Positions 1 to 64,000 of a stretch of DNA of 64,000 nt are shown here, piece by piece (the first letter of the stretch is position 1; every line of letters starts with the position of its first letter). Under the pieces are notes generated by a model. That model was not told the DNA's origin. It saw only the letters and a list, made by a program, of their open reading frames with translations, and searched no databases. This DNA is from Ruegeria atlantica (GTDB lineage Bacteria; Pseudomonadota; Alphaproteobacteria; Rhodobacterales; Rhodobacteraceae). A program made the position numbers and the translations under genes. The stretch covers positions 496,001 through 560,000 of the forward strand of contig WQBJ01000001.1 of NCBI GenBank assembly GCA_013032095.1, read 5' to 3'.

Positions 1-318
1 CAGACCACGCTGCAGATCACCTTTGGCGTCGGGAATGGTTTTGCCGTGCTCGCGGCTCAGCGCTTCGGCCAGCTTGTCCATGTCGCGGTTCATCAGGTGA
101 ACCATCGCCATCATCACGCGTGCCCGTTTCTGCGGGTTGGTCGCCCCCCAAGCAGGTTGAGCAATCGCGGCCTGTTCAATGGCTGCGGTGGTTTCAGCCG
201 CACTCGCCATTGGGCATTTGTACTGTACTTCGCCGGTTGCCGGGTTGAAGACATCGTCGAACCGACCGGATGTACCGGCAACTTGTTCGCCATTCAGGAA
301 ATGAGTCAGGTCTTGCAT
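1..318 (-). CDS. mmsA: Methylmalonate-semialdehyde dehydrogenase (CoA-acylating), 5' part only
   Basis: Only the first 106 codons are in the window; the gene runs off the left edge. The translated N-terminus (MQDLTHFLNGEQVAGTSGRF, then a DVFNPATGEV segment and LSREHGKTIPDAKGD) is typical of the CoA-dependent (methyl)malonate-semialdehyde dehydrogenases of the ALDH superfamily, which convert methylmalonate or malonate semialdehyde to propionyl- or acetyl-CoA in valine, inositol and beta-alanine breakdown. The start at 318 is preceded by a strong GGAGGAG ribosome site. It is divergent from a LysR gene whose start is about 100 bp away, so that regulator is the likely controller. The catalytic cysteine region lies outside the window. 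Confidence 0.9.
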   Translation of the reverse strand, partial: MQDLTHFLNGEQVAGTSGRFDDVFNPATGEVQYKCPMASAAETTAAIEQAAIAQPAWGATNPQKRARVMMAMVHLMNRDMDKLAEALSREHGKTIPDAKGDLQRGL

Positions 319-422
319 CGAAAACTCCTCCGATAGATTTGCGCGCAGGATAGGCTTGCATAAATCCCGCGAACAGAGGCAATGTTTCAAAAGAGCTTTG
401 CAAAAATGCAAAAGGTAGCAAG

Positions 423-1325
423 ATGAACCCGAACTGGGATGACATGCGGATTTTTCTGGCCGTAGCCCGTGAGGAAAGCCTCTCGTCAGCGGGGCGCATC
501 CTGAAAATCGACCCGGCCACAGTTGGGCGACGCATTGCACGGTTGGAAGCGAACCTCGATGCTCTGCTGTTCACCAAATCGCAGCAGGGATATGTCCTGA
601 CGGCTGCGGGCGAACGCCTTTTGGACCACGGTTTACAGGCCGAAGAGGCGATGCGCGCGGCCGCTGGGGCCGTGGCGGGATCAACCAAGTCGCTGAGCGG
701 TCAGATCCGGATCGGTGCACCGGATGGAAGCGCGAACTATCTGCTGCCGCAGGTTTGTGCGAAAATCAGCGACGCCAACCCGGATCTGGATATTCAAATC
801 CTGGCACTACCGCGGATCATCAATCTGTCCCGACGCGAGGCGGACATGGCGCTAACCGTCAGTGCGCCCACAGCTGGGAAACTACTGGTCAAGAAAGTCA
901 GCGACTACAAGCTGCATATGGTAGCCACGCAGGAGTATCTGGAACGCAATGACCCCATTCGGTCCCTTGTTGACCTTAAAGGGCACCGGCTGATTGGCTA
1001 TATCCCGGATATGATCTTTGACCGCGAGTTGGATTACCTCAATGATATCGGAATTGACCGTGTCGCGCTTGCATCGAATTCAGTTTCGGTTCAGCTACGG
1101 CAGGTTACACTTGGCACAGGGGTTTGTGTTGCCCATGACTTCACGTTGCCGTTTCACCCGAACCTGCGGAAAATCCTGACGGATCAAGTCAGTTTGACGC
1201 GAAGTTTCTATCTGGTTCGGCACCAAGGTGACCAGCGGAACGAACGCCTGAACCGCTTTGCCAATGCCCTTACACAGGGTATCCGTGACGAAGTTGCGCG
1301 GCTTGAAGCCGATGCAGATGCTTGA
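423..1325 (+). CDS. LysR-family transcriptional regulator
   Basis: This 300-residue protein has the standard LysR plan: an N-terminal winged helix-turn-helix (about residues 1-65, with FLAVAREESLSSAGRIL and TVGRRIARLEANL) and a periplasmic-binding-type effector domain from about residue 90. It is transcribed divergently from the methylmalonate-semialdehyde dehydrogenase gene and shares about 100 bp of upstream sequence with it. LysR proteins usually control the divergent neighbour, so regulation of mmsA is inferred. The effector cannot be read from the sequence. Confidence 0.93.
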   Translation: MNPNWDDMRIFLAVAREESLSSAGRILKIDPATVGRRIARLEANLDALLFTKSQQGYVLTAAGERLLDHGLQAEEAMRAAAGAVAGSTKSLSGQIRIGAPDGSANYLLPQVCAKISDANPDLDIQILALPRIINLSRREADMALTVSAPTAGKLLVKKVSDYKLHMVATQEYLERNDPIRSLVDLKGHRLIGYIPDMIFDRELDYLNDIGIDRVALASNSVSVQLRQVTLGTGVCVAHDFTLPFHPNLRKILTDQVSLTRSFYLVRHQGDQRNERLNRFANALTQGIRDEVARLEADADA

Positions 1326-1383
1326 CAGGTCGACCCAATCGCGCAACGCTTTGGATAAGTTTACTATTTCGGAGGTGCTCCTC

Positions 1384-1821
1384 ATGCTTGTTCAGGCCAT
1401 TTTGAAATCCAAGGCGACACAAGGCGTGGTGACGGTTGAGCCTTCGGCCACGATCTCGGACGCATCGAAAATTCTTGCGGAGAAAAGGATCGGGACCGTT
1501 GTCGTGTCAGATGACGGAGGGCAGACGGCGTCAGGCATTCTGTCCGAGCGCGATATCGTCCGAGAACTGGCCGCAAGCGGCAGTAGTTGTCTGAGCAAAC
1601 CGGTTAGCTCTTACATGACGCAGGACCTGATCACGACAACGCGCCAAGCTACAGTTCAAGAGATCATGACGCTCATGACTGAAGGCCGCTTTCGCCACAT
1701 GCCCGTAGTCGAGGAAGGTAAGCTGGTCGGCATAGTAACCATTGGGGATGTGGTCAAAGCGCAGTTGTCGGAACTGGCCATGGAAAAGGATGCACTTCAG
1801 GGCATGATTATGGGCCATTGA
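1384..1821 (+). CDS. CBS-domain pair protein
   Basis: This 145-residue protein consists of two CBS motifs (about residues 5-65 and 75-135; note ILSERDIVRELA and RFRHMPVVEEGKLVGIVTIG). Stand-alone CBS pairs bind adenine nucleotides or NADH and act as energy sensors; no specific partner is evident. The frame is open upstream to 1258, inside the LysR gene, but the ATG at 1384 follows a GGAGG-containing site and gives the normal family N-terminus (MLVQAILKSKA). It is followed after 84 bp by coaD. Confidence 0.88.
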   Translation: MLVQAILKSKATQGVVTVEPSATISDASKILAEKRIGTVVVSDDGGQTASGILSERDIVRELAASGSSCLSKPVSSYMTQDLITTTRQATVQEIMTLMTEGRFRHMPVVEEGKLVGIVTIGDVVKAQLSELAMEKDALQGMIMGH

Positions 1822-1905
1822 AAGAACTGGCATCGTTTCAACCCCTTGCACCCGCGACGAAGTTATGTTTGCTAGCGCAGAAATAATATTGCGCAGGAGA
1901 GCCTG

Positions 1906-2397
1906 ATGCGGGTTGGATTATATCCGGGAACTTTTGATCCAATTACACTGGGTCATATTGATATTATCCGTCGGGCCTCTGCACTGGTGGACAAATTGGT
2001 GATTGGCGTTGCCATCAACCGCGATAAGGGACCCCTTTTTAACCTGGAAGAGCGTGTCGCCATGATCGAGGCGGAATGCGCGCATCTGACCGAGCAGACG
2101 GGGACCGAGATCGTCGCTCATCCCTTTGAAAACCTGTTGATAGATTGTGCGCGTGATGTGGGGGCTCAGATCATTGTGCGAGGGCTGCGCGCTGTGGCGG
2201 ATTTTGAGTATGAATTCCAGATGGTTGGCATGAACCGTGCTCTGGATGATTCAATCGAAACCGTGTTTCTGATGGCCGAGGCGCGGCATCAGGCCATCGC
2301 CTCGAAACTGGTAAAAGAGATCGCGCGGTTGAACGGGGACGTGTCGAAATTCGTCACGCCCCGCGTTAGTACTGCCCTGCGAGAGCGATTAGGCTAG
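1906..2397 (+). CDS. coaD: Phosphopantetheine adenylyltransferase
   Basis: CoaD transfers AMP from ATP to 4'-phosphopantetheine in the fourth step of coenzyme A synthesis. The 163-residue length is normal for the family. The nucleotidyltransferase signature GTFDPITLGHIDI with its T/HxGH element is at residues 8-20, and the conserved VRGLRAVADFEYE segment is near residue 88. An AGGAG ribosome site precedes the ATG. The 3' end overlaps the end of the convergent GAPDH gene by 9 bp, so the two genes share terminal sequence. Confidence 0.97.
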   Translation: MRVGLYPGTFDPITLGHIDIIRRASALVDKLVIGVAINRDKGPLFNLEERVAMIEAECAHLTEQTGTEIVAHPFENLLIDCARDVGAQIIVRGLRAVADFEYEFQMVGMNRALDDSIETVFLMAEARHQAIASKLVKEIARLNGDVSKFVTPRVSTALRERLG

Positions 2398-3393
2398 GGC
2401 ACCCATCGCGGCGGCTGTGTCCAGCATCCGGTTCGAAAAACCCCATTCGTTGTCATACCACGCCAGAACGCGCACCATTGTACCGTCGGTGACCTTGGTT
2501 TCTGCCAACGATACGGTCGAGCTGTGTGAGTCGTGATTGAAATCCATCGACACCAGCGGACGGCGTTCAGCGGCCAGAACACCGGGGATCTTGGCTGCAG
2601 CTTCAACAAACAGCGCGTTAACTTCTTCTTCGGTCGTCGGGCGCGAGACTTCGGCCACCAGATCAACGACCGAGACGTTCGGGGTGGGAACACGGATCGC
2701 CTGACCGGTCAGTTTGCCCGCGAGTTTCGGTAATACCAAGCCAACGGCAGCGGCGGCGCCAGTCGTCGTAGGGATCATCGACAGGGCGGCGGCACGCGAC
2801 AGGTAGGGGTCTTTGCCCGCCGTGTCATGAACCGGCTGGCTGGCGGTATATGCGTGAACGGTGGTCATGTTGCCGTGAACAATGCCAAGACCGGCATCCA
2901 GAGCAGCAGCGACCGGAGACAGGCAGTTGGTGGTGCAAGAAGCGTTCGAAACAACTGAGTCTTCTGCCGTCAGTTCGTGCTCGTTTACACCAAATACAAC
3001 CGTTTTCACCGCGCCATCCCCGCGCGCGGGGGCCGAGATCAGTACTTTCTTGGAGCCGTTCTTCAAGTGGCGTTCGGCTGCTTCGCGGGTGCGGAATACA
3101 CCGGTGCATTCAAGAACCACATCGATATCCGACCAGTTCAAAGCCTCGGGGTCGCGCTCGTTGGAAAGGCGGATTGGACCGGCGCCAACGTCCAGTCCGG
3201 CGTCGGTCAGCGTCACTTTGTGGGGGTAGCGGCCATGGACACTGTCAAATTCGAACAGATGCGCGTTCATTTCGGGTTTGGCGAGGTCGTTGATGGCGAC
3301 GATCTCTACATCTGTGCGGCCTGTTTCCATCACCGCGCGCAAAACGCCTCGTCCGATCCTTCCAAATCCGTTGATTGCCAGCTTGAGTGTCAT
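2389..3393 (-). CDS. gap: Glyceraldehyde-3-phosphate dehydrogenase, second copy
   Basis: A 334-residue type I GAPDH, which oxidises and phosphorylates glyceraldehyde 3-phosphate with NAD(P). The Rossmann start (KLAINGFGRIGRGVLRA), the active-site ASCTTNC motif near residue 155 and the C-terminal WYDNEWGFSNRM segment are intact. It lies downstream of another GAPDH gene in the same direction, separated by a 47-residue membrane-protein gene. The paralogues differ clearly (for example PARGDGAVKTVVFGVNEHEL here against PGKNVDKTIVFGVNHNTL there), so this is not a recent duplication. A perfect 12-bp palindrome sits 34 bp before the start. Whether one copy is gluconeogenic or prefers NADP cannot be decided by eye. 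Confidence 0.95.
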   Translation of the reverse strand: MTLKLAINGFGRIGRGVLRAVMETGRTDVEIVAINDLAKPEMNAHLFEFDSVHGRYPHKVTLTDAGLDVGAGPIRLSNERDPEALNWSDIDVVLECTGVFRTREAAERHLKNGSKKVLISAPARGDGAVKTVVFGVNEHELTAEDSVVSNASCTTNCLSPVAAALDAGLGIVHGNMTTVHAYTASQPVHDTAGKDPYLSRAAALSMIPTTTGAAAAVGLVLPKLAGKLTGQAIRVPTPNVSVVDLVAEVSRPTTEEEVNALFVEAAAKIPGVLAAERRPLVSMDFNHDSHSSTVSLAETKVTDGTMVRVLAWYDNEWGFSNRMLDTAAAMGALA

Positions 3394-3426
3394 ATTCCGC
3401 TCCGTCCGAATTTTGCATCCAATAAA

Positions 3427-3438
3427 GTTAGCGCTAAC
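3427..3438. promoter_or_regulatory. LacI-type operator palindrome before gap
   Basis: GTTAGCGCTAAC is a perfect 12-bp palindrome with a central CG step, the usual form of LacI-family operators. It is 34 bp upstream of the second GAPDH start, where a bound repressor would overlap the promoter. Related sequences occur before the other GAPDH gene (4781-4811). A LacI-type central carbon regulator such as CceR of Rhodobacter is a reasonable candidate, but that link is inference. Confidence 0.6.
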
Positions 3439-3475
3439 AAAGCCAGATCAACGAAAATGTCAAGCAAAACCTCTG

Positions 3476-3619
3476 TCAGCGCCAGAAAGCGAGCCAATCC
3501 AGAAAGGCGTAGAATTTTTTACCGAGGAAAACCAAATGCTCCGGGCCGAAGACGGCATAGTCCAAAATGAACCCGCAAACGATCAGGAGGCCAAGCCAGA
3601 TAGCGATTTGGTTGGTCAT
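3476..3619 (-). CDS. Small single-span membrane protein between the two gap genes
   Basis: A 47-residue ORF starting MTNQIAIWLGLLIVCGFILD and ending LDWLAFWR. Residues 4-24 form one hydrophobic segment, followed by a short amphipathic, aromatic-rich tail. It lies in the same direction as both GAPDH genes, 71 bp after the first and 82 bp before the second. The predicted protein looks coherent: one clean membrane helix, tryptophan-rich ends and no rare-residue run. Small proteins of this shape recur in Roseobacter genomes next to glycolytic genes, as far as I recall. Function unknown. Confidence 0.6.
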   Translation of the reverse strand: MTNQIAIWLGLLIVCGFILDYAVFGPEHLVFLGKKFYAFLDWLAFWR

Positions 3620-3690
3620 AGTAGCCCCGAACGAAAATGCCCGCCCAGATAACCTGAGCGGGCAAAAAGGTTCAAGATTTCAAACCGATC

Positions 3691-4692
3691 TTAGTTAAGG
3701 CGTCCCATAGCGACGGCGACGTCGGCCATACGGACAGAGAAGCCCCATTCGTTGTCATACCAGGCAAGCACGCGGACCAAGCGGCCATCCACAACGCGTG
3801 TCTGTTCTGGTGCAAAGATTGAGCTTTCCTCGGTGTGGTTGAAGTCGGTCGAAACCAGCGGTGCAGGCTCATAACCCAGAACACGCTGCATCGGACCTTG
3901 GGCAGCTTCGCGGACGATTTCGTTCACCTCCTCCACAGTGACTTCGCGCGCGGCGCGAAAGGTCAGGTCGACGGCCGAAACATTCGGGGTAGGTACGCGG
4001 ATCGCGGAACCGTCCAGACGACCTTTCAGGTTCGGCAAAACCTCACCCAGTGCTTTCGCAGCGCCGGTCGAGGTCGGGATCATTGACATGGCGGCGGCGC
4101 GGGCTCGGTAAAGGTCGCTGTGGCGGCGGTCCAGCGTCGGTTGGTCACCGGTATAGGCGTGGATCGTCGTCATGATCCCGTTTTCGATGCCGATGCCTTC
4201 GTCCAGAACCTTGGCAAGCGGAGCAAGGCAGTTGGTGGTGCACGACCCGTTCGAAACCATATTGTCGTTCGCGGTCAGGGTGTTGTGGTTCACTCCGAAT
4301 ACGATGGTTTTGTCGACGTTTTTGCCGGGTGCTGACAACAGAACTTTACCAGCGCCACGCTCAAGATGCGTTTTGGCTTTGGTGCCATCGTTGAACTTGC
4401 CGGTGCATTCCAGAACGACGTCGCAGCCTTCCCAGTCCAGTTCGTTCATATCGTAGGTCGAGAACATCTCCATCGGACCACGGCCCAGATCCATGGTGTT
4501 GCCATTGATGGCAATGTCGCGCGGGAAACGGCCATGGACGCTGTCGTATTTCAACAGGTGTGCTGAGGTTTCCAACGGGCCGGTCGCGTTGACCTTGATC
4601 ACTTCGATGTCGTTACGTCCTGACGCGGCGATGTGCGACAGGGTGCAGCGGCCGATGCGGCCAAAACCATTGATACCGACCTTGATGGTCAT
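3691..4692 (-). CDS. gap: Glyceraldehyde-3-phosphate dehydrogenase, first copy
   Basis: A 333-residue type I GAPDH with TIKVGINGFGRIGRCTLSHI at the N-terminus, the catalytic NGSCTTNC motif near residue 154 and the usual C-terminal VLAWYDNEWGFSVRM. The frame extends upstream to 4752, but the ATG at 4692 follows a GGAGA ribosome site and matches the family start. About 90 bp upstream lie GTTAGCGC/GCGCTAAC half-sites that could be LacI-type operators. The gene heads a set that continues with a 47-residue membrane protein and a second GAPDH. Confidence 0.96.
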   Translation of the reverse strand: MTIKVGINGFGRIGRCTLSHIAASGRNDIEVIKVNATGPLETSAHLLKYDSVHGRFPRDIAINGNTMDLGRGPMEMFSTYDMNELDWEGCDVVLECTGKFNDGTKAKTHLERGAGKVLLSAPGKNVDKTIVFGVNHNTLTANDNMVSNGSCTTNCLAPLAKVLDEGIGIENGIMTTIHAYTGDQPTLDRRHSDLYRARAAAMSMIPTSTGAAKALGEVLPNLKGRLDGSAIRVPTPNVSAVDLTFRAAREVTVEEVNEIVREAAQGPMQRVLGYEPAPLVSTDFNHTEESSIFAPEQTRVVDGRLVRVLAWYDNEWGFSVRMADVAVAMGRLN

Positions 4693-4780
4693 ATGATGTC
4701 TCCAAAATGCGCTTGCTTTGATGGCCATATAGCGGCGATTACTGAATCTCAAAAGAGTAAAAGCGGCATATTTTTAAGGT

Positions 4781-4811
4781 GTTAGCGCAAACCTCACACG
4801 ATTGCGCTAAC
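4781..4811. promoter_or_regulatory. Pair of GTTAGCGC-type operator sites
   Basis: GTTAGCGCAAAC (4781-4792) and TTGCGCTAAC (4802-4811) are imperfect forms of the perfect palindrome at 3427-3438. They point toward each other with an 8-9 bp gap, between the first gap gene (start 4692) and the divergent DUF808 gene (start 4875). A third related run, GCTTGCGCTAGC, follows at once. Placement and similarity suggest binding by one LacI-family regulator; the protein itself is not in the window. Confidence 0.5.
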
Positions 4812-4874
4812 GCTTGCGCTAGCTGTTGGATCGGGTAGGGTCCGGTTGCGGCAGGATACAGGAAAGGATGCGCG

Positions 4875-5834
4875 ATGAGCGGTCTGTTGGCCCTTTTGGA
4901 TGATGTGGCGGGGATCGCCAAGGTCGCGGCGTCTTCGGTGGATGACGTGGTGGCAGCTGCAGGCAAGGCCGGGGCCAAGACGGCAGGTGTGATCATCGAC
5001 GACGCGGCAGTCACTCCGAAATACGTTCAAGGCTTTGCGCCCGCGCGCGAGTTGCCGATCATCTGGCGTATTGCGAGAGGCTCGGTGTTCAACAAGATCG
5101 TGCTACTGCTGCCGGTGGCTTTGTTGCTGGCCAATTTTGCGCCCTGGCTGATCACGCCTTTGCTGATGTTGGGTGGGTCTTACTTATGTTTCGAAGGGGC
5201 CGAGAAGATTTTTCACGTCCTGTTTCCGCATGGTAGCCATGCCATCGAAGAAGACATGAACGTGCGCGATCCCGGCCATCTGGAGGAACAGAAGGTCAGG
5301 GGTGCCATCAAGACCGATTTCATCCTGTCGGCCGAGATCATGACCATAGCGCTGGCGGCCATTGAGGCGCCAAATCTGTGGATGCAGGCCGCGACGCTGG
5401 CGGTCGTTGGCATCGGTGTAACAGTTGCGGTTTATGGGTCGGTCGCGCTGATTGTGAAGATGGATGACGTGGGCCTGTACCTGGCGCAGAACGCGCCGAC
5501 GCCGATAGGGCGCGGATTGGGGCGCGGTCTGGTCAAGGCGATGCCGGGCGTGTTGAAGACTTTGTCGATCGTGGGGACTGCCGCGATGCTGTGGGTCGGT
5601 GGATCGATTGTCATTCACGGGATGGAAGTGTTGGGCTTTGGCTGGCTGGGTCATCACATTCATGATTGGGCCTATGCCATCGGGCATTCCGTATCCGAGC
5701 AATGGGTTGGGGCGGTTGAGTGGATATCCAAAGCCATGATGGACGGCGTGTTTGGTCTGGCCTGGGGGCTTGTTTTGATCCCGGTTGCAACCAAGGTCAT
5801 CGGGCCGTTGGTCAACAGGAAAGCTGACCACTAA
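4875..5834 (+). CDS. DUF808 (YedI-like) inner-membrane protein
   Basis: A 319-residue protein of the DUF808 family, related to E. coli YedI. The conserved soluble start (SGLLALLDDVAGIAKVAASS, then AGVIIDDAAVTPKYVQGF) is followed by about five or six membrane spans from residue 72 on, with a family-typical FEGAEKIFHVLFPHG between the first spans. Function is not established; DUF808 proteins are predicted membrane transport or stress proteins. It is divergent from the first GAPDH gene. The downstream frame stays open after its TAA stop (see 5958-6248). Confidence 0.88.
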   Translation: MSGLLALLDDVAGIAKVAASSVDDVVAAAGKAGAKTAGVIIDDAAVTPKYVQGFAPARELPIIWRIARGSVFNKIVLLLPVALLLANFAPWLITPLLMLGGSYLCFEGAEKIFHVLFPHGSHAIEEDMNVRDPGHLEEQKVRGAIKTDFILSAEIMTIALAAIEAPNLWMQAATLAVVGIGVTVAVYGSVALIVKMDDVGLYLAQNAPTPIGRGLGRGLVKAMPGVLKTLSIVGTAAMLWVGGSIVIHGMEVLGFGWLGHHIHDWAYAIGHSVSEQWVGAVEWISKAMMDGVFGLAWGLVLIPVATKVIGPLVNRKADH

Positions 5835-5957
5835 GATGAAGCTTTCCGCTTAGAAACCTTAATAGATGGGCCTATAATCCGAGAAATCGGATCACGCAGG
5901 TCGTCTCGGAGCGGTGCATCATCGCTTCTCTCTGCACCGAGCATTGCCGCCGACGAA

Positions 5958-6248
5958 GTGCCGTTCGACCAAGAAGAACTCTACGGATTCTTACATTTTC
6001 GTATTAATACAGCACTCAAGGCGCAGAAGCGTAGTCATTGGTCGGGCGGACGAGTTTACAACACTTTGATCGGGCAATCGGCAACTTACGTTCCCCTTTC
6101 AGGTACACATCTTCGCCAAGCGTTGTCTTGTATCGGCTTGCAATCACCCAAGAAAGTGGTGGTGCAGGGACGGTATGAGTTGCGATTGGATTACGCTCTG
6201 AAAGCCTATGATACGTTAAAGCTGAGGGTTGAAGCTGAAGCCAAATGA
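5958..6248 (+). CDS. Hypothetical protein, possibly a remnant
   Basis: A 96-residue ORF with a GTG start and no convincing ribosome site. It is basic and contains no motif I recognise. The same frame is open without a stop all the way back to the DUF808 stop codon at 5834, about 41 codons earlier, with no ATG. It could be a real small gene, the end of a decayed gene, or chance. It ends 3 bp before a strong hairpin. Confidence 0.4.
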   Translation: MPFDQEELYGFLHFRINTALKAQKRSHWSGGRVYNTLIGQSATYVPLSGTHLRQALSCIGLQSPKKVVVQGRYELRLDYALKAYDTLKLRVEAEAK

Positions 6249-6250
6249 AA

Positions 6251-6275
6251 AGGGCGGCCAAAGCCGCCCTTTGCT
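6251..6275. terminator. Rho-independent terminator between convergent genes
   Basis: AGGGCGGC, a CAAA loop and GCCGCCCT form an 8-bp GC-rich stem at 6251-6270, followed by TTGCTTT on the + strand and preceded by a run of A on the other side. It separates the small + strand ORF from the convergent transketolase gene and may serve both. Confidence 0.75.
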
Positions 6276-6293
6276 TTATTCTATGTGATTGGC

Positions 6294-8318
6294 TTACAGG
6301 CCCAGCAATTCCTTGACCTTGGCCACGGTCGCCACGGCGGTGATGCCAAAATGCTTATAAAGTTCGCCTGCGGGAGCAGATGCACCAAAGCCCGACATGC
6401 CGATGAAACCAGCCTTGGCTTCGCGGCCGCGCTCACCCAGCAGCCAGCGGTCCCAACCACCGGCGCGGACAGCGGCCTCGATGCCAACGCGAACCGGACC
6501 TGCGGGCAGAACGCGCTTGCGGTAGGCTTCGTCCTGCTGTGCGAACAGTTCCATACAGGGCATGGAAACAACGCGGGTGCCGATGCCTTCGGCTTCGAGC
6601 ATCGTTTTGGCCTCCATCGCAAGCGATACCTCTGAACCTGTCGCAATCAGGATAGCCTGACGCTTGCCTTCAGCTTCGGCTAGAACATAGGCGCCCTGAG
6701 CCACCAGGTTCTTTGTTTTGTGTTCGGTCCGTACGGTGGGCACACCCTGACGTGTCAGCGACAGAACTGAGGGGCTGTCTTTGAAAGTCAGCGCCAGTTC
6801 CCAAGCTTCAGCAGTTTCAACAGTGTCGGCGGGGCGGAACACATAAGTGTTCGGCGTCGCACGCGAGATCGCTAGGTGTTCGACCGGTTGGTGGGTCGGG
6901 CCGTCTTCGCCCAGACCGATCGAGTCGTGGGTCATCACGAATACCGACGGCACTTTCATCAGAGCAGCCAGACGCATCGACGGGCGTGCATAGTCAGTGA
7001 AGGCCATGAAAGTTCCGCCGTAGGGGCGGATGCCACCGTGCAGCGCCATACCGTTCATTGCAGCGGCCATGCCGTGCTCGCGGATACCGTAATGAATGTA
7101 GCGACCCTTGCGGTTTTCCGGCAGGAACACACCCATATCGGCAGATTTAGTGTTGTTCGAGCCGGTCAGGTCAGCCGAGCCACCAACGGTCTCGGTCATG
7201 ATCGGGTTCACGACGTTCAGAACCTTCTCGGACGATGCGCGGGTGGCCAGTTTGGGCTGGTCTTCCGACATCTGCTTTTTGAACCCGCGGATGGCCCCGG
7301 CCAACTTCTTTGGGGCCTCGAACGCGTAAGCGCGGTTGAATTCAGCCTGCTTGCGCTCGGACAACTGTGCAAAACGCTCGTTCCATGCGGCGCGTTCAGC
7401 TGCACCACGGGCACCGATTGCTTCCCATGCCGATTTGATGTTGGCCGGGACTTCGAACGCGTCATGAGGCCAGCCATAGCCTTCTTTCGCGGCTTTCAGT
7501 TGATCCTGATCGGTCAACGCGCCGTGACCTTTCGACGTTCCCTGTGCCGCGTGTCCCAGAGCGATGTGGCTTTCACATGCGATCATGGTCGGCTTGTTCG
7601 ACTTCTTCGCCTGAATAATAGCTGCGTCGATTGCCTGCGGATCGTGGCCATCGATCTCGATCACATGCCATCCCGAGGCCGCGAAGCGGCGGACCTGATC
7701 GGTGCGGTCGGCCATATCAACGGTTCCGTCGATGGTGATGTTGTTGTTGTCCCAGAAGACTATCAGCTTGCTCAGCTCATGACGACCGGCCAATGTGATC
7801 GCCTCTTGGCTGACACCTTCCATCAGGCAGCCGTCGCCTGCGATCACATAGGTATAGTGGTCCACGACCTTTTTGCCGTAGTGCGCGCGCTGGATTTCCT
7901 CGGCCATGGCAAAGCCCACAGCGTTCGAAATACCCTGACCCAGCGGACCGGTCGTGGTTTCGATCCCTTCAACCAGGAAATTCTCCGGGTGGCCTGCGGT
8001 TTTCGCGCCCAACTGGCGGAAGTTCTTGATCTCATCCAGCGTTACGTCGCCATGCCCCGTCAGATACAGCAGCGAATAGATCAGCATCGAACCGTGACCC
8101 GCCGACAGGATAAACCGGTCGCGGTCAGGCCAGTTCGGAACCGAGGCGTCAAATTTTAGGTGCTTCTCAAACAGCACGGTCGCAACGTCGGCCATGCCCA
8201 TCGGCATGCCGGAATGGCCGGAATTAGCGGCGGCGACGGCGTCAAGGGTCAGGGTGCGGATGGCCGCAGCTTTGTCCCAGTGTTCGGGGTTTGCATTGCG
8301 CAGCGCAGTCAGGTCCAC
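6294..8318 (-). CDS. tkt: Transketolase
   Basis: Transketolase moves two-carbon ketol units between sugar phosphates in the non-oxidative pentose phosphate pathway and uses thiamine diphosphate. The 674 residues are a full-length enzyme. Landmarks are [17 protein letters not shown] near residue 32, the thiamine-binding [13 protein letters not shown] with its metal-binding DNNNITIDG downstream (residues 160-200), the pyrimidine-domain [14 protein letters not shown] near residue 410 and [18 protein letters not shown] near 470. It stands alone, not in a Calvin-cycle operon, so a general pentose phosphate role is likely. No GTTAGCGC site is visible before it. Confidence 0.97.
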
Positions 8319-8564
8319 GGGCGTTGTTCCTTTGGATTACAGGCAGATGGGCGCTCAATACCATCCACCCCCCAAAGTGCAAGCGGAACTGGGTGTTTCG
8401 TTGGGGTTTCAGTGTAGGTGTGGTTCAAGAAAACAGCCCAAGTTATTGAAAGCAAACAGTGGGTATTTTCCGCCCCATTGGGTTAGACTAGGGCAAGACC
8501 CGCGCTATGTTGATTCGGACAAAGCCGGGAAACGAACGAACCTTGAAAATGAGGTGGCAGGGGC

Positions 8565-9413
8565 ATGAGCCAGATCGAAGAACTACAGCGCCGTATCGTT
8601 GCCGCGATGGATCGGATCGGAACGGGCGTTGAGGCGCTGCGGGATGCGGCTCCGGCCAACGGCGGTGAGGACAACGCATTACGTGCAGCCTTGGATGACC
8701 AACGGGTCGCCAATGAACAACTGCAAGAACGACTTAAATCTCTGACGGACCGCCACGAGCAGGAAGTCAGCGCAATGCGCGCAGATATGGAAAGCCTGCG
8801 CGCGGCGCCGATCGAAGATTCTGAAAAAGGGGCTCTGCGAGAGCAACTGGCTGAGGCCCATTCAAAGCTGGCCGCGGTCGAGGCGGCGCGTGCCGAATTG
8901 GCAGCGGCGAAGGAAGCGCTGGAGAACCAAGACGAGCTTGAGGCACTTAAAGCTGAAAATGCGAAACTGACAGCTGCAATGAACGCGGTGCAAGCGATCC
9001 AGAACGAAAACGCCGAGCTGAAAGCGGCCGTTTCTTCAGCGCAAAAAATCGAAGCTGAGAACGCGCGTCTGCGGTCAGAACTGGCGGACAGTGAGCGCGT
9101 GTCCGAGTTAAGCGCCGAGTTGGATATGTTGCGTGCAGAACGCACTAGCCACGGGGCCGCGATGTCTCGTTTGGATGACGATCTGCAGCGAATGCGTAAG
9201 GCAAATGAACAGTTGCGCCAATCAGTGGATGAGCTGCGGACCGCTGCGGCAGAAGGTATTTCGGATGCTGACCTGCTCAACCGGGCTACGGTAGCTGAGC
9301 TTGAGGCCACGCGCGCCGCTCAGGCCACAGATGCAGCCGAGGCGCATGCAGTTCTGGCCCGATTGGAGCCCTTGCTGTCCAAAGCGAAACTGGCGGAAGG
9401 GGAGGTGGAATAA
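8565..9413 (+). CDS. Long coiled-coil protein upstream of zapA
   Basis: A 282-residue acidic protein that is almost entirely predicted coiled coil (about residues 30-270, rich in A, E, L, K and Q with heptad-like EELEALKAENAKLTAA runs). No enzymatic motif is visible. Its TAA stop overlaps the ATG of zapA (TAATG), so the two are translationally coupled. That coupling makes a role with ZapA at the division ring plausible, but this is inference from position. A similar gene precedes zapA in other Rhodobacteraceae as I recall. Confidence 0.8.
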   Translation: MSQIEELQRRIVAAMDRIGTGVEALRDAAPANGGEDNALRAALDDQRVANEQLQERLKSLTDRHEQEVSAMRADMESLRAAPIEDSEKGALREQLAEAHSKLAAVEAARAELAAAKEALENQDELEALKAENAKLTAAMNAVQAIQNENAELKAAVSSAQKIEAENARLRSELADSERVSELSAELDMLRAERTSHGAAMSRLDDDLQRMRKANEQLRQSVDELRTAAAEGISDADLLNRATVAELEATRAAQATDAAEAHAVLARLEPLLSKAKLAEGEVE

Positions 9414-9808
9414 TGCCCGAAGTGACTATTCAAATCGGCGGGCGCGGCTTTGACGTCTCGTGCCAGGAAGGGGAAGAAACGTTCCTGCATTCAGCGGCCA
9501 AGATGCTGGATGATGAGGCTCAGGTTCTGTCCGACCAAATAGGCCGTATGCCGGAATCGAGAATGCTACTAATGGCCGGGCTGATGTTGGCTGACAAAGC
9601 GGCCGGAACCGAAGACAAGATCACCGCGCTTGAAGCGAAACTGGCCGAGGTTGAGGCCGAGCTTCACACCCTAAGAAATATGCCCCGCCCCGAGCCTGAA
9701 CGGATTGAGGTTGCCGTCGTGCCACCATCGGTCACGGATACACTGGCAGAATTGGCCGCGAGGGCCGAGGCTCTGGCATCGGTGATCGAAGAAAGGTCTG
9801 CACGATGA
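9413..9808 (+). CDS. zapA: Cell division protein ZapA
   Basis: ZapA binds FtsZ and promotes bundling of the Z ring. The 131-residue protein begins with the family core (PEVTIQIGGRGFDVSCQEGEE, then the AAKMLDDEA helix, residues 2-45), continues with the LMAGLMLADKA helix, and ends in an alanine/glutamate coiled coil that supports tetramer formation. It overlaps the upstream coiled-coil gene by 1 bp and the downstream MliC-like gene by 4 bp (ATGA). Confidence 0.88.
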   Translation: MPEVTIQIGGRGFDVSCQEGEETFLHSAAKMLDDEAQVLSDQIGRMPESRMLLMAGLMLADKAAGTEDKITALEAKLAEVEAELHTLRNMPRPEPERIEVAVVPPSVTDTLAELAARAEALASVIEERSAR

Positions 9809-10158
9809 AGGCTGCGAAAGCTCTGGCCTGCGCCGCAGCTATGGCATTGCCTACCGGTGCGGCGCTCGCAGAGATTGATATTCTGCCGGTTACGTTCACC
9901 TGCCAGAATGGCATTCCGCTGCAAATCGCCTATTTCAATGCGCCGGACGGCTCCAGTGCAGCAGCGATGATGGTGGACAACCAGCTTGTCACTCTACGGC
10001 AGGTGGAGAGCGGTTCAGGCATTCGTTACGAATCCGTAGGTGGAGCAGGCACTTACATCCTGCGCTCCAAGGGTTGGGAGGCTTCGGTGAGCTTTCTGGC
10101 GACAGGTGCAGATGCCGCCAGTGAGCAGGTCATTTTGGAAAACTGCGTCAGCAGCTGA
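9805..10158 (+). CDS. Secreted MliC-type lysozyme-inhibitor domain protein
   Basis: A 117-residue protein with a signal peptide (residues 1-22, ending ALA) and a single MliC/C-lysozyme-inhibitor domain. The two cysteines in FTCQNGIPLQIAYFN and ENCVSS are placed for the family disulfide, and the SGIRYE segment matches the SGxxY loop that contacts lysozyme in known inhibitors. There is no lipobox, so it should be periplasmic rather than a lipoprotein. It overlaps zapA by 4 bp. Confidence 0.75.
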   Translation: MKAAKALACAAAMALPTGAALAEIDILPVTFTCQNGIPLQIAYFNAPDGSSAAAMMVDNQLVTLRQVESGSGIRYESVGGAGTYILRSKGWEASVSFLATGADAASEQVILENCVSS

Positions 10159-10521
10159 TCAGGCGTTCGCTTCGCGGATTTTGTCGGCTGCATCCTTGTT
10201 GTAGCCGACACCGTTTTCATCAAACAGAGTGTCCAATTCGCCCGAAAGGGTCATCTCGGTGATGATGTCGCAGCCACCGACAAATTCGCCTTTGACAAAG
10301 AGCTGGGGAACCGTCGGCCAGTCGGAATAGTCTTTGATGCCCTGACGGACTTCCTCGTCGGCCAGAACGTTTACGTCGGTGTACTCCACACCCATGTAAT
10401 TCAGGACACCGGCCACACGCGAAGAGAAACCGCATTGGGGCATCTCTTTGGTGCCTTTCATATACAGCACCACGTCGTTGGCTTTGACGGTTTCGTCGAT
10501 CTGGGTCTTAACGTCGGTCAT
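10159..10521 (-). CDS. grxD: Monothiol glutaredoxin, Grx4 type
   Basis: A 120-residue CGFS-type glutaredoxin. Motifs seen are [17 protein letters not shown] with the monothiol CGFS site near residue 31, [19 protein letters not shown] and a short C-terminal tail. Such proteins bind a [2Fe-2S] cluster shared with glutathione or with BolA and take part in Fe-S trafficking and iron sensing. The frame extends upstream to 10563, but the ATG at 10521 has a GAGGA site and the family N-terminus. It closes an operon that begins with bolA, and its start overlaps the preceding gene by 14 bp. Confidence 0.94.
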
Positions 10522-10798
10522 CTTGCTTGTCCTCTTCACCCGCATTTCGGGCAGTCGTTTCATTCTGTGACGAGTCAGAGGTCCATCCTTCTTCCTCCAA
10601 CCGTCGGTGTTCGGCTTGCGCCAGGGCCAGCGGATCTAGCCCGTATCTTTCAATGCCACCAACCTTGCTGATCTTGTCCGGGTCCGGACGCATGTCTGCC
10701 AGGTTACGTTTTCTGTTCCGCTTCACATAGGCTTCGATCAGGGCTGCGGCAACAATCAATGTCGCTATTACGCCTATCCAGAACAGCCAGCCACTCAT
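10508..10798 (-). CDS. Small membrane-anchored protein between bolA and grxD
   Basis: A 96-residue protein with one N-terminal membrane helix (residues 4-24, [20 protein letters not shown]), a basic stretch (KRNRKRN) and a hydrophilic C-terminal half ending in an acidic/basic tail. No known domain. Its ATG overlaps the stop of the upstream gene (ATGA) and its end overlaps grxD by 14 bp, so all four genes are coupled. Coupling to BolA and Grx4 suggests a link with Fe-S handling at the membrane, which is inference. Confidence 0.75.
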
Positions 10799-11052
10799 TC
10801 TTTTGGAACCATGGCTTTGGCGTATTCATGAGGGTCTCTTGGAATTAGTCCAGCTTGTCCTTGATCCCCATTAAGGCCGTTAAAGCTTGAAGCAACCAGT
10901 GTAGCGTTTTGGCTTGGAGTCGCACCTTTAGGAGTCCGGGTAACCGGTTTTCGATTTGATTTGCTACGTCTGAAAATCGCCACCATGTACACGCCGATGA
11001 TGGCAAACAGCACAACGCCCCAAATCGAGTATGCCCAAAAAGCTATGCTCAT
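10795..11052 (-). CDS. Second small membrane-anchored protein in the bolA operon
   Basis: An 85-residue protein with one N-terminal membrane helix (residues 5-27, WAYSIWGVVLFAIIGVYMVA), a basic RRSKSNRK segment that should face the cytoplasm, and a polar tail. No known domain. It overlaps bolA and the next gene by 4 bp each (ATGA at both ends). The repeated layout of one membrane helix followed by a basic patch and a soluble tail resembles the next protein. Confidence 0.75.
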   Translation of the reverse strand: MSIAFWAYSIWGVVLFAIIGVYMVAIFRRSKSNRKPVTRTPKGATPSQNATLVASSFNGLNGDQGQAGLIPRDPHEYAKAMVPKE

Positions 11053-11285
11053 TCAGGCACTTTTGTTGTCAACGCCAGCGCGTGCAACTCTCCGTCCGGG
11101 CCGTCCATCTTGCCCTTCAGCGCTGCATAGACCGCGCGTTGCTGCTGAACCCGGTTTTTTCCGCGAAAGCTCTCGTCCACGACCATGGCGGACATATGTA
11201 CGCCGTCATGCCCGCCGACCTGAATTTCCGCATCTGGAAAAGCTTCGCGCAGCAGGTGTTCGATTTCGTGGGCGCTCATCGGCAT
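11049..11285 (-). CDS. bolA: BolA-family protein
   Basis: A 78-residue BolA-like protein. The HEIEHLLREAFPDAEIQV helix-strand start, the HMSAMVVDESFRGKNRVQQQRAVYAAL core containing FxGKxxvxqhR-type residues, and the final HALALTTKVP are family hallmarks. BolA proteins pair with CGFS glutaredoxins to hold a [2Fe-2S] cluster, and grxD is the last gene of the same operon. The frame extends upstream, but an AGGAG site supports the ATG at 11285. Confidence 0.9.
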   Translation of the reverse strand: MPMSAHEIEHLLREAFPDAEIQVGGHDGVHMSAMVVDESFRGKNRVQQQRAVYAALKGKMDGPDGELHALALTTKVPE

Positions 11286-11370
11286 GTAGGTTTCTCCTAA
11301 AGGTCTTTCCCAAGATGTAGAGCGCCCGGACCGGGCGCGCAAGGGTGGGAAGGGGGGCTGAAAACAACAA

Positions 11371-11398
11371 AACCTGCGCCTGTGTGGGGGCGCAGGTT
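11371..11398 (-). terminator. Hairpin between bolA and purL
   Basis: AACCTGCGCC (11371-11380) and GGCGCAGGTT (11389-11398) form a 10-bp stem. Read on the - strand the stem is followed by TTGTTGTTTTC. As purL ends at 11424 and is read toward this point, this is its likely terminator, ahead of the bolA promoter region. Confidence 0.75.
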
Positions 11399-11423
11399 TC
11401 ACAATTGCAGTCATTATCGGTGA

Positions 11424-13583
11424 TCAGGCAACGGCCTCGGCAAAGCTGCCTCGGAAAGTGGCGGTCAGATCATCAAGCGCGGCTTCGGAATTGCCGATCT
11501 TGACGGCGTTACCGGTAAAGCGGCCAACCGAAACCAGCGGAACACCGGCCTGACCGGCCGCGATCATCAGCGCCTCGGCCTGATCGAAATTGCAGGCGAC
11601 CAGATAGCGGGCCTGGTCTTCGCCGAACAGGAACTCGGTCGACGCCTCATCGAGGTGGACCCCCACGCCCGCCGCTTCAGCCAGTTCGAATGCGGCCAGC
11701 GCAAGGCCACCATCACCCAGATCGGTACAGGCTTTGATCATGTCGCGGTTGGCGCGGATGAACTCTCCGTTTCGCTTTTCGGCGTCCAGATCAACATGGG
11801 GCGCATCGCCGTCTTCACGGTTGAAGACTTCGGCCAGCAGGGCCGACTGACCCAAATGTCCATTGGTTTCACCGATAACCAGCGCGACGTGGCCTTCGCG
11901 GACCTCGTTGCCGATGATCTCATCAGTGTGATTCAGCAGGCCTACAGCGCCAATGGTGGGGGTCGGAAGGATCGCCTGACCGTCGGTTTCGTTATAGAGA
12001 GAGACGTTGCCTGAAACGATCGGCATGTCCAGCGCGGCCACCGCCTGACCGATACCCTGAATCGCGCCGACAAACTGGCCCATAATTTCGGGCTTTTCGG
12101 GGTTGCCGAAGTTCAGGTTGTCGGTCGTGGCCAAAGGCTTGGCGCCAACGGCGGTCAGGTTGCGGTACGCTTCGGCCACGGCCTGCTTGCCGCCCTCAAC
12201 CGGGTTGGCGCGAACATAGCGAGGGGTCACGTCCGACGTGAAAGCCAACGCTTTGTCGGTGCCATGGACACGGACCATTCCAGCGCCCAGGCCTGGTGTG
12301 CGGGCGGTGTCTGCCATGACCATCGTGTCATACTGTTCGTAGACCCACTGCTTACCCGCATAGTTGGGCGAAGAGAGCAGGGCGCGCAGACCATCAATCG
12401 GGTCGATCTGCGGCACTTCTGCCAATTCTTCGGCTTCAGGTGTCGGTTCCCACGGGCGATCATATTCCGGCGCGGTCGAGGATAGTTTCGACAGAACCAG
12501 ATCGGCTTTGACCTCTCCGTTGTGGACGATCAGGAAGCGGTCCTCGGCAATGGTTTCGCCAACTATGGCAAAATCCAGGTCCCATTTCTCGAATACGGCG
12601 CGGGCTTCGGCTTCAAGCTCGGGCTTGAGAACCATCAGCATGCGTTCCTGAGATTCCGACAGCATCATCTCATACGCGGTCATGTTCTCTTCGCGCTGGG
12701 GGACGTTCTCCAGATCGAGGCGGACGCCGAGACCACCTTTGTCACCCATTTCAACGGCAGAACAGGTCAGACCAGCAGCGCCCATGTCCTGAATCGAAAT
12801 AACAGCGCCAGTCTGCATCAACTCCAGCGTCGCCTCCATAAGGCGCTTTTCGGTGAACGGGTCGCCAACTTGAACGGTGGGGCGCTTTTCTTCGATCGTG
12901 TCGTCAAACTCCGCCGACGCCATGGTCGCACCGCCTACGCCGTCACGTCCGGTTTTTGCGCCCAGATAGACAACGGGCATGCCGACGCCCGACGCAGCCG
13001 AATAGAAAATTTTGTCGCTGTCGGCCAGACCTGCGGCAAATGCGTTCACAAGGCAGTTGCCGTTATAGGCCGGATGGAATCGCACCTCACCACCGACGCA
13101 AGGTACGCCGAAGCAATTGCCATAACCACCGATACCTTCGACTACGCCGTTCACCAACTGACGGGTCTTGTGGTGGCCGGGTTCGCCAAAAGACAGTGCG
13201 TTCATCGAGGCGATGGGACGCGCGCCCATGGTGAAGACATCACGTAGGATGCCGCCGACACCGGTCGCAGCACCTTGGTAAGGTTCAATGTAAGATGGGT
13301 GGTTGTGGCTTTCCATCTTGAAAACAACGGCTTGGCCATCACCTATATCGACAACGCCAGCGTTTTCACCCGGTCCACAGATCACCTGGGCACCCGAAGT
13401 GGGCAGGGTACGCAGCCATTTTTTCGAGGATTTGTAAGAGCAGTGCTCGTTCCACATGGCGGAAAAGATGCCAAGCTCGGTGAAGGTCGGCTCGCGGCCG
13501 ATGATCTCGAGGATCATGTCGTATTCGTCGGGCTTCAATCCGTGGGCGGCAATCAGATCCGGTGTGATGGCGGGCTCTTGCAT
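11424..13583 (-). CDS. purL: Phosphoribosylformylglycinamidine synthase subunit PurL
   Basis: PurL is the ATP-using catalytic subunit that turns FGAR into FGAM in purine synthesis. The 719-residue length is the short form that needs separate PurS and PurQ, both of which are at 33.6-34.5 kb in this window. Visible motifs are [19 protein letters not shown] near residue 40, [20 protein letters not shown] near 90 and a [14 protein letters not shown] segment near 625. The ATG at 13583 has an AGGA ribosome site six bases upstream; an ATG at 13589 is also possible. Confidence 0.97.
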
Positions 13584-13695
13584 CGTCATTCCTGTTCTCA
13601 AGGTGGCCGAGATTGCGCGCCTTGTAGGGCAAGGGCGCGTCGGTGGAAAGAGTTAAGACTGGCGCCAAGGGTTTTCCTGTGGCGATCCGGCCAGA

Positions 13696-13730
13696 AAAAG
13701 GCCGCCCGGCGGGTGTGACGGGCGGCCTTG
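13696..13730 (-). terminator. Terminator of the MscS-family gene
   Basis: GGCCGCCC (13700-13707) pairs with GGGCGGCC (13720-13727). On the - strand the stem is followed by TTTTTCTGG. It lies between the end of the MscS-type gene (13752) and purL, in the correct orientation for the former. Confidence 0.75.
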
Positions 13731-13751
13731 TGTTGTTTTGGACGTCATTTC

Positions 13752-16037
13752 TTATTTTGGAGCACCATGTCCGGAACTAGGTTTTTGCTCCTGCTGTTCG
13801 GCTTGCTGGTTGGCAATTTCTCCAGCTGCTGCACCGATCGCCGTTTTTTGCTCCTCGGTAAGATGTTCCGCCTCGTCCAGACCGGGGATCGCAACGCGCA
13901 CCTCACGGCGGGCGAAGTCAATACCATTCTCTTTGAACGCGGCCTTGACCCGATTGAAGATTTCCTTGCGCAGGGTGAACTGCTTGCCTGGCTTAGCCAT
14001 GAACTTGCCGCGGATGATCATCCCGACATCGTCGAAGTCGAATACGCCCTGAGACTTGAAGGGTTGCAGGAAGCCATCCTTATGGACCTCGTCCTCCATC
14101 ATCTCGGCACCGATCTTTTTGAAAATCTTCTTCACCTTGTTGGGGTCGGTATCGAAGGGAACGGTGAACTTCAGCTTCATGATGACCCAGTCACGGCTGT
14201 AGTTGGTCAACTTCTGGATTTCACCGTAAGGGATTGTATGTACCGGGCCGCGGTGGTGACGCAGTTGCATCGAGCGGATCGAGATTTTCTCGACTGTGCC
14301 GGTTGTACCGCCAACGTCCACATATTCGCCAACACGGAAGGCGTCATCCACTAGGAAGAAGATACCGCCAACGATATCGGCCACCAGTTTCTGCGCGCCA
14401 AAGCCGATGGCCAAACCCAGAACACCGGCTCCGGCAAGAAGCGGGGTGATATTGATGCCGAGTGCTCCAAGCGCCAGCAGGACGAAGATCACCGCGATGG
14501 CCACTTGCGCGGTCACACGCAGCAGGGGCAAGACCGTGGCCAAGCGCGAACCGCCCGAGCCGCCGCCTTCACCGGCTTCCTCGTCGGGGCTTTGATCGGC
14601 CGCAGTCTGTTCTTTCGCGAGACGACGGTTGATCCACAGCGAAACGAGTTCGTTCAGGATGTAACCGACGGCGATGATGATGAAGAACTGAATCAGCCTG
14701 CTGCCGGACTCATCACCTCCACCCGCGATTTCCTGCAGATCTAGGTCCCATGCGTTGGCGATCATCAGGATGACCAGAATCCCCGCCAGTACCCTGCCAA
14801 TTCGAATATAGCTGCGTTTGGTTGATTTATACGCACGCTCGGCCACTGGACCTTCGCCCAGCATTGGTGGCTGCAGGTGACGCACCAAGCCACGGATCAG
14901 GGTATCTAGTGCTGGTGCAATCAGCAGCCAGAACATTGTGGTGAAATGTGCGCCTTGCGATAGCAGGGTGCGGATCATGGGATCGCGCTGCGCTGCCAGG
15001 AATTCAACCAGAAGCCAAATAACAGCCGAGACCCCGATCGCAAAATAGGGGTAATAATGCGCGACTTCCTCGTCAAACTTGGTGCGATCCGGGTCGGTTC
15101 CCAACATCATCTGCGACAGCCCTTCGCGGGCTTTCCAAGCAATTACTCCGATATAGATGTGAATCGAACCATTGAGCCAGAACGCAATCCGTGTTTCTCG
15201 CCCGGTAATACCGTTCAGTTGGTTGAAATGAACGATGAACAGTGTCAACCCAATCAGGAGCAAAAGTCCGATCAGATTGCGGTGCAAAAATTTCGCCCAA
15301 TGATCGTCAATGTTGACAAGCCGGTATCGAGGTTGGTTCGGGGCCAGTACGAACCGCGAGGCAGCCGCGCCCAGACGTGGGACCCATATCAGGTAAAGGA
15401 CAAAAGGTGCAGCAAAGGTCAGTTGTTCGGGCGTTAGTAACCCGCGCCCCAATGCGCGGATCACAACGTAAAACACTACCAACCCAGCAATTTCCCGACA
15501 GAAGCGGCGGAACAAGAATCTGGCGGCGCCCCAGAGGTCATTCTCTTCATTAGCACCAGCCTGACTGTGCCATTTTCGGGTGAAGAGATAGAATAGCTTT
15601 TCCGCGATGAAGCCGACGACCAGAACGCTCAGGACCAACCCCATGAGGACAAATGTTCCTTGCGCCCCAAAGGTACCAACGAAATTCTCGACCGCATGAG
15701 CCTGCGCGCTGAAGATATTTGGAATTGTGACAACGACATGGGTCCATGAAGCCACCATCGCCTCCCAAATCGCATTTATCTCCTTGATGGGGTCTTCACG
15801 ATCCTCTGCTTCAGCAGCGTGTTTTTCGGCGACTGCATCCAGACGTTCCAAAAGGATGGCGCGCACCTGATCGTCGGACATACGGGCAACCAGATCGTCC
15901 ACTTGTTCAGGAGTCAGGTCTTCGGGAATGGTAATTGTATTTGTGGAACTGGTGGTGCCGTTTTCTTGCGCCAGAACCGGCCCAGAAAGGCAAATAACTG
16001 AAAGTATCGCCATCAAAAGGCGAAGGGGGTGAAACAT
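13752..16037 (-). CDS. Large mechanosensitive channel of the MscS family
   Basis: A 761-residue inner-membrane protein: a signal peptide (residues 1-23, cleaved after VLA), a periplasmic helical region with an acidic DLTPEQVDDLVARM segment, then about ten or eleven membrane helices. The C-terminal MscS core starts near residue 525 with the pore helix GVLGLAIGFGAQKLVADIVG, followed by the beta domain (VGEYVDVGGTTGTVEKISIR) and the alpha/beta vestibule. The C-terminus is charged and low-complexity. This matches the long MscS relatives that release osmolytes on hypo-osmotic shock. A GAGGA site supports the ATG at 16037. Confidence 0.92.
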   Translation of the reverse strand: MFHPLRLLMAILSVICLSGPVLAQENGTTSSTNTITIPEDLTPEQVDDLVARMSDDQVRAILLERLDAVAEKHAAEAEDREDPIKEINAIWEAMVASWTHVVVTIPNIFSAQAHAVENFVGTFGAQGTFVLMGLVLSVLVVGFIAEKLFYLFTRKWHSQAGANEENDLWGAARFLFRRFCREIAGLVVFYVVIRALGRGLLTPEQLTFAAPFVLYLIWVPRLGAAASRFVLAPNQPRYRLVNIDDHWAKFLHRNLIGLLLLIGLTLFIVHFNQLNGITGRETRIAFWLNGSIHIYIGVIAWKAREGLSQMMLGTDPDRTKFDEEVAHYYPYFAIGVSAVIWLLVEFLAAQRDPMIRTLLSQGAHFTTMFWLLIAPALDTLIRGLVRHLQPPMLGEGPVAERAYKSTKRSYIRIGRVLAGILVILMIANAWDLDLQEIAGGGDESGSRLIQFFIIIAVGYILNELVSLWINRRLAKEQTAADQSPDEEAGEGGGSGGSRLATVLPLLRVTAQVAIAVIFVLLALGALGINITPLLAGAGVLGLAIGFGAQKLVADIVGGIFFLVDDAFRVGEYVDVGGTTGTVEKISIRSMQLRHHRGPVHTIPYGEIQKLTNYSRDWVIMKLKFTVPFDTDPNKVKKIFKKIGAEMMEDEVHKDGFLQPFKSQGVFDFDDVGMIIRGKFMAKPGKQFTLRKEIFNRVKAAFKENGIDFARREVRVAIPGLDEAEHLTEEQKTAIGAAAGEIANQQAEQQEQKPSSGHGAPK

Positions 16038-16149
16038 CGAATCTGTCCTCGAACACAAGTCTTAGTGATTTTTGCCCGATCATAGGTCTAAGTGCCCGAG
16101 ATTCACAGATGTTTTGGTGTTCGAACGGCGTGCGCGACGCCCGAAAGCA

Positions 16150-16176
16150 AAAAAAGGCCGAGCACTAAGCTCGGCC
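16150..16176 (-). terminator. Terminator after the LysR gene
   Basis: GGCCGAGC (16156-16163) and GCTCGGCC (16169-16176) make an 8-bp stem with a 5-base loop. On the - strand it is followed by seven T residues. It lies 140 bp beyond the end of the LysR gene at 16316, leaving a long 3' untranslated stretch in which I see no credible gene. Confidence 0.8.
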
Positions 16177-16315
16177 GTAGTCCAACAGGGAGGTATGAAG
16201 ATGATGAGCGTTTCAGCATCATCGCCTTCGAGTGCTCATTTAGGGATCAGTTTATGGACGATCAAGATGTTTCAGACTGATTGCAGATCATGTCCGCTAT
16301 GCTAAGCGTGCATAG

Positions 16316-17224
16316 CTAAAGTTTTCCCATCTGCTTCAACTGTTTGCGTTGCGCAATGATCTCGTCCTGGACGAAGTCTCGGAAGGCCGCAACGCGTTTG
16401 GAGTGGCGTAATTCCTCGGGGTAGGCGAGGTAGACTGGCACATCAGCAGTTTCGATATCTGAAAGGATCGGTACGAGCTGAGGGAAGTCCTGCGTCACGT
16501 AGTCGGGCAGCACTCCGATGCCCAGATTATGCAGAACGCCCTGCAAAACACCAAAATAATTATTCACAGTCAGCAGAGATCCAGGATTGTAGGTCATCAG
16601 ATGTTTCACCATTGACGCACTGGCACCAACTTGGGGCGCGGAGGGTGTCTGGCAAATCAAACGGTGATCCTTGATCTCATCCAGTGACTGCAGCATGCCA
16701 CCGTGAGTGTCGAGGTAGTCTTGCGTCGCGTACAGCGTCATCTGCACTGTCATCAGCCGCTTTCGCACGAGATCGGCTTGGCTGGGCTCTTTCATACGAA
16801 TGGCTACGTCGGCCTCTCGCATGGGCAAGTCGAGTACGCGTTCCTCGAGCATTAGGTCGATGTTGAGGTCGGGGTATTGTTCATAGAGTTTCGGAAGTCG
16901 TGGAGCCAGCCACAGGGTGCCAAAGCCGAAGGTGGTGGTGACGCGCAGGACGCCAAATACTTCTTCCTCGCTGTCGCGGATACGGGCAGCGGCTGCATCC
17001 AGACGTTTTGACATGGCCGAAGTTGCGTCGAACAGTAACTCTCCCTGCTCGGTGAGTATCAGGCCGCGGGCATGGCGGTGAAACAGGGTCGAATCAAGCG
17101 ACTCTTCTAGCGCTCTGATCTGTCGGCTGACGGCCGATTGCGACAGATTCAGCTTGTCACCTGCATGTGTCAGGCTACCTGCATCCGCCACTGCGTGAAA
17201 TATCCTAAGCTTGTCCCAATCCAT
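16316..17224 (-). CDS. LysR-family regulator divergent from indolepyruvate oxidoreductase
   Basis: A 302-residue LysR protein. The helix-turn-helix is in residues 1-62 (DKLRIFHAVADAGSLTHAG, then SQSAVSRQIRALEESL), and the effector domain follows from about residue 90. It is divergent from the large indolepyruvate ferredoxin oxidoreductase gene, with 168 bp between the two starts, and is its most likely regulator. The effector is unknown; an aromatic amino acid derivative would fit the target. Confidence 0.93.
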   Translation of the reverse strand: MDWDKLRIFHAVADAGSLTHAGDKLNLSQSAVSRQIRALEESLDSTLFHRHARGLILTEQGELLFDATSAMSKRLDAAAARIRDSEEEVFGVLRVTTTFGFGTLWLAPRLPKLYEQYPDLNIDLMLEERVLDLPMREADVAIRMKEPSQADLVRKRLMTVQMTLYATQDYLDTHGGMLQSLDEIKDHRLICQTPSAPQVGASASMVKHLMTYNPGSLLTVNNYFGVLQGVLHNLGIGVLPDYVTQDFPQLVPILSDIETADVPVYLAYPEELRHSKRVAAFRDFVQDEIIAQRKQLKQMGKL

Positions 17225-17392
17225 CGCCGCAACTTTCGTTATCCTTCGGAACGCCTATATGAAATAGGTTGCAACTTCCACATTCAAACGCTGAAATCCT
17301 TGGGATTCAGAGGATAAATACTATACAGGTCAGAATTTATGACCTAAAATGGATGAAATGTAGCAAACTGATCTGACGAGGGGAGGCGTCCG

Positions 17393-20300
17393 ATGAGTCA
17401 GCCACAAATATCGCTGAACGACCGCTTTGATCTAGAAAAAAACCCTATTCTTCTGAACGGCACGCAAGCGCTTGTGCGCTTGATGCTGATGCAGAAGGCG
17501 CGCGACACGCAGGCGGGGCTGAATACGGCTGGTTTGGTGACCGGCTATCGAGGCTCTCCATTGGGTGCAGTGGACCTACAGATGACGCGGGCGCAAAAGC
17601 AACTGGCCGAGAGCAACATCACCTTTCAATACGGTTTGAACGAGGATCTGGCAGCAACCGCACTCTGGGGCAGTCAGCAGGCCGGGCTGCGCGGCGACGG
17701 CAAGTTCGATGGCGTGTTCGGTCTCTGGTACGGTAAGGGTCCGGGGGTTGACCGGTCTGGTGACGTAATGCGCCATGCCAATATGGCGGGCACTGCCAAA
17801 CACGGCGGCGTTCTTATGGCGATGGGCGATGATCACACCGGCGAAAGCTCGACTGTTTTGCATCAGTCCGAGTGGTCGATGGTCGATATGTATATGCCGA
17901 TCGTCAGCCCGGCTGGTGTGCAAGAGGTATTGGACTACGGCATCTACGGTTTTGCGCTCAGTCGTTTTTCGGGGCTTTGGGTCGGTCTGAAAACGATGAA
18001 AGACACGATCGAGGTCACTTCTGTTGTAGATGGCAGCTTTGACCGTATGAAACTTGCTGAGCCTCAGTTCGACATGCCCGAAGGTGGATTGAACATCCGA
18101 TTGGGTGACACACCGCACCTCCAAGAGGCACGGGTCATTGACTACAAACGTTTTGCGGCTGAGACCTTCTCGCATGCAAACAAAATGGACAGGCGGGTTT
18201 GGGGCAGGTCCGGTGCCAAGATCGGGTTCGTCGCTGCGGGAAAGAACTGGTTGGATCTGACCCATGCGTTGTCATTGCTGAACATTGATGCGGATGAGGC
18301 TGCGCGACTAGGAATCACGACCTACAAGATCGGCCAAACTTTCCCGCTTGACATGACCGGGTTTCATGATTGGGCCGAAGGGTTGGACCTGATTGTAATC
18401 GTTGAGGAAAAGCGAAAACTGATCGAGGTTCAAGTCAAAGAAGCGATCTTTGACGTCCGCCGGGGCCGCCGTGTCTATGGCTGGTACAAGGGTGGGGCCG
18501 GGACTCTGCACCGTGAGGAACTGTTCCCGACACGCGGCGCGCTGGACCCGAATATGATCGCCGAGAAGCTGGGCGAGATCCTGATCGAAGAAGGCCGTGA
18601 GACCGATGGCATTCGCGCGGGTTTGGACAAACTGTCCGAAGCGCGCCGAGCCGATAACGCCGAAGAAATCGCCACGCGCCTGCCGTATTTCTGTTCGGGT
18701 TGCCCGCACAACAGTTCGACCAAACTACCTGAAGGTAGCCGCGCTTATGCGGGGATCGGCTGCCACTACATGGTTCAGTGGATGGATCGCGAGACCACTG
18801 GTTTCACACAGATGGGTGGTGAGGGTGCGAACTGGATCGGTGAGGCACCGTTTTCGACCACCAAGCATGTATTCCAGAACCTTGGTGACGGGACGTACAA
18901 CCACTCGGGCGTGCAGGCGATCCGGGCGGCGCTATCCGCGGGAACGAATATCACGTACAAAATCCTGTTTAACGACGCCGTCGCCATGACGGGGGGGCAG
19001 GAAAACGAAGGTGGTTTGACCGCTGAACGTATCATCGCTGAAGTCAAAGCCATGGGCGTAAAGCATGTGGCTGTGGTTTATGACGAAAAGGAAGACGTGA
19101 ACTTCAAGGCTCTGCCCGCAGACGTTGAGACTTTTGAGCGAGCCGAATTAATGCGGGTTCAGGAACAGTTCCGCGAGATTGATGGCGTTTCGGTTATCGT
19201 CTACGTGCAGACCTGCGCGGCCGAGAAACGCCGTCGACGCAAACGCGGTACGTTCCCGGACCCAGATAAGCGAGTGTTTATCAATACCGATATCTGCGAG
19301 GGATGTGGTGATTGCGGAGTGCAGTCGAACTGTGTCTCAATCGTACCGAAAGAAACCGAGCTGGGTCGCAAGCGCGCGATTGATCAGTCCAGCTGCAACA
19401 AGGATTTCTCCTGCCTCAAAGGGTTTTGCCCCTCGTTCATCACGTTGGAGGGCGCGCAAATCCGCAAGGAGGCGACGACCGAGATTGACCTCCCGGACCT
19501 GCCTGAACCTGAGCTACCGGTAATAAAGGTCACCCATAATGTCGTGATCACCGGGGTTGGTGGAACTGGCGTGGTGACTCTTGGCGCGATATTGGCGCAA
19601 GCCGCACAGATCGACGGCAAAGGGGCCGGAATGATGGAGATGGCCGGGCTGGCCCAAAAGGGCGGCGCGGTGCATATCAACTGTCGTCTTGCCAACCGCC
19701 CCGAAGACATCAGTGCCATCCGCGTCGCTACTGGCGAGGCGCATGCGCTAATCGGGGGTGACCTTGTCGTTTCTGCGGGAGCCAAGACTCTGGGTTTGAC
19801 CCGAACCGGGAAAACGGGCGCAGTCGTCAATAACCACGAGTTTGTCACCGGCGAGTTTACTCGCGATACCGAGTTCCGGATACCGGGTGACCGGCTGGAG
19901 TTGGCCTTGCAGGCCAGGCTGAAGGATGGGTTGTCGATGTTTGACGCCACTGAATTGGCGCGGGCGTTAATGGGGGACTCGATTTATTCGAACATGATGG
20001 TGTTTGGGGCGGCATGGCAGCGGGGTCTGTTGCCTGTCAGCCATGAGGGCATTGTGAAGGCCATCGAACTGAACGGAACCGCAGTCGAACGCAACAAACG
20101 TGCCTTTGATATAGGTCGCTGGGCGGTTCTGCATCCGCAGGAGGTCGCTGGCATTCTTGAGCCCAGTGTGACGGACATTCCAAAAACGCTGGATCAGAAG
20201 ATTGATTTTCGTGCACAGCACCTGACTGCGTATCAAAGCGGCCGTTTGGCCAAGCGCTATCGCAAGCTGGTGGACTCGTTCGAGGATGAAGCGATCCGCG

Positions 20301-20812
20301 AAGCCGTGGCAAAAGGCTATCATAAGCTCCTGTCCTATAAGGATGAATATGAGGTCGCCCGGTTGATTCTGGACAGTCGAGAAAAGGCAGCCGTAGAGTT
20401 TGACGGGGATTTCAAGATAACCTTCCATCTGGCACCGCCCATCCTTGGTGGAAAGGGGGCGGACGGGCGACCTCGCAAGCGTGCGTTTGGCGAATGGATG
20501 CTGAAGCCGATGAAGCTTTTAGCAAGGATGAAGGTCCTGCGCGGTACGCCGTTGGATATCTTCGGCTACAACGCGGAACGTCGGATGGAGCGCGCCCTGA
20601 TCAAGCAATATGAATGGGATATCAAAGAGGTATCACCTCTTGTTACACTACAGAATCGCGACGCGGTTATTGCGCTGGCGCAACTGCCGCTAGATATCCG
20701 TGGATTCGGTCCAGTGTTGCAAGCCAACGAAGCCAAAGCTGCGAAAAAACGCGAGGAGTTGCTAGTGGCCGTTCGGAAGGGAGGACAGGAACTGCGCACC
20801 GCTGCTGAATAA
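17393..20812 (+). CDS. Fused indolepyruvate ferredoxin oxidoreductase
   Basis: An 1139-residue fusion of the alpha and beta (IorA, IorB) activities, which oxidatively decarboxylates aryl pyruvates such as indolepyruvate to aryl-acyl-CoA with reduction of ferredoxin. In order: a pyrimidine-binding domain (residues about 30-250, GYRGSPLGAVDLQM), the FCSGCPHNSST motif near 437, the thiamine-diphosphate domain with GEGANWIGEAPF near 480, a ferredoxin-like cysteine cluster (CEGCGDCGVQSNC) near 635 and a second cysteine group (CNKDFSCLKGFCP) near 670, the gamma-type domain VITGVGGTGVVTLGAILAQA near 720, and an extra C-terminal domain. A GAGG site precedes the ATG. Confidence 0.95.
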   Translation: MSQPQISLNDRFDLEKNPILLNGTQALVRLMLMQKARDTQAGLNTAGLVTGYRGSPLGAVDLQMTRAQKQLAESNITFQYGLNEDLAATALWGSQQAGLRGDGKFDGVFGLWYGKGPGVDRSGDVMRHANMAGTAKHGGVLMAMGDDHTGESSTVLHQSEWSMVDMYMPIVSPAGVQEVLDYGIYGFALSRFSGLWVGLKTMKDTIEVTSVVDGSFDRMKLAEPQFDMPEGGLNIRLGDTPHLQEARVIDYKRFAAETFSHANKMDRRVWGRSGAKIGFVAAGKNWLDLTHALSLLNIDADEAARLGITTYKIGQTFPLDMTGFHDWAEGLDLIVIVEEKRKLIEVQVKEAIFDVRRGRRVYGWYKGGAGTLHREELFPTRGALDPNMIAEKLGEILIEEGRETDGIRAGLDKLSEARRADNAEEIATRLPYFCSGCPHNSSTKLPEGSRAYAGIGCHYMVQWMDRETTGFTQMGGEGANWIGEAPFSTTKHVFQNLGDGTYNHSGVQAIRAALSAGTNITYKILFNDAVAMTGGQENEGGLTAERIIAEVKAMGVKHVAVVYDEKEDVNFKALPADVETFERAELMRVQEQFREIDGVSVIVYVQTCAAEKRRRRKRGTFPDPDKRVFINTDICEGCGDCGVQSNCVSIVPKETELGRKRAIDQSSCNKDFSCLKGFCPSFITLEGAQIRKEATTEIDLPDLPEPELPVIKVTHNVVITGVGGTGVVTLGAILAQAAQIDGKGAGMMEMAGLAQKGGAVHINCRLANRPEDISAIRVATGEAHALIGGDLVVSAGAKTLGLTRTGKTGAVVNNHEFVTGEFTRDTEFRIPGDRLELALQARLKDGLSMFDATELARALMGDSIYSNMMVFGAAWQRGLLPVSHEGIVKAIELNGTAVERNKRAFDIGRWAVLHPQEVAGILEPSVTDIPKTLDQKIDFRAQHLTAYQSGRLAKRYRKLVDSFEDEAIREAVAKGYHKLLSYKDEYEVARLILDSREKAAVEFDGDFKITFHLAPPILGGKGADGRPRKRAFGEWMLKPMKLLARMKVLRGTPLDIFGYNAERRMERALIKQYEWDIKEVSPLVTLQNRDAVIALAQLPLDIRGFGPVLQANEAKAAKKREELLVAVRKGGQELRTAAE

Positions 20813-20892
20813 ATCGTCACGGGATTGTCACGAAACCTAGGCAAAATTGTCGCCTACACTTATTTAGCAGGCAGCAAACTTCGGAGACTCGA

Positions 20893-21771
20893 ATGCCCTC
20901 GCGCCGCCATGTCGCTCGTGACATTTCCTATGCCCATTCCGCCGAAACCAAGGGCGGGAAGATGGTGATTAAGTTGATGGAGAACACCACGGGTCGCTTA
21001 CGTCTGATTAAGCGCGCAGATGGGTACGAGACTGACGTCGCCAATGGGCGTGATTTCTGGTCGGTGATGATCGATCGCTATGGGTTGTCGCTGGATGTTG
21101 TGGGCGGGGCGCTGTCTAACATCCCTAAAAACGGTCCGCTGATCCTGATCGCCAATCACCCTTATGGCATTCTCGACGGGATGATGATGGGCCATATCCT
21201 GTCTCAAACCCGCGATGATTTCCGTATTCTGGCCAACCACGTGTTCCGCAAGGCCGAGGATCTGAATCGGATCATCCTGCCGATCTCGTTTGACGAGACG
21301 AAAGAGGCCATGAAGCTGAACCTCGAAACCCGCAAGACTGCGCTGAATTATCTGGGCGAGGGCGGAGCGATTGGCATTTTTCCAGGAGGGACGGTCAGCA
21401 CTGGCGTTAAGCCGTTCTCACACCCGATGGATCCAGGCTGGCGCGGGTTTACGGCCCGTATGGTGGCCAAATCAAATGCCACGGTGGTGCCGGTATTCTT
21501 TGACGGACACACCTCACGTCTGTTTCAGATCGCCAGCCATTTGCACAATACTTTGCGCATGGGACTGCTGATCAAAGAGTTCAAAAAGCGCATTGATACT
21601 CCGGTTAAAGTCGTGATCGGAGAGCTCATCGGGCGCGATGTTCTGGACCCGATGGCCAAGGATACGCGCAAGATGATGGATTTCTTGCGCAAAGCCACGT
21701 ATGAGCTGTCCCCGACGCCGTTGAAGTCTTATGACTACGGCTATGAATTCGAGGAACGGCATCGCGCCTAA
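20893..21771 (+). CDS. Lysophospholipid/glycerol acyltransferase-family protein
   Basis: A 292-residue protein of the PlsC-like acyltransferase superfamily. The first catalytic block reads [14 protein letters not shown] near residue 93, with five rather than four residues between the histidine and aspartate, and the third block is [11 protein letters not shown] near 160. There is no membrane span, so it would be a peripheral enzyme of phospholipid or lipid A-like acyl transfer; the substrate is unknown. GGAGA before the ATG supports this start. It is followed after 8 bp by murI. Confidence 0.85.
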
Positions 21772-21779
21772 AGGGGCAA

Positions 21780-22589
21780 ATGGCAGTAGGCATCTTTGAT
21801 TCTGGTTTGGGCGGTCTGACCGTCTTGGACGCCGCGCAGAAACGTCTGCCGGACGTGGATTTCCTGTATTACGCGGATAGTGCGCACGCGCCTTATGGTG
21901 TGCGTGACGCCGAGAACATCTATGAACTGACCCGGCGCGCCGTTTATGACCTGTGGGACCGCGGCTGCAATCTGGTGATTCTGGCCTGCAATACGGCCAG
22001 CGCTGCCGCTCTGCGTCGGATGCAGGAAGAAGGCGTGCCCGAAGGTAAACGTGTTTTGGGCGTTTTCGTGCCTCTGATCGAGGCCCTGACAGAGCGGCAG
22101 TGGGGCGACAACAGCCCACCGCGTGAGGTCGCTGTAAAGCACGTTGCCCTGTTTGCCACACCAGCCACGGTTTCCAGCCGTGCTTTCCAGCGCGAACTTG
22201 CGTTTCGGGCGATCGGTGTGGATGTCGAGGCGCAGGCCTGTGGTGGTGTGGTAGATGCCATTGAGGACGGCGATATGATCTTGGCCGAAGCGCTGGTGCG
22301 CAGCCATGTCGATGCTCTGAAACGAAAAATGCCGGAACCACAGGCAGCCATTCTCGGATGCACGCACTACCCGCTCATGGCGGACACTTTTCAGGCTGCT
22401 TTGGGGGCGGACGTTCAGGTGTTCAGTCAGGGCGCTTTGGTCGCAGAGAGCCTTACCGACTATCTGCAGCGTCACCCGAACATGCAGGGCGACGCCGAGG
22501 GTGGATTCCTGACTACCGGCAAACCGAATTTCGTCAGTGATCGGGCGACGCAGTTCCTTCGACGACAGATCACGTTCGACGCAGCCTGA
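21780..22589 (+). CDS. murI: Glutamate racemase
   Basis: MurI makes D-glutamate for peptidoglycan. The 269-residue protein begins with the [13 protein letters not shown] motif, has the first catalytic cysteine in ACNTAS (Cys70) and the second in [12 protein letters not shown] near residue 197, both in their normal places. It follows the acyltransferase gene by 8 bp and is probably cotranscribed with it. Confidence 0.95.
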
Positions 22590-22682
22590 CTTAGGTCAAG
22601 GACGGATCAGCGCACTCTCCTTTATTCGAAGACCGTCACAACGGCGGTCGAAAATGTGACACTATGGAACACGAGGTCTGAC

Positions 22683-23711
22683 ATGACCCATAAAATCGCA
22701 ATTCTGGGTGCATCCGGCTATACCGGCGCCGAACTGGTGCGGCTGATCGCCGAGCACCCCAACATGGAAATCACCGCTTTGGCAGCCGAGCGGAAGGCAG
22801 GGATGTCGATGGCGCAGGTCTTCCCGCATCTGCGCCACATGGACTTGCCGGACCTGTGCAAAATCTCTGAGATCGATTTCTCTCAGATCGACCTGTGTTT
22901 CTGTGCCTTGCCACATAAAACCAGTCAGGAAGTTATTCGTGACCTGCCGAAAGATCTAAGGATTATTGACCTTTCAGCGGATTTCCGGCTGCGGGACGCG
23001 GAAGAATACGAGAAATGGTACGGTAACCCGCACGCAGCGCTCGAGCAGCAGGAAGAGGCGGTTTACGGGCTGACCGAGTTCTACAGGGATGACATCCGGA
23101 ACGCTCGGTTGGTAGCGGGCACCGGTTGCAATGCGGCGACGGGGCAATATGTGCTGCGGCCGCTTATCTCGGCAGGCGTCATTGATCTGGACGATATCGT
23201 GCTGGATCTTAAATGCGCTGTGTCTGGTGCGGGACGTTCGCTGAAAGAAAACCTGCTGCATGCGGAACTCAGCGAGGGCTACAATGCCTATGCTGTGGGT
23301 GGCACTCACCGGCATCTGGGCGAGTTCGATCAGGAGTTTTCGGCTCTGGCCGGTCGCAAAGTGCATGTGCAGTTCACGCCACATTTGATCCCGGCCAACC
23401 GGGGTATTCTGGCGACCACTTACGTCAAGGGCGACCCGGCCAGCGTGTATGAAGCGCTGTCTAAAGCCTATGAAAATGAACCCTTTATCCGGATGTTGCC
23501 GTTTGGTGAAGCGCCTTCGACCCACCATGTGCGGGGCTCGAACTTCTGCCATATTGGCGTGGTTGGTGATCGGATTGAACGTCGTGCTATCGTGATCGGC
23601 GCCTTGGATAACCTGACAAAAGGTAGCAGTGGCCAAGCCTTGCAGAACGCCAACCTGATGTTAGGTGAGGATGAAACCCAGGGGCTGATGATGGCCCCTC
23701 TATTCCCGTGA
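22683..23711 (+). CDS. argC: N-acetyl-gamma-glutamyl-phosphate reductase
   Basis: ArgC reduces N-acetylglutamyl phosphate to the semialdehyde in arginine synthesis. The 342-residue protein opens with the NADP-binding [18 protein letters not shown] motif and has the catalytic cysteine in AGTGCNAATG (Cys149), a variant of the more common PGCYPT context. The [13 protein letters not shown] histidine motif is present near residue 207. A GAGG site supports the ATG at 22683 over the upstream in-frame ATG at 22656. Confidence 0.94.
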
Positions 23712-23718
23712 GGACGGT

Positions 23719-24165
23719 ATGAAAACGCTCAAGAAACGTCGTCGAGTACAAGTAATATTGCTGGCCGTTGTGGCTTTGATCTTGGCTACGGGGTTGATTG
23801 GGTTCGCGATGCGGGATGGCATCAACTTTTTCCGTTCGCCAAGTCAGGTGATTGCTGAGCCGCCATTGCCGACCGAGGTGTTTCGTATCGGCGGTCTGGT
23901 AGAGGAAGGTTCGATCATCCGAGGGCAGGGTGAGACGGTACATTTCGTCGTGACCGATGGCGGTGAAAGCGTGCCAGTGGCATTTACCGGGGTTCTGCCG
24001 GATCTGTTTGCGGAAAACCAGGGTATGGTTGGTACGGGTTCGTACGTCAACGGTGTGTTTGAAGCCACTGAAATTCTTGCGAAACATGATGAGACCTACA
24101 TGCCAAAAGAGGTCGTGGATGCTTTGAAAGAACAGGGTGTCTACCAAGAAGGCGGCGAAAGCTGA
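23719..24165 (+). CDS. ccmE: Cytochrome c maturation heme chaperone CcmE
   Basis: CcmE receives heme from CcmABCD and passes it to apocytochrome c. The 148-residue protein has one N-terminal membrane anchor (residues 11-31), a periplasmic OB-fold, and the covalent heme ligand His123 in the LAKHDETYMP motif. It starts 7 bp after argC. The next ccm genes, ccmF and ccmH, follow only after a muramidase/holin pair, so the ccm operon is interrupted here. Confidence 0.96.
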   Translation: MKTLKKRRRVQVILLAVVALILATGLIGFAMRDGINFFRSPSQVIAEPPLPTEVFRIGGLVEEGSIIRGQGETVHFVVTDGGESVPVAFTGVLPDLFAENQGMVGTGSYVNGVFEATEILAKHDETYMPKEVVDALKEQGVYQEGGES

Positions 24166-24280
24166 TTTCAGACTACAGACTGGCAAGACTCGAGTGGCGT
24201 TGCGGAAGCAGCGCCCTTTCTCATTGTTCGGACTTAACCGGATGTCTTCAGCATTTGTCACGCGGCAAGCGGAGGGTGCG

Positions 24281-24892
24281 ATGCAGACGGTGCAACAGAT
24301 TGCAACTGAGATCGTGGCGCGGGAGGGCGGATTTGTAGACGACCCTGATGATCCCGGCGGCGCGACTAAGTATGGTGTGACCATTCACACGATGCGTCGG
24401 CTCGGGTTAGATCTTTCGGGTGACGGAGTGATTAACAGCGCTGATGTACGCTTGCTGAGCAAATCTCAGGCCGTCGAGATTTTTGTGCAACATTATTTTG
24501 AACTCCCACGGCTCAACATGTTGCCTCGGGTGCTGCAGCCCTCGGTGTTCGACATGTACGTCAATGCGGGTGGTCAAGCCGTTAGGATTCTGCAAGCTCT
24601 GCTGCGCGATATGGGGTATGAAATTGCAGTCGATGGGGTTATCGGACCCAATACCAGGCAAGCCTGCCATAGTGCTGCGGACCCGGAACCGATCGCACTC
24701 CGAGATGCCTACGGTGTGGCGCGGCGTAATTACTACTTTCGGCTTGCCGATCATCGACCGGCATCGCGTAAATATGCCCGCACTCGCTCGGGTGGCAAAG
24801 GCGGCTGGATTCGCCGGGCCGAGGAGTTTGTCTCCCACACCTATCATTTGAGTGACGCGGATTTTCAAAGGAGAGTCGCGGGATGGGATTGA
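24281..24892 (+). CDS. GH108-type N-acetylmuramidase with peptidoglycan-binding domain
   Basis: A 203-residue protein of the DUF847/GH108 family (phage endolysin and 'secretion activator' type). The catalytic glutamate is in VAREGGFVDDPDDPGGATKYG (Glu15), followed by a calcium-loop-like DLSGDGVINSADV segment, and the C-terminal half is a PG_binding_3-type domain (VNAGGQAVRILQALL near residue 92). There is no signal peptide, as expected for an enzyme released by a holin. A GGAGG site supports the ATG at 24281. Its end overlaps the next gene, a holin, by 10 bp. Confidence 0.9.
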   Translation: MQTVQQIATEIVAREGGFVDDPDDPGGATKYGVTIHTMRRLGLDLSGDGVINSADVRLLSKSQAVEIFVQHYFELPRLNMLPRVLQPSVFDMYVNAGGQAVRILQALLRDMGYEIAVDGVIGPNTRQACHSAADPEPIALRDAYGVARRNYYFRLADHRPASRKYARTRSGGKGGWIRRAEEFVSHTYHLSDADFQRRVAGWD

Positions 24893-25458
24893 TCTCCAAC
24901 GTATTCACGTTTCTATTTGGCAGCGGCCGTAACGTTGTGCGAGAAGCTGCTGAAATATTTAGGGAAAATGCCGAGAATGGGGCTGAACGCGATTTGGCGT
25001 TACAACAGCAGGCGGTGACGCAGTTCGGCGGGGAGTTCAAAATATCACAGAAAGGTGCATTTGATCGGTTTATGGACGGGCTCAATCGATTGCCACGCCC
25101 GGCAATGGCGCTTGGTACCCTTGGCCTATTCGTTGCAGCGATGGTCGATCCAATCTGGTTCTCGGCGCGGATGCAAGGAATTGCACTTGTGCCCGAGCCG
25201 TTGTGGTGGCTGCTGGGGGTGATCGTGTCCTTCTATTTCGGCGCACGTCACCAGGCCAAGGTGCAAGACCTGCAACGAGAGATCTCAACCATAATGCGAC
25301 GCACACCTCAGGTAATAGGGAACTTACGAGCCCTCCAAGCGTTGCGCAGTGACGGTATTGGGGTCGCAGATCCCGGAACGAATGCAGCGTTGGCTGAAAA
25401 GGCCGCGCGACCGGACGCGAACCCAGCTCTTGAGGATTGGCGACGCACCCGACTGTAA
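24883..25458 (+). CDS. Holin family protein (3TM phage-holin type)
   Basis: A 191-residue protein that overlaps the muramidase gene by 10 bp. It has a soluble helical N-terminus, two clear membrane helices (about residues 72-92 and 106-122, with DPIWFSARMQGIALVPE between) and a cytoplasmic tail after the FGARHQAKVQDLQREI motif, the plan of the 3TMs-type phage holins. With the adjacent muramidase it forms a complete lysis pair without any other phage gene. In Rhodobacter capsulatus a holin/endolysin pair of similar type releases gene transfer agents, which is the best parallel. Confidence 0.85.
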   Translation: MGLISNVFTFLFGSGRNVVREAAEIFRENAENGAERDLALQQQAVTQFGGEFKISQKGAFDRFMDGLNRLPRPAMALGTLGLFVAAMVDPIWFSARMQGIALVPEPLWWLLGVIVSFYFGARHQAKVQDLQREISTIMRRTPQVIGNLRALQALRSDGIGVADPGTNAALAEKAARPDANPALEDWRRTRL

Positions 25459-25536
25459 TGACCCGCGACACTATGCTCGCCCCAAAGGGGCGAAAGTGAT
25501 TGGAGCTTGCCTTCGAACAGGAATATACCCGGGGCC

Positions 25537-27501
25537 ATGATTACTGAACTTGGCCACTTTGCCCTGATCCTCGCTTTTCTGGTTGCCATCGTACAATCGG
25601 TGGTACCGCTGGTTGGTGCCGCTAAACGATGGCCCGGCTGGATGAGTTTTGCCGAACCCGCCGCGATCATCCAGTTTTCGCTAATAGCCTTCTCTTTTGG
25701 CGCTCTGGTATGGGCTTTTGTAACCTCGGATTTCTCGCTGAGGGTGGTGGTAGAAAACAGCCACTCGGCTAAACCGATGATTTACAAGATCAGCGGGACA
25801 TGGGGGAACCACGAAGGATCCATGTTGCTGTGGGTGCTGATTGTGTCACTGTTCGGTGCTATGGCAGCGTTCTTTGGCGGAGGACTGCCACCAACGCTGA
25901 AAGCGCGGGTATTGGCGGTTCAGGCTTCGATTGCCGTTGCATTTTTCGCCTTTATCATTTTCACATCGAACCCGTTTGACCGGTTGATCGTTGCGCCTTT
26001 TGACGGCCGCGATCTGAACCCGTTGCTGCAAGACCCCGGTTTGGCATTCCATCCCCCGTTCCTGTACTTGGGCTATGTGGGCCTGAGTATGGCTTTCAGC
26101 TTTGCCGTTGCCGCTCTGATCGAAGGGCGCGTGGACGCGGCGTGGGGCCGCTGGGTGCGGCCCTGGACGCTGGCTGCTTGGGTGTTTCTGACCATCGGTA
26201 TCGCGCTAGGTTCCTGGTGGGCCTATTACGAACTGGGTTGGGGCGGCTTCTGGTTCTGGGACCCAGTTGAGAATGCCTCGTTCATGCCGTGGCTTCTGGC
26301 TGCAGCGCTGCTGCATTCGGCCATCGTGGTGGAAAAGCGCGAGTCGCTGAAAAGCTGGACCATCCTGCTGGCGATCATTGCCTTTGGGTTCTCGCTGATT
26401 GGCACGTTCATTGTGCGTTCGGGGCTTCTGACGTCAGTTCACGCATTCGCCAATGACCCAGAGCGCGGCGTCTTCATCCTGCTCATTCTGATCTTCTTTA
26501 TGGGAGGCGCGCTGACGCTGTTCGCAGCTCGTGCACAAGCGATGGAGGCCAAGGGTGTCTTTGGAATGGTCAGCCGCGAAAGTGGCTTGATTTTGAACAA
26601 TATTTTGTTGGCTGTCAGTTGTTTCGTCGTCTTTGTCGGGACGATGTGGCCGATGGTGGCCGAGATGGCATTTGATCGCAAACTCTCGGTCGGCGCACCG
26701 TTCTTCAATGCTGCGTTCACGCCTTTTATGGTTGCGTTGGGGATCGCTTTGCCGGTCGGTGCCATGTTGCCGTGGAAACGCGGCAAGCTTGGAAAAACCG
26801 CTTATTCACTGCGCTACGCTTTTGCGCTGTCCGTTGCGCTGGCCCTGCTGGTTTGGGCAATGCAGACAGGTCGCAGCGCTTTAGGGCCGGTTGGTTTGTT
26901 CCTTGGCGCGTGGATTACATTTGGTGCAGCCATTGATCTTTGGAGCCGCACCGGCCGGAAGGGCAATTTGAAACGCCTGCTACGCCTGCCAGGCGCGGAT
27001 TGGGGCAAGGCCGTGGCACATACCGGTCTCGGCGTGACCATGTTCGCCATAGCTGGTCTAACCGCGTGGGAGGTCGAGGACATTCGCGTCGCACAACCGG
27101 GTCAGCCGTTTGAAGTTGGGCAGTTCACCTTGACATTGGAAGGTGTGCGTAACGTGGATGGACCAAACTATTTCTCGACTATGGCGGATGTACGGGTTGA
27201 GCAAGACGGGCGTTATATAAGAACCCTGCATCCTGAAAAGCGGGATTACCCGGTGGCGAGGATGCCCACCACTGAGGCCGCGATTGACTACCGTTTTCTG
27301 CGAGATTTGTACGTCGTGATCGGTGATCAACAGGCGGACGGCGGCTGGGTCATGCGGACATATATTAAGCCTTTTGCCAACTGGATCTGGGCCGGTTGTA
27401 TTCTGATGTCTCTGGGCGGATTGCTGAGCCTGTCTGATCGTCGGTTCCGGGTTGCAGCCGGTGCTCGCAAGGCCCCAGCGGGCGGAGTACCTGCGGAATG
27501 A
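25537..27501 (+). CDS. ccmF: Cytochrome c heme lyase subunit CcmF
   Basis: CcmF is the large membrane subunit of the CcmFH heme lyase that attaches heme to apocytochrome c. The 654-residue protein has about 14-15 membrane helices. The tryptophan-rich heme-handling motif GWGGFWFWDPVENASFMPW is near residue 240 and HNSTW-type SGTWGNHEGSMLLW near 85. The ATG at 25537 (MITELGHFALIL) gives the family N-terminus; the longer in-frame start at 25507 is unlikely. It overlaps ccmH by 4 bp. Confidence 0.97.
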   Translation: MITELGHFALILAFLVAIVQSVVPLVGAAKRWPGWMSFAEPAAIIQFSLIAFSFGALVWAFVTSDFSLRVVVENSHSAKPMIYKISGTWGNHEGSMLLWVLIVSLFGAMAAFFGGGLPPTLKARVLAVQASIAVAFFAFIIFTSNPFDRLIVAPFDGRDLNPLLQDPGLAFHPPFLYLGYVGLSMAFSFAVAALIEGRVDAAWGRWVRPWTLAAWVFLTIGIALGSWWAYYELGWGGFWFWDPVENASFMPWLLAAALLHSAIVVEKRESLKSWTILLAIIAFGFSLIGTFIVRSGLLTSVHAFANDPERGVFILLILIFFMGGALTLFAARAQAMEAKGVFGMVSRESGLILNNILLAVSCFVVFVGTMWPMVAEMAFDRKLSVGAPFFNAAFTPFMVALGIALPVGAMLPWKRGKLGKTAYSLRYAFALSVALALLVWAMQTGRSALGPVGLFLGAWITFGAAIDLWSRTGRKGNLKRLLRLPGADWGKAVAHTGLGVTMFAIAGLTAWEVEDIRVAQPGQPFEVGQFTLTLEGVRNVDGPNYFSTMADVRVEQDGRYIRTLHPEKRDYPVARMPTTEAAIDYRFLRDLYVVIGDQQADGGWVMRTYIKPFANWIWAGCILMSLGGLLSLSDRRFRVAAGARKAPAGGVPAE

Positions 27502-27953
27502 AACGTCTGATCTTAATTCTGGCACTGATCGCGTCACCCCTGTTTGCCGTGCAGCCTGACGAAGTGCTGGATGATCCCGCGCTGGAACAACGCGCCCGCG
27601 ACCTCAGCACGGGGCTGCGTTGTCTGGTTTGCCGAAACGAAAGCATCGACGAAAGCAACGCCGAGTTGGCTCGTGATCTGCGCTTGCTTCTGCGCGAACG
27701 GCTTGTTGCTGGTGATACAGATGAAGAGGCTATTGCTTTTATCGTGGATCGTTACGGTGAGTATGTTCTGCTGAAGCCGACTACGACCGGTTCAAACCTG
27801 ATGTTGTGGCTCGCAGGCCCAATCATGCTGCTGATCGCCGCCGCAATGGGGGGGAATTTTCTGAGGAAGAGGTCTCAGGTACAGGCCCAAGCCGAGAAGG
27901 ACTCGCTGAGCGAGGCCGAGGAAGAACGTTTGCGCCAAATTCTTGAAGACTGA
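27498..27953 (+). CDS. ccmH: Cytochrome c maturation thiol reductant CcmH
   Basis: CcmH (CycL type) keeps the CXXCH cysteines of apocytochrome c reduced and works with CcmF. The 151-residue protein has a signal peptide (residues 1-17), the redox motif LRCLVCRNESIDESNA near residue 40, and a C-terminal membrane anchor (about residues 101-120). Its ATG overlaps the ccmF stop (ATGA). No CcmI fusion is present. Confidence 0.95.
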   Translation: MKRLILILALIASPLFAVQPDEVLDDPALEQRARDLSTGLRCLVCRNESIDESNAELARDLRLLLRERLVAGDTDEEAIAFIVDRYGEYVLLKPTTTGSNLMLWLAGPIMLLIAAAMGGNFLRKRSQVQAQAEKDSLSEAEEERLRQILED

Positions 27954-28025
27954 CCCAGGGTTCATCTTTTCCTTCCCTGCCATTTCAGTCAGGGTTCCGA
28001 AAAGCTTAGACTTGGGGAGGGGTTC

Positions 28026-28802
28026 ATGGAATACGAAACGATCCTGTTGGACATCACGGACGATTTGGCGGTTCTCACTCTGAACCGGCCAGATAAGATG
28101 AACGCTATGACGGTGCAAATGCGCGCCGAGGTTACGTACGCCATGAAACACGCCGCACGCCATGCTCGGGCGATCGTCATTACTGGCGCTGGCACGGCGT
28201 TCTGTTCCGGACAAGATCTGGGGGACGCATCCAGCACTGGAAAGGTGGATCTGGAGCGGACGCTGCGTGACGAATACGAACCGATGCTTGAGACAATATT
28301 CGATTGCCCGGTTCCCACAATCGCTGCGGTTAACGGATCGGCGGCCGGGGCAGGGGCCAATCTTGCACTGTGCGCTGACGTGGTAATTGCCGCTGAAAGC
28401 GCATACTTCCTGCAAGCTTTTGCGCGGATCGGCTTGCTTCCTGATGCGGGCGGTACATGGTTCATGCCGCGACAGATGGGGTTTGCCAAAGCTATGGGCG
28501 CGGCGTTGTTTGCCGACAAGATCAGCGCACGTCAGGCTGATGACTGGGGGTTAATCTGGGAAGCGGTGCCTGACAGCGATTTCGAATCACATTGGCGCGA
28601 ACGAGCCGCTTACCTTGCCAAGGGTCCGACAGCCGGATTTGGAGCTATCAAGCAGGCCATCCGTGGCACCTACGAAAAAACGCTGTCACAGCAACTGGCG
28701 CTAGAAGCGCATATGCAAGGTGAATGTGGACGCAGTCGGGATTTTGCCGAAGGTGTCGTGGCCTTTATGGAAAAACGCCCCCCGAAATTCGAGGGGCGCT
28801 GA
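28026..28802 (+). CDS. Enoyl-CoA hydratase/isomerase, PaaG-like
   Basis: A 258-residue crotonase-family protein. The oxyanion-hole segments ITGAGTAFCSGQDL (near residue 60) and VNGSAAGAGANLALCAD (near 105) are present, and FARIGLLPDAGGTWFMPR near 140 has aspartate where classical hydratases have glutamate, as in the PaaG-type 1,2-epoxyphenylacetyl-CoA isomerases. No other phenylacetate genes are adjacent, so the substrate is open. It starts 72 bp after ccmH. Confidence 0.85.
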   Translation: MEYETILLDITDDLAVLTLNRPDKMNAMTVQMRAEVTYAMKHAARHARAIVITGAGTAFCSGQDLGDASSTGKVDLERTLRDEYEPMLETIFDCPVPTIAAVNGSAAGAGANLALCADVVIAAESAYFLQAFARIGLLPDAGGTWFMPRQMGFAKAMGAALFADKISARQADDWGLIWEAVPDSDFESHWRERAAYLAKGPTAGFGAIKQAIRGTYEKTLSQQLALEAHMQGECGRSRDFAEGVVAFMEKRPPKFEGR

Positions 28803-28807
28803 GAAAC

Positions 28808-29824
28808 TTAAGCACGGCGGCGGCGGCGTGTGCGTCGCTCAGGCGCAGCGGCGTCGTCTCCGGTGCCGTCCGAGGCCGATGAGAACGGTCCGAGGGCATC
28901 GGTGATCTGATCTAGCGTCGGGCGCGATCCGCGCGGCGCTGTATCCAGCGCTTTACGCATTTCCCGAAGGTGGGCAGGCATGGTGCCGCAGCAGCCACCT
29001 ATGATAGTCGCCCCGGCGTCCCGCGCCATAGAGGCATACTGGCCCATCAGCTCCGGTGTCCCGTCATAGTGAATGTGTCCATCCACGTATTTTGGAATGC
29101 CGGCATTGCCTTTTGAGATCACTGGGCGCTCGGTTCCTTGAGCTGCAAAGCCGAGCACGGTGCGCAAAATATCAGACGCACCGGTGCCACAGTTGGCCCC
29201 AAAGGCAACAGGCGGGTTGGGCAGGGTTTCGACCAACTGCGCCAAGTCCGCCGAGGTTACGCCCATCATAGTACGTCCGGCCGTGTCAAAGCTCATGGTG
29301 CCACACCAAGGCATATCTGCCAGAGTAAAGGCCTCGGCCGCAGCGCGAAATTCTTCGGGAGCACTGATGGTTTCCAACCAAAGGACATCGGCACCACCCG
29401 CTTTTAGCGCGTCGGCCTGTTCGTGGAACATTTCTACCGCTGCTGCATGAGACAGAGCGCCGACCGGTTCCATGATTTCTCCTGTAGGTCCGACAGATCC
29501 GGCCACGACCACTGTGCGTCCGGCCTTGTCCGCAACCTCACGTCCCAGTTCTGCGCCGATACGGTTCAGTTCACCTACCCGATTCTGGGCGTCATGCAGT
29601 TTCAGGCGCGCCGAGGTGCCACCAAAGGTGTTGGTCAGAAACAGATCGCTGCCTGCATCGACCGAGCCTTGATATAGCGCGCGAATCTTGTCTGGTGCGT
29701 CCACGTTCCACAACTCGGGAGCGTCACCCGATTGCAGCCCCATGTTGAACAGGTTGGTGCCCGTTGCCCCGTCTGCCAAAATAGCGTCGGTGGTTTCGAG
29801 AAGCTGGCTCAGTGCGTTTGTCAT
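28808..29824 (-). CDS. bmt: Betaine-homocysteine S-methyltransferase
   Basis: A 338-residue homocysteine S-methyltransferase-fold enzyme. DGATGTNLFNMG opens the barrel, and the zinc ligands are in FGANCGTG (near residue 208) and GGCCGTMPAH (near 275). This length and type in Roseobacters is the betaine-homocysteine methyltransferase that makes methionine from glycine betaine. The C-terminus ends in a run of arginines (RRTRRRRRA), an unusual tail for the family. It converges on the enoyl-CoA hydratase gene with 5 bp between. Confidence 0.85.
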   Translation of the reverse strand: MTNALSQLLETTDAILADGATGTNLFNMGLQSGDAPELWNVDAPDKIRALYQGSVDAGSDLFLTNTFGGTSARLKLHDAQNRVGELNRIGAELGREVADKAGRTVVVAGSVGPTGEIMEPVGALSHAAAVEMFHEQADALKAGGADVLWLETISAPEEFRAAAEAFTLADMPWCGTMSFDTAGRTMMGVTSADLAQLVETLPNPPVAFGANCGTGASDILRTVLGFAAQGTERPVISKGNAGIPKYVDGHIHYDGTPELMGQYASMARDAGATIIGGCCGTMPAHLREMRKALDTAPRGSRPTLDQITDALGPFSSASDGTGDDAAAPERRTRRRRRA

Positions 29825-29868
29825 TGGGATATTCCGGAAAAAGGCACAATTGGCCTGATAACATCAGA

Positions 29869-29897
29869 GACGCCCCGTGTCTCATGACCGGGGCGTC
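29869..29897. terminator. Inverted repeat between bmt and the zeta-subunit gene
   Basis: GACGCCCCG (29869-29877) and CGGGGCGTC (29889-29897) form a 9-bp stem. It lies downstream of the zeta-subunit gene on the - strand and upstream of bmt. There is no strong T run on the - strand side, so its use as a terminator is likely but unproven. Confidence 0.55.
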
Positions 29898-29946
29898 AAA
29901 TCAAATTCATAAATCTCATGAAGATCATGAGGAGGGCGCAAAAGCC

Positions 29947-30264
29947 CTAGTCGGTCTCGGTAAGAACCTGTGACTTGGCTTCGGGCAGAAGCTCGGCCAT
30001 TTTGGCACGGATCTCGTCGTCAGAAGAGAGCGACCCCAGATCGCCTGATACCTTGCGCACGACGTCTTCGTGCCCGGCCTCTTCGAAATCCGACATGACG
30101 ACGGTTTTGGCATATTCCTCGGCTTCTTCACCGGTCTTGCCAAGCTTTTCTGCGGCCCACAAGCCAAGCAGCTTGTTGCAGCGTGCCTGCGCTTTGAACT
30201 GCATTTCTTCATCATGCGCAAACTTTGCTTCAAAAGCCATTTCGCGTTCGTCAAACGTGGTCAT
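29947..30264 (-). CDS. F1-ATPase inhibitor zeta subunit (DUF1476)
   Basis: A 105-residue DUF1476 protein. The N-terminal TTFDEREMAFEAKFAHDEEM is the inhibitory region known from Paracoccus denitrificans, where zeta binds F1-ATPase and blocks ATP hydrolysis. The four-helix body includes ARCNKLLGLWAAEKLG and DVVRKVSGDL. The family is confined to alphaproteobacteria, which supports the taxonomic reading. It is transcribed alone. Confidence 0.93.
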   Translation of the reverse strand: MTTFDEREMAFEAKFAHDEEMQFKAQARCNKLLGLWAAEKLGKTGEEAEEYAKTVVMSDFEEAGHEDVVRKVSGDLGSLSSDDEIRAKMAELLPEAKSQVLTETD

Positions 30265-30425
30265 AGGTTCGGGACCTCATATCTGGATTCTTGTTAAACA
30301 AATAAAAAAACAACACCGGATTGTATAGCGAAAACAATCGTTGCGCGACCAAATGTACTGTGCAACCAATTGTTGTGTGCACTGCAAATTAAGCACCGCT
30401 TAAGTATAGTATTTTGGAGAATATG

Positions 30426-30872
30426 ATGGCTCTTTTTTCTCGTCTGCGTGGCGGTTCCTCGCAAGACTCAACAGTTGCTCGTGCTGTTTTGGCACCTGCG
30501 GTTCTGACAATGGCGGCAGATGGGCGAATTGACGAGGCTGAGATTTTGCAGCTGAACAACATGTTGGCGTTCAGCCCTATCTTTCTACCGATGGGCGGTA
30601 AGGCAACGGCCGATCTAATAAAAGCGGTGCTGCAGGACCTTAAAAAGAATGGCGCAGACAGGGTGATTATCGAAAGTGCTCGTGTGATGTCTCCGGGGTT
30701 GCGGGAAACCGCATTCTGTTTCGCGATGCGTGTAGCAATGGCAGACGGTGTGCTGGAAGAGTCGGAAAAGAACGTGCTGGTAGGAACAGCCGATCGTCTT
30801 CAATTGAGTCGAGAGTCATTCGACAAAATCGTCGAAGTCGTCACGATGATGCAACGCTCGGCGGCTGCGTAA
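30426..30872 (+). CDS. TerB-like protein
   Basis: A 148-residue soluble all-helical protein of the TerB/tellurite-resistance superfamily (AVLTMAADGRIDEAEI near residue 27 and AMRVAMADGVLEESEKNVL near 103, two repeats of the acidic D-x-x-x-D-x-x-E metal-binding type). TerB-fold proteins bind divalent metal and often act at membranes in stress or defence systems. The ATG at 30426 lies six bases after GGAG; ATG at 30423 and TTG at 30414 are also in frame. It directly abuts a DUF4261 gene (TAA then ATG). Confidence 0.85.
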   Translation: MALFSRLRGGSSQDSTVARAVLAPAVLTMAADGRIDEAEILQLNNMLAFSPIFLPMGGKATADLIKAVLQDLKKNGADRVIIESARVMSPGLRETAFCFAMRVAMADGVLEESEKNVLVGTADRLQLSRESFDKIVEVVTMMQRSAAA

Positions 30873-31853
30873 ATGAGTGACCAGGAATCAGAAACAGACG
30901 GCGGTAGCTTTAGTGCCTATATCCTGCTGTCCGAAGCTATCCAGTTCAATTCGACAGAGATCGAACAAGCTTTGTTAGAGGATTATCCAGCACTCGACCT
31001 TCAGACCGACACAGCCGTCAGTTTGGCTCAGGATTGTGACACGGATCAGTTCATAACCACTCCTATCCTTTTTGGTGCCAAGGGACGTGATAGTGCGATC
31101 GCTAGTCTGATACGGCTGCCTGGATATGGCAGGTGGAATCCAGACGAACTTACTCCTTCGCAGCAGTTGCAATTTCCCGAGATCAAGCAAGCCCTGGCGC
31201 GGAACGCGTCCTACATCTGTGTGACCGCAGGCAAGAACAATGAGGACGAAACCGGTGCGTTTCGAGCGGCGCGATTGTGTTCGTGTCTGGCTGCGGTCTT
31301 CGCGAAACTGCCGGTTGCGTTGGGAGTGTACTGGGAAACCGCGGATCATTTTCTCAGCCCGTCTGATGTCGTGGAGATGGCGGATAAAGCAATGTCCGAT
31401 GAGTTTCCCATTGATAAATGGGTCGGGTTGAACCTGAACCGCCTGAAGGACGGGGCCAAAGAGTATTCCTCGGGCATCACCCGCGGATTGAAACAGCTGA
31501 AGGGGTACGAGGTCAGCGTTGCCGCCGCTCCGCTAGATTTGGCCACAACGGCGTCAACGCTAAGTACTGCGGCCGTGATGCTAACGTCCTACGGTCATAA
31601 ATTCCGAGACGGTGATACAGTGGGCCACGAAGGGCAGTCGCCCGAACGGTCCATGCGCATTCGCTTTGCGCCTGTGGGTACGAACGGGTCCACCTGTGAT
31701 GCCTGGGTGCTAATTCATCCGGACAGTCCGTTTGACCACGAAGAAGCCCTTGGTGAAACGCGAAGCGTGCCTCCGCCGCCGGGGCAGGGGGTGCAGGTCA
31801 GGTCTAAGATGGGGTTCTTCAAACGATTGATCCGCGGTGGGCGCGACGCGTGA
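30873..31853 (+). CDS. DUF4261-domain protein
   Basis: A 326-residue protein starting immediately after the stop of the TerB-like gene. The region around residues 60-250 (including FAKLPVALGVYWETADHFLSP and VMLTSYGHKFRDGDTVGHEG) resembles DUF4261, a family without known function. No membrane span or signal is visible, and the tail is basic (KMGFFKRLIRGGRDA). Direct abutment means the two are made together, and the product may be an effector or partner of the TerB-like protein. Confidence 0.75.
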   Translation: MSDQESETDGGSFSAYILLSEAIQFNSTEIEQALLEDYPALDLQTDTAVSLAQDCDTDQFITTPILFGAKGRDSAIASLIRLPGYGRWNPDELTPSQQLQFPEIKQALARNASYICVTAGKNNEDETGAFRAARLCSCLAAVFAKLPVALGVYWETADHFLSPSDVVEMADKAMSDEFPIDKWVGLNLNRLKDGAKEYSSGITRGLKQLKGYEVSVAAAPLDLATTASTLSTAAVMLTSYGHKFRDGDTVGHEGQSPERSMRIRFAPVGTNGSTCDAWVLIHPDSPFDHEEALGETRSVPPPPGQGVQVRSKMGFFKRLIRGGRDA

Positions 31854-31938
31854 TAACTTGCGGGTTGCGGCGCGCTGCACTATGAGAACGCCAACGTGAG
31901 GGGACTCATTCCCTCTGATCAGAGTGGAAAGGTCGCTT

Positions 31939-32694
31939 ATGGCGCGTCGCAAGAAAATCTACGAAGGCAAGGCCAAGATTCTGTATGAAGGCCCCGAACC
32001 GGGCACAATCGTGCAGTATTTCAAGGACGACGCGACCGCGTTCAACGCCGAGAAGAAGGACGTGATCGACGGTAAGGGCGTTCTGAACAACCGTCTGAGC
32101 GAGTTCTTTATGAATGGCCTGACACAGATCGGTGTTCCGACCCACTTCATTCGACGCTTGAACATGCGCGAACAACTTGTCCGCAGCTGCGAGATCGTAC
32201 CTTTGGAAGTGATCGTGCGCAACTATGCCGCCGGTTCAATGTCGAAACGTCTTGGTATTGCCGAGGGCACGCAACTGCCGCGTCCAATCGTCGAGTATTG
32301 CTATAAAGACGATGCGCTTGGTGATCCGCTGGTGACTGAGGAACACATTGCTGCCTTTGGCTGGGCCAGCCAGCAGGACATGGATGATATCCTTAGCCTG
32401 GCTCTGCGAGTGAATGACTTCATGAGCGGTGTGATGCTGGCCGTTGGTATCCGTCTGGTCGACTTCAAGATCGAAATCGGCCGCGTCTATGACGGCGACT
32501 ACCAGCGTCTGATCATTGCTGATGAGATTAGCCCAGACAGCTGTCGTCTGTGGGATATCGAAACCGGTCAGAAACTGGACAAAGACGTGTTCCGTCGCGA
32601 CTTGGGTAATCTGACCGATGCATATTCCGAGGTCGCGCGGCGCTTGGGCGTTTTGCCCAAAAGCAACGTCAGCAAGCCGACGCTGATCAACTGA
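31939..32694 (+). CDS. purC: SAICAR synthetase
   Basis: PurC joins aspartate to CAIR in purine synthesis. The 251-residue protein starts with [17 protein letters not shown] and has the [18 protein letters not shown] and SPDSCRLWD signatures at about residues 90 and 195. The ATG at 31939 is preceded by GGAAAGG. Downstream come marC and then purS and purQ, all on the same strand, but a strong terminator separates purC from marC. Confidence 0.97.
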
Positions 32695-32723
32695 TCAGTC
32701 AGTTTGCTCAAATTCTGAGCGAA

Positions 32724-32754
32724 AGCGCCGCGTCGAAAGATGCGGCGCTTTTTT
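32724..32754 (+). terminator. Rho-independent terminator after purC
   Basis: AGCGCCGC (32724-32731) and GCGGCGCT (32742-32749) form an 8-bp stem followed by six T residues. It ends transcription 30-55 bp after purC. Confidence 0.85.
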
Positions 32755-32832
32755 CTATGAAATTGGTGGTTTGACAGATCGATCAGTTGTCTCGCATTGT
32801 CGGGCGGAGCTTTATGTGAGGTAACTCCCGAG

Positions 32833-33501
32833 ATGGCCGACCTTTTCAATCACGCCGTTTTCCTGAAATACCTCGCGGCCTTGCTGGCGATCTTTAGCCC
32901 ACTATATGGCATCCCGGTTTTTTTGAGCATGACCGATGGCTACACACCCGCAGAGCGCAAACGTGTAGCATTAATCGTCACGTGTGCAGTGGTTGTCTGT
33001 TCTCTAATTGTTGTCTTGGTGGGAGAAGAGGTTCTGGCCATCTTCGGCATCGATGTCCCGTCGTTTCGCGTTGCCGGTGGCCTGATCATTCTTGGTCTTG
33101 GCATGTCGATGCTGAATACTTCGGACAGATCGCCGGGTGATCAGCAGGCTGCAGAAGAGGGTCACAAGAAAAAGAGCAACATTGCCGTGGTACCGCTGGC
33201 GATTCCGTTGATCTTCGGACCAGCTACGATCGCAACGACAATTGTGTTTGCACACCAGCTTTCTGATGGTGCCGAAATCGTGACACTCGGATCGGCGATA
33301 CTGATCGCCTGTGCCCTGATCGGCGTTGGATTGCTGTTTGCTGTTCCGATATCGCAGTTTTTGGGGCCGACAGTTCTCAACGTCCTAACCCGCATTATGG
33401 GAATTATCCTTGTGGCGGTCGCCGTCGAGATGGTTTTTACCGGCGCGTTCGACGCGATTGATGCACGCTATCCCGGCTTATCCTCGGGTGGGGGCGGTTA
33501 A
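32833..33501 (+). CDS. MarC-family inner-membrane protein
   Basis: A 222-residue protein with six membrane helices typical of the MarC/YchE family (FLKYLAALLAIFSPLYGIPVF, then a polar DRSPGDQQAAEEGHKKKSN loop between helices 3 and 4, then VVPLAIPLIFGPATIATTIV). Its role is unknown; it was once wrongly linked to multiple antibiotic resistance. The frame runs upstream to 32797 with a TTG, but the ATG at 32833 gives the normal start. It ends 117 bp before purS. Confidence 0.85.
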   Translation: MADLFNHAVFLKYLAALLAIFSPLYGIPVFLSMTDGYTPAERKRVALIVTCAVVVCSLIVVLVGEEVLAIFGIDVPSFRVAGGLIILGLGMSMLNTSDRSPGDQQAAEEGHKKKSNIAVVPLAIPLIFGPATIATTIVFAHQLSDGAEIVTLGSAILIACALIGVGLLFAVPISQFLGPTVLNVLTRIMGIILVAVAVEMVFTGAFDAIDARYPGLSSGGGG

Positions 33502-33502
33502 A

Positions 33503-33614
33503 CGCGGGGATCTGCGGCAATCTGCGGTTCAACAAGGGTTGTCCAATGCGGACAACCACGCTATCCCCCGCGCAACGGAACGGGCCCGGACCGGAGGCCC
33601 TCAGCTGGAGTTGC
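33503..33614 (+). promoter_or_regulatory. Foldable leader upstream of purS
   Basis: The marC-purS gap can fold into two stacked elements. The first has an outer helix of CGCGGGGAT (33503-33511) with ATCCCCCGCG (33563-33572, one bulged C), enclosing an inner hairpin GGTTGTCC (33537-33544) with GGACAACC (33550-33557). The second pairs GCAAC (33572-33576) with GTTGC (33610-33614) around GGGCC (33582-33586) with GGCCC (33596-33600). The purS Shine-Dalgarno GGAG (33607-33610) lies at the foot of the second element. The structure was found by eye and not by energy calculation. Confidence 0.5.
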
Positions 33615-33618
33615 AGGA

Positions 33619-33849
33619 ATGAAAGCACGGGTGCATGTGATGCTGAAGAACGGGGTCCTCGACCCGCAGGGTGAGGCTGTGCGGCACGCATTGGGCGCCA
33701 TGGGCTTCGATCAGGTCGAAGGCGTGCGTCAGGGCAAGGTGATTGACCTGGAACTGGCCGAGGGTGCGACCGAGGCGGATATCACCGAGATGTGCGAAAA
33801 GCTGTTGGCCAATACGGTCATCGAACGCTACGAAATCGAACTGGTCTGA
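33619..33849 (+). CDS. purS: FGAM synthase subunit PurS
   Basis: PurS is the small structural subunit that holds PurL and PurQ together. The 76-residue protein has the family pattern [20 protein letters not shown] at the N-terminus and a [17 protein letters not shown] segment. It is followed after 23 bp by purQ. Its start follows GGAG (33607-33610), which sits within a potential RNA structure. Confidence 0.93.
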
Positions 33850-33872
33850 ACCTAAATTCCGGAGGCCCCGCC

Positions 33873-34541
33873 ATGCGCGCAGCTGTCATCGTATTTCCAG
33901 GATCCAACTGTGACCGGGACCTTGCCGTCGCTTTCGAGCAGGCGGGATTTCAGGTCGACATGGTCTGGCACAAAGACGCCGCGTTGCCTGAGGGCATCGA
34001 CATTGTAGGTGTACCCGGTGGGTTCTCGTATGGCGACTACCTGCGCTGTGGGGCGATTGCCGCTCAGTCTCCAATCTGCAAAGCGGTTGTCGAGCATACA
34101 AACCGTGGCGGCTATGCCGTAGGTGTCTGTAATGGTTTCCAGATCCTGACCGAAACCGGCATCCTTCCGGGGGCGTTGCTTCGCAATGCCGATCTGAAAT
34201 ACATCTGCAAGACAGTCGGTCTGAAAGTGGAAACCAGCGATAGCGCCTTTACCGAAGGTTACAATGCTGGCGATGTGATCGGTATTCCGATTGCCCACCA
34301 TGATGGTAACTATTTTGCTGATGATGCCACTTTGTCCGCGCTTCGTGATCAGGACCGGATCGCGTTCACCTATACCGAGAATCCCAATGGCTCGGTTGGT
34401 GACATCGCGGGTATCCTGTCTGAAAACCGCCGGGTTCTAGGAATGATGCCGCACCCTGAGCGGGCGGCGGATGAAGGCCACGGCGGCACCGACGGTACGG
34501 CATTGTTCCGCGCATTGTCTGGGGTTCTCGCACCAGCGTGA
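33873..34541 (+). CDS. purQ: FGAM synthase glutaminase subunit PurQ
   Basis: PurQ releases ammonia from glutamine for PurL. The 222-residue class I glutamine amidotransferase has the nucleophile cysteine in [12 protein letters not shown] (near residue 86) and the histidine-glutamate pair in [11 protein letters not shown] near 198. The GGAGGCCCCGCC site just before the ATG at 33873 decides the start; the frame is open further upstream inside purS. Confidence 0.96.
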
Positions 34542-34577
34542 CTTGAGGTTGAACCAATCCCCGCGTAATTTCCGGGG

Positions 34578-36356
34578 ATGAATTCCGATGTTCGCTCCGG
34601 CTGGTCTGTTCTGACAAAACCATTTCGTGGTGCACCCCTTGGGTGGCGCCTGCGTTTTGCCGTCATGGCCCTACTGGTGGCCGCCATAGCAACAGTTTGG
34701 GTCACGAACAGGCTGCTGACGGACCGGTTTACCGAATCCACGAGAAGCCGGGCCGAGTTGCGTTTGGCGCTGTACTCCGGCAACCTGCTGAGCGAACTGC
34801 GGAGAAACGCAATTGTACCGCAGCTATTGTCGCGTGATCCAACGCTGATTTCGGCACTACAGTCCAGCGATTATTCTCTGTCCAGCCAACGCCTTATCTC
34901 CTTTGTTGAAGAGATCGGTGCCGCATCTTTGATGTTGCTGGACAGCGATGGAACGACACGGGCGGCGACGGACCGGAACCGGCTGCAAGAGGCCCACCGA
35001 AGCTCACCGTATTTCATTGATGCCGTACGCTCTAATGCCACTATCTTTACGGTTATTCCGAAGGAATCCGGTGGATACAGCTTTGTCTATTCCCGCCGTA
35101 TCGACGCAGGTGGCGATATTCTCGGTGTAATCGTTGTTGAGGTCGATCTGCACAAGTTCGAGTTGGCCTGGGCCGGTATTTCGGACGCTGTGATGGTAAC
35201 AGACAGCACAGGCAACATCATTTTGTCGACCGAACCGCAATGGCGCGGGCTTGAGGAAAACGCGGCCATGCTGCGCCAGCCTCCGGAAGGCGCTATCCAA
35301 CGAGCGATCCGTGCCACAACGGACTGGACCGCTTTGCCGCCTGACGCGTATTTGCAGGGCGAGGCGGTGATGCGGATGGAGACGCGCATTCCGTTCCGCG
35401 GATGGAAGATGACGTCTTTCACCACCTATGCCTCGATCCGTGAAAAGGTTAACAGCGTTTTGGCGCTTGAGATCATGGGTTTTGCGATTCTGTTGGCGTT
35501 GGCGTTCTATGCACTCAGCCGCCGGGCCACGTTGCGTATGACGTTGTTCCAACGTGAGTCGGCAGAGCTTCGCGCATTGAACACAAGGCTACAGCGGGAA
35601 ATCGCTGAACGGGAACGGGTTGAAAAGACACTGGAAGTTGCCGAGCAGACGCTTGCGCAAAGCTCGAAACTGGCCGCTCTGGGTGAGATGTCAGCCGCCG
35701 TCAGTCACGAATTGAATCAACCGCTGGCTGCAATGAAAACCTATCTTGCAGGCGCGCGCTTGCTGCTGCGCAGAAACCGTTCCGAAGAGGCGCTGGCCAG
35801 CTTTGGGCGCATAGACGGTCTGATCGAACGAATGGGTGCGATTACGCGTCAGCTCAAATCCTACGCCAGAAAAGGCGCAGACGCGTTTTCCCCTGTAAAC
35901 CTTGGGGAAGCGTTGGCTTCCAGCCTGTCAATGATGGAACCGCAACTGCGTCAACGGCATGTTAAAATCACTCAGATTTTGCCGGAAGAACCTGTTATAG
36001 TGATGGGAGACCGAATGCGGATCGAACAGGTAATGGTGAACCTCTTGCGGAATGCGTTGGACGCCACCAAATCTGTACCAGAGCCGGATGTCGAAATTAT
36101 TCTGGCTGCAGGCGACACGGCGGTGCTGACCGTGCGCGACAATGGTCACGGGATCGAGGATATCGAGAACCTGTTTGAACCCTTCTACACCACCAAGCAA
36201 CCCGGTGACGGGGTCGGTTTGGGGCTTGCCATCTCTTCGGGTATCGTAAACGACCATGGGGGACGGCTGACCGCGCGCAACAGCCAGCAAGGTGGCGCGG
36301 TGTTTGAGATGCAACTGCCGATACTGGGAAGCGACGGCCTTGAGGCCGCTGAATAA
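34578..36356 (+). CDS. DctB-like sensor histidine kinase
   Basis: A 592-residue membrane kinase. One membrane helix at about residues 29-47 and another near 295-315 flank a large extracytoplasmic sensor domain of the double-PDC (dCACHE) type seen in DctB, which senses C4-dicarboxylates. A coiled-coil linker leads to the HisKA domain with phospho-His377 in VSHELNQPLAAM and an ATPase domain with MVNLLRNALDAT, VRDNGHGIED and GLGLAISSGIV. It overlaps nothing but lies 12 bp before its response regulator gene. No C4-dicarboxylate transporter genes are adjacent, so the ligand is inferred only from the family. Confidence 0.88.
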   Translation: MNSDVRSGWSVLTKPFRGAPLGWRLRFAVMALLVAAIATVWVTNRLLTDRFTESTRSRAELRLALYSGNLLSELRRNAIVPQLLSRDPTLISALQSSDYSLSSQRLISFVEEIGAASLMLLDSDGTTRAATDRNRLQEAHRSSPYFIDAVRSNATIFTVIPKESGGYSFVYSRRIDAGGDILGVIVVEVDLHKFELAWAGISDAVMVTDSTGNIILSTEPQWRGLEENAAMLRQPPEGAIQRAIRATTDWTALPPDAYLQGEAVMRMETRIPFRGWKMTSFTTYASIREKVNSVLALEIMGFAILLALAFYALSRRATLRMTLFQRESAELRALNTRLQREIAERERVEKTLEVAEQTLAQSSKLAALGEMSAAVSHELNQPLAAMKTYLAGARLLLRRNRSEEALASFGRIDGLIERMGAITRQLKSYARKGADAFSPVNLGEALASSLSMMEPQLRQRHVKITQILPEEPVIVMGDRMRIEQVMVNLLRNALDATKSVPEPDVEIILAAGDTAVLTVRDNGHGIEDIENLFEPFYTTKQPGDGVGLGLAISSGIVNDHGGRLTARNSQQGGAVFEMQLPILGSDGLEAAE

Positions 36357-36368
36357 CGAGGAATGAAT

Positions 36369-37703
36369 ATGGCACAGGCCATGAAAATCGCCATTGTGGA
36401 TGACGAACAGGACATGCGCCAGTCGATCAGCCAATGGCTGGCGCTGTCGGGATATGACACCGAAACCTTTTCCAGTGCCGAGGATGCGCTGAAAGTGCTG
36501 GGACCGGATTATCCCGGCATTGTCATTTCGGATATCAAGATGCCCGGAATGGACGGCATTCAATTGCTGAAAAAGCTGATGGGCGCTGACAGCACCTTGC
36601 CGGTGATCATGATCACTGGTCATGGGGACGTGCCAATGGCGGTTGAAGCGATGCGCGTCGGGGCGTTCGACTTCCTTGAAAAACCGTTCAACCCTGACCG
36701 GATGTCGGAACTGGCCAAACGCGCCAGTAACGCGCGGCGTCTGACGTTGGACAACCGCGCCCTACGGCGTGAACTGTCCGGTGGCACTCAGATCATGAAC
36801 AAGTTGATCGGCGCCAGCCCTGTGATGGAGCGCCTGCGCGAAGATATTCTGGATCTGGGGCAGGCTGACGGTCACGTGTTGATCGACGGCGAGACCGGCA
36901 CAGGAAAGACGTTGGTGGCTCATGCTCTGCATGCTGTCGGCAGCCGGGCCGGTAAGAAATTCGTTCTGGTGTCCTGCGCGGCGTTGGAAGAAGAGGCGCT
37001 TTCGAAACGCCTTTTTGGTCCCATGATGCCCGAAGATGCGCAGTTGCCCGCCATAGAGGAGGCACGAGGCGGTACGCTTGTGTTGGAAGACGTGGAAGCG
37101 CTGAGCGATACGCTTCAGGCGCGCCTGTTGAGCGTCATGAACGATCAGGGCACCCCAGCCGAGACGCGGATCGTTGCAATTTCGAACTTGCAGGAAGCCG
37201 GTAAGACCAGTGAAGACGTGTTGCGTCCGGATTTGTTTTACCGCTTGGCGGCGCTGCGCATAACCATGCCACCATTGCGCCAACGCGGAGAGGATATCCT
37301 GACGCTGTTCACCCGCCTCAGCGAACAGTTTGCCGAGGAATACGGATGTGACGCACCGCAAGTCAGCGCCCAGGAAGCTGCGCAGCTGTTGCAGGCGCCT
37401 TGGCCGGGCAACGTACGTCAACTGATCAACATTGCTGAGCGCGCCGTGCTGCAATCTCGGCGCGGCTCAGGAACAATTGCCTCGCTTCTGATGTCCGACC
37501 ACGAGGAAATGCAACCGGTCATGACGACCGAGGGCAAGCCGCTCAAGGAATATGTCGAAGCGTTCGAACGAATGCTGATCGACAACACAATGCGCCGACA
37601 CAAAGGCTCGATTGCTTCCGTTATGGAAGAATTGTGCCTGCCGCGACGCACGCTGAATGAGAAAATGGCCAAGTACAGCTTGCAACGCTCAGACTACTTG
37701 TAA
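36369..37703 (+). CDS. DctD-like response regulator lacking the sigma54 contact loop
   Basis: A 444-residue NtrC-family protein: receiver domain (phospho-acceptor Asp55 in VISDIKMPGMDG), AAA+ domain with Walker A GETGTGKT (residues 174-181), arginine-finger region FYRLAALRITMPPLRQRGEDI, and a C-terminal Fis-type helix-turn-helix (RTLNEKMAKYSL). Two points are odd. The GAFTGA loop that contacts sigma54 is missing: after LFG (215-217) the sequence runs PMMPEDAQLPAIEE with about five residues deleted. Walker B reads GGTLVLEDV, with the usual DE as ED. The ATG at 36369 has GAGGA six bases upstream. Confidence 0.88.
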   Translation: MAQAMKIAIVDDEQDMRQSISQWLALSGYDTETFSSAEDALKVLGPDYPGIVISDIKMPGMDGIQLLKKLMGADSTLPVIMITGHGDVPMAVEAMRVGAFDFLEKPFNPDRMSELAKRASNARRLTLDNRALRRELSGGTQIMNKLIGASPVMERLREDILDLGQADGHVLIDGETGTGKTLVAHALHAVGSRAGKKFVLVSCAALEEEALSKRLFGPMMPEDAQLPAIEEARGGTLVLEDVEALSDTLQARLLSVMNDQGTPAETRIVAISNLQEAGKTSEDVLRPDLFYRLAALRITMPPLRQRGEDILTLFTRLSEQFAEEYGCDAPQVSAQEAAQLLQAPWPGNVRQLINIAERAVLQSRRGSGTIASLLMSDHEEMQPVMTTEGKPLKEYVEAFERMLIDNTMRRHKGSIASVMEELCLPRRTLNEKMAKYSLQRSDYL

Positions 37704-37710
37704 ACGCAGG

Positions 37711-37730
37711 AGAGGGGGGCAGCCCCCTCT
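37711..37730 (+). terminator. Hairpin after the DctD-like gene
   Basis: AGAGGGGG, a GCAG loop and CCCCCTCT make an 8-bp stem seven bases beyond the dctD-like stop. Only ATCGGCCCTTTC follows, so it is a weak terminator or a 3' stabiliser. Confidence 0.5.
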
Positions 37731-38216
37731 ATCGGCCCTTTCGAATAACTTAAGTCCCCGAATTGTTTTAGTCTGACGGCGGGATTCACGTGGCCGTGAC
37801 CCGGCCACGATGCAGTTTGCCCATTGTCTTTTCCACAGGACTGCCTTTATGGTGTCGAGACGGGCCGGGCGGTTATGCGCCCTTAAGCCCCGAATCTTTG
37901 AGTTTCGCTGCTCTGCCGCGGATGGTGATGATCCCCACGAGGCAATGCAGACCGATTATGCCCTTCAGGGGGCAGTTGAACGCCTGAGCCCGCCAAGGCG
38001 GGCGAAAGGAATAAATGGGCAGGTCGCGGCACTCCGCACCTGTCGGAGAAGAACCGCGATGACGCGCGCGCAACGATCGAGAATACGGGCAGGGGGCCAC
38101 AGCGCCAGACCCTGCCGCGCGCCGTCCGAAATCGCCCTGACAAGACACCACCCCAAAAGCGCCTGTCCCCCCGGACGGGTAAGGACAACGCGTTTGGCGC
38201 GGTGCACCAAGGACAC
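37731..38216 (+). promoter_or_regulatory. Long structured leader before rne, no gene seen
   Basis: About 490 bp without a credible gene precede rne. An imperfect inverted repeat GTGGCC...GGCCAC lies at 37790-37808. Strong stems follow: GCCCGCC/GGCGGGC at 37988-38003, CAGGT/ACCTG with an inner CGG/CCG at 38020-38042, and GGCAGGG/CCCTGCC at 38088-38116. RNase E is known to autoregulate through its 5' untranslated region in E. coli, and a long structured leader here would fit that. The transcription start has not been located. Confidence 0.45.
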
Positions 38217-41099
38217 ATGGCTAAGAAAATGCTTATCGATGCCACCCACGCGGAGGAAACCCGCGTCGTGGTGGTCGACGGAAACAAGGTCGAGGAGTTC
38301 GATTTTGAGTCCGAAAACAAACGCCAGCTTGCTGGCAACATCTATCTTGCAAAAGTAACACGGGTTGAGCCGTCTCTTCAGGCGGCTTTCGTTGATTATG
38401 GTGGGAACCGGCATGGTTTCCTGGCGTTTTCCGAGATCCACCCGGACTACTACCAAATCCCCGTCGCTGACCGCGAAGCGCTGATGGAAGAAGAACGCGC
38501 TTATGCCGAGGCAATGAAAGCGCGGGATGAGGCGGAAGAAACTAAGCCGAAAAAGCGCCGCTCGCGGTCTCGGACCAAAGCAGCAGACGTGAAATCGGAC
38601 GACGTGGTCGAGACCATTGAGGTGTCGTCTGAGCCGACCGGTATGGAAACGATTGATCTGGATGAGGGGGAAGAAGGGGCTGATTTGTCGGTTCCGGAAG
38701 GCACCTCTCCGATGGATCATGTCGCTGAGACACCGGTTGAAGAACCTAGCGATGACACTGAGGCGTCGGATGAAGCAGAGACCCCTGCTGATGAGGCCGA
38801 GGGGGCTGTAGCAGAGGATTCTGAGGCGCAGACTGAAGAGACTGCAGCTGAGCCGACCGAAGAGGCCGAAGGTGAAGAGGCTGACGCACAGGACGAGTCC
38901 GCCGAAGCTGAAGCCAACGTCGAGGATGCTGCAGAAACATCTGACAGCGAAGAAGAGAAACCTTCTGACGAAACGGCTGCAGACGACGCAGCCAAAGGCG
39001 ATGCTGACGAGAGTGACGAGACCGAAGAGGAGACTCGCGCGGATGCATCGGTCAAGGATGACAGCATTGAATCGGTCGCCGATGAAGACGACAGCGAGGA
39101 CATTCGTCCGCCGCGCAAGCCGCGTCCGCGTCGCTATAAGATTCAGGAAGTCATCAAGGTGCGCCAGGTTCTGCTGGTGCAGGTCGTCAAGGAAGAACGC
39201 GGCAACAAAGGTGCTGCTCTGACCACATATCTGTCGTTGGCCGGGCGCTATTGCGTTCTGATGCCCAACACGGCGCGTGGCGGTGGAATTAGCCGTAAAA
39301 TCACTAACGCTCCTGACCGTAAAAAGCTGAAAGAAATCGCTGCTGAAATCGACGTGCCGACCGGCGCAGGTTTGATCATCCGGACCGCGGGAGCAAAACG
39401 TACCAAGTCCGAGATCAAACGCGACTATGAATATCTGCAGCGCATGTGGGAGCAGATCCGCGAGCTTACGCTGAAATCCATTGCACCTGCTAAGATTTAT
39501 GAAGAAGGCGATCTGATCAAACGTTCGATCCGCGATCTGTATAACCGCGAAATCGACGAGGTTTTGGTCGAGGGCGAAGGCGGATACCGCATCGCCAAAG
39601 ACTTCATGAAGATGATCATGCCGTCCCACGCAAAGAACGTAAGACGGTATGAGGACGCGCTACCGCTGTTCGCACGGTATCAGGTGGAAAGCTACCTGAC
39701 GGGTATGTTCAACCCCACAGTACAGCTGAAATCTGGCGGGTATATCGTGATCGGCGTGACCGAAGCGCTGGTGGCGATCGACGTGAACTCGGGTCGGGCG
39801 ACCAAAGAGGGTTCGATCGAGGAAACCGCGCTCAAAACCAACCTTGAGGCTGCTGAGGAAGTGGCGCGTCAGTTGCGTCTGCGTGATCTTGCCGGTCTGA
39901 TCGTCATCGACTTCATCGATATGGACGAGCGCAAGAACAACTCGGCCGTTGAAAAGCGCCTGAAGGAAAAGCTGAAAACGGATCGCGCGCGTATTCAGGT
40001 CGGTCGGATTTCCGGCTTTGGCCTGATGGAGATGAGCCGTCAACGCCTGCGCCCGGGTATGCTTGAGGCGACCACGCAGCCTTGCCCGGCCTGTCATGGT
40101 ACCGGTCTGATCCGGTCGGACGACAACATGGCCCTGACTATCCTGCGCCAGATCGAAGAGGAGGGCACCCGCCGTCGATCGCGCGAGGTTCTGGTGCGCT
40201 GTCCGGTCAGTATTGCCAACTTCCTGATGAACCAGAAACGCGAACATATCGCGCAGATCGAGGCGCGTTATGGCCTGTCGGTACGGGTGGAAGGCGACGT
40301 GCATTTGGTCAGCCCTGATTTCTCGATGGAGAAATTCAAAACCGCCAGCCGGATTGTGCCAGAAGCAAGCGCTCCGGTCGTGTCGGTTGATGCGTCGCTG
40401 ATGGATTTAGTTGACGCGGACGAGGAAGAATCCGTCGAAGAAGAAACGGTTCAGGCCGAAGAAGAGACCAAGCCCAAGCGCAAGCGTCGCCGTCGTCGTC
40501 GGAAGAAAAGCAACGGCTCTGGAGAGACACCAGAAACCATTTCCGAAGAGGGTGAGGTCGCCGCTGAGGAAGCGGTAGATACCCCGACTGAAGCCGAGTC
40601 TGAAGAGACTGTCGCGGAAGAAAAGGCTGAAAAGCCCAAGCGCCGCCGTGCGCCGCGCCGTCGTAAGAAGGACACGGAACAGGTTGAAACGGCTGAGGAA
40701 AACTCCACTAAAGCCGAGCCTGCGCCCGACGAGAAGTCGGAAGAAGTCGCCGTAGAGCCGACGGATGCTGCATCTGAGGATGTTTCAGCAGAGTCTAGTC
40801 AGGAACACGCCGAGGAGCAGCCAGAAGCGGTTGCAACCGAGCCTGTTGTCGAAGAAACCAGTGCGTCTGCGACTGACGAGGTTGCTGAACCTGCAGTAGA
40901 AGAGATTGCCGAGCCTACAGCCGAGCCTGCAACTCAAGAAGTTGCTAAAGCGGTCGAACCAGCAGAAGCTGAAGGCGCACCACAAGAGCCGGTCGCAGAA
41001 ACACCCGAACCCGTACTTGAGGTTGTGGCTGAGGAGCCTGAGCAACCCAGCGAACCGGCCAAGCCGAAACGGCGCGGTTGGTGGTCTTTGGGCCAGTAA
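38217..41099 (+). CDS. rne: Ribonuclease E
   Basis: A 960-residue RNase E, the main endonuclease of mRNA decay. The S1 domain starts near residue 38 (GNIYLAKVTRVEPSLQAAFV) and is split by a 200-residue acidic and alanine-rich insertion (about 100-298) before it resumes at RRYKIQEVIKVRQVLL. The DNase I-like catalytic part has VAIDVNSGRATKEGS and LIVIDFIDMDE, which carry the two catalytic aspartates, and the zinc link is PCPACHGTG near residue 622. The C-terminal 230 residues are low-complexity acidic and arginine/lysine-rich. The ATG at 38217 gives the family start; ATG at 38202 is also in frame. Confidence 0.95.
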   Translation: MAKKMLIDATHAEETRVVVVDGNKVEEFDFESENKRQLAGNIYLAKVTRVEPSLQAAFVDYGGNRHGFLAFSEIHPDYYQIPVADREALMEEERAYAEAMKARDEAEETKPKKRRSRSRTKAADVKSDDVVETIEVSSEPTGMETIDLDEGEEGADLSVPEGTSPMDHVAETPVEEPSDDTEASDEAETPADEAEGAVAEDSEAQTEETAAEPTEEAEGEEADAQDESAEAEANVEDAAETSDSEEEKPSDETAADDAAKGDADESDETEEETRADASVKDDSIESVADEDDSEDIRPPRKPRPRRYKIQEVIKVRQVLLVQVVKEERGNKGAALTTYLSLAGRYCVLMPNTARGGGISRKITNAPDRKKLKEIAAEIDVPTGAGLIIRTAGAKRTKSEIKRDYEYLQRMWEQIRELTLKSIAPAKIYEEGDLIKRSIRDLYNREIDEVLVEGEGGYRIAKDFMKMIMPSHAKNVRRYEDALPLFARYQVESYLTGMFNPTVQLKSGGYIVIGVTEALVAIDVNSGRATKEGSIEETALKTNLEAAEEVARQLRLRDLAGLIVIDFIDMDERKNNSAVEKRLKEKLKTDRARIQVGRISGFGLMEMSRQRLRPGMLEATTQPCPACHGTGLIRSDDNMALTILRQIEEEGTRRRSREVLVRCPVSIANFLMNQKREHIAQIEARYGLSVRVEGDVHLVSPDFSMEKFKTASRIVPEASAPVVSVDASLMDLVDADEEESVEEETVQAEEETKPKRKRRRRRRKKSNGSGETPETISEEGEVAAEEAVDTPTEAESEETVAEEKAEKPKRRRAPRRRKKDTEQVETAEENSTKAEPAPDEKSEEVAVEPTDAASEDVSAESSQEHAEEQPEAVATEPVVEETSASATDEVAEPAVEEIAEPTAEPATQEVAKAVEPAEAEGAPQEPVAETPEPVLEVVAEEPEQPSEPAKPKRRGWWSLGQ

Positions 41100-41103
41100 T
41101 TTG

Positions 41104-41134
41104 AAAAGGCGGGCTTTGGGCCCGCCTTTTTTTT
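41104..41134 (+). terminator. Terminator after rne
   Basis: GGCGGGC (41108-41114), a five-base loop and GCCCGCC (41120-41126) are followed by eight T residues and preceded by four A residues. It lies directly after the rne stop and could also work for the convergent tusA-like gene. Confidence 0.9.
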
Positions 41135-41152
41135 CTAGCCCGAAGCTCTTCC

Positions 41153-41386
41153 TCACCCAGATTTTTGAATGAGATAGACTTGATGCCCCTCTGTGTCCTC
41201 TTGTGACAACAGCTGATGCCCGCTTTCAGAGCAAAAATGCGGGACGTCGATGATGGCCGCAGGATCATCCGCCAACACACGCAGAATGGCTCCTGCGGGC
41301 ATGGACTTAAGGCGTTTTCTAGCTTTTAGGACAGGCAGCGGGCACAACAGACCCAGAGCGTCCAGCGTTTCTGTGGGGTTTGACAT
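41153..41386 (-). CDS. TusA/YeeD-family sulfur-carrier protein
   Basis: A 77-residue protein of the SirA/TusA family. The sulfur-accepting cysteine is in LDALGLLCPLPVLKARKRL (CPxP motif, Cys15), followed by the LADDPAAIIDVPHFC strand-helix. Proteins of this type carry persulfide for tRNA thiolation or molybdenum cofactor work. The frame extends to 41479, but the ATG at 41386 gives the family N-terminus. It converges on rne and is divergent from ccdA. Confidence 0.88.
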   Translation of the reverse strand: MSNPTETLDALGLLCPLPVLKARKRLKSMPAGAILRVLADDPAAIIDVPHFCSESGHQLLSQEDTEGHQVYLIQKSG

Positions 41387-41491
41387 AAGGCTCAGATATT
41401 TCCACTTCGCGCCTCTGTCCAGCATCCAAGCACGGGGATGTGACCGAATGGCCCCGTGACGCGGCAGGTGTGATACCATATGTGCTGATTT

Positions 41492-42244
41492 ATGTTCGGA
41501 ATCGATATCATCGACGCGGGCTTACTGCCTGCCATGTTCATCGCAATGCTGGGCGGGCTGATCAGCTTCCTGTCGCCCTGCGTGCTACCCATCGTTCCGC
41601 CTTATCTGGCCTATATGAGCGGTGTGACGATCAATGAGATGCAAGATGAGGCGCAGGCGCGTCGCAAGGCCACCCTGTCGGCGCTGTTCTTTGTTCTCGG
41701 GTTGTCGACGGTGTTCCTGCTGTTGGGATTCACCGCCTCTGCCTTTGGCGCTTTTGTGCTGAAGAACCAGGTGCTGTTCGCCAAATTGTCCGGCGCGGTG
41801 GTTATCGTCTTTGGTTTGCATTTCCTGAACGTCATTCGCATTCCTTTCCTTGATCGCGAGGCAAGGATTGAAACCGGGGACTCCGGCGGTTCAGTCTTTG
41901 GTGCTTATATTCTAGGCTTGGCATTTGCCTTTGGATGGACGCCATGCATCGGTCCGCAGTTGGGCGCGATTCTGTCGCTCGCCGCATCCGAGGCCTCGGT
42001 CGCCCGGGGAACCCTGTTGCTGGGTGTCTATGCCGCAGGGCTGGGCATTCCATTCCTTCTGGCGGCGATGTTCCTGAACCGGTCAATGACGGTGATGAAT
42101 CGGATCAAGCCTTACATGGGCACGATTGAAAAGGTTATGGGCGGTCTGCTGCTGTTCGTCGGCATAATGCTAATCACCGGGCTTTTCACCGAATTCAGCT
42201 GGTGGCTTTTGGAGACCTTTCCAGCGCTGGCCAATTTCGGGTGA
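41492..42244 (+). CDS. ccdA: Cytochrome c biogenesis protein CcdA
   Basis: CcdA passes electrons from cytoplasmic thioredoxin across the membrane to keep periplasmic thiols reduced for cytochrome c assembly. The 250-residue protein has six membrane helices. The first redox cysteine is in GLISFLSPCVLPIVPPYLAYM (residues 22-42) and the second in FGWTPCIGPQLGA near residue 150. It is not next to the ccm genes, which are 14 kb away. Confidence 0.94.
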   Translation: MFGIDIIDAGLLPAMFIAMLGGLISFLSPCVLPIVPPYLAYMSGVTINEMQDEAQARRKATLSALFFVLGLSTVFLLLGFTASAFGAFVLKNQVLFAKLSGAVVIVFGLHFLNVIRIPFLDREARIETGDSGGSVFGAYILGLAFAFGWTPCIGPQLGAILSLAASEASVARGTLLLGVYAAGLGIPFLLAAMFLNRSMTVMNRIKPYMGTIEKVMGGLLLFVGIMLITGLFTEFSWWLLETFPALANFG

Positions 42245-42307
42245 CGTGCTGATCTGACTTACCTTGACCGCAAGGCTGCGCTAACCTGCGCCACAGAAGG
42301 TAAGGCC

Positions 42308-43522
42308 ATGAGCAGTCACACAAAACAGCCGCAAGTGCGCAGGCGCCGGGTGTTCTATATTCCCGGCTATGATCCAATTCATCCGCGCCGTTATCGCGAG
42401 CTTTATCGCAGGGAAGGCCAAGTGCAGGCGGGCATCTCGGGTTATGAGATCGCGATTTCCCCGAAATCAGGAGAAGGGCTATTCGGCTGGCATGTCCACT
42501 CGCGTCAGGATGGTGCTGAGGTTGAGGTTGATTGCGAGGTACTTGTCTGGTCGGATATCGTGCGCGACAGCATGTCGAACTCGATCCCCGCGACCTATCT
42601 ACAGTTATTTCGAACAGCTTGGATTTATATCGGATCCGGAGCACTTTGGCGTCTGATGCGTCTGCGGAAGGGGCCGGTTATTGCGGCTCTGTACCCCGTT
42701 GGAATGCTGATCGGACAATTGGCAATAGCGCTCGCAGTCGCTTGGGGGTTGATAATGCTGCTATGGAACCTTGCGGGATGGCTTGGGGTGGTTCCGGCCT
42801 GTCTCATCGCATATGCGTTGCTGCGGTGGTTTCGCAAAATCGACAATCGTCTGTTCGCCTACTATCTGATGCATGACTATGCTTACTCGGCCACGTGGAA
42901 AGGCGCAGTACCTGCCCAATTAAAAAAGCGTCTCTCCGAATTCACAGTTCGTATCCACCGCGCTCTTGAAAGCGACGTGGATGAAGTTCTGGTCGTCGGG
43001 CATTCCTCCGGCGCCCATCTAGGGGTGATTTCATTGGCGAATTTACTCCGGGTTCACGGGCTTTCTGACGGCGGCCCCAGGCTCGCATTTCTGACTTTGG
43101 GGCAGGTGACGCCGATGGTCTCTTTCCTGCCAGAGGCTCGGGATCTGCGTTCCGACCTGAAGTTTTTGTCGACCCAAAGCAATTTCACTTGGGTCGACGT
43201 GTCTGCGCCCGGTGATGGCTGCGCTTTTGCCCTGTGCGATCCGGTTTCTGTAAGTGGTGTAGCGACGGACCAGAAACGCTGGCCACTGGTGCTGTCAGCA
43301 GCCTTTACGCAGACCCTGTCTGCCGAGCGTTGGCAAGAACTGCGTTGGCGTTTTTTTCGGCTGCATTTCCAGTATCTCTGCGCTTTTGATCGCCCGGGTG
43401 TCTACGATTATTTCCGCATAACCGCAGGGCCACTGACCTTGGGTCAGAGATTTGCCGGACGGGCACCCTCGAAATCGCGCATCGACCATCCAGTGTCGAA
43501 ATTCAGGTCAGTACGCTCATGA
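42308..43522 (+). CDS. Membrane protein with an alpha/beta-hydrolase-like motif
   Basis: A 404-residue protein I do not recognise as a known family. It has two membrane helices at about residues 120-165 (GPVIAALYPVGMLIGQLAIA and the following stretch) and a soluble part with EVLVVGHSSGAHLGVISL near residue 230. GHSSG is the nucleophile-elbow pattern GxSxG of alpha/beta hydrolases. An N-terminal FYIPGYDP segment could supply part of the fold. The other catalytic residues are not obvious. Its stop overlaps the start of a cytochrome P450 gene by 4 bp (ATGA), so the two proteins probably act together. Confidence 0.7.
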   Translation: MSSHTKQPQVRRRRVFYIPGYDPIHPRRYRELYRREGQVQAGISGYEIAISPKSGEGLFGWHVHSRQDGAEVEVDCEVLVWSDIVRDSMSNSIPATYLQLFRTAWIYIGSGALWRLMRLRKGPVIAALYPVGMLIGQLAIALAVAWGLIMLLWNLAGWLGVVPACLIAYALLRWFRKIDNRLFAYYLMHDYAYSATWKGAVPAQLKKRLSEFTVRIHRALESDVDEVLVVGHSSGAHLGVISLANLLRVHGLSDGGPRLAFLTLGQVTPMVSFLPEARDLRSDLKFLSTQSNFTWVDVSAPGDGCAFALCDPVSVSGVATDQKRWPLVLSAAFTQTLSAERWQELRWRFFRLHFQYLCAFDRPGVYDYFRITAGPLTLGQRFAGRAPSKSRIDHPVSKFRSVRS

Positions 43523-44868
43523 AACCGCCCAAGCCGACGCCTCGGCCGGATCAGGTATCGCTTTGGCGCTATCTGAAACTGTTCCGCAAGGACTTGTTGT
43601 CCGCGCAGCCACAACGTCTCTATCGCGCTTGGATGGCCGAGTTTCGCACCCCATTTTTCCGATCCTACATGATCAACCAGCCCGAACTTGTGGATACGGT
43701 CCTAAAGCAGCGCCCCGAAGACTTTCCGAAATCAGGTCGCATCAGTGAGGGGTTGCGCCCGCTGTTGGGTGACTCGGTTTTTCTAACCAACGGAGACACT
43801 TGGAAACGGCAGCGCCGCATCATTGACCCGGCTTTCGAAGGAGGGCGGCTGAAGGATACTTTCCCGGCCATGCTGGAGGCAGCGCAAGCCTGCGTCACGC
43901 GACTGCGAGGGCAGGAGGGTCAGGAAATCGAGTGCGAAGAACTCACAAGCCACGCTGCGGCGGATGTGATCTTCAGAACGCTATTTTCGGTTCCAATCGA
44001 GCATGAAGTTGCAGCACAAGTGTTCGAAAAGTTTCGGGCCTATCAACGTCAACAGCCATTGTTGAACCTAGCCGCATTTATACCTGTGCCCCGATGGGTG
44101 CCACGTCTGCATACGCGTAATACACGCAGGAATGCGCGGGATATCCGGGACTTAATCAAGCGTCTGACGGCGGAACGCGCTGAATTGATCGACGCTGGAA
44201 AGGCGCCGGATGATCTTGCCACAAAAATCATGACCACGCCTGATCCGGAAACCGGGCACTGCTTTGACACACAAGAGATGGTGGATCAGGTCGCTATCTT
44301 CTTCCTCGCCGGGCATGAGACCAGCGCCTCTGCACTGGCGTGGACGCTGTATTTAATGGCGCTTTATCCCGAGTGGCAGGAAAAGCTAAGCGTCGAGGCG
44401 GAGGCCTTGGACGAACCAAGCTTTGGCGCGATTTCCAAGTTAAAACTCAGTCGAGACGTGTTCCGCGAAGCTCTTCGCCTCTATCCTCCGGTGCCGATGA
44501 TGGTGCGCGAGGCGACATGTACTGAACACTTTCGAGGTAGAGACGTCCCCGAAGGTTCGCAAATCGTCATCAGTCCATGGCACCTGCACCGACAGGAGCG
44601 TCTTTGGGAGCGTCCCGATGACTTTGATCCCCAAAGGTGGAGCACCGAGAACGGGAAAACCTGTCAGCGCAAGGCCTATATCCCGTTTTCCACCGGCCCA
44701 CGGGTGTGTACTGGCGCGGGATTCGCGATGGTTGAAGGGCCATTGCTGTTGTCTATGCTACTGCGGGAGTTCCGGTTTGAGTTGGTCGAAGGGCGGACGC
44801 CGGTTCCAGTCGCGCATCTAACGGTACGTTCGAAAGATGGGATTTGGTTGCGGGTGGTTGAGCGCTAA
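43519..44868 (+). CDS. Cytochrome P450
   Basis: A 449-residue P450 with the I-helix oxygen motif FFLAGHETSASALAW (near residue 257), the K-helix EALRLYPPVPMM and the heme-binding FSTGPRVCTGAGFA with Cys397. It has no membrane anchor, so it should be a soluble bacterial enzyme that needs a ferredoxin and reductase encoded elsewhere. The substrate cannot be predicted. It overlaps the upstream hydrolase-like membrane protein gene by 4 bp. Confidence 0.95.
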   Translation: MKPPKPTPRPDQVSLWRYLKLFRKDLLSAQPQRLYRAWMAEFRTPFFRSYMINQPELVDTVLKQRPEDFPKSGRISEGLRPLLGDSVFLTNGDTWKRQRRIIDPAFEGGRLKDTFPAMLEAAQACVTRLRGQEGQEIECEELTSHAAADVIFRTLFSVPIEHEVAAQVFEKFRAYQRQQPLLNLAAFIPVPRWVPRLHTRNTRRNARDIRDLIKRLTAERAELIDAGKAPDDLATKIMTTPDPETGHCFDTQEMVDQVAIFFLAGHETSASALAWTLYLMALYPEWQEKLSVEAEALDEPSFGAISKLKLSRDVFREALRLYPPVPMMVREATCTEHFRGRDVPEGSQIVISPWHLHRQERLWERPDDFDPQRWSTENGKTCQRKAYIPFSTGPRVCTGAGFAMVEGPLLLSMLLREFRFELVEGRTPVPVAHLTVRSKDGIWLRVVER

Positions 44869-44941
44869 CAACCTACCATCGCCCGCCGCCTTGCTGTATG
44901 CGAATGCAAAACGCGGAATCATTGTTGAACGGGAAAGTCTT

Positions 44942-45823
44942 ATGTCCAAAGCAGAACAGCGCGAGCAAATGTCCAACGGCGCGGGTTTCATTGCAGCCCT
45001 GGATCAAAGTGGCGGGTCGACCCCCAAGGCGCTGGCTCTCTACGGGGTTGAAGCCTCGGATTACAGCTCGGACGAAGAGATGTTCGGCGAGATTCAGAAA
45101 ATGCGTGCGCGGATCATTCTTGCCGACGACTTCACCAAGGACAAAGTGATCGGCGCCATCCTTTTTGAACGTACCCTCGGCGAAGAGATCGAAGGTCGTA
45201 AAGTTGCAGACTATCTGTGGTCGCAGAAAGGCATCGTGCCTTTCCTGAAAATCGACAAAGGCTTGGAAGAGCAGGCAAATGGCGTTCAAATGATGAAACC
45301 AATCCCGGGCCTGGCTGAAACCCTGTCCAAGGCCGACGGCGTTTTTGGAACCAAAGAACGCTCGGTGATCCATGAGGCTAACGCCGAAGGCATCGCCGCT
45401 GTGGTTGCACAGCAGTTCGACGTCGCCCGTGAGGTTGTTGCAGCCGGTATGGTTCCGATTGTCGAGCCGGAAGTTAACATCAACTCCGCCACAAAGGCCG
45501 AGGCTGAAGGTATTCTGAAAGCCGAAATCCTGAAAAACCTCGATCAGTTGGACGAGGGGCAGGACATCATGCTGAAGCTGACGATCCCCAGCAATGCGAA
45601 CCTGTTCGACGAACTGGCTGACCACCCGCGCGTTGTTCGTGTTGTAGCCCTGTCTGGCGGCTATTCGACCGAGCAAGCCTGTGATCTGCTGAACCAGAAC
45701 GGCAAGATGATCGCCTCTTTCTCACGTGCGCTGACCGAAGGTCTGTCCAAGCAGCAATCGGATGATGAGTTCAACGCTGCTCTTGGAAGCAATATCGACA
45801 AAATCTTCCGCGCCTCGATCTAA
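44942..45823 (+). CDS. Class I fructose-bisphosphate aldolase
   Basis: A 293-residue class I (Schiff-base) aldolase of the short bacterial type. It splits fructose 1,6-bisphosphate. Seen are AGFIAALDQSGGSTPKAL near residue 14, the LKIDKGLEE segment near 105, VEPEVNI near 175 and MLKLTIPSNANLF near 210, with the Schiff-base lysine expected in the last. The frame is open upstream inside the P450 gene; the ATG at 44942 gives the family start. No GTTAGCGC site like those at the gap genes is visible in front of it. Confidence 0.93.
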   Translation: MSKAEQREQMSNGAGFIAALDQSGGSTPKALALYGVEASDYSSDEEMFGEIQKMRARIILADDFTKDKVIGAILFERTLGEEIEGRKVADYLWSQKGIVPFLKIDKGLEEQANGVQMMKPIPGLAETLSKADGVFGTKERSVIHEANAEGIAAVVAQQFDVAREVVAAGMVPIVEPEVNINSATKAEAEGILKAEILKNLDQLDEGQDIMLKLTIPSNANLFDELADHPRVVRVVALSGGYSTEQACDLLNQNGKMIASFSRALTEGLSKQQSDDEFNAALGSNIDKIFRASI

Positions 45824-45829
45824 GAGGCG

Positions 45830-46432
45830 CTACACTGGCTTGATGAAATCGCGGCGCAATTGTGCCGCTTTTTCACGCTTGGAACAGCCAATGGCGTGAT
45901 CGTTCACCAACCCCATGGCTTGCATGAAGGCAAACACCGTGGTCGGACCGACGAATTTCCAGCCTCGTTTCTTAAAATCTTTTGACATTGCGATGGACTC
46001 GGGCGAGGTCGACGCGGTTTGTGGTTCAGGCGGGTTGTCTGCTTCATATCGCCAGACATAGGCTGCCAGAGACCCTTCTGCGGCCACAAGCTCTTGTGCG
46101 CGGCGGGCGTTGTTGATGACTGCTTCGATCTTGCCACGATGGCGAATGATGCCCGTGTCTTGCAGCAGTCGTTCAACATCTGCTTCACCAAACGATGCTA
46201 CAACGTTGAATTCGAATTGTTTAAATGCTTTGCGAAAGTTTTCTCGCTTGGCCAGAATAGTGCGCCAACTCAGTCCGGACTGAAAGCTTTCCAGACACAA
46301 TTTTTCAAACAGTCGCTGATCGTCGGCCACTGGGTAACCCCATTCATGGTCGTGATACTCAAAGAACTCGGGCGCGGATTGGCACCATGCGCAGCGGGGT
46401 TGGCCGTCTGGGCCGGGAACAGTTTGGCTCAT
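45830..46432 (-). CDS. tag: DNA-3-methyladenine glycosylase I
   Basis: Tag removes N3-methyladenine from DNA. The 200-residue protein has the zinc-ligand start CAWCQSAPEFFEYHDHEWGYP, the helix-hairpin-helix region with QSGLSWRTILAKRENFRKAF, GIIRHRGKIEAVINNA, and FVGPTTVFAFMQAMGLVNDH near residue 160. It converges on the aldolase gene. Confidence 0.95.
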   Translation of the reverse strand: MSQTVPGPDGQPRCAWCQSAPEFFEYHDHEWGYPVADDQRLFEKLCLESFQSGLSWRTILAKRENFRKAFKQFEFNVVASFGEADVERLLQDTGIIRHRGKIEAVINNARRAQELVAAEGSLAAYVWRYEADNPPEPQTASTSPESIAMSKDFKKRGWKFVGPTTVFAFMQAMGLVNDHAIGCSKREKAAQLRRDFIKPV

Positions 46433-46496
46433 TGATGTACCCTTTTTGTTCTCGCTCAGGATAAGCGCAAGGTCGTGGCGAACGCAAGGGCATGCG

Positions 46497-46712
46497 TCAG
46501 GTTCGATACCAGTTCAATATGAAAACGCGAATGGCTGAAGCGAGACCAATCTCAGGGTCGCGGGCAACGTCAATTTCAGCGGCCAGAGCGTTGATTGGTA
46601 ATTCTTTTTCCTTGGCAATGTCGCGGAAGGCCTGCCAAAATTCATCCTCAAGAGAAACCGATGTTCGATGTCCTTTAAGGGTCAGTGAACGTTTGACCGG
46701 GCGACCGCTCAT
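46497..46712 (-). CDS. Ribbon-helix-helix domain protein
   Basis: A 71-residue protein of the RHH_4 type (VKRSLTLKGHRTSVSLEDEFWQAF, then helix-rich LPINALAAEIDVAR). The strand KGHRTSVSLE would be the DNA-contacting ribbon of the Arc/MetJ fold, so a small DNA-binding regulator is likely. Its ATG overlaps the stop of the DUF4169 gene by 4 bp, making it the third gene of a fumC operon. Confidence 0.8.
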   Translation of the reverse strand: MSGRPVKRSLTLKGHRTSVSLEDEFWQAFRDIAKEKELPINALAAEIDVARDPEIGLASAIRVFILNWYRT

Positions 46713-46885
46713 TCATCCAACTCACGATTGTCCAGATCGCGGCGCTGTTTGTCCTGTTCAAACTTGCTCTCGATCTTCTCGACTTTGCTGCGCCCGAACT
46801 TTACAGCGTTCTGATCAGCGCGGGCCTTTTTCTCAGCCCGCGCTTTTTGTTTTCTGTACCGGTTCAGATTGACCGGCTTACCCAT
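46709..46885 (-). CDS. DUF4169-type small basic protein
   Basis: A 58-residue, highly charged protein (start [20 protein letters not shown], end RDLDNRELDE) matching the DUF4169 pattern of Rhodobacteraceae. Its ATG overlaps the fumC stop (TGATG), and its stop overlaps the next gene (ATGA). Function unknown. The lysine/arginine-rich first 30 residues could bind nucleic acid. Confidence 0.75.
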   Translation of the reverse strand: MGKPVNLNRYRKQKARAEKKARADQNAVKFGRSKVEKIESKFEQDKQRRDLDNRELDE

Positions 46886-48279
46886 CAGCCTTTGGGGCCG
46901 ATCATGTGTTCGGGACGGACGACCGCGTCAAAGGTCTCTTCATCCACAAAACCCAGCGCGATGGCCTCTTCCTTGAGGGTAGTGCCGTTCTTATGGGCCG
47001 TTTTGGCGACCGTTGTGGCGTTGTCATAACCGATGGTGGGGGCCAGAGCGGTCACCAGCATCAGCGATTCCTTCATCAGCTTGTCGATGCGCGGCTCATT
47101 TGCCTTGATGCCAACCAGCATACGCTCGGTAAAGCTGTCGGTGGCGTCGCCCAATAGCTGGATGGATTGCAGCAGGTTGTAGGACATCATCGGGTTATAA
47201 ACGTTCAACTGGAAGTGGCCCTGAGAGCCGGCGAATTTCATTGCTGCGTCGTTGCCCATTACGTGCGCTGCGACCTGGGTCAGCGCTTCGGCCTGTGTTG
47301 GGTTCACCTTGCCTGGCATGATCGACGATCCGGGTTCATTCTCGGGCAGGATCAGTTCACCCAGACCCGAGCGGGGACCAGAGCCCAACAGGCGGATGTC
47401 GTTCGCGATCTTGTAGCAGGACCCCGCAATAGTTGCCAAAGCACCTGACAGGAAGACCATAGCGTCGTGTGCGGCCAGTGCTTCGAACTTGTTGGGCGCG
47501 GTGACGAAGGGCAGGCCGGTGATCTCGGCCATGTTCTTGGCCACGGCTTCGTCCCAGCCGTTATGCGTGTTCAGACCGGTGCCAACGGCGGTGCCGCCCT
47601 GTGCCAGTTCGTAGATACCGGGCATGCAGGCCTCGACCCGGGCAATGCCCTGACGGATTTGGTGTGCATACCCGCCGAATTCCTGTTCCAGCGTCAGCGG
47701 TGTTGCGTCCTGCGTGTGAGTCCGGCCGATCTTGATGATGCCTGCGAACTCTTTTGCCTTCTCCTCAAGCGCGGATGCAAATTTTTCAAGGCCGGGCATC
47801 AGGACATCGCGCACGCTCATCGCGGTGGCAATGTGCATGGCCGTCGGGAATGTGTCGTTCGATGACTGACCCATGTTGCAGTGATCGTTCGGGTGCACCG
47901 GGTCTTTCGAGCCGATTACGCCACCCAGAATCTCAATCGCCCGGTTGGCGATAACCTCGTTCGAGTTCATGTTCGATTGAGTTCCCGAACCGGTTTGCCA
48001 GACAACCAGAGGGAAGTTGTCATCAAACTTGCCTTCGACCACCTCACCAGCGGCTTGAATGACGGCATCCGCGATTTTCGTGTCCAGCTTGCCGATCGCC
48101 TTGTTCTCCATGGCGCAGGCTTTCTTGATCACGCCCAGCGCGCGGACGATAGCCACTGGCTGCTTTTCCCAACCAATGGGGAAGTTCATGATCGAACGCT
48201 GTGTTTGGGCACCCCAATACTTGTCTGCGGGAACCTCCAGCGGGCCAAAGCTGTCGGATTCGGTGCGGGTTTGAGACAT
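46885..48279 (-). CDS. fumC: Fumarase, class II
   Basis: FumC is the iron-free, heat-stable fumarase of the citric acid cycle. The 464-residue protein has [17 protein letters not shown] near residue 318, the fumarase/aspartase signature, and [19 protein letters not shown] near 187. It heads a three-gene operon with a DUF4169 protein and a ribbon-helix-helix protein, linked by 1- and 4-bp overlaps. Confidence 0.96.
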
Positions 48280-48474
48280 CTGTCACTCCGTCGTGTATAC
48301 AGTTGCATGCCGTTTACCCGTTGCGGCGGCAGCGCGCAATCGGCCAGTTGCGCGCACCATAAACTTAAGCGTGCCAGAGGTATAGGTTGAAGGGCGGGCG
48401 AAATTTCTTGCGAAACACATTGTGCGTGCGTGCGACTGAGCTACAATAAGCAGATAATTATTTGGGAGGCTCAG

Positions 48475-49038
48475 GTGGGTACAATGTTTCGGACTTATCA
48501 CCTGAAAACTGTCGCTTTTTCACTAGGTTTATTATTTTGGGCCATCTTGGCCAGCCTTCCGGCTCATGCCGCAAATATCGAGCCATTTGTCGGCAGCTAC
48601 ATAGGATCTGCGAATATTGTTTACGATGACGGAACCGAAGCGCCGCGGGACATGAGCGTGTCTATTAAAAAGTTAAAGGACGGCTTCAACGTCAGTTGGA
48701 CGACTACAACCTACAAAGCTGATGGTCGCATAAAAGAGCAAAAATTCTCAATTGATTTCAAGGAATCCAACAGGCCTGACGTCTTTTCCGCCGCCATGAA
48801 GCGCAACGTTTTCGGGCATGAGGTCCCTCTGGACCCGATGCAGGGCGAACCGTTTGTCTGGGGGCGGATAGAAGGCGATACTCTGACCGTATTCTCGCTG
48901 TTTATTGGCGAAACCGGAGATTACGAATTGCAGCAATACGACCGCACACTTGCAGAGGGCGGCCTGGATCTGTCATTTTCTCGGTTCCGGAACGGTGTGA
49001 AGTCGCGATCGGTCGAGACATTCTTAGAAAAGCAGTGA
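48475..49038 (+). CDS. Secreted protein of unknown function
   Basis: A 187-residue protein with a signal peptide (hydrophobic VAFSLGLLFWAILASLPAHA, cut after AHA) and a mature part starting NIEPFVGSYIGSANIVYDDG, mostly beta strands, that looks like a calycin-type barrel. No specific family recognised. A GTG at 48475 has an ideal GGAGG five bases upstream; the ATG at 48484 is the alternative and is nine bases in. It is divergent from fumC. Confidence 0.7.
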   Translation: MGTMFRTYHLKTVAFSLGLLFWAILASLPAHAANIEPFVGSYIGSANIVYDDGTEAPRDMSVSIKKLKDGFNVSWTTTTYKADGRIKEQKFSIDFKESNRPDVFSAAMKRNVFGHEVPLDPMQGEPFVWGRIEGDTLTVFSLFIGETGDYELQQYDRTLAEGGLDLSFSRFRNGVKSRSVETFLEKQ

Positions 49039-49059
49039 CGCCGACAGTTTCGAAGGGCT

Positions 49060-49521
49060 TTATTTTCGGAAACTATCCAACGACACAACTTCAGCATCCT
49101 GCTGATCAGACTCTTCTTCCTCAACCTCTATCGAATCCTCGGCGACGGGTTCGAATTCTTCCTCATCTTCGGGGCTTTCAAAGCGCAGTCCAAACTCAAC
49201 CGAAGGGTCAACGAAGGTTTTGATCGCGGAATAGGGGATGTAGAGCGGTTCTGGCGCATCGCCAAAGTTCAACGTAATCGCGAATCCGTCGTCCCCGACC
49301 TCAAGGTTTTCGAACCAGTGCTGCATGACGATTGTCATCTCTTCCGGGTATCGATCACGCAACCAGTCGGCCAGTTCGACCCCGTCCTGACGGGTATCGA
49401 ATGTAATAAAGAAATGATGTGTGCCGGGCAGTCCGTTTTCGGAAACGCTGGTCAGAACGGTCTTGATGAGACCGCGCATCGCGGTGTGCATCAGGTTCCC
49501 ATAATCGATGTCTTGCGACAT
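49060..49521 (-). CDS. sspB: Alphaproteobacterial SspB-type ClpXP adaptor
   Basis: A 153-residue protein with the SspB-like tag-binding domain (IDYGNLMHTAMRGLIKTVL, then HHFFITFDTRQDGVELADWL) and a highly acidic linker (residues about 115-140) ending in VVSLDSFRK. SspB brings ssrA-tagged proteins to ClpXP. The tmRNA gene itself is 3 kb away in this window. Confidence 0.88.
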   Translation of the reverse strand: MSQDIDYGNLMHTAMRGLIKTVLTSVSENGLPGTHHFFITFDTRQDGVELADWLRDRYPEEMTIVMQHWFENLEVGDDGFAITLNFGDAPEPLYIPYSAIKTFVDPSVEFGLRFESPEDEEEFEPVAEDSIEVEEEESDQQDAEVVSLDSFRK

Positions 49522-49597
49522 ATGTCATCCTCAAAAGTGGTCGGACTCAGCATAAGGTATTTCGACGGAAACGAAAGACCGGGTATGTGAGGATTGT

Positions 49598-50851
49598 CTA
49601 AAGAAAATGCATCCCTGTTCCAACCGCGGCCATTATGATCAGCGTTGTGGCCATTCCCAATTTAAACTTAAAAATCAATAACCCTGCCAGAAGTGTCAGC
49701 CCCAATGCCGTCGGATTCAGGCTGGTTGGAATGGGCCAGGGTATAGTCACCGGTCCCAAAGATTTTTCGGGGATTTCTCGAAAAAGAACGTTCAGGCTGA
49801 ACCAAACGGACAAGTTGAGAATCACGCCGACCACGGCGGCGGTTATACCGTGTAGTGCGGCTGATAATTTGGGACGGGCGGCCAACTGATCCAGATAGGG
49901 GGCGGCGAGGAAGATCCAAAGAAAACAGGGAACGAAAGTGGCCCACAGGGCGACCGCTCCAGCGGCGAAGGCCAACGATGCGCCGCCACTGATCTGCCCG
50001 GTCAGCATTGCCACAAACTGGGTTACCAGAATCAGTGGTCCCGGTGTCGTTTCCGCCAATCCCAACGCGTCGATCATCTGGTCTGTGCTGACCCATTGAT
50101 ACTTGTCCACGACGGTCTGCGTCATGTAAGCCAGCACCGCATAAGCTCCACCAAATGTGACCACGGCCAAACGAGCAAAGAACCAGCCTAAATCGCTTAG
50201 CAGTTTTTGCCCCGTCACGGTAAGGAGCAGTAGTGGCCCCAACCATAATGTTAGCCACAAGCCAGCAGTGCGCATTGTTCCGGTGGCTTTAGGGGCGGTC
50301 TGGGTGCCCAAGGGCTTGGCGTCTCCTTCAAAGGTGACGTACCCCCAGATGGCGGCGGCCAGAATGATCAAGGGGAAGGGGAGGTTGAACGCGAAAATCG
50401 CTAAGAAACCCAGACCCGCGATGGCGCGATGGTGCGCGTCTGTCAGTGCTTTACGCGCTAGATTTCGAAGAGCTTGCAGGACGATGACAATTACTGTGGC
50501 TTTGACGCCCAGAAACCCGGCCTGCACCAATGGAAGGTTGCCGTATGCCGCGTAGAGGCCCATCAAAACCGCGATGACGCAGGCCCCGGGTAAAACGAAG
50601 AGGGCGCCCGCGATCAAACCGCCAGCGACGCCACGCAGGCGCCAGCCAGCATATGTGGCCAACTGCATCGCCTCGGGGCCAGGCAACAGCATGCACAGCG
50701 AAAGGGCCCTCAGATAGGTTTGTTCATCCAGCCAAGGGCGCCGTTCGACCAACTCCTGATGCATCAACGAGATTTGGGCAGCAGGCCCCCCGAATGAAAG
50801 CAAACCAATGCGACCAAACACTTGGAAGAGTTCAGAAAGTGATGGGTTCAT
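49598..50851 (-). CDS. chrA: Chromate transporter ChrA
   Basis: A 417-residue chromate efflux transporter of the CHR superfamily with two repeated halves. The first has FGRIGLLSFGGPAAQISLMH and LLPGPEAMQLATYAGWRLRG near residues 15-65; the second has FARLAVVTFGGAYAVLAYMT near 225. The ATG at 50851 overlaps the stop of the upstream chrB-like gene (ATGA), so the two are coupled. Confidence 0.93.
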   Translation of the reverse strand: MNPSLSELFQVFGRIGLLSFGGPAAQISLMHQELVERRPWLDEQTYLRALSLCMLLPGPEAMQLATYAGWRLRGVAGGLIAGALFVLPGACVIAVLMGLYAAYGNLPLVQAGFLGVKATVIVIVLQALRNLARKALTDAHHRAIAGLGFLAIFAFNLPFPLIILAAAIWGYVTFEGDAKPLGTQTAPKATGTMRTAGLWLTLWLGPLLLLTVTGQKLLSDLGWFFARLAVVTFGGAYAVLAYMTQTVVDKYQWVSTDQMIDALGLAETTPGPLILVTQFVAMLTGQISGGASLAFAAGAVALWATFVPCFLWIFLAAPYLDQLAARPKLSAALHGITAAVVGVILNLSVWFSLNVLFREIPEKSLGPVTIPWPIPTSLNPTALGLTLLAGLLIFKFKLGMATTLIIMAAVGTGMHFL

Positions 50852-51663
50852 GCCTTGCGATCCGTCGGCCAATCGTGACGTTCGTCTTTCCCGTCCCGGG
50901 CCCAGCGGTACAGCGCATCGTATAGATGCAGACCCGCCGCAAGATTCTGATGATCGTCCCGATATTGACGCGATAGGCCAACAGAGACCGCAAGCAAACC
51001 GGCAGCTTCTGGTGCAAGGTCGTGGCGGTTGGTATCGGCAGCTCGAATAACAGTCGCGAGACGGTCCAACGCGGGGGTACGCAGCTGGAACTCGTCCAGC
51101 ATGGTATCAAAGGTGCAGCGGTCCTGTCGGTGGGACCAGAAGGTATCCTCGATATCGAATGGAGTGGCATCAAACACCTCGGCCGCAGACAGGACCTCGG
51201 ACGGGGCTACGAACAGAAATTGCGCGTCAGGATCAACGAAACGAAGGATGAGCCAAGGGCAGGCGATCCGGTCAATCTTGGGCCGGTGACGAGTGACCCA
51301 TACAGAAGGGACATTGCTATGTTTTGGCACTGCTGCGGCTGGAACGCGTGGCGCGTCCGGAAGATCTCGCCAAGCAAACATGCCGCCTTCGAGGTATTCA
51401 GCTTCGCACCCTTTGCTGCGCAGCCACGAGACAAGCCCTTGGCTGAGTTTTTTCCCTTTTTGACAAATGATGACGACCGCGTGGTTCCCAATCCGCTCAA
51501 CTATGCCCTCGATATCCTTGGCGGAGTGGCGGACAGAGCCGGGGATCAGGTAGGGGTCGGCGTCAAAATCCGAGTCTATACGTATATCGACCAACACCGG
51601 AGCCTGAGGCGTTCCGATCAGGCGCATCAGTTGTTTTTCAGTGATTGAATTGGGCGCAGGCAT
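50848..51663 (-). CDS. Rhodanese-ChrB chromate-resistance protein
   Basis: A 271-residue two-domain protein. Residues 1-105 form a rhodanese-like domain with the cysteine in VVIICQKGKKLSQGLVSW (near residue 68). Residues from about 120 on form a ChrB domain (VWVTRHRPKIDRIACPWLI, then FDTMLDEFQL and AADTNRHDLAPEAAGL), which regulates or supports chrA in other bacteria. A GGAGA site supports the ATG at 51663 over an upstream ATG. It is coupled to chrA by a 4-bp overlap. Confidence 0.88.
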   Translation of the reverse strand: MPAPNSITEKQLMRLIGTPQAPVLVDIRIDSDFDADPYLIPGSVRHSAKDIEGIVERIGNHAVVIICQKGKKLSQGLVSWLRSKGCEAEYLEGGMFAWRDLPDAPRVPAAAVPKHSNVPSVWVTRHRPKIDRIACPWLILRFVDPDAQFLFVAPSEVLSAAEVFDATPFDIEDTFWSHRQDRCTFDTMLDEFQLRTPALDRLATVIRAADTNRHDLAPEAAGLLAVSVGLSRQYRDDHQNLAAGLHLYDALYRWARDGKDERHDWPTDRKA

Positions 51664-51791
51664 AGCATGTCTCCTGATCTGAGCGGATACATGCGAAACT
51701 TGGGCTGACGCCTCACGGGGCGTTCGCAATCTTACCCCATGATCTTTGCATACGTGCAAGCTCCAAAGGGGTCAAGATTGCGATTTAGGCT

Positions 51792-52223
51792 TCAGGCCCA
51801 ATCGAGCCGCTGACCCGTCATGCAGACGGGCAGAGTGTCCTGAGGAAACTGCCCGAGTTGCTCGAATAACGAGATGAAATCGAACTGGTTGTAGGCTTCG
51901 ACCATGCGGCCATCCTTAATGCGGGCAATAACGCTGCCGGTGGCTTTCAGCGGTGCCCCGTTGTCGGCCCGTGTCGTGCTGACATGTAGAATGGCGGAAA
52001 CCCAGTCACCGTCTTCGATGATCTTTGGAAGTACTACTTTGATTTCGCCTAAAACATGTCGAAACGCTGTAACCAAATCGCGGAAATCATCCGCACCAAC
52101 CTGCATTTCCGGGATTAGCCCTTCGGCCATAGTGTCAGCGGCAAAATACTGATCGATTGCATCAAGATTCCCGTTTTCCCATACTTCGGAATACCATCCT
52201 CTCACGATATCTGCATGTGACAT
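51792..52223 (-). CDS. SnoaL-like NTF2-fold protein
   Basis: A 143-residue protein of the NTF2/SnoaL fold: an N-terminal helix pair (ADIVRGWYSEVWENGNLDAI), AAGTMAEG-type strand region, and the LVTAFRHVLGEIKVVLPKII helix. Members are polyketide cyclases, isomerases or uncharacterised; no active-site pattern is decisive. GGAG precedes the ATG at 52223. It lies 129 bp before the chromate genes on the same strand, but a direct link to them is not evident. Confidence 0.75.
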   Translation of the reverse strand: MSHADIVRGWYSEVWENGNLDAIDQYFAADTMAEGLIPEMQVGADDFRDLVTAFRHVLGEIKVVLPKIIEDGDWVSAILHVSTTRADNGAPLKATGSVIARIKDGRMVEAYNQFDFISLFEQLGQFPQDTLPVCMTGQRLDWA

Positions 52224-52273
52224 CCAGGCTCTCCTTTTCCTGTCGGGATCAGCATGAGGCGAAAGGGTGAACA

Positions 52274-52301
52274 AACTCTGAACGTGAACAAGATCAGAGT
52301 T
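52274..52301 (-). terminator. Hairpin after the tmRNA gene
   Basis: AACTCTGA (52274-52281) and TCAGAGTT (52294-52301) form an 8-bp stem, followed on the - strand by TGTTCACCC. It is the likely end of ssrA transcription, although the T run is weak. Confidence 0.5.
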
Positions 52302-52317
52302 AAACCTCAGACATGAA

Positions 52318-52633
52318 GGGAGAAATGCAGGTTTCTGTTGCCAGGTACCTGCGAACCCCGCCTTACGCGGCTAGGCGTAAGGACTTAAGTTTCGGTCTTG
52401 TTACTGCTTACGCAGCAACTGCAACCGGAGCACGATTGTCGTTTGCAATTGTACTAGTTTCGCCGATAACGGTGGCAGACAGCCGAGACAAAGCTAACCC
52501 CTTTAGACGTTCGTCGATCCTATTTCGGCCCCAGAATCCTCAAACGAAGGATGGTTGGTGGAGCCGCCGGGTACCGCCCCCGGGTCCGATCCGCTTATTA
52601 CGAGCGCGTTTATGTCCATAGTCCCGAAGGACG
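52318..52633 (-). ncRNA. ssrA: Transfer-messenger RNA, two-piece permuted
   Basis: The tmRNA rescues stalled ribosomes. Read on the - strand, the acceptor piece comes first and ends CGGCTCCACCA (3' end at 52556) with a T-arm CCGGG/CCCGG around a 7-base loop. After a 23-base spacer the coding piece starts GGGGCCG at 52532. GGGGCCG pairs with CGGCTCC as a 7-bp acceptor stem with one G-U pair, and ATAGGATCGACG matches the tmRNA D-arm region. The tag ORF at 52408-52446 reads ANDNRAPVAVAA and a stop, a normal alphaproteobacterial tag. The order acceptor-then-coding is the permuted arrangement of alphaproteobacteria. Outer ends are approximate. Confidence 0.95.
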
Positions 52634-52638
52634 TATCC

Positions 52639-52667
52639 TATATAGGTGAGTAGGCGCGCGGATGCAA
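52639..52667 (-). promoter_or_regulatory. Promoter of ssrA
   Basis: On the - strand TTGCAT (52667-52662) is followed by a 17-bp spacer and TATATA (52644-52639). This is a near-consensus sigma70 promoter that would start transcription around 52632, just before the acceptor piece. Confidence 0.7.
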
Positions 52668-52707
52668 ACCGGGATTCAGCAATTCTCGCTCTATATAAAA
52701 CAATTGC

Positions 52708-53070
52708 TTACGCGGCTCTGTTGATGTTGGCCAGGATAAGCCACACCGCCAGAGCAAGCTCGATTCCACCAAATGTTACCGCCTTGACCAGTGGCGGGTT
52801 GTCCAGAACGACCGAGACGAACCGGCCAAGAGCAGCGCCAGCATAGACAACACCCAACATGGCGTAGGCCATAGGGTTGTTGAGCCATAACACCGCAATA
52901 CCAGTGACGACGAACAGGCCACCTACCGATGCACGCATTTCGCTGAGCCCCATGTTGCTATCGGTCGGCGCCAGGTCCAGTGAGGCGGCAGTGAATGCCG
53001 GGGCTAGAAACCCGAAAAGGCCAAAGCCAACGGTCAGAAGGGCAGCGATTACATTCAGTGCGGCTATCAT
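52708..53070 (-). CDS. DUF4345-type small membrane protein
   Basis: A 120-residue protein with four membrane helices and almost no soluble part (GLFGFLAPAFTAASLDL, then MRASVGGLFVVTGIAVLWL). It matches the DUF4345/DoxX-like plan; function unknown. The ATG at 53070 has GAGG five bases upstream and an ATG directly before at 53073 is possible. It lies just after the GntR gene on the same strand, with 7-10 bp between them. Confidence 0.75.
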   Translation of the reverse strand: MIAALNVIAALLTVGFGLFGFLAPAFTAASLDLAPTDSNMGLSEMRASVGGLFVVTGIAVLWLNNPMAYAMLGVVYAGAALGRFVSVVLDNPPLVKAVTFGGIELALAVWLILANINRAA

Positions 53071-53080
53071 CATTCCCTCA

Positions 53081-53812
53081 TCAAGCGGGTTTGCGGTGCT
53101 GTTGCGCTACGTCTTGCGCCAGCTTACGCGTGTACTTTTCAAGCTCAACCAGCGCTACGTCCACTTTGTGCGCGTCGTGAGCTTCCAGCGCGTCGGCAAT
53201 CTGGCTATGCAGGGCGATGATCTCTTCACGCGACCGCGCTGAGAAGGTGATCATGTTCATCAAGGGCTGCATGGCCTCGACGGCCCCGGCCAATTGGTAG
53301 GACAAAACCGGGTTGCCCGCACCATCGACCAGAGAACGGTGAAACGAGACGTCAGAGGCGCAGAAGGCTTCATCCGTCAGGTCAGGTTGTGCCTGCCGAA
53401 AAATCTCGGCCCGCATTGTTGCCAGTTGATCGGCGGACCGGCGTTGTGCCGACAGGGGGGCGCAGGCGCGTTCCAGAGCAAACCGGGCCTCGCAGGCTGT
53501 ATCGAAACTGACGGCATTCATCGACAGTAGCAGGGTCGAAGTCGTGACCTGCTGTGAATATGCGTCTTCAAAGCTGATCCTATTGACAAAAGCACCGCCG
53601 CTGGCGCCGCGTTGAGTTCGGATCAACGACTGCGCGGCGAGGCGTTTTAATGCTTCGCGCACCGTCGGGCGGGACACCTGAAACTGGTCCGAAAGTTCCG
53701 CTTCGGACGGCAAACGCTCATCCACGATCAGTTTGCCCGAGATGATGGCGTCACGAATGGCCTGCGCGATCTGCGCGGACAAATCGACAGATTTTTGGGG
53801 TTTGATTTTCAT
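53081..53812 (-). CDS. GntR/FadR-family regulator near the DMSP genes
   Basis: A 243-residue FadR-type GntR regulator. The winged helix is in residues 1-72 (RLPSEAELSDQFQVSRPTVR, then ALKRLAAQSLIRTQRGASGG) and the FCD ligand domain follows, with SDVSFHRSLVDGAGNPVL and ALHSQIADALEAHDA carrying the metal-binding aspartate and histidines. It is divergent from the operon DUF2182-DUF1326-DinB-dmdA with 85 bp between starts. From that position it probably responds to DMSP, acrylate or a CoA derivative of them, which is inference. Confidence 0.9.
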   Translation of the reverse strand: MKIKPQKSVDLSAQIAQAIRDAIISGKLIVDERLPSEAELSDQFQVSRPTVREALKRLAAQSLIRTQRGASGGAFVNRISFEDAYSQQVTTSTLLLSMNAVSFDTACEARFALERACAPLSAQRRSADQLATMRAEIFRQAQPDLTDEAFCASDVSFHRSLVDGAGNPVLSYQLAGAVEAMQPLMNMITFSARSREEIIALHSQIADALEAHDAHKVDVALVELEKYTRKLAQDVAQQHRKPA

Positions 53813-53841
53813 ATTCCGGGGTCGCCTGAGAAATTTTATTT

Positions 53842-53867
53842 GTCTGACATTTAAAAGTCTGACATTT
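53842..53867. promoter_or_regulatory. Two GTCTGAC operator-like repeats
   Basis: GTCTGACATTT occurs twice (53842-53852 and 53857-53867), 15 bp apart. GTCTGAC fits the GT-N3-AC core used by FadR-type GntR proteins; the first lies in TGTCTGACA, an odd palindrome. The pair sits midway between the GntR gene and the DUF2182 gene, so it is the expected binding site. Confidence 0.6.
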
Positions 53868-53897
53868 GAAAAGCAAGGACTGAGTCGGGAGGGACAG

Positions 53898-54689
53898 GTG
53901 AGTCGCGCAGTTCTACGCAGCGGATTGTGGCTGGGGTTCTATGTCCTGATCCTGTGGGCGTGGTGGATGATGTTCACCATGAGCCGCGATATGGATCTGG
54001 ATTGGATCGGTCGACCAGGCCCGATGGGTCAGGCGATGGCGGCTATGGACCCTCGCATGGATATGTACATGCCAATGGCCGAGTTTGGGCCTCTGTTCTG
54101 GATGTGGGGCATTATGATGGCGGCGATGATGTTGCCGACTCTGGTGCCAACTTTACGCAGCTACGACGATCTCATCCACAGCGCCAATGGCACCCGTGTT
54201 GGGTGGTTGGGAGTTCTGGCCGGGTATTTCATTGTCTGGGTCGGGTTTGCAGCTTTGATCACAGGCGTTCAGTTGGCTCTGCTGTTCGGAGGGATCGTAG
54301 ACATGCTCGGCATCGCCAAATCAGGCCTGTTTTCCGGAGGCCTGATGATCGCGGTCGGCGCGTTTCAATTCACCCGCGCGAAAGAGGTCTGTCACGGCAT
54401 CTGCCATGCCCCTATGACGTATTTCTTAGGCCACTGGAAAACCGGGTTCCTTGGTGGCCTACGAATGGGGCTGGGGCTGGGGGCTTTCTGCGTCGGCTGC
54501 TGTTGGGGCTTCATGGCGCTTGGCTTTGTTGGTGGAGTCATGAGCCTGTTGTGGATGGGTCTGGCTACACTGTTCATGGTTCTGGAGAAACTACCTCAGA
54601 TCGGTCACGCGGTGACGCGACCGATGGGGTTTGCTCTTATTGCAGGTGGTCTTACCCTGCTGATCTATCCCTTTACTTTTGGAGGATAA
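53898..54689 (+). CDS. DUF2182 methionine-rich membrane protein
   Basis: A 263-residue protein with six or seven membrane helices of the DUF2182 family. It is rich in methionine: DPRMDMYMPMAEF and WMWGIMMAAMMLPTLVP near residues 50-80, and CHGICHAP and CVGCCWGFMALG later add paired cysteines and histidine. Family members are annotated as predicted metal-binding integral membrane proteins. The GTG at 53898 with a GGGAGG site is the best start; the longer frame to 53733 lies in the GntR gene. It is the first gene of the dmdA operon. Confidence 0.85.
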   Translation: MSRAVLRSGLWLGFYVLILWAWWMMFTMSRDMDLDWIGRPGPMGQAMAAMDPRMDMYMPMAEFGPLFWMWGIMMAAMMLPTLVPTLRSYDDLIHSANGTRVGWLGVLAGYFIVWVGFAALITGVQLALLFGGIVDMLGIAKSGLFSGGLMIAVGAFQFTRAKEVCHGICHAPMTYFLGHWKTGFLGGLRMGLGLGAFCVGCCWGFMALGFVGGVMSLLWMGLATLFMVLEKLPQIGHAVTRPMGFALIAGGLTLLIYPFTFGG

Positions 54690-54693
54690 GTAT

Positions 54694-55398
54694 ATGGCAA
54701 AAAACCGGAAACCCGAGGCTGACAGGCTGCCTATCAGCCAGCGCATCGACAGCCGTATGCCCAATCCCAAAAGGCGTGAGATGAGCCCGACAGACTGGGC
54801 TATCAAGGGGGAATTGATCCTGAATTGCTCTTGCGATGTATTCTGTCCATGCGTGGTATCGCTGGGTGCGCATCCTCCGACCGAGGGGCACTGCCACGCT
54901 TGGATGGGTGTAATCATCGACGAAGGTCACTACGAAGGTGAGGATCTGTCAGGTCTGAACGTAGGCTTGTTGGTAGATATTCCGGGCCGCATGGGAGAGG
55001 GCCAGTGGAAGGTCGCCGCCTATGTCGATGAACGCGCCAGCGGCAAGGCTTACAACGGATTGCTGCAAATCTTCAGCGGTCAGGCAGGTGGCACCACCGG
55101 ACTGTTCACAATGTTGGTGAGTGAGATCATTGGGGCCGAACGCGCTCCGGTCCAGATCGAGCGGGACGGCAACAAGCGCCGCATCATCATCGGCCGTAAG
55201 ATTCAGGGCGAGATCGAGATGCTGGCCGGTAAGGACGCGGATCATCCGGTGATGGTCACAAACTCAAAATACTGGATGGGACCGGATATCATCGTGGCGC
55301 GGGGAACCAAGTCCAAGGTGCGGGACTATGGTCGTGTGTGGGATTTTGGCGGTAAGTCGGCCGAAATTTGTCCGATAGAATGGCAGGGTCCGAAATGA
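54694..55398 (+). CDS. DUF1326 cysteine-motif protein
   Basis: A 234-residue protein of the DUF1326 family. A striking NCSCDVFCPCVVSLGAHPPTE segment near residue 48 holds four cysteines in a CxC-x3-CxC order that looks like a metal or cluster site. Later the protein is a beta-rich domain with no membrane span. It follows DUF2182 by 4 bp, and the two families occur together elsewhere, so they probably work as a pair. GGAGG precedes the ATG. Confidence 0.85.
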   Translation: MAKNRKPEADRLPISQRIDSRMPNPKRREMSPTDWAIKGELILNCSCDVFCPCVVSLGAHPPTEGHCHAWMGVIIDEGHYEGEDLSGLNVGLLVDIPGRMGEGQWKVAAYVDERASGKAYNGLLQIFSGQAGGTTGLFTMLVSEIIGAERAPVQIERDGNKRRIIIGRKIQGEIEMLAGKDADHPVMVTNSKYWMGPDIIVARGTKSKVRDYGRVWDFGGKSAEICPIEWQGPK

Positions 55399-55904
55399 TG
55401 ATCACCGGAGCCTACGCGCGGGAGATGGCGCGATATAATCGATGGCAAAACAGTCAGTTATTCGGGTTTCTGCAAGCACTTTCACCCGAAGACCTGAACA
55501 AAGACCGCGGCGCGTTTTTTGGCTCGATCAAGGGCACAGCAAATCATTTGCTTTGGGGCAACTGGATCTGGATCTCGCGCTTTGACAAGGGCGAAGGCCC
55601 AGGGGGCGGTATTCCTGAGAGCGTTTCGCTGTGCTCTGATCTGGCTGAATGGCTGCCGCTGTGTGAAAGGATCGACACCCGTATTTCGGAATGGGCAGAC
55701 TCGCTTGGCGATGCACCATTGACTGGCGAGTTCACATGGTTCTCTGCGGCAAAAGAAGCTGATGTTACATTGCCTTACGCGCAATGCGTGATCCACATGT
55801 TTAATCACCAGACCCATCATCGCGGGCAGCTTCATCAGATGCTGACGGAAACCGGATCGGCTGCACCTGTTAGCGATCTGGTGTTTATGCCTAAGGAGAC
55901 GTAG
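55395..55904 (+). CDS. DinB-family protein
   Basis: A 169-residue DinB-like four-helix protein. The metal-binding histidines are seen in GTANHLLWGNWIW (near residue 50) and in HMFNHQTHHRGQLHQML (near 135), which matches the HxxxH triad of the family. Some members use a thiol cofactor such as glutathione, mycothiol or bacillithiol. It starts inside the DUF1326 stop (ATGATG) and ends next to dmdA (TAG then ATG), so it belongs to the same operon. Confidence 0.85.
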   Translation: MMITGAYAREMARYNRWQNSQLFGFLQALSPEDLNKDRGAFFGSIKGTANHLLWGNWIWISRFDKGEGPGGGIPESVSLCSDLAEWLPLCERIDTRISEWADSLGDAPLTGEFTWFSAAKEADVTLPYAQCVIHMFNHQTHHRGQLHQMLTETGSAAPVSDLVFMPKET

Positions 55905-57008
55905 ATGCCGCAGATTTCCCTATCCCGCCGGTTGCGTCGAACCCCGTTTTCAGAAGGGGTCGAGGCTGCGGGGGTTAAAGGATATACGGTTTACAACCGT
56001 ATGTTATTGCCCACGGTTTTCGAAAGCGTAGAGGCGGACTACCGGCACCTGAAGACCCATGTTCAGGTCTGGGACGTGTCCTGCGAGCGGCAGGTCGAAC
56101 TGCGAGGCCCGGACGCCGCGAAGTTGATGCAGATGCTGACGCCGCGGGACCTGCGGGGGATGTTACCGGGGCAGTGCTTTTACGTGCCCATCGTCGATGA
56201 GACCGGTGGCATGCTAAACGATCCGGTGGCCGTGAAACTCTCGGACGACCGTTGGTGGATTTCGATTGCCGACAGTGACCTGTTGCTGTGGGTCAAAGGC
56301 ATCGCCAACGGATATCGGCTGGACGTGCTGGTGGATGAGCCGGACGTTTCGCCCTTGGCCGTTCAGGGACCGAAGGCGGATGAGTTGATGGCGCGTGTCT
56401 TCGGTAACCGTGTGAGAGATATTCGTTTCTTCAAGTTCGATATGTTTGAGTTCGAAGGTCGTGATCTGGCTGTGGCCCGATCAGGTTATTCCAAACAGGG
56501 CGGGTTCGAGATTTACGTCGAAGGGTCTGAGATCGGTATGCCGCTATGGAACGTTCTGTTTAAGGCAGGCGAGGATCTTCAGGTGCGTGCGGGCTGCCCG
56601 AACCTGATTGAACGGATCGAGGGTGGATTGCTGTCTTACGGCAACGATATGACCGATGATAATACTCCCCATGAATGTGGGTTGGGCAAGTTCTGCAATA
56701 CGCACACGGCCATTGGGTGCATTGGACGGGACGCCCTGCTGCGCGTGACCAAGGAGGGGCCTGTGCAACAAATTCGACCGCTTGCGATTGAAGGCGAACC
56801 AGTTCCGCCCTGTGACAGGCCATGGTCGGTGTTTGCCGGTGGCAAACGGGTGGGGCAGGTGACCTCGGCGGCGTGGTCTCCGGACTTTGAAACCAACGTG
56901 TCAATTGGCATGGTTCGGCTAAGTCATTGGGACGCAGGCACAGAGGTTGAGGTTGAAACCCCAGATGGAATGCGGCGCGCAATAGTGCAGAAGCGGTTCT
57001 GGATTTGA
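55905..57008 (+). CDS. dmdA: DMSP demethylase
   Basis: DmdA moves a methyl group from dimethylsulfoniopropionate to tetrahydrofolate, the first step of the demethylation pathway. The 367-residue protein has the GcvT-type fold; the start (SRRLRRTPFSEGVEAAGVKG, then YNRMLLPTVFES) and the FCNTHTAIGCIGRDAL, RAGCPNLIERIEGGLLSYG and MLNDPVAVKLSDD segments match my recollection of Ruegeria pomeroyi DmdA closely. It starts directly after the DinB-like gene and is followed after 102 bp by acuI, as in other Roseobacters. Confidence 0.9.
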   Translation: MPQISLSRRLRRTPFSEGVEAAGVKGYTVYNRMLLPTVFESVEADYRHLKTHVQVWDVSCERQVELRGPDAAKLMQMLTPRDLRGMLPGQCFYVPIVDETGGMLNDPVAVKLSDDRWWISIADSDLLLWVKGIANGYRLDVLVDEPDVSPLAVQGPKADELMARVFGNRVRDIRFFKFDMFEFEGRDLAVARSGYSKQGGFEIYVEGSEIGMPLWNVLFKAGEDLQVRAGCPNLIERIEGGLLSYGNDMTDDNTPHECGLGKFCNTHTAIGCIGRDALLRVTKEGPVQQIRPLAIEGEPVPPCDRPWSVFAGGKRVGQVTSAAWSPDFETNVSIGMVRLSHWDAGTEVEVETPDGMRRAIVQKRFWI

Positions 57009-57110
57009 GGGCGGTAGTGGGCTCTTCCCCGTCGCTTTGCGACTCACCCGAGACAGTATTAGCCAGGTGAAGAACGGGGCCTGGAACAAAGGAAAACGAA
57101 AGGAAATCAG

Positions 57111-58106
57111 ATGTTCAACGCCTTGGTCATGGAAAAGGATGAAGAAAGCGGGCTGGCGAACCCCTCGATCAAGCAACTGTCGTTGGAGGACCTGCCGAAT
57201 GGTGAAGTAACCGTGGCGGTCGAGTATTCCACGGTAAACTACAAGGATGGTTTGTGCCTGTCTGCGAAAGGTGGCGGACTGGTGCGCAACTACCCGCATG
57301 TGCCGGGGATTGACTATGCGGGGACGGTCGAAACGTCGTCGGATGATCGCTACAAGCCCGGTGACAAGGTGGTACTGACAGGCTGGCGCGTGGGCGAGGC
57401 GCATTGGGGTGGATATTCCCAAAAGGCGAATGCCTTGGCCGATTGGCTCGTACCTTTGCCGGACGGTCTGGATGCACGCCAGGCGATGGCCGTGGGGACC
57501 GCAGGGTTCACGGCTATGCTCGCGGTCATGGCGCTGGAAGATCATGGAATGAAGAAAGACCACGGGCCGGTTCTCGTGACCGGAGCGGCCGGTGGCGTTG
57601 GTTCTGTGGCGACAGCGATTCTGACCAATCTGGGTTATGAGGTGGCTGCTGTGACCGGCAGACCCGAGGCCGGAGACTATTTGAAGTCCTTGGGCGCCAG
57701 CACGATTGTACCTCGGGATGAACTAAACGAGACGACAAAGCGCCCTTTGGAAAGCGAAACATGGGCTGGCTGTGTTGATGCCGTTGGTGGCGAGATGCTG
57801 GCGCGAGTGTTGGGGCAGATGAAATACGGTGCCTCTGTTGCTGCTGTCGGTCTTGCCGGTGGGGCGGCTTTGCCGGCAACGGTCATTCCGTTCCTCCTCC
57901 GCGGTGTCAATCTGCTGGGCATCGACAGCGTGATGCAACCTTACGACAATCGTGTGCGGGCATGGCAGCGCGTCGCCACGGACCTACCTATGGACAAGCT
58001 GGAAGCGATGGTCCAACCGGCAACCCTAAGCGACTTGCCACAATTGGGTGCCGATATTCTTGGTGGAAAGGTCAAAGGACGCGTTGTCGTTGATGTAAAC
58101 GCCTGA
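57111..58106 (+). CDS. acuI: Acrylyl-CoA reductase
   Basis: AcuI reduces the toxic acrylyl-CoA made from DMSP or acrylate to propionyl-CoA with NADPH. The 331-residue medium-chain reductase has the family start FNALVMEKDEESGLANPSIK, GLCLSAKGGGLVRNYPHVPG near residue 48, the Rossmann motif VLVTGAAGGVGSVATAILTN near 156, and LAGGAALPATVIPFLLRGV. Its location after dmdA fits the usual DMSP gene pair. Propionyl-CoA would feed pathways involving the partial dehydrogenase at the left end only indirectly. Confidence 0.93.
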   Translation: MFNALVMEKDEESGLANPSIKQLSLEDLPNGEVTVAVEYSTVNYKDGLCLSAKGGGLVRNYPHVPGIDYAGTVETSSDDRYKPGDKVVLTGWRVGEAHWGGYSQKANALADWLVPLPDGLDARQAMAVGTAGFTAMLAVMALEDHGMKKDHGPVLVTGAAGGVGSVATAILTNLGYEVAAVTGRPEAGDYLKSLGASTIVPRDELNETTKRPLESETWAGCVDAVGGEMLARVLGQMKYGASVAAVGLAGGAALPATVIPFLLRGVNLLGIDSVMQPYDNRVRAWQRVATDLPMDKLEAMVQPATLSDLPQLGADILGGKVKGRVVVDVNA

Positions 58107-58121
58107 TCAAAAAGACATAGA

Positions 58122-58162
58122 ACAGGCCGGTCGGATTATTCAGCGACCGGTCTGTTCGTTTT
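58122..58162 (+). terminator. Terminator after acuI
   Basis: ACAGGCCGGTCG (58122-58133) and CGACCGGTCTGT (58144-58155) make a 12-bp stem with one G-U pair, followed by TCGTTTT. It ends the DMSP unit before frr. Confidence 0.8.
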
Positions 58163-58291
58163 GGAAACTTCGCGAAAATGCCGCAAACACCTCTGGCCAT
58201 TGGCGCATTTCCGCATCATCATTGCTATACATCCCAATTGCGATGGCTTATGAGCCATCCCAACAGCACCTGAAGACGGGGAGTGAGCAGA

Positions 58292-58855
58292 ATGTCTGAC
58301 GATTTCGAACTGGATACCGATGATCTGAAACGGCGCATGGAAGGCGCCATGTCCAACCTCAGAACTGAATTCGCCTCGCTTCGGACTGGGCGGGCATCAG
58401 CCTCGATGCTGGAGCCGGTTATGGTGGATGCCTATGGCTCAATGACCCCGATCAATCAGGTGGGAACGGTCAACGTGCCGGAGCCGCGCATGGTTACCGT
58501 CAATGTCTGGGACAAGGGCCTGGTCGGCAAGGTCGAGAAAGCCATTCGTGAAAGTGGTCTGGGGATTAACCCACAGCTGAACGGCACCATCATCATGTTG
58601 CCGATCCCGGAATTGAATGAAGAGCGTCGCCGCGAACTGGGCAAGGTCGCGGGACAATACGCCGAACACGCGCGCGTTTCGATCCGGAACGTGCGTCGCG
58701 ACGGAATGGATCAGATCAAGAAGGCCAAGGCAGACGGTATGTCCGAAGACGACCAGAAGTTCTGGGAAGCCGAGGTTCAGGACCTGACCGACGAGATGAT
58801 CAAATCCGTTGATGCCGCGCTTGAGACCAAGCAGGCCGAGATTATGCAGGTCTGA
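58292..58855 (+). CDS. frr: Ribosome recycling factor
   Basis: RRF splits the post-termination ribosome together with EF-G. The 187-residue protein has the family segments [20 protein letters not shown] (residues 30-50), [12 protein letters not shown] and [20 protein letters not shown], and the C-terminal helices. The ATG at 58292 has GGGGAG eight bases upstream. In related genomes pyrH usually precedes frr; here an unrelated gene, acuI, does. Confidence 0.97.
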
Positions 58856-58863
58856 ACCGGATC

Positions 58864-59595
58864 ATGCTAAACGCCCCCGATACTGCGCCCGCGCAAGGGC
58901 CGCGCCATGTCGCAATTATCATGGACGGGAACGGTCGCTGGGCGCAGGCGCGCGGTCGGCCTAGGCTGTTCGGACATCATGCCGGAGCGCGGCGTGTGCG
59001 CGAAGTGGTTGAGGCCTGCCCGGGGCTCGGGGTCAAATACCTCACAGTTTTCGCCTTCTCCACCGAGAACTGGAAGCGCACGCAAGCTGAGGTGGCAGGG
59101 CTGATGAGCCTGTTCCGACGCTATATCGTCAAGGAAACCCGAACCCTGAAGGAAAACGGGATACGGGTGCGCTTTATTGGCGACCGTGTGCGACTGGATT
59201 CCAAGCTGACAGCACTTATGGATACGCTGGAAGAGGAAACCAAGGACAACGATCTCGTCCACCTGACAGTCGCCCTAAACTATGGTGGTCGGGACGAGGT
59301 TGCCCGTGCCACTAAGCGTCTCGCACGAGATGTGGCCGAAGGTCGTCTGCGCGCCGAAGATGTAGATGAGGAAACTCTTCCCAAGTATCTGGACACGCAC
59401 GTTCTTCCTGATCCTGATCTGGTCATCCGTACCAGTGGTGAGGCGCGGATCTCGAACTTCCTTCTTTGGCAGTCGGCTTATGCTGAGTACGAATTTATCG
59501 ACACGCTTTGGCCGGATTTCACAGCAGCCGAGTTGGAAAGGCTGTGTCATAGCTATGGGTCTCGTGATCGCCGTTTCGGAGCCGTTCCGGCATGA
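58864..59595 (+). CDS. uppS: Undecaprenyl diphosphate synthase
   Basis: UppS makes the C55 lipid carrier for peptidoglycan from farnesyl diphosphate and isopentenyl diphosphate. The 243-residue protein has the catalytic AIIMDGNGRWAQARG near residue 19, FAFSTENWKRTQAEV near 65 and VIRTSGEARISNFLLWQSAY near 187. It starts 8 bp after frr and overlaps cdsA by 4 bp. Confidence 0.97.
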   Translation: MLNAPDTAPAQGPRHVAIIMDGNGRWAQARGRPRLFGHHAGARRVREVVEACPGLGVKYLTVFAFSTENWKRTQAEVAGLMSLFRRYIVKETRTLKENGIRVRFIGDRVRLDSKLTALMDTLEEETKDNDLVHLTVALNYGGRDEVARATKRLARDVAEGRLRAEDVDEETLPKYLDTHVLPDPDLVIRTSGEARISNFLLWQSAYAEYEFIDTLWPDFTAAELERLCHSYGSRDRRFGAVPA

Positions 59596-60374
59596 GCGAC
59601 AGCAGATGGTCTGACCTGACCGCTCGGGTATTGTCTGCGGCAGTCTTGGTCATAATCGGTTCGGTCGAGGTTTGGCTGGGCGGGTTGTGGTTCGAATCCT
59701 TCATCGCAATTGCGTGTGGTTTGATGACCTGGGAATTGGTGCGGATGATCGACCCGGATCGGTCTGGCGTGGCAATGCAGTTGGGTATTTTGACAGCGGT
59801 TGTGGTGGTGCTCAGTTATCATTTGCCTCCGCTCTACAAGCTACCGATCCTGCTGGCTCCTGCCTTGGTTGGGGCAGGGCAGGTTAGCCGGTCCAAGACG
59901 ATTTATGCGCTTTTTGCCATCTGGATCGCTGCGTCCGGTTTGGGATTTATCTCGATCCGCGAGAATATGGGCTTTGGATGGATGGTGTGGCTGATCTCAG
60001 TGGTGGTTGCGACGGATGTGGCCGGATATTTCGTTGGCAAAACTTTTGGCGGCCCTAAATTCTGGCCCAGGGTGAGCCCCAAGAAAACATGGTCCGGAAC
60101 CGCTGGCGGTTGGGCCGCGGCTGCTGCCGTAGGGGCAGTGTTCGCGCTTCATGCAGGCTTTGGTTTGATGTTCGTCGTAGTCTCGGTTCTGGCGTCGATG
60201 GCCAGTCAGGCTGGAGACATCGTCGAAAGCGCTACCAAGCGGAAGTTCGGGGTCAAGGACAGTTCGAACCTGATACCCGGACATGGTGGGTTTCTGGACC
60301 GGTTTGATGGAATGATGGGAGCAGCCTTATTCGTACTGATCGCGGGGCTGATCTACGCCCCCGGAGGCATGTAA
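59592..60374 (+). CDS. cdsA: Phosphatidate cytidylyltransferase
   Basis: CdsA makes CDP-diacylglycerol, the precursor of the phospholipids. The 260-residue protein has about seven membrane helices and the C-terminal signature region VKDSSNLIPGHGGFLDRFD, with VATDVAGYFVGKTFGGPKFW before it. It overlaps uppS by 4 bp and dxr by 1 bp (TAATG). Confidence 0.95.
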   Translation: MSDSRWSDLTARVLSAAVLVIIGSVEVWLGGLWFESFIAIACGLMTWELVRMIDPDRSGVAMQLGILTAVVVVLSYHLPPLYKLPILLAPALVGAGQVSRSKTIYALFAIWIAASGLGFISIRENMGFGWMVWLISVVVATDVAGYFVGKTFGGPKFWPRVSPKKTWSGTAGGWAAAAAVGAVFALHAGFGLMFVVVSVLASMASQAGDIVESATKRKFGVKDSSNLIPGHGGFLDRFDGMMGAALFVLIAGLIYAPGGM

Positions 60375-61546
60375 TGCGCAAAGTTTCAGTGTTTGGTGCG
60401 ACCGGTTCGGTTGGCCAGAACACCATTGATCTGATTGATCGAAACCCATCGACCTATGATGTGGTGGCACTGACCGGTGGTGCTAATATCGAAAAACTGG
60501 CAGAAGATGCGCGCCGCTTAAAGGCGGATGTTGCGGTGACCGCACATGAGGATCGGCTGGATGACCTACGCGCCGCACTGACAGGCAGTGGTGTCGAGGC
60601 TGCCGCCGGTCAAACTGCACTCACCGAAGCGGCGGGACGACCCGCGGACTGGGTTATGTCTGCGATTGTGGGTGCTGCCGGATTGCCGCCTGGGCTTGAG
60701 GCGCTGAAGCAGGGCGCAACATTGGCCTTAGCCAATAAAGAAACGCTCGTGTGTGCAGGCAAATTGGTTTTGGAAACGGCGCACACGCATAATGCGCGAC
60801 TTCTGCCGGTGGACAGCGAGCATTCCGCCGTGTTTCAGGCGCTGGTAGGTGAGGATATGGATGCCGTTGAGCGGATCATCATCACCGCTAGCGGTGGTGC
60901 ATTCCGCGACTGGCCGGTGCGCGATTTAGCCAATGCCACGGTCGAACAGGCCTCCAGCCATCCGAACTGGAACATGGGGCAGAGGATCACCATCGACAGC
61001 GCATCTATGTTCAATAAGGCGTTAGAGCTTATTGAAACCAAAGAATTCTTTGGAGTTTCGCTAGATCAGATCGAGGTGATCGTACATCCCGAATCCATTG
61101 TGCATTCAATGGTTGGGTTCAAGGACGGCGCGGTCATGGCACACATGGGTGCGCCCGACATGCGTCATGCAATCGGCTACGCTTTGCATTGGCCGGATCG
61201 ACGGGAGTTGCCGATAGCACGACTGGACCTTGCCAAACTGGGGCAGCTGCGCTTTCACGAGCCCGACGAAGCACGCTATCCGGCCCTGCGGCTGGCACGC
61301 AATGTGATGGAGCGGGGCGGCATGTCCGGCGCCGTGTTCAACGCCGCCAAAGAGCGCGCACTGGACCTGTTCATCGCGCGTCAGGTTGGCTTTCTAGAAA
61401 TGGCCGAGATTGTCGAAAGCGTTTTAAACAGATTTGAGGCCTCAGACGGCCTTCTTGATGCCCCGTTTGACCTTGATAACGTGCTTCGAACAGACCATTT
61501 GGCACGTAAGTGGGCCGACGAGGCCATGATGAAGACAGCAGGATAG
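60374..61546 (+). CDS. dxr: 1-deoxy-D-xylulose 5-phosphate reductoisomerase
   Basis: Dxr makes 2-C-methyl-D-erythritol 4-phosphate, the first committed step of the MEP isoprenoid pathway. The 390-residue protein has the NADPH motif VFGATGSVGQNTIDLID, LANKETLVCAGKLV near residue 118, the metal and substrate sites LPVDSEHSAVFQ and TASGGAFRDWP, and IDSASMFNKALELIE. It starts within the cdsA stop. Confidence 0.97.
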   Translation: MRKVSVFGATGSVGQNTIDLIDRNPSTYDVVALTGGANIEKLAEDARRLKADVAVTAHEDRLDDLRAALTGSGVEAAAGQTALTEAAGRPADWVMSAIVGAAGLPPGLEALKQGATLALANKETLVCAGKLVLETAHTHNARLLPVDSEHSAVFQALVGEDMDAVERIIITASGGAFRDWPVRDLANATVEQASSHPNWNMGQRITIDSASMFNKALELIETKEFFGVSLDQIEVIVHPESIVHSMVGFKDGAVMAHMGAPDMRHAIGYALHWPDRRELPIARLDLAKLGQLRFHEPDEARYPALRLARNVMERGGMSGAVFNAAKERALDLFIARQVGFLEMAEIVESVLNRFEASDGLLDAPFDLDNVLRTDHLARKWADEAMMKTAG

Positions 61547-61550
61547 ACCC

Positions 61551-62903
61551 TTGGACGTACTCTCTCTGATCCCTCAATTCGGTAATCTGTTGTACACGAT
61601 CGTCGCCTTTGTGATCGCCCTGTCCGTTATCGTAGCGGTTCATGAGTACGGTCATTACATCGTCGGGCGCTGGTCCGGTATCCACGCCGAGGTGTTTTCT
61701 ATTGGGTTCGGCCCGGTGCTGTGGAGCCGCGTGGACAAGCGGGGAACGAAATGGCAGGTCGCTGCCTTGCCATTCGGTGGATACGTCAAGTTTCTGGGTG
61801 ATGCGAATGCCGCGTCTGGCAAAGACGAAGGTGCGATGCAGGAAATCACAGAACAGAGCCCGGAAGAACTGCGCCGAACCATGCACGGAGCGCCGCTTTG
61901 GGCGCGGTCCGCTACCGTTGCCGCCGGCCCGGTATTCAACTTTGTGATGTCTATCTTGGTTTTTGGCCTGATTTTCATGTCCCAAGGCGTTACGCGAGAG
62001 CCTTTGACTGTGGGTGAACTTCGGGGACTGCCTGGTACGGTTCAAGGGTTGCAAGATGGAGACGAGATCGTTGCGATTGCGGGCCAAGAGGTTCCCGATT
62101 TCGACGAACAGGGAGCGTGGACGGGCTTCACCGATGCTCTGCCGGTTGAACCGCAGTTGGACTACACCGTAATCCGAGACGGGCAAGAGATGGATGTGAC
62201 CGGTCCTTGGCTCTTTCCAGCGTTAATTCAACAGGTGGTGCCGCGCAGCGCGGCAATGGATATCGATCTAAAGGCTGGCGACGTTATTACAGCCGTGAAT
62301 GGTGATCCGATATTTGCCTTCGAGCAACTCAAAGAACATGTCGAGGACTCTGACGGTAAAGTTCTTTTGCTGGATGTGTGGCGTGACGGTGCCGAGTTGG
62401 AGTTTGCTTTGGCGCCTCGCCGCACGGATGAGCCGAAGCCGGAAGGAGGCTTCGTAACTCACTGGCGTATTGGGATAGTTGGTGGAATGGCTCTTGAACC
62501 TGCAACCGAGCCAGCGGGCGTGCTGGCGTCGCTGTCAGGGGGTGTACGTCAGACAATCCGTATAATTGATGGCTCGCTTTCGGGTATCTGGCACATGATT
62601 ACGGGGGCGATAAGCACCTGCAATATGTCTGGACCCATTGGTATTGCCGAAACGTCTGGCGCAATGGCCAGCCAAGGGGCGCAGAGCTTCATCTTTTTTA
62701 TTGCGGTTCTGTCGACTGCAGTCGGTCTTTTGAACCTGTTCCCAATTCCAGCGCTGGATGGAGGGCATCTGGTTTTCTACGCCTATGAAGCAGTCGCAGG
62801 CAAGCCTCCAAGCGATGGAGTCCTGCGGGTTCTTATGGGTGTGGGTATATCCTTGATTCTCGGGCTTATGATCTTTTCCGTGACAAACGATCTGTTCTGC
62901 TGA
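61551..62903 (+). CDS. rseP: Site-2 protease RseP
   Basis: RseP cleaves membrane anti-sigma factors and remnant signal peptides. The 450-residue zinc protease has the HExxH site in VAVHEYGHYIVGRW (His31), a PDZ region in the periplasm (about residues 130-340) with AAMDIDLKAGDVITAVNGD, and the C-terminal FPIPALDGGHL motif with the third zinc ligand. It starts with TTG, with an AGGA site seven bases before, and there is no nearby ATG in frame. It lies 4 bp after dxr. Confidence 0.93.
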   Translation: MDVLSLIPQFGNLLYTIVAFVIALSVIVAVHEYGHYIVGRWSGIHAEVFSIGFGPVLWSRVDKRGTKWQVAALPFGGYVKFLGDANAASGKDEGAMQEITEQSPEELRRTMHGAPLWARSATVAAGPVFNFVMSILVFGLIFMSQGVTREPLTVGELRGLPGTVQGLQDGDEIVAIAGQEVPDFDEQGAWTGFTDALPVEPQLDYTVIRDGQEMDVTGPWLFPALIQQVVPRSAAMDIDLKAGDVITAVNGDPIFAFEQLKEHVEDSDGKVLLLDVWRDGAELEFALAPRRTDEPKPEGGFVTHWRIGIVGGMALEPATEPAGVLASLSGGVRQTIRIIDGSLSGIWHMITGAISTCNMSGPIGIAETSGAMASQGAQSFIFFIAVLSTAVGLLNLFPIPALDGGHLVFYAYEAVAGKPPSDGVLRVLMGVGISLILGLMIFSVTNDLFC

Positions 62904-62998
62904 TTGTGGCCCTGCGCTCACGAAAATGCCGTATTTGCGCCGTAATTCTCACCTATGCTTTTTGGCGAAATTAACTGGTGTCGGTGTCAGAGGCTGAG

Positions 62999-63127
62999 AT
63001 GTCAAAGGTTCTGCGTAGATCTGCCAAAGGTTTTGGTTGCCTGTTCGTTTTGAACTGGGACATGTTACTATTCTTTAGCGCTACCGGCATTGCGATTGCC
63101 GGATGGCACTATCTGATCACCATGTGA
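62999..63127 (+). CDS. Small single-span membrane ORF between rseP and bamA
   Basis: A 42-residue ORF (MSKVLRRSAKGFGCLFVLNW, then a hydrophobic span to the end) with a basic N-terminus and one predicted membrane helix. AGG lies upstream of the ATG with acceptable spacing. It sits in a 350-bp gap between rseP and bamA and is followed by a strong terminator. It could be a real small membrane protein or chance; no family recognised. Confidence 0.45.
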   Translation: MSKVLRRSAKGFGCLFVLNWDMLLFFSATGIAIAGWHYLITM

Positions 63128-63160
63128 TTCTTAATATACTGACCTCAAGTATGAACACGG

Positions 63161-63180
63161 CGGCCCTTGGGGCCGTTTTC
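63161..63180 (+). terminator. Terminator before bamA
   Basis: CGGCCC (63161-63166), a TTG loop and GGGCCG (63170-63175) are followed by TTTTCTGTTTT. It separates the rseP transcript and small ORF from bamA, so bamA probably has its own promoter within 63181-63255. Confidence 0.75.
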
Positions 63181-63255
63181 TGTTTTGGTCTTTTGACAAG
63201 CTTTAATATTCTCGCTACTCAGCTTTAAAGTCCAAAAATATTGGGTAGTGAAAAA

Positions 63256-64000
63256 ATGACAGTGAGGCGAAGCGCGGGTACATCCTGCGGGGGGCAAGGG
63301 CCAGCAAACAAGATTTTGTGGCGGTCACTAACGTTCATATTCCTTTTGACATTGGTGAGTTTTCTGCCTGTGCCGCAAGCCGCGTGGGCTCAGAATTTCG
63401 TCGTCAATTCGTTCGATGTCGAAGGGAATCGACGTATCGAAACGTCCACGATTATCGCACGAACTGGAATTCAGCCGGGCCAATCCGTGAGTGGCGGTGA
63501 ATTGAATGACGCGTATCAGCGTTTGCTTGACAGTGGTGTTTTTGAGACAGTCGAGTTAACCCCGCGCGGCAATACTCTGGTGATCAAGGTCGAAGAATAT
63601 CCGACCATCAATCAGATCAGCATCGAAGGAAACCGTCGCGTAAAGGACGATGTACTGCTCGAGGCCATCTCGTCCGAGCCGCGGCGTGTGTTTACGCCTC
63701 AGGTCGCCGAGGCAGATGCTGACTTGATCGCCCAGATCTATTCGTCTCAGGGCCGCGTATCTGCGACGGTCATTCCGCGCATTATTCGCCGTAGCGACAA
63801 CCGGGTTGATTTGGTTTTCGAGGTCGCCGAAGGCACCACGATTGAGGTCGAGCGTGTTAGCTTTGTGGGGAACCGCGCCTTTTCCGATCGTCGCCTGCGT
63901 CGAGTTCTGGAGACCAAACAGGCGAACATTCTGCGGACTTTCGTCAGTAGTGATACGTTCATCGCCGACCGGATCGAATTCGACAAGCAGGTCATTCGGG
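63256..64000 (+). CDS. bamA: Outer-membrane assembly protein BamA, 5' part
   Basis: Only 248 codons are in the window; the gene runs off the right edge. A signal peptide (basic residues 1-20, hydrophobic LTFIFLLTLVSFLPVPQAAW, cleavage after WAQ or AWA) is followed by POTRA domains: NFVVNSFDVEGNRRIETSTI, then PTINQISIEGNRRVKDDVLL and VERVSFVGNRAFSDRRLR. BamA inserts beta-barrel proteins into the outer membrane. The ATG at 63256 opens a coherent signal peptide. Its place after uppS-cdsA-dxr-rseP is the classic conserved order. Confidence 0.93.
   Translation, partial: MTVRRSAGTSCGGQGPANKILWRSLTFIFLLTLVSFLPVPQAAWAQNFVVNSFDVEGNRRIETSTIIARTGIQPGQSVSGGELNDAYQRLLDSGVFETVELTPRGNTLVIKVEEYPTINQISIEGNRRVKDDVLLEAISSEPRRVFTPQVAEADADLIAQIYSSQGRVSATVIPRIIRRSDNRVDLVFEVAEGTTIEVERVSFVGNRAFSDRRLRRVLETKQANILRTFVSSDTFIADRIEFDKQVIR

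Follow-up and report, generated by a model that had tools for sequence, protein, structure and literature searches.

Gene content and operator sites of the dmdA locus

The window, a 64,000-nucleotide stretch of a Ruegeria atlantica genome, contains a divergent gntR gene facing ppoB2, DUF1326, dinB, dmdA and acuI. The regulator (53081..53812, minus strand) was predicted from the outset to be of the FadR type, and Pfam matches its GntR and FCD domains (67.7 and 66.7 bits). On the plus strand, ppoB2 (53898..54689, GTG start) encodes a membrane protein of family PF09948, formerly DUF2182, a putative copper chaperone (195.3 bits; gathering score 28.7). It is followed by genes for a DUF1326/PF07040 protein (54694..55398; 180.9 bits, gathering score 25), a DinB/PF05163 protein (55395..55904; 91.8 bits, cut-off 23) and the DMSP demethylase DmdA (55905..57008; NF009133, 694 bits, cut-off 410). 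Directly 3′ of dmdA on the same strand, acuI (57111..58106) encodes an acryloyl-CoA reductase and ends the conserved set; its product exceeds the cut-off of the acrylyl-CoA reductase subfamily TIGR02823 (445 against 297 bits) and lies 20 bits under that of the NCBIfam AcuI equivalog NF051456 (420 against 440 bits). From ppoB2 to acuI the successive intergenic gaps are +4, −4 (an overlap), 0 and 102 bp. The original prediction, made from the letters alone, described a four-gene run ending in dmdA with gaps of 0–4 bp; the run is real and most junctions fit, but one junction overlaps and the conserved set reaches one gene further, to acuI. A family search matched none of the operon genes to tyrosinase families, and a general promoter and terminator scan over the stretch stayed at chance level.

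Two GTC-T-GAC palindromes, with starts 15 bp apart, lie upstream of ppoB2. The first operator-like site, TGTC-T-GACA (TGTCTGACA, 53841..53849), is marked out by its sequence, conserved position and enrichment, and the second, AGTC-T-GACA (AGTCTGACA, 53856..53864), by its sequence, with the palindromic core GTC-T-GAC, and by doublet enrichment. What had been noticed as two GTCTGAC repeats are real, conserved GTC-W-GAC palindromes enriched over background: GTC[AT]GAC is present in 63 of 70 regulator–PpoB2 regions, at a density of 4.14 per kb, approximately 36 times the 0.11 per kb of the flanks of 97 loci (1.40 Mb in total), and doublets with the 15-bp spacing number 37 in 27 kb of these regions against 2 in the 1.40 Mb. 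The 97 loci are the flanks of dmdA rows over the cut-off, one of them the second dmdA copy of the window's genome. Sites of the form GTCWGAC also stand 5′ of dmdA or dinB–dmdA in 10 of the 12 rows examined that do not have PpoB2 and DUF1326, two of which (L092 and L252) are probably a single locus. A homologue of the regulator, likewise divergent, accompanies dmdA at 66 of the 80 high-scoring loci of the family and at 80 of 80 named loci.

A strict 13-mer version of the operator, which matches the first site of the window operon and not the second, occurs at three places in the window's genome, this operon included; a wide regulon of the GntR regulator is unsupported at that count. Matches are also seen at an ABC-transporter gene boundary (L205) and immediately 3′ of a glucose-6-phosphate-isomerase-like gene (L206), both genes being named by reading of their translations.

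Conservation of PpoB2 and DUF1326 upstream of dmdA

The PpoB2–DUF1326 pair stands at the head of the dmdA operon in most Roseobacter-group dmdA loci examined. Each of the 54 Ruegeria genomes, the window's own among them, has DUF1326 just 5′ of a dmdA. Ruegeria lacuscaerulensis ITI-1157, a culturable strain, carries the complete set at locus L219 (order rPUDAI). Outside the genus, 80 family loci, each of a different genus, have a dmdA scoring at least 641 bits, and both genes precede it in 72 of them (71 counted by script, and L088 by reading of the locus). The two genes are also present at 72 of the best 80 of 366 named loci. Script counts miss DUF1326 in L088, L179 and L270, where stop-to-stop frames overlap, and these three were added by reading; a codon-usage gene caller left L314 and L321 without any gene and overlooked DUF1326 at several loci. 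The dmdA flank set leaves out all rows below 577 bits and ten non-genus rows above 577 bits (G210, G259, G075, G208, G148, G339, G167, G308, G209 and G130). Co-occurrence of these families near dmdA in relatives, on which the original prediction turned, is found across the family. At the lower end of the scores, among dmdA genes of 577–626 bits, the pair is present at only 8 of 16 loci.

The DUF1326 clade linked to dmdA occurs as a single copy per genome in 139 of 295 family genomes. Both genes are present in 106 genomes, dmdA alone in 19, DUF1326 alone in 33 and neither in 137 (Fisher p 1.7e-30, kinship ignored). With 33 of 295 genomes carrying linked DUF1326 without an over-cut-off dmdA, and 19 of the 125 dmdA genomes showing the reverse, neither gene requires the other. 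In 25 of 32 dmdA-less loci, acuI lies downstream of the pair (32 of the 33 genomes were fetched, leaving out G232, which has a partial gene at a contig start). Since acuI is present in 267 of 295 genomes at E<=1e-80, its presence is uninformative and only its position carries information. The DMSP lyase family PF16867, the only lyase family counted, is weakly associated with linked DUF1326 in dmdA-less genomes (17 of 33, compared with 45 of 137 lacking it; p 0.069).

Other loci have the pair and dmdA with no acuI nearby. There are seven of these in the family (L107, L129, L144, L146, L150, L156 and L175; L156 has only DUF1326 of the pair), and 5 of the 20 acuI-lacking genomes listed carry both dmdA and linked DUF1326. 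In five dmdA genomes (L321–L325) the pair is apart from dmdA, with neither dmdA nor acuI in reach, several of the contigs being short. The window's genome itself contains two further pairs and one lone DUF1326 whose flanks show neither dmdA nor acuI, which makes the pair in itself a general one. The tie of the pair is to the promoter and dmdA/acuI, not to DmdA alone, and it is not a strict one. On a tree of 124 DUF1326 rows, dmdA presence changes state 26 times, a number that falls inside the 25–39 changes given by 200 label shuffles (mean 33.5); the protein is short, the tree a quick one, and changes are probably over-counted. In one locus, L288, two dmdA-like pieces sit between DUF1326 and acuI, which suggests loss of dmdA.

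DinB is an optional member of the operon. The histidine triad proposed for the third protein is present, with His51 and an HxxxH motif at positions 138 and 142, each residue found in at least 95% of 60 aligned rows. The gene occurs at 41 of 80 high-scoring family loci from other genera and is absent from 57 of 124 rows, and on this absence we reject the idea that all three genes before dmdA form one module.

Predicted properties of the two proteins

PpoB2 is methionine-rich (9.9%, 26 of 263 residues) and is predicted from several hydrophobic stretches to be membrane-bound, which bears out both features first attributed to it. Cys165, Cys169, Cys198, Cys201, Cys202 and several methionines are invariant in alignments. 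Its predicted structure is helical, and a fold search with the model returned no match at E<=0.001 and no credible PDB match (best VIA Z 5.9). PDB sequence searches with DUF1326, PpoB2 and DinB likewise gave nothing credible.

The CxC-x3-CxC motif reported for the second protein is present at Cys 45, 47, 51 and 53 and extends to Cys 67, and the resulting CxCx3CxC-x13-C motif is invariant in alignments. An AlphaFold2 model of DUF1326 (mean pLDDT 77) predicts an acetoacetate-decarboxylase-like barrel: 11 entries of this kind rank first in VIA-align with Z 9.7–10.4 (next row 8.5; rmsd 3.4–4.8 over 154–161 residues), including MppR, which we take to be one of them. Members of the acetoacetate decarboxylase family have a conserved catalytic Schiff-base lysine. 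In DUF1326, Lys206 is unchanged throughout an alignment of 16 proteins and conserved at 90% or more in one of 19, and Lys38 reaches at least 90% in both alignments.

Outside the family, PpoB2 and DUF1326 are adjacent in 22 of 23 loci of the same phylum (16 genomes, with 12 loci from one genus), and the pair is also found on a Rhodococcus plasmid. A Sulfitobacter plasmid encodes a 51% identical PpoB2 near a heavy-metal P-type ATPase, cueR and a glutaredoxin, with no DUF1326 listed alongside; for the DUF1326 of S. meliloti pSymA, no DUF2182 is listed in an incomplete gene table. Pfam names PF09948 "PpoB2, copper chaperone". Among open-licence papers, no literature was found under the names DUF2182 and DUF1326, together or singly, and searches with PF09948/PF07040 and COG5486/COG5588 found only PMC2855505, passages of which report that the Marinomonas PpoB2 transfers copper to tyrosinase.

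A candidate copper module in DMSP metabolism

PpoB2 and DUF1326 look like a copper-handling pair, most likely a two-protein copper module under an acrylate- or DMSP-responsive promoter. The original suggestion of a metal- or thiol-handling module tied to DMSP holds for PpoB2, DUF1326 and their co-occurrence near dmdA, with the promoter and dmdA/acuI providing the tie, and fails for DinB as a core member; it fits two of the three genes because the PpoB2 family has a reported copper-transfer role (in passages of PMC2855505). We place the fuller reading, a conserved DMSP/acrylate operon (gntR divergent from ppoB2–DUF1326–[dinB]–dmdA–acuI) headed by a copper-handling gene pair, at an even balance of belief and doubt. 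In such an operon, the twin GTCWGAC palindromes would most likely be bound by the FCD-type GntR protein as a repressor of the divergent promoter, with its release most likely triggered by acrylate or by a CoA derivative as DMSP is broken down. In passages of PMC3338564, an R. pomeroyi acuI–lacZ fusion is induced approximately 9-fold by DMSP and 14-fold by acrylate, with no induction by MMPA. Acrylate is the better-supported inducer because both the dmdA and the acuI fusions described there respond to acrylate and DMSP, not to MMPA. PpoB2, a membrane protein lined with Met and Cys, would transport Cu(I) at the membrane or through it and pass it on to DUF1326. There the CxCx3CxC-x13-C cluster would hold the copper, and DUF1326 would serve either to carry or buffer Cu(I) in the cytosol or as a copper protein that acts on an intermediate of the pathway. 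The benefit would be that copper is controlled, or supplied, as methanethiol (from demethylation) and the thiol-attacking acrylate and acryloyl-CoA (from cleavage) appear. DUF1326 could also be a zinc or disulfide protein; cysteine clusters do not by themselves reveal the metal.

Several other roles for the pair were weighed. It may be a general copper or thiol stress module, placed at the operon head by ancestry and sharing only the promoter, with no special part in DMSP or acrylate metabolism. The unrelated surroundings of other PpoB2–DUF1326 pairs and the shuffle-range number of dmdA-state changes on the DUF1326 tree agree with this, but the single-copy linked clade co-occurs with dmdA, and operators and gene order are kept over many genera; we regard it as unlikely. 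The adjacency of PpoB2 to DUF1326 outside the family, the top-ranking acetoacetate-decarboxylase-like entries and the position of acuI 3′ of the pair in dmdA-less loci would speak for DUF1326 as a copper- or zinc-dependent enzyme of that fold, with acrylate, acryloyl-CoA, 3-hydroxypropionate or a methylthio intermediate as substrate and PpoB2 as its private metallochaperone in the manner of the Marinomonas tyrosinase. However, Foldseek TM-scores reach just 0.33–0.43, a common fold proves no function and, despite the invariance of Lys206 in 16 proteins, no lysine reaches 93% over 104 rows that include paralogues, and we consider such an enzyme improbable. A looser version, in which PpoB2 loads DUF1326, a so far uncharacterised copper protein and possibly an enzyme with an acetoacetate-decarboxylase-like barrel, and DUF1326 performs or protects a copper-dependent DMSP/acrylate step missing from current pathway maps, is a speculative proposal that we hold with somewhat less doubt than either.

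The pair could instead be a dedicated copper supply for the methanethiol oxidase SBP56/MtoX, a copper enzyme by which methanethiol from DMSP demethylation is removed. MtoX contains Cu and its gene often sits with SCO1/SenC and MauG genes, according to passages of PMC5739008. SBP56 is encoded within the fetched flanks of 32 of 235 loci scanned, some genomes being counted twice and one copy verified by Pfam; 31 of the 32 lie beyond gntR and one follows a dmdA without the pair, and in Marinovum SBP56 comes after the AcuI-like gene. Among dmdA-less genomes, it is present in 8 of 33 with linked DUF1326 compared with 11 of 137 without (Fisher p 0.014, kinship ignored). Yet it does not track linked DUF1326 in dmdA genomes (63 of 106 with, 9 of 19 without; p 0.45), it is found in none of the flanks of the 40 loci L287–L326, and in the window's genome it is on another contig from the pair. 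At E<=1e-100, SBP56 is missing from 43 of 106 dmdA genomes and 25 of 33 dmdA-less genomes with linked DUF1326, on which count we reject it as the general client. A dedicated supply is quite unlikely, and SBP56 is a possible client of the pair in some genomes only.

Demethylation and cleavage of DMSP set the share of marine sulfur that enters the food web or is lost as DMS. Should a copper-handling pair prove to be part of this operon in much of the Roseobacter group, the supply of copper would become a testable variable in DMSP use. DUF2182/PpoB2 and DUF1326, on which there is almost no open-licence literature, would gain a tractable setting: a short operon with a neighbouring regulator and a clear operator, in culturable strains.

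Comparison with known systems

The closest described arrangement is the dmdA–acuI operon of Roseobacters, in which, in passages of Todd et al. 2012 (PMC3338564), acuI comes after dmdA, with 2 exceptions among 26 dmdA-containing strains, and expression is acrylate-responsive in R. pomeroyi DSS-3. The window shares the dmdA–acuI order and differs in having three genes before dmdA, none of them named in those passages, and operators 5′ of ppoB2. As the R. pomeroyi promoter fragment cloned in that work is given as approximately 350 bp, strain DSS-3 may lack the pair. The ppoB1–ppoB2 operon of Marinomonas mediterranea (passages of PMC2855505) likewise places a copper-transfer membrane protein of the PpoB2 family beside a partner, which there is a tyrosinase and here DUF1326. 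In the mtoX–SCO1/senC–mauG operon (passages of PMC5739008), a putative copper-delivery protein is encoded with the methanethiol-oxidation enzyme; the copper protein family is a different one, and SBP56 adjoins the present operon in some genomes only.

A plasmid dmdA cluster in P. inhibens DSM 17395 comprises acyl-CoA dehydrogenase, dmdD, AMP-binding protein and dmdA genes, with no pair within 5 kb. The same pair in the same type of cluster is found on plasmid pMaD9 of Marinovum algicola DG 898 (MALG_05028/05029, CP010864.1), where dmdA is separated from DUF1326 by an acyl-CoA synthetase gene, no DinB is listed and SBP56 follows. Both pair genes carry the depositor's annotation "involved in DMSP breakdown", and DmdA, an AcuI-like dehydrogenase and SBP56 are encoded in one cluster with them. 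Antarctobacter has the same gene order.

Gene order around dmdA

On the forward strand of the window, the genes for PpoB2 (DUF2182, PF09948), DUF1326 (PF07040), DinB, DmdA and AcuI follow one another in that order, with successive junctions of +4, −4, 0 and 102 bp. To their left on the reverse strand lie a divergent GntR/FCD regulator gene and, leftmost, a DUF4345 gene. The gene run around dmdA had been described correctly in the original prediction and is widespread in the genus and family. In all 54 Ruegeria genomes, including the one containing the window (own genome), DUF1326 precedes a dmdA in the same orientation, with 51–572 bp between the domain matches; 58 dmdA matches in the genus exceed our cut-off (NF009133, 410 bits), and the four that are unlinked are second copies.

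Across the family, dmdA exceeds this cut-off in 125 of 295 genomes, and 97 dmdA loci were fetched with flanks for reading gene order. The comparison shows that PpoB2 and DUF1326 recur upstream of dmdA in relatives, at 72 of the 80 family loci with a dmdA of at least 641 bits; at these loci acuI is downstream in 70, a divergent GntR gene is present in 66 and DinB is upstream in 41. Where dmdA scores 577–626 bits, the pair is found at 8 of 16 loci (own-genome copy left out). Among named loci (the best 80 of 366), 56 have the full order with DinB, 14 have it without DinB, 7 have only regulator–dmdA–acuI and 3 have other orders; the closest named DmdA proteins in this set, from R. arenilitoris and R. 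atlantica, are 95% identical to that of the own genome.

Palindromes in the promoter region

The two repeats that had been noticed between the regulator and PpoB2 are present and are GTC-W-GAC palindromes. Such palindromes occur in 63 of 70 regulator–PpoB2 regions, at a density of 4.14 per kb compared with 0.11 per kb elsewhere, and doublets at 15-bp spacing number 37 in 27 kb of those regions versus 2 in 1.40 Mb. When the pair is absent, they precede dmdA or dinB–dmdA in 10 of 12 cases, with none in the other two (L164 and L280). Because the strict motif has only two places in the own genome besides this operon, neither convincing, its distribution points to the GntR/FCD protein as a putative local regulator of the operon.

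Partners of the pair

The linked DUF1326, the type belonging to this operon as opposed to its paralogues, is present in one copy each in 139 of 295 family genomes (profile search, E ≤ 1e-75). It accompanies dmdA in 106 genomes, 19 have dmdA only, 33 have DUF1326 only and 137 have neither (p = 1.7e-30 for co-occurrence, not corrected for kinship). The analysis covered 32 dmdA-less loci with a linked DUF1326: acuI follows downstream in the same orientation at 25, lies divergently on the other side at 2 and is not in reach at 3, and the remaining 2 run into a contig edge. At L288, one of the 25, DUF1326 and acuI are separated by two dmdA-like pieces, as loss of dmdA would be expected to leave. 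In two genomes, G180 (L122 and L320) and G054 (L172 and L319), dmdA stands alone and the pair is with acuI instead; in five others having both (L321–L325), the pair is with neither dmdA nor acuI.

A simple reading of the pair as part of an ‘acuI module’ is disfavoured by seven loci that keep it with dmdA (DUF1326 alone at L156) and show no acuI nearby, several with an acyl-CoA synthetase gene in between, and by 5 of 20 listed acuI-lacking genomes that carry both dmdA and the linked DUF1326. Almost all genomes of the family (267 of 295) have acuI. The plasmid dmdA cluster of P. inhibens DSM 17395 (acyl-CoA dehydrogenase, dmdD, AMP-binding protein and dmdA) shows no pair. What stays constant is therefore the promoter region together with genes for DMSP or acrylate use, rather than any single enzyme.

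This association is itself not wholly new, because a GenBank depositor (Marinovum) had already labelled both genes ‘involved in DMSP breakdown’. Our literature search by family name found no paper naming DUF2182 or DUF1326, a search with COG5486 or Pfam numbers returned only PMC2855505, and the pair is unmentioned in the available portions of PMC4818494, PMC5896138 and PMC4334477. In R. pomeroyi, according to PMC3338564, DMSP raises expression of an acuI–lacZ fusion about 9-fold and acrylate raises it 14-fold; MMPA induces neither dmdA nor acuI fusions.

Several other genes were seen in these neighbourhoods. At L107, L111, L129, L144, L146, L150 and L156, from several genera, DUF1326 and dmdA are separated by a homologue of the AMP-binding acyl-CoA synthetase of Marinovum, and a second own-genome dmdA (G000:C240:45466-46563, L166; 616 bits) adjoins an acyl-CoA synthetase gene without the pair. 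BCCT-family transporter homologues are found downstream of acuI in many flanks (L084–L320; 76 matches, 235 loci scanned), often 2–5 kb past the dmdA or DUF1326 start. The window also encodes, at 49598–51759 (−), a Rhodanese and ChrB C-terminal domain protein followed by an ORF named chromate-transporter-like solely for its resemblance. Several loci without dmdA likewise have a chromate transporter gene upstream of the pair (cluster c7).

Evidence for a proposed copper-handling role

Pfam names PF09948 as PpoB2, copper chaperone. Marinomonas PpoB2 is reported in PMC2855505 to transfer copper to tyrosinase, and is described there as the first COG5486 protein given a role. Alignments show that five Cys and several Met residues of this operon's PpoB2 are invariant. 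On a Sulfitobacter plasmid, a PpoB2 with 51% identity is near genes for a heavy-metal P-type ATPase, cueR and glutaredoxin, with no DUF1326 listed beside it. Outside the family in the same phylum, PpoB2 adjoins DUF1326, in either order, in 22 of 23 DUF1326 loci (from 16 genomes, with one genus contributing 12 loci; the exception is L330). In a S. meliloti pSymA record DUF1326 is listed but PpoB2 is not. The own genome contains two more pairs and a single unpaired DUF1326, none of which shows dmdA or acuI in its flanks.

The invariant residues of DUF1326 include Cys45, Cys47, Cys51, Cys53 and Cys67; Lys206 is invariant among 16 sequences and reaches at least 90% conservation among 19. Its AlphaFold2 model has a mean pLDDT of 77, with residues 54–62 of the Cys region poorly defined, and aligns best to acetoacetate-decarboxylase-like entries (Z 9.7–10.4; next match 8.5; Foldseek TM-scores low, 0.33–0.43), which we take as a lead on the fold, not as family membership. 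Taken together, we put the chance that PpoB2–DUF1326 is a copper-handling pair at about even. The original prediction of a metal- or thiol-handling module tied to DMSP is right in part: the gene set and its conservation are well supported, and the biochemistry we infer.

A plasmid of Rhodococcus sp. M8-50, a strain from nitrile-contaminated soil, also carries the pair; there (L356) DUF1326–DUF2182 follows an aliphatic amidase gene. Three Ruegeria genomes (L181, L202 and L203) have a lone DUF1326 without PpoB2 near 1-Cys peroxiredoxin-type and polynucleotide phosphorylase genes, or homologues by clustering.

Methanethiol oxidase as a candidate client

The methanethiol oxidase SBP56/MtoX is a copper enzyme (PMC5739008). 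Of 235 loci scanned (some genomes twice), 32 have SBP56 in their flanks, in 31 cases past gntR; in Marinovum it follows the AcuI-like gene. It is absent from 43 of the 106 dmdA genomes with a linked DUF1326 and from the scanned flanks of all 40 loci L287–L326. SBP56 may be a client of the pair in some strains only. At L184 and L355, SBP56 is followed by a 216–218-aa ORF without a Pfam match; at L216, a second nearby ORF of the same size encodes a TENA/THI-4/PQQC-family protein.
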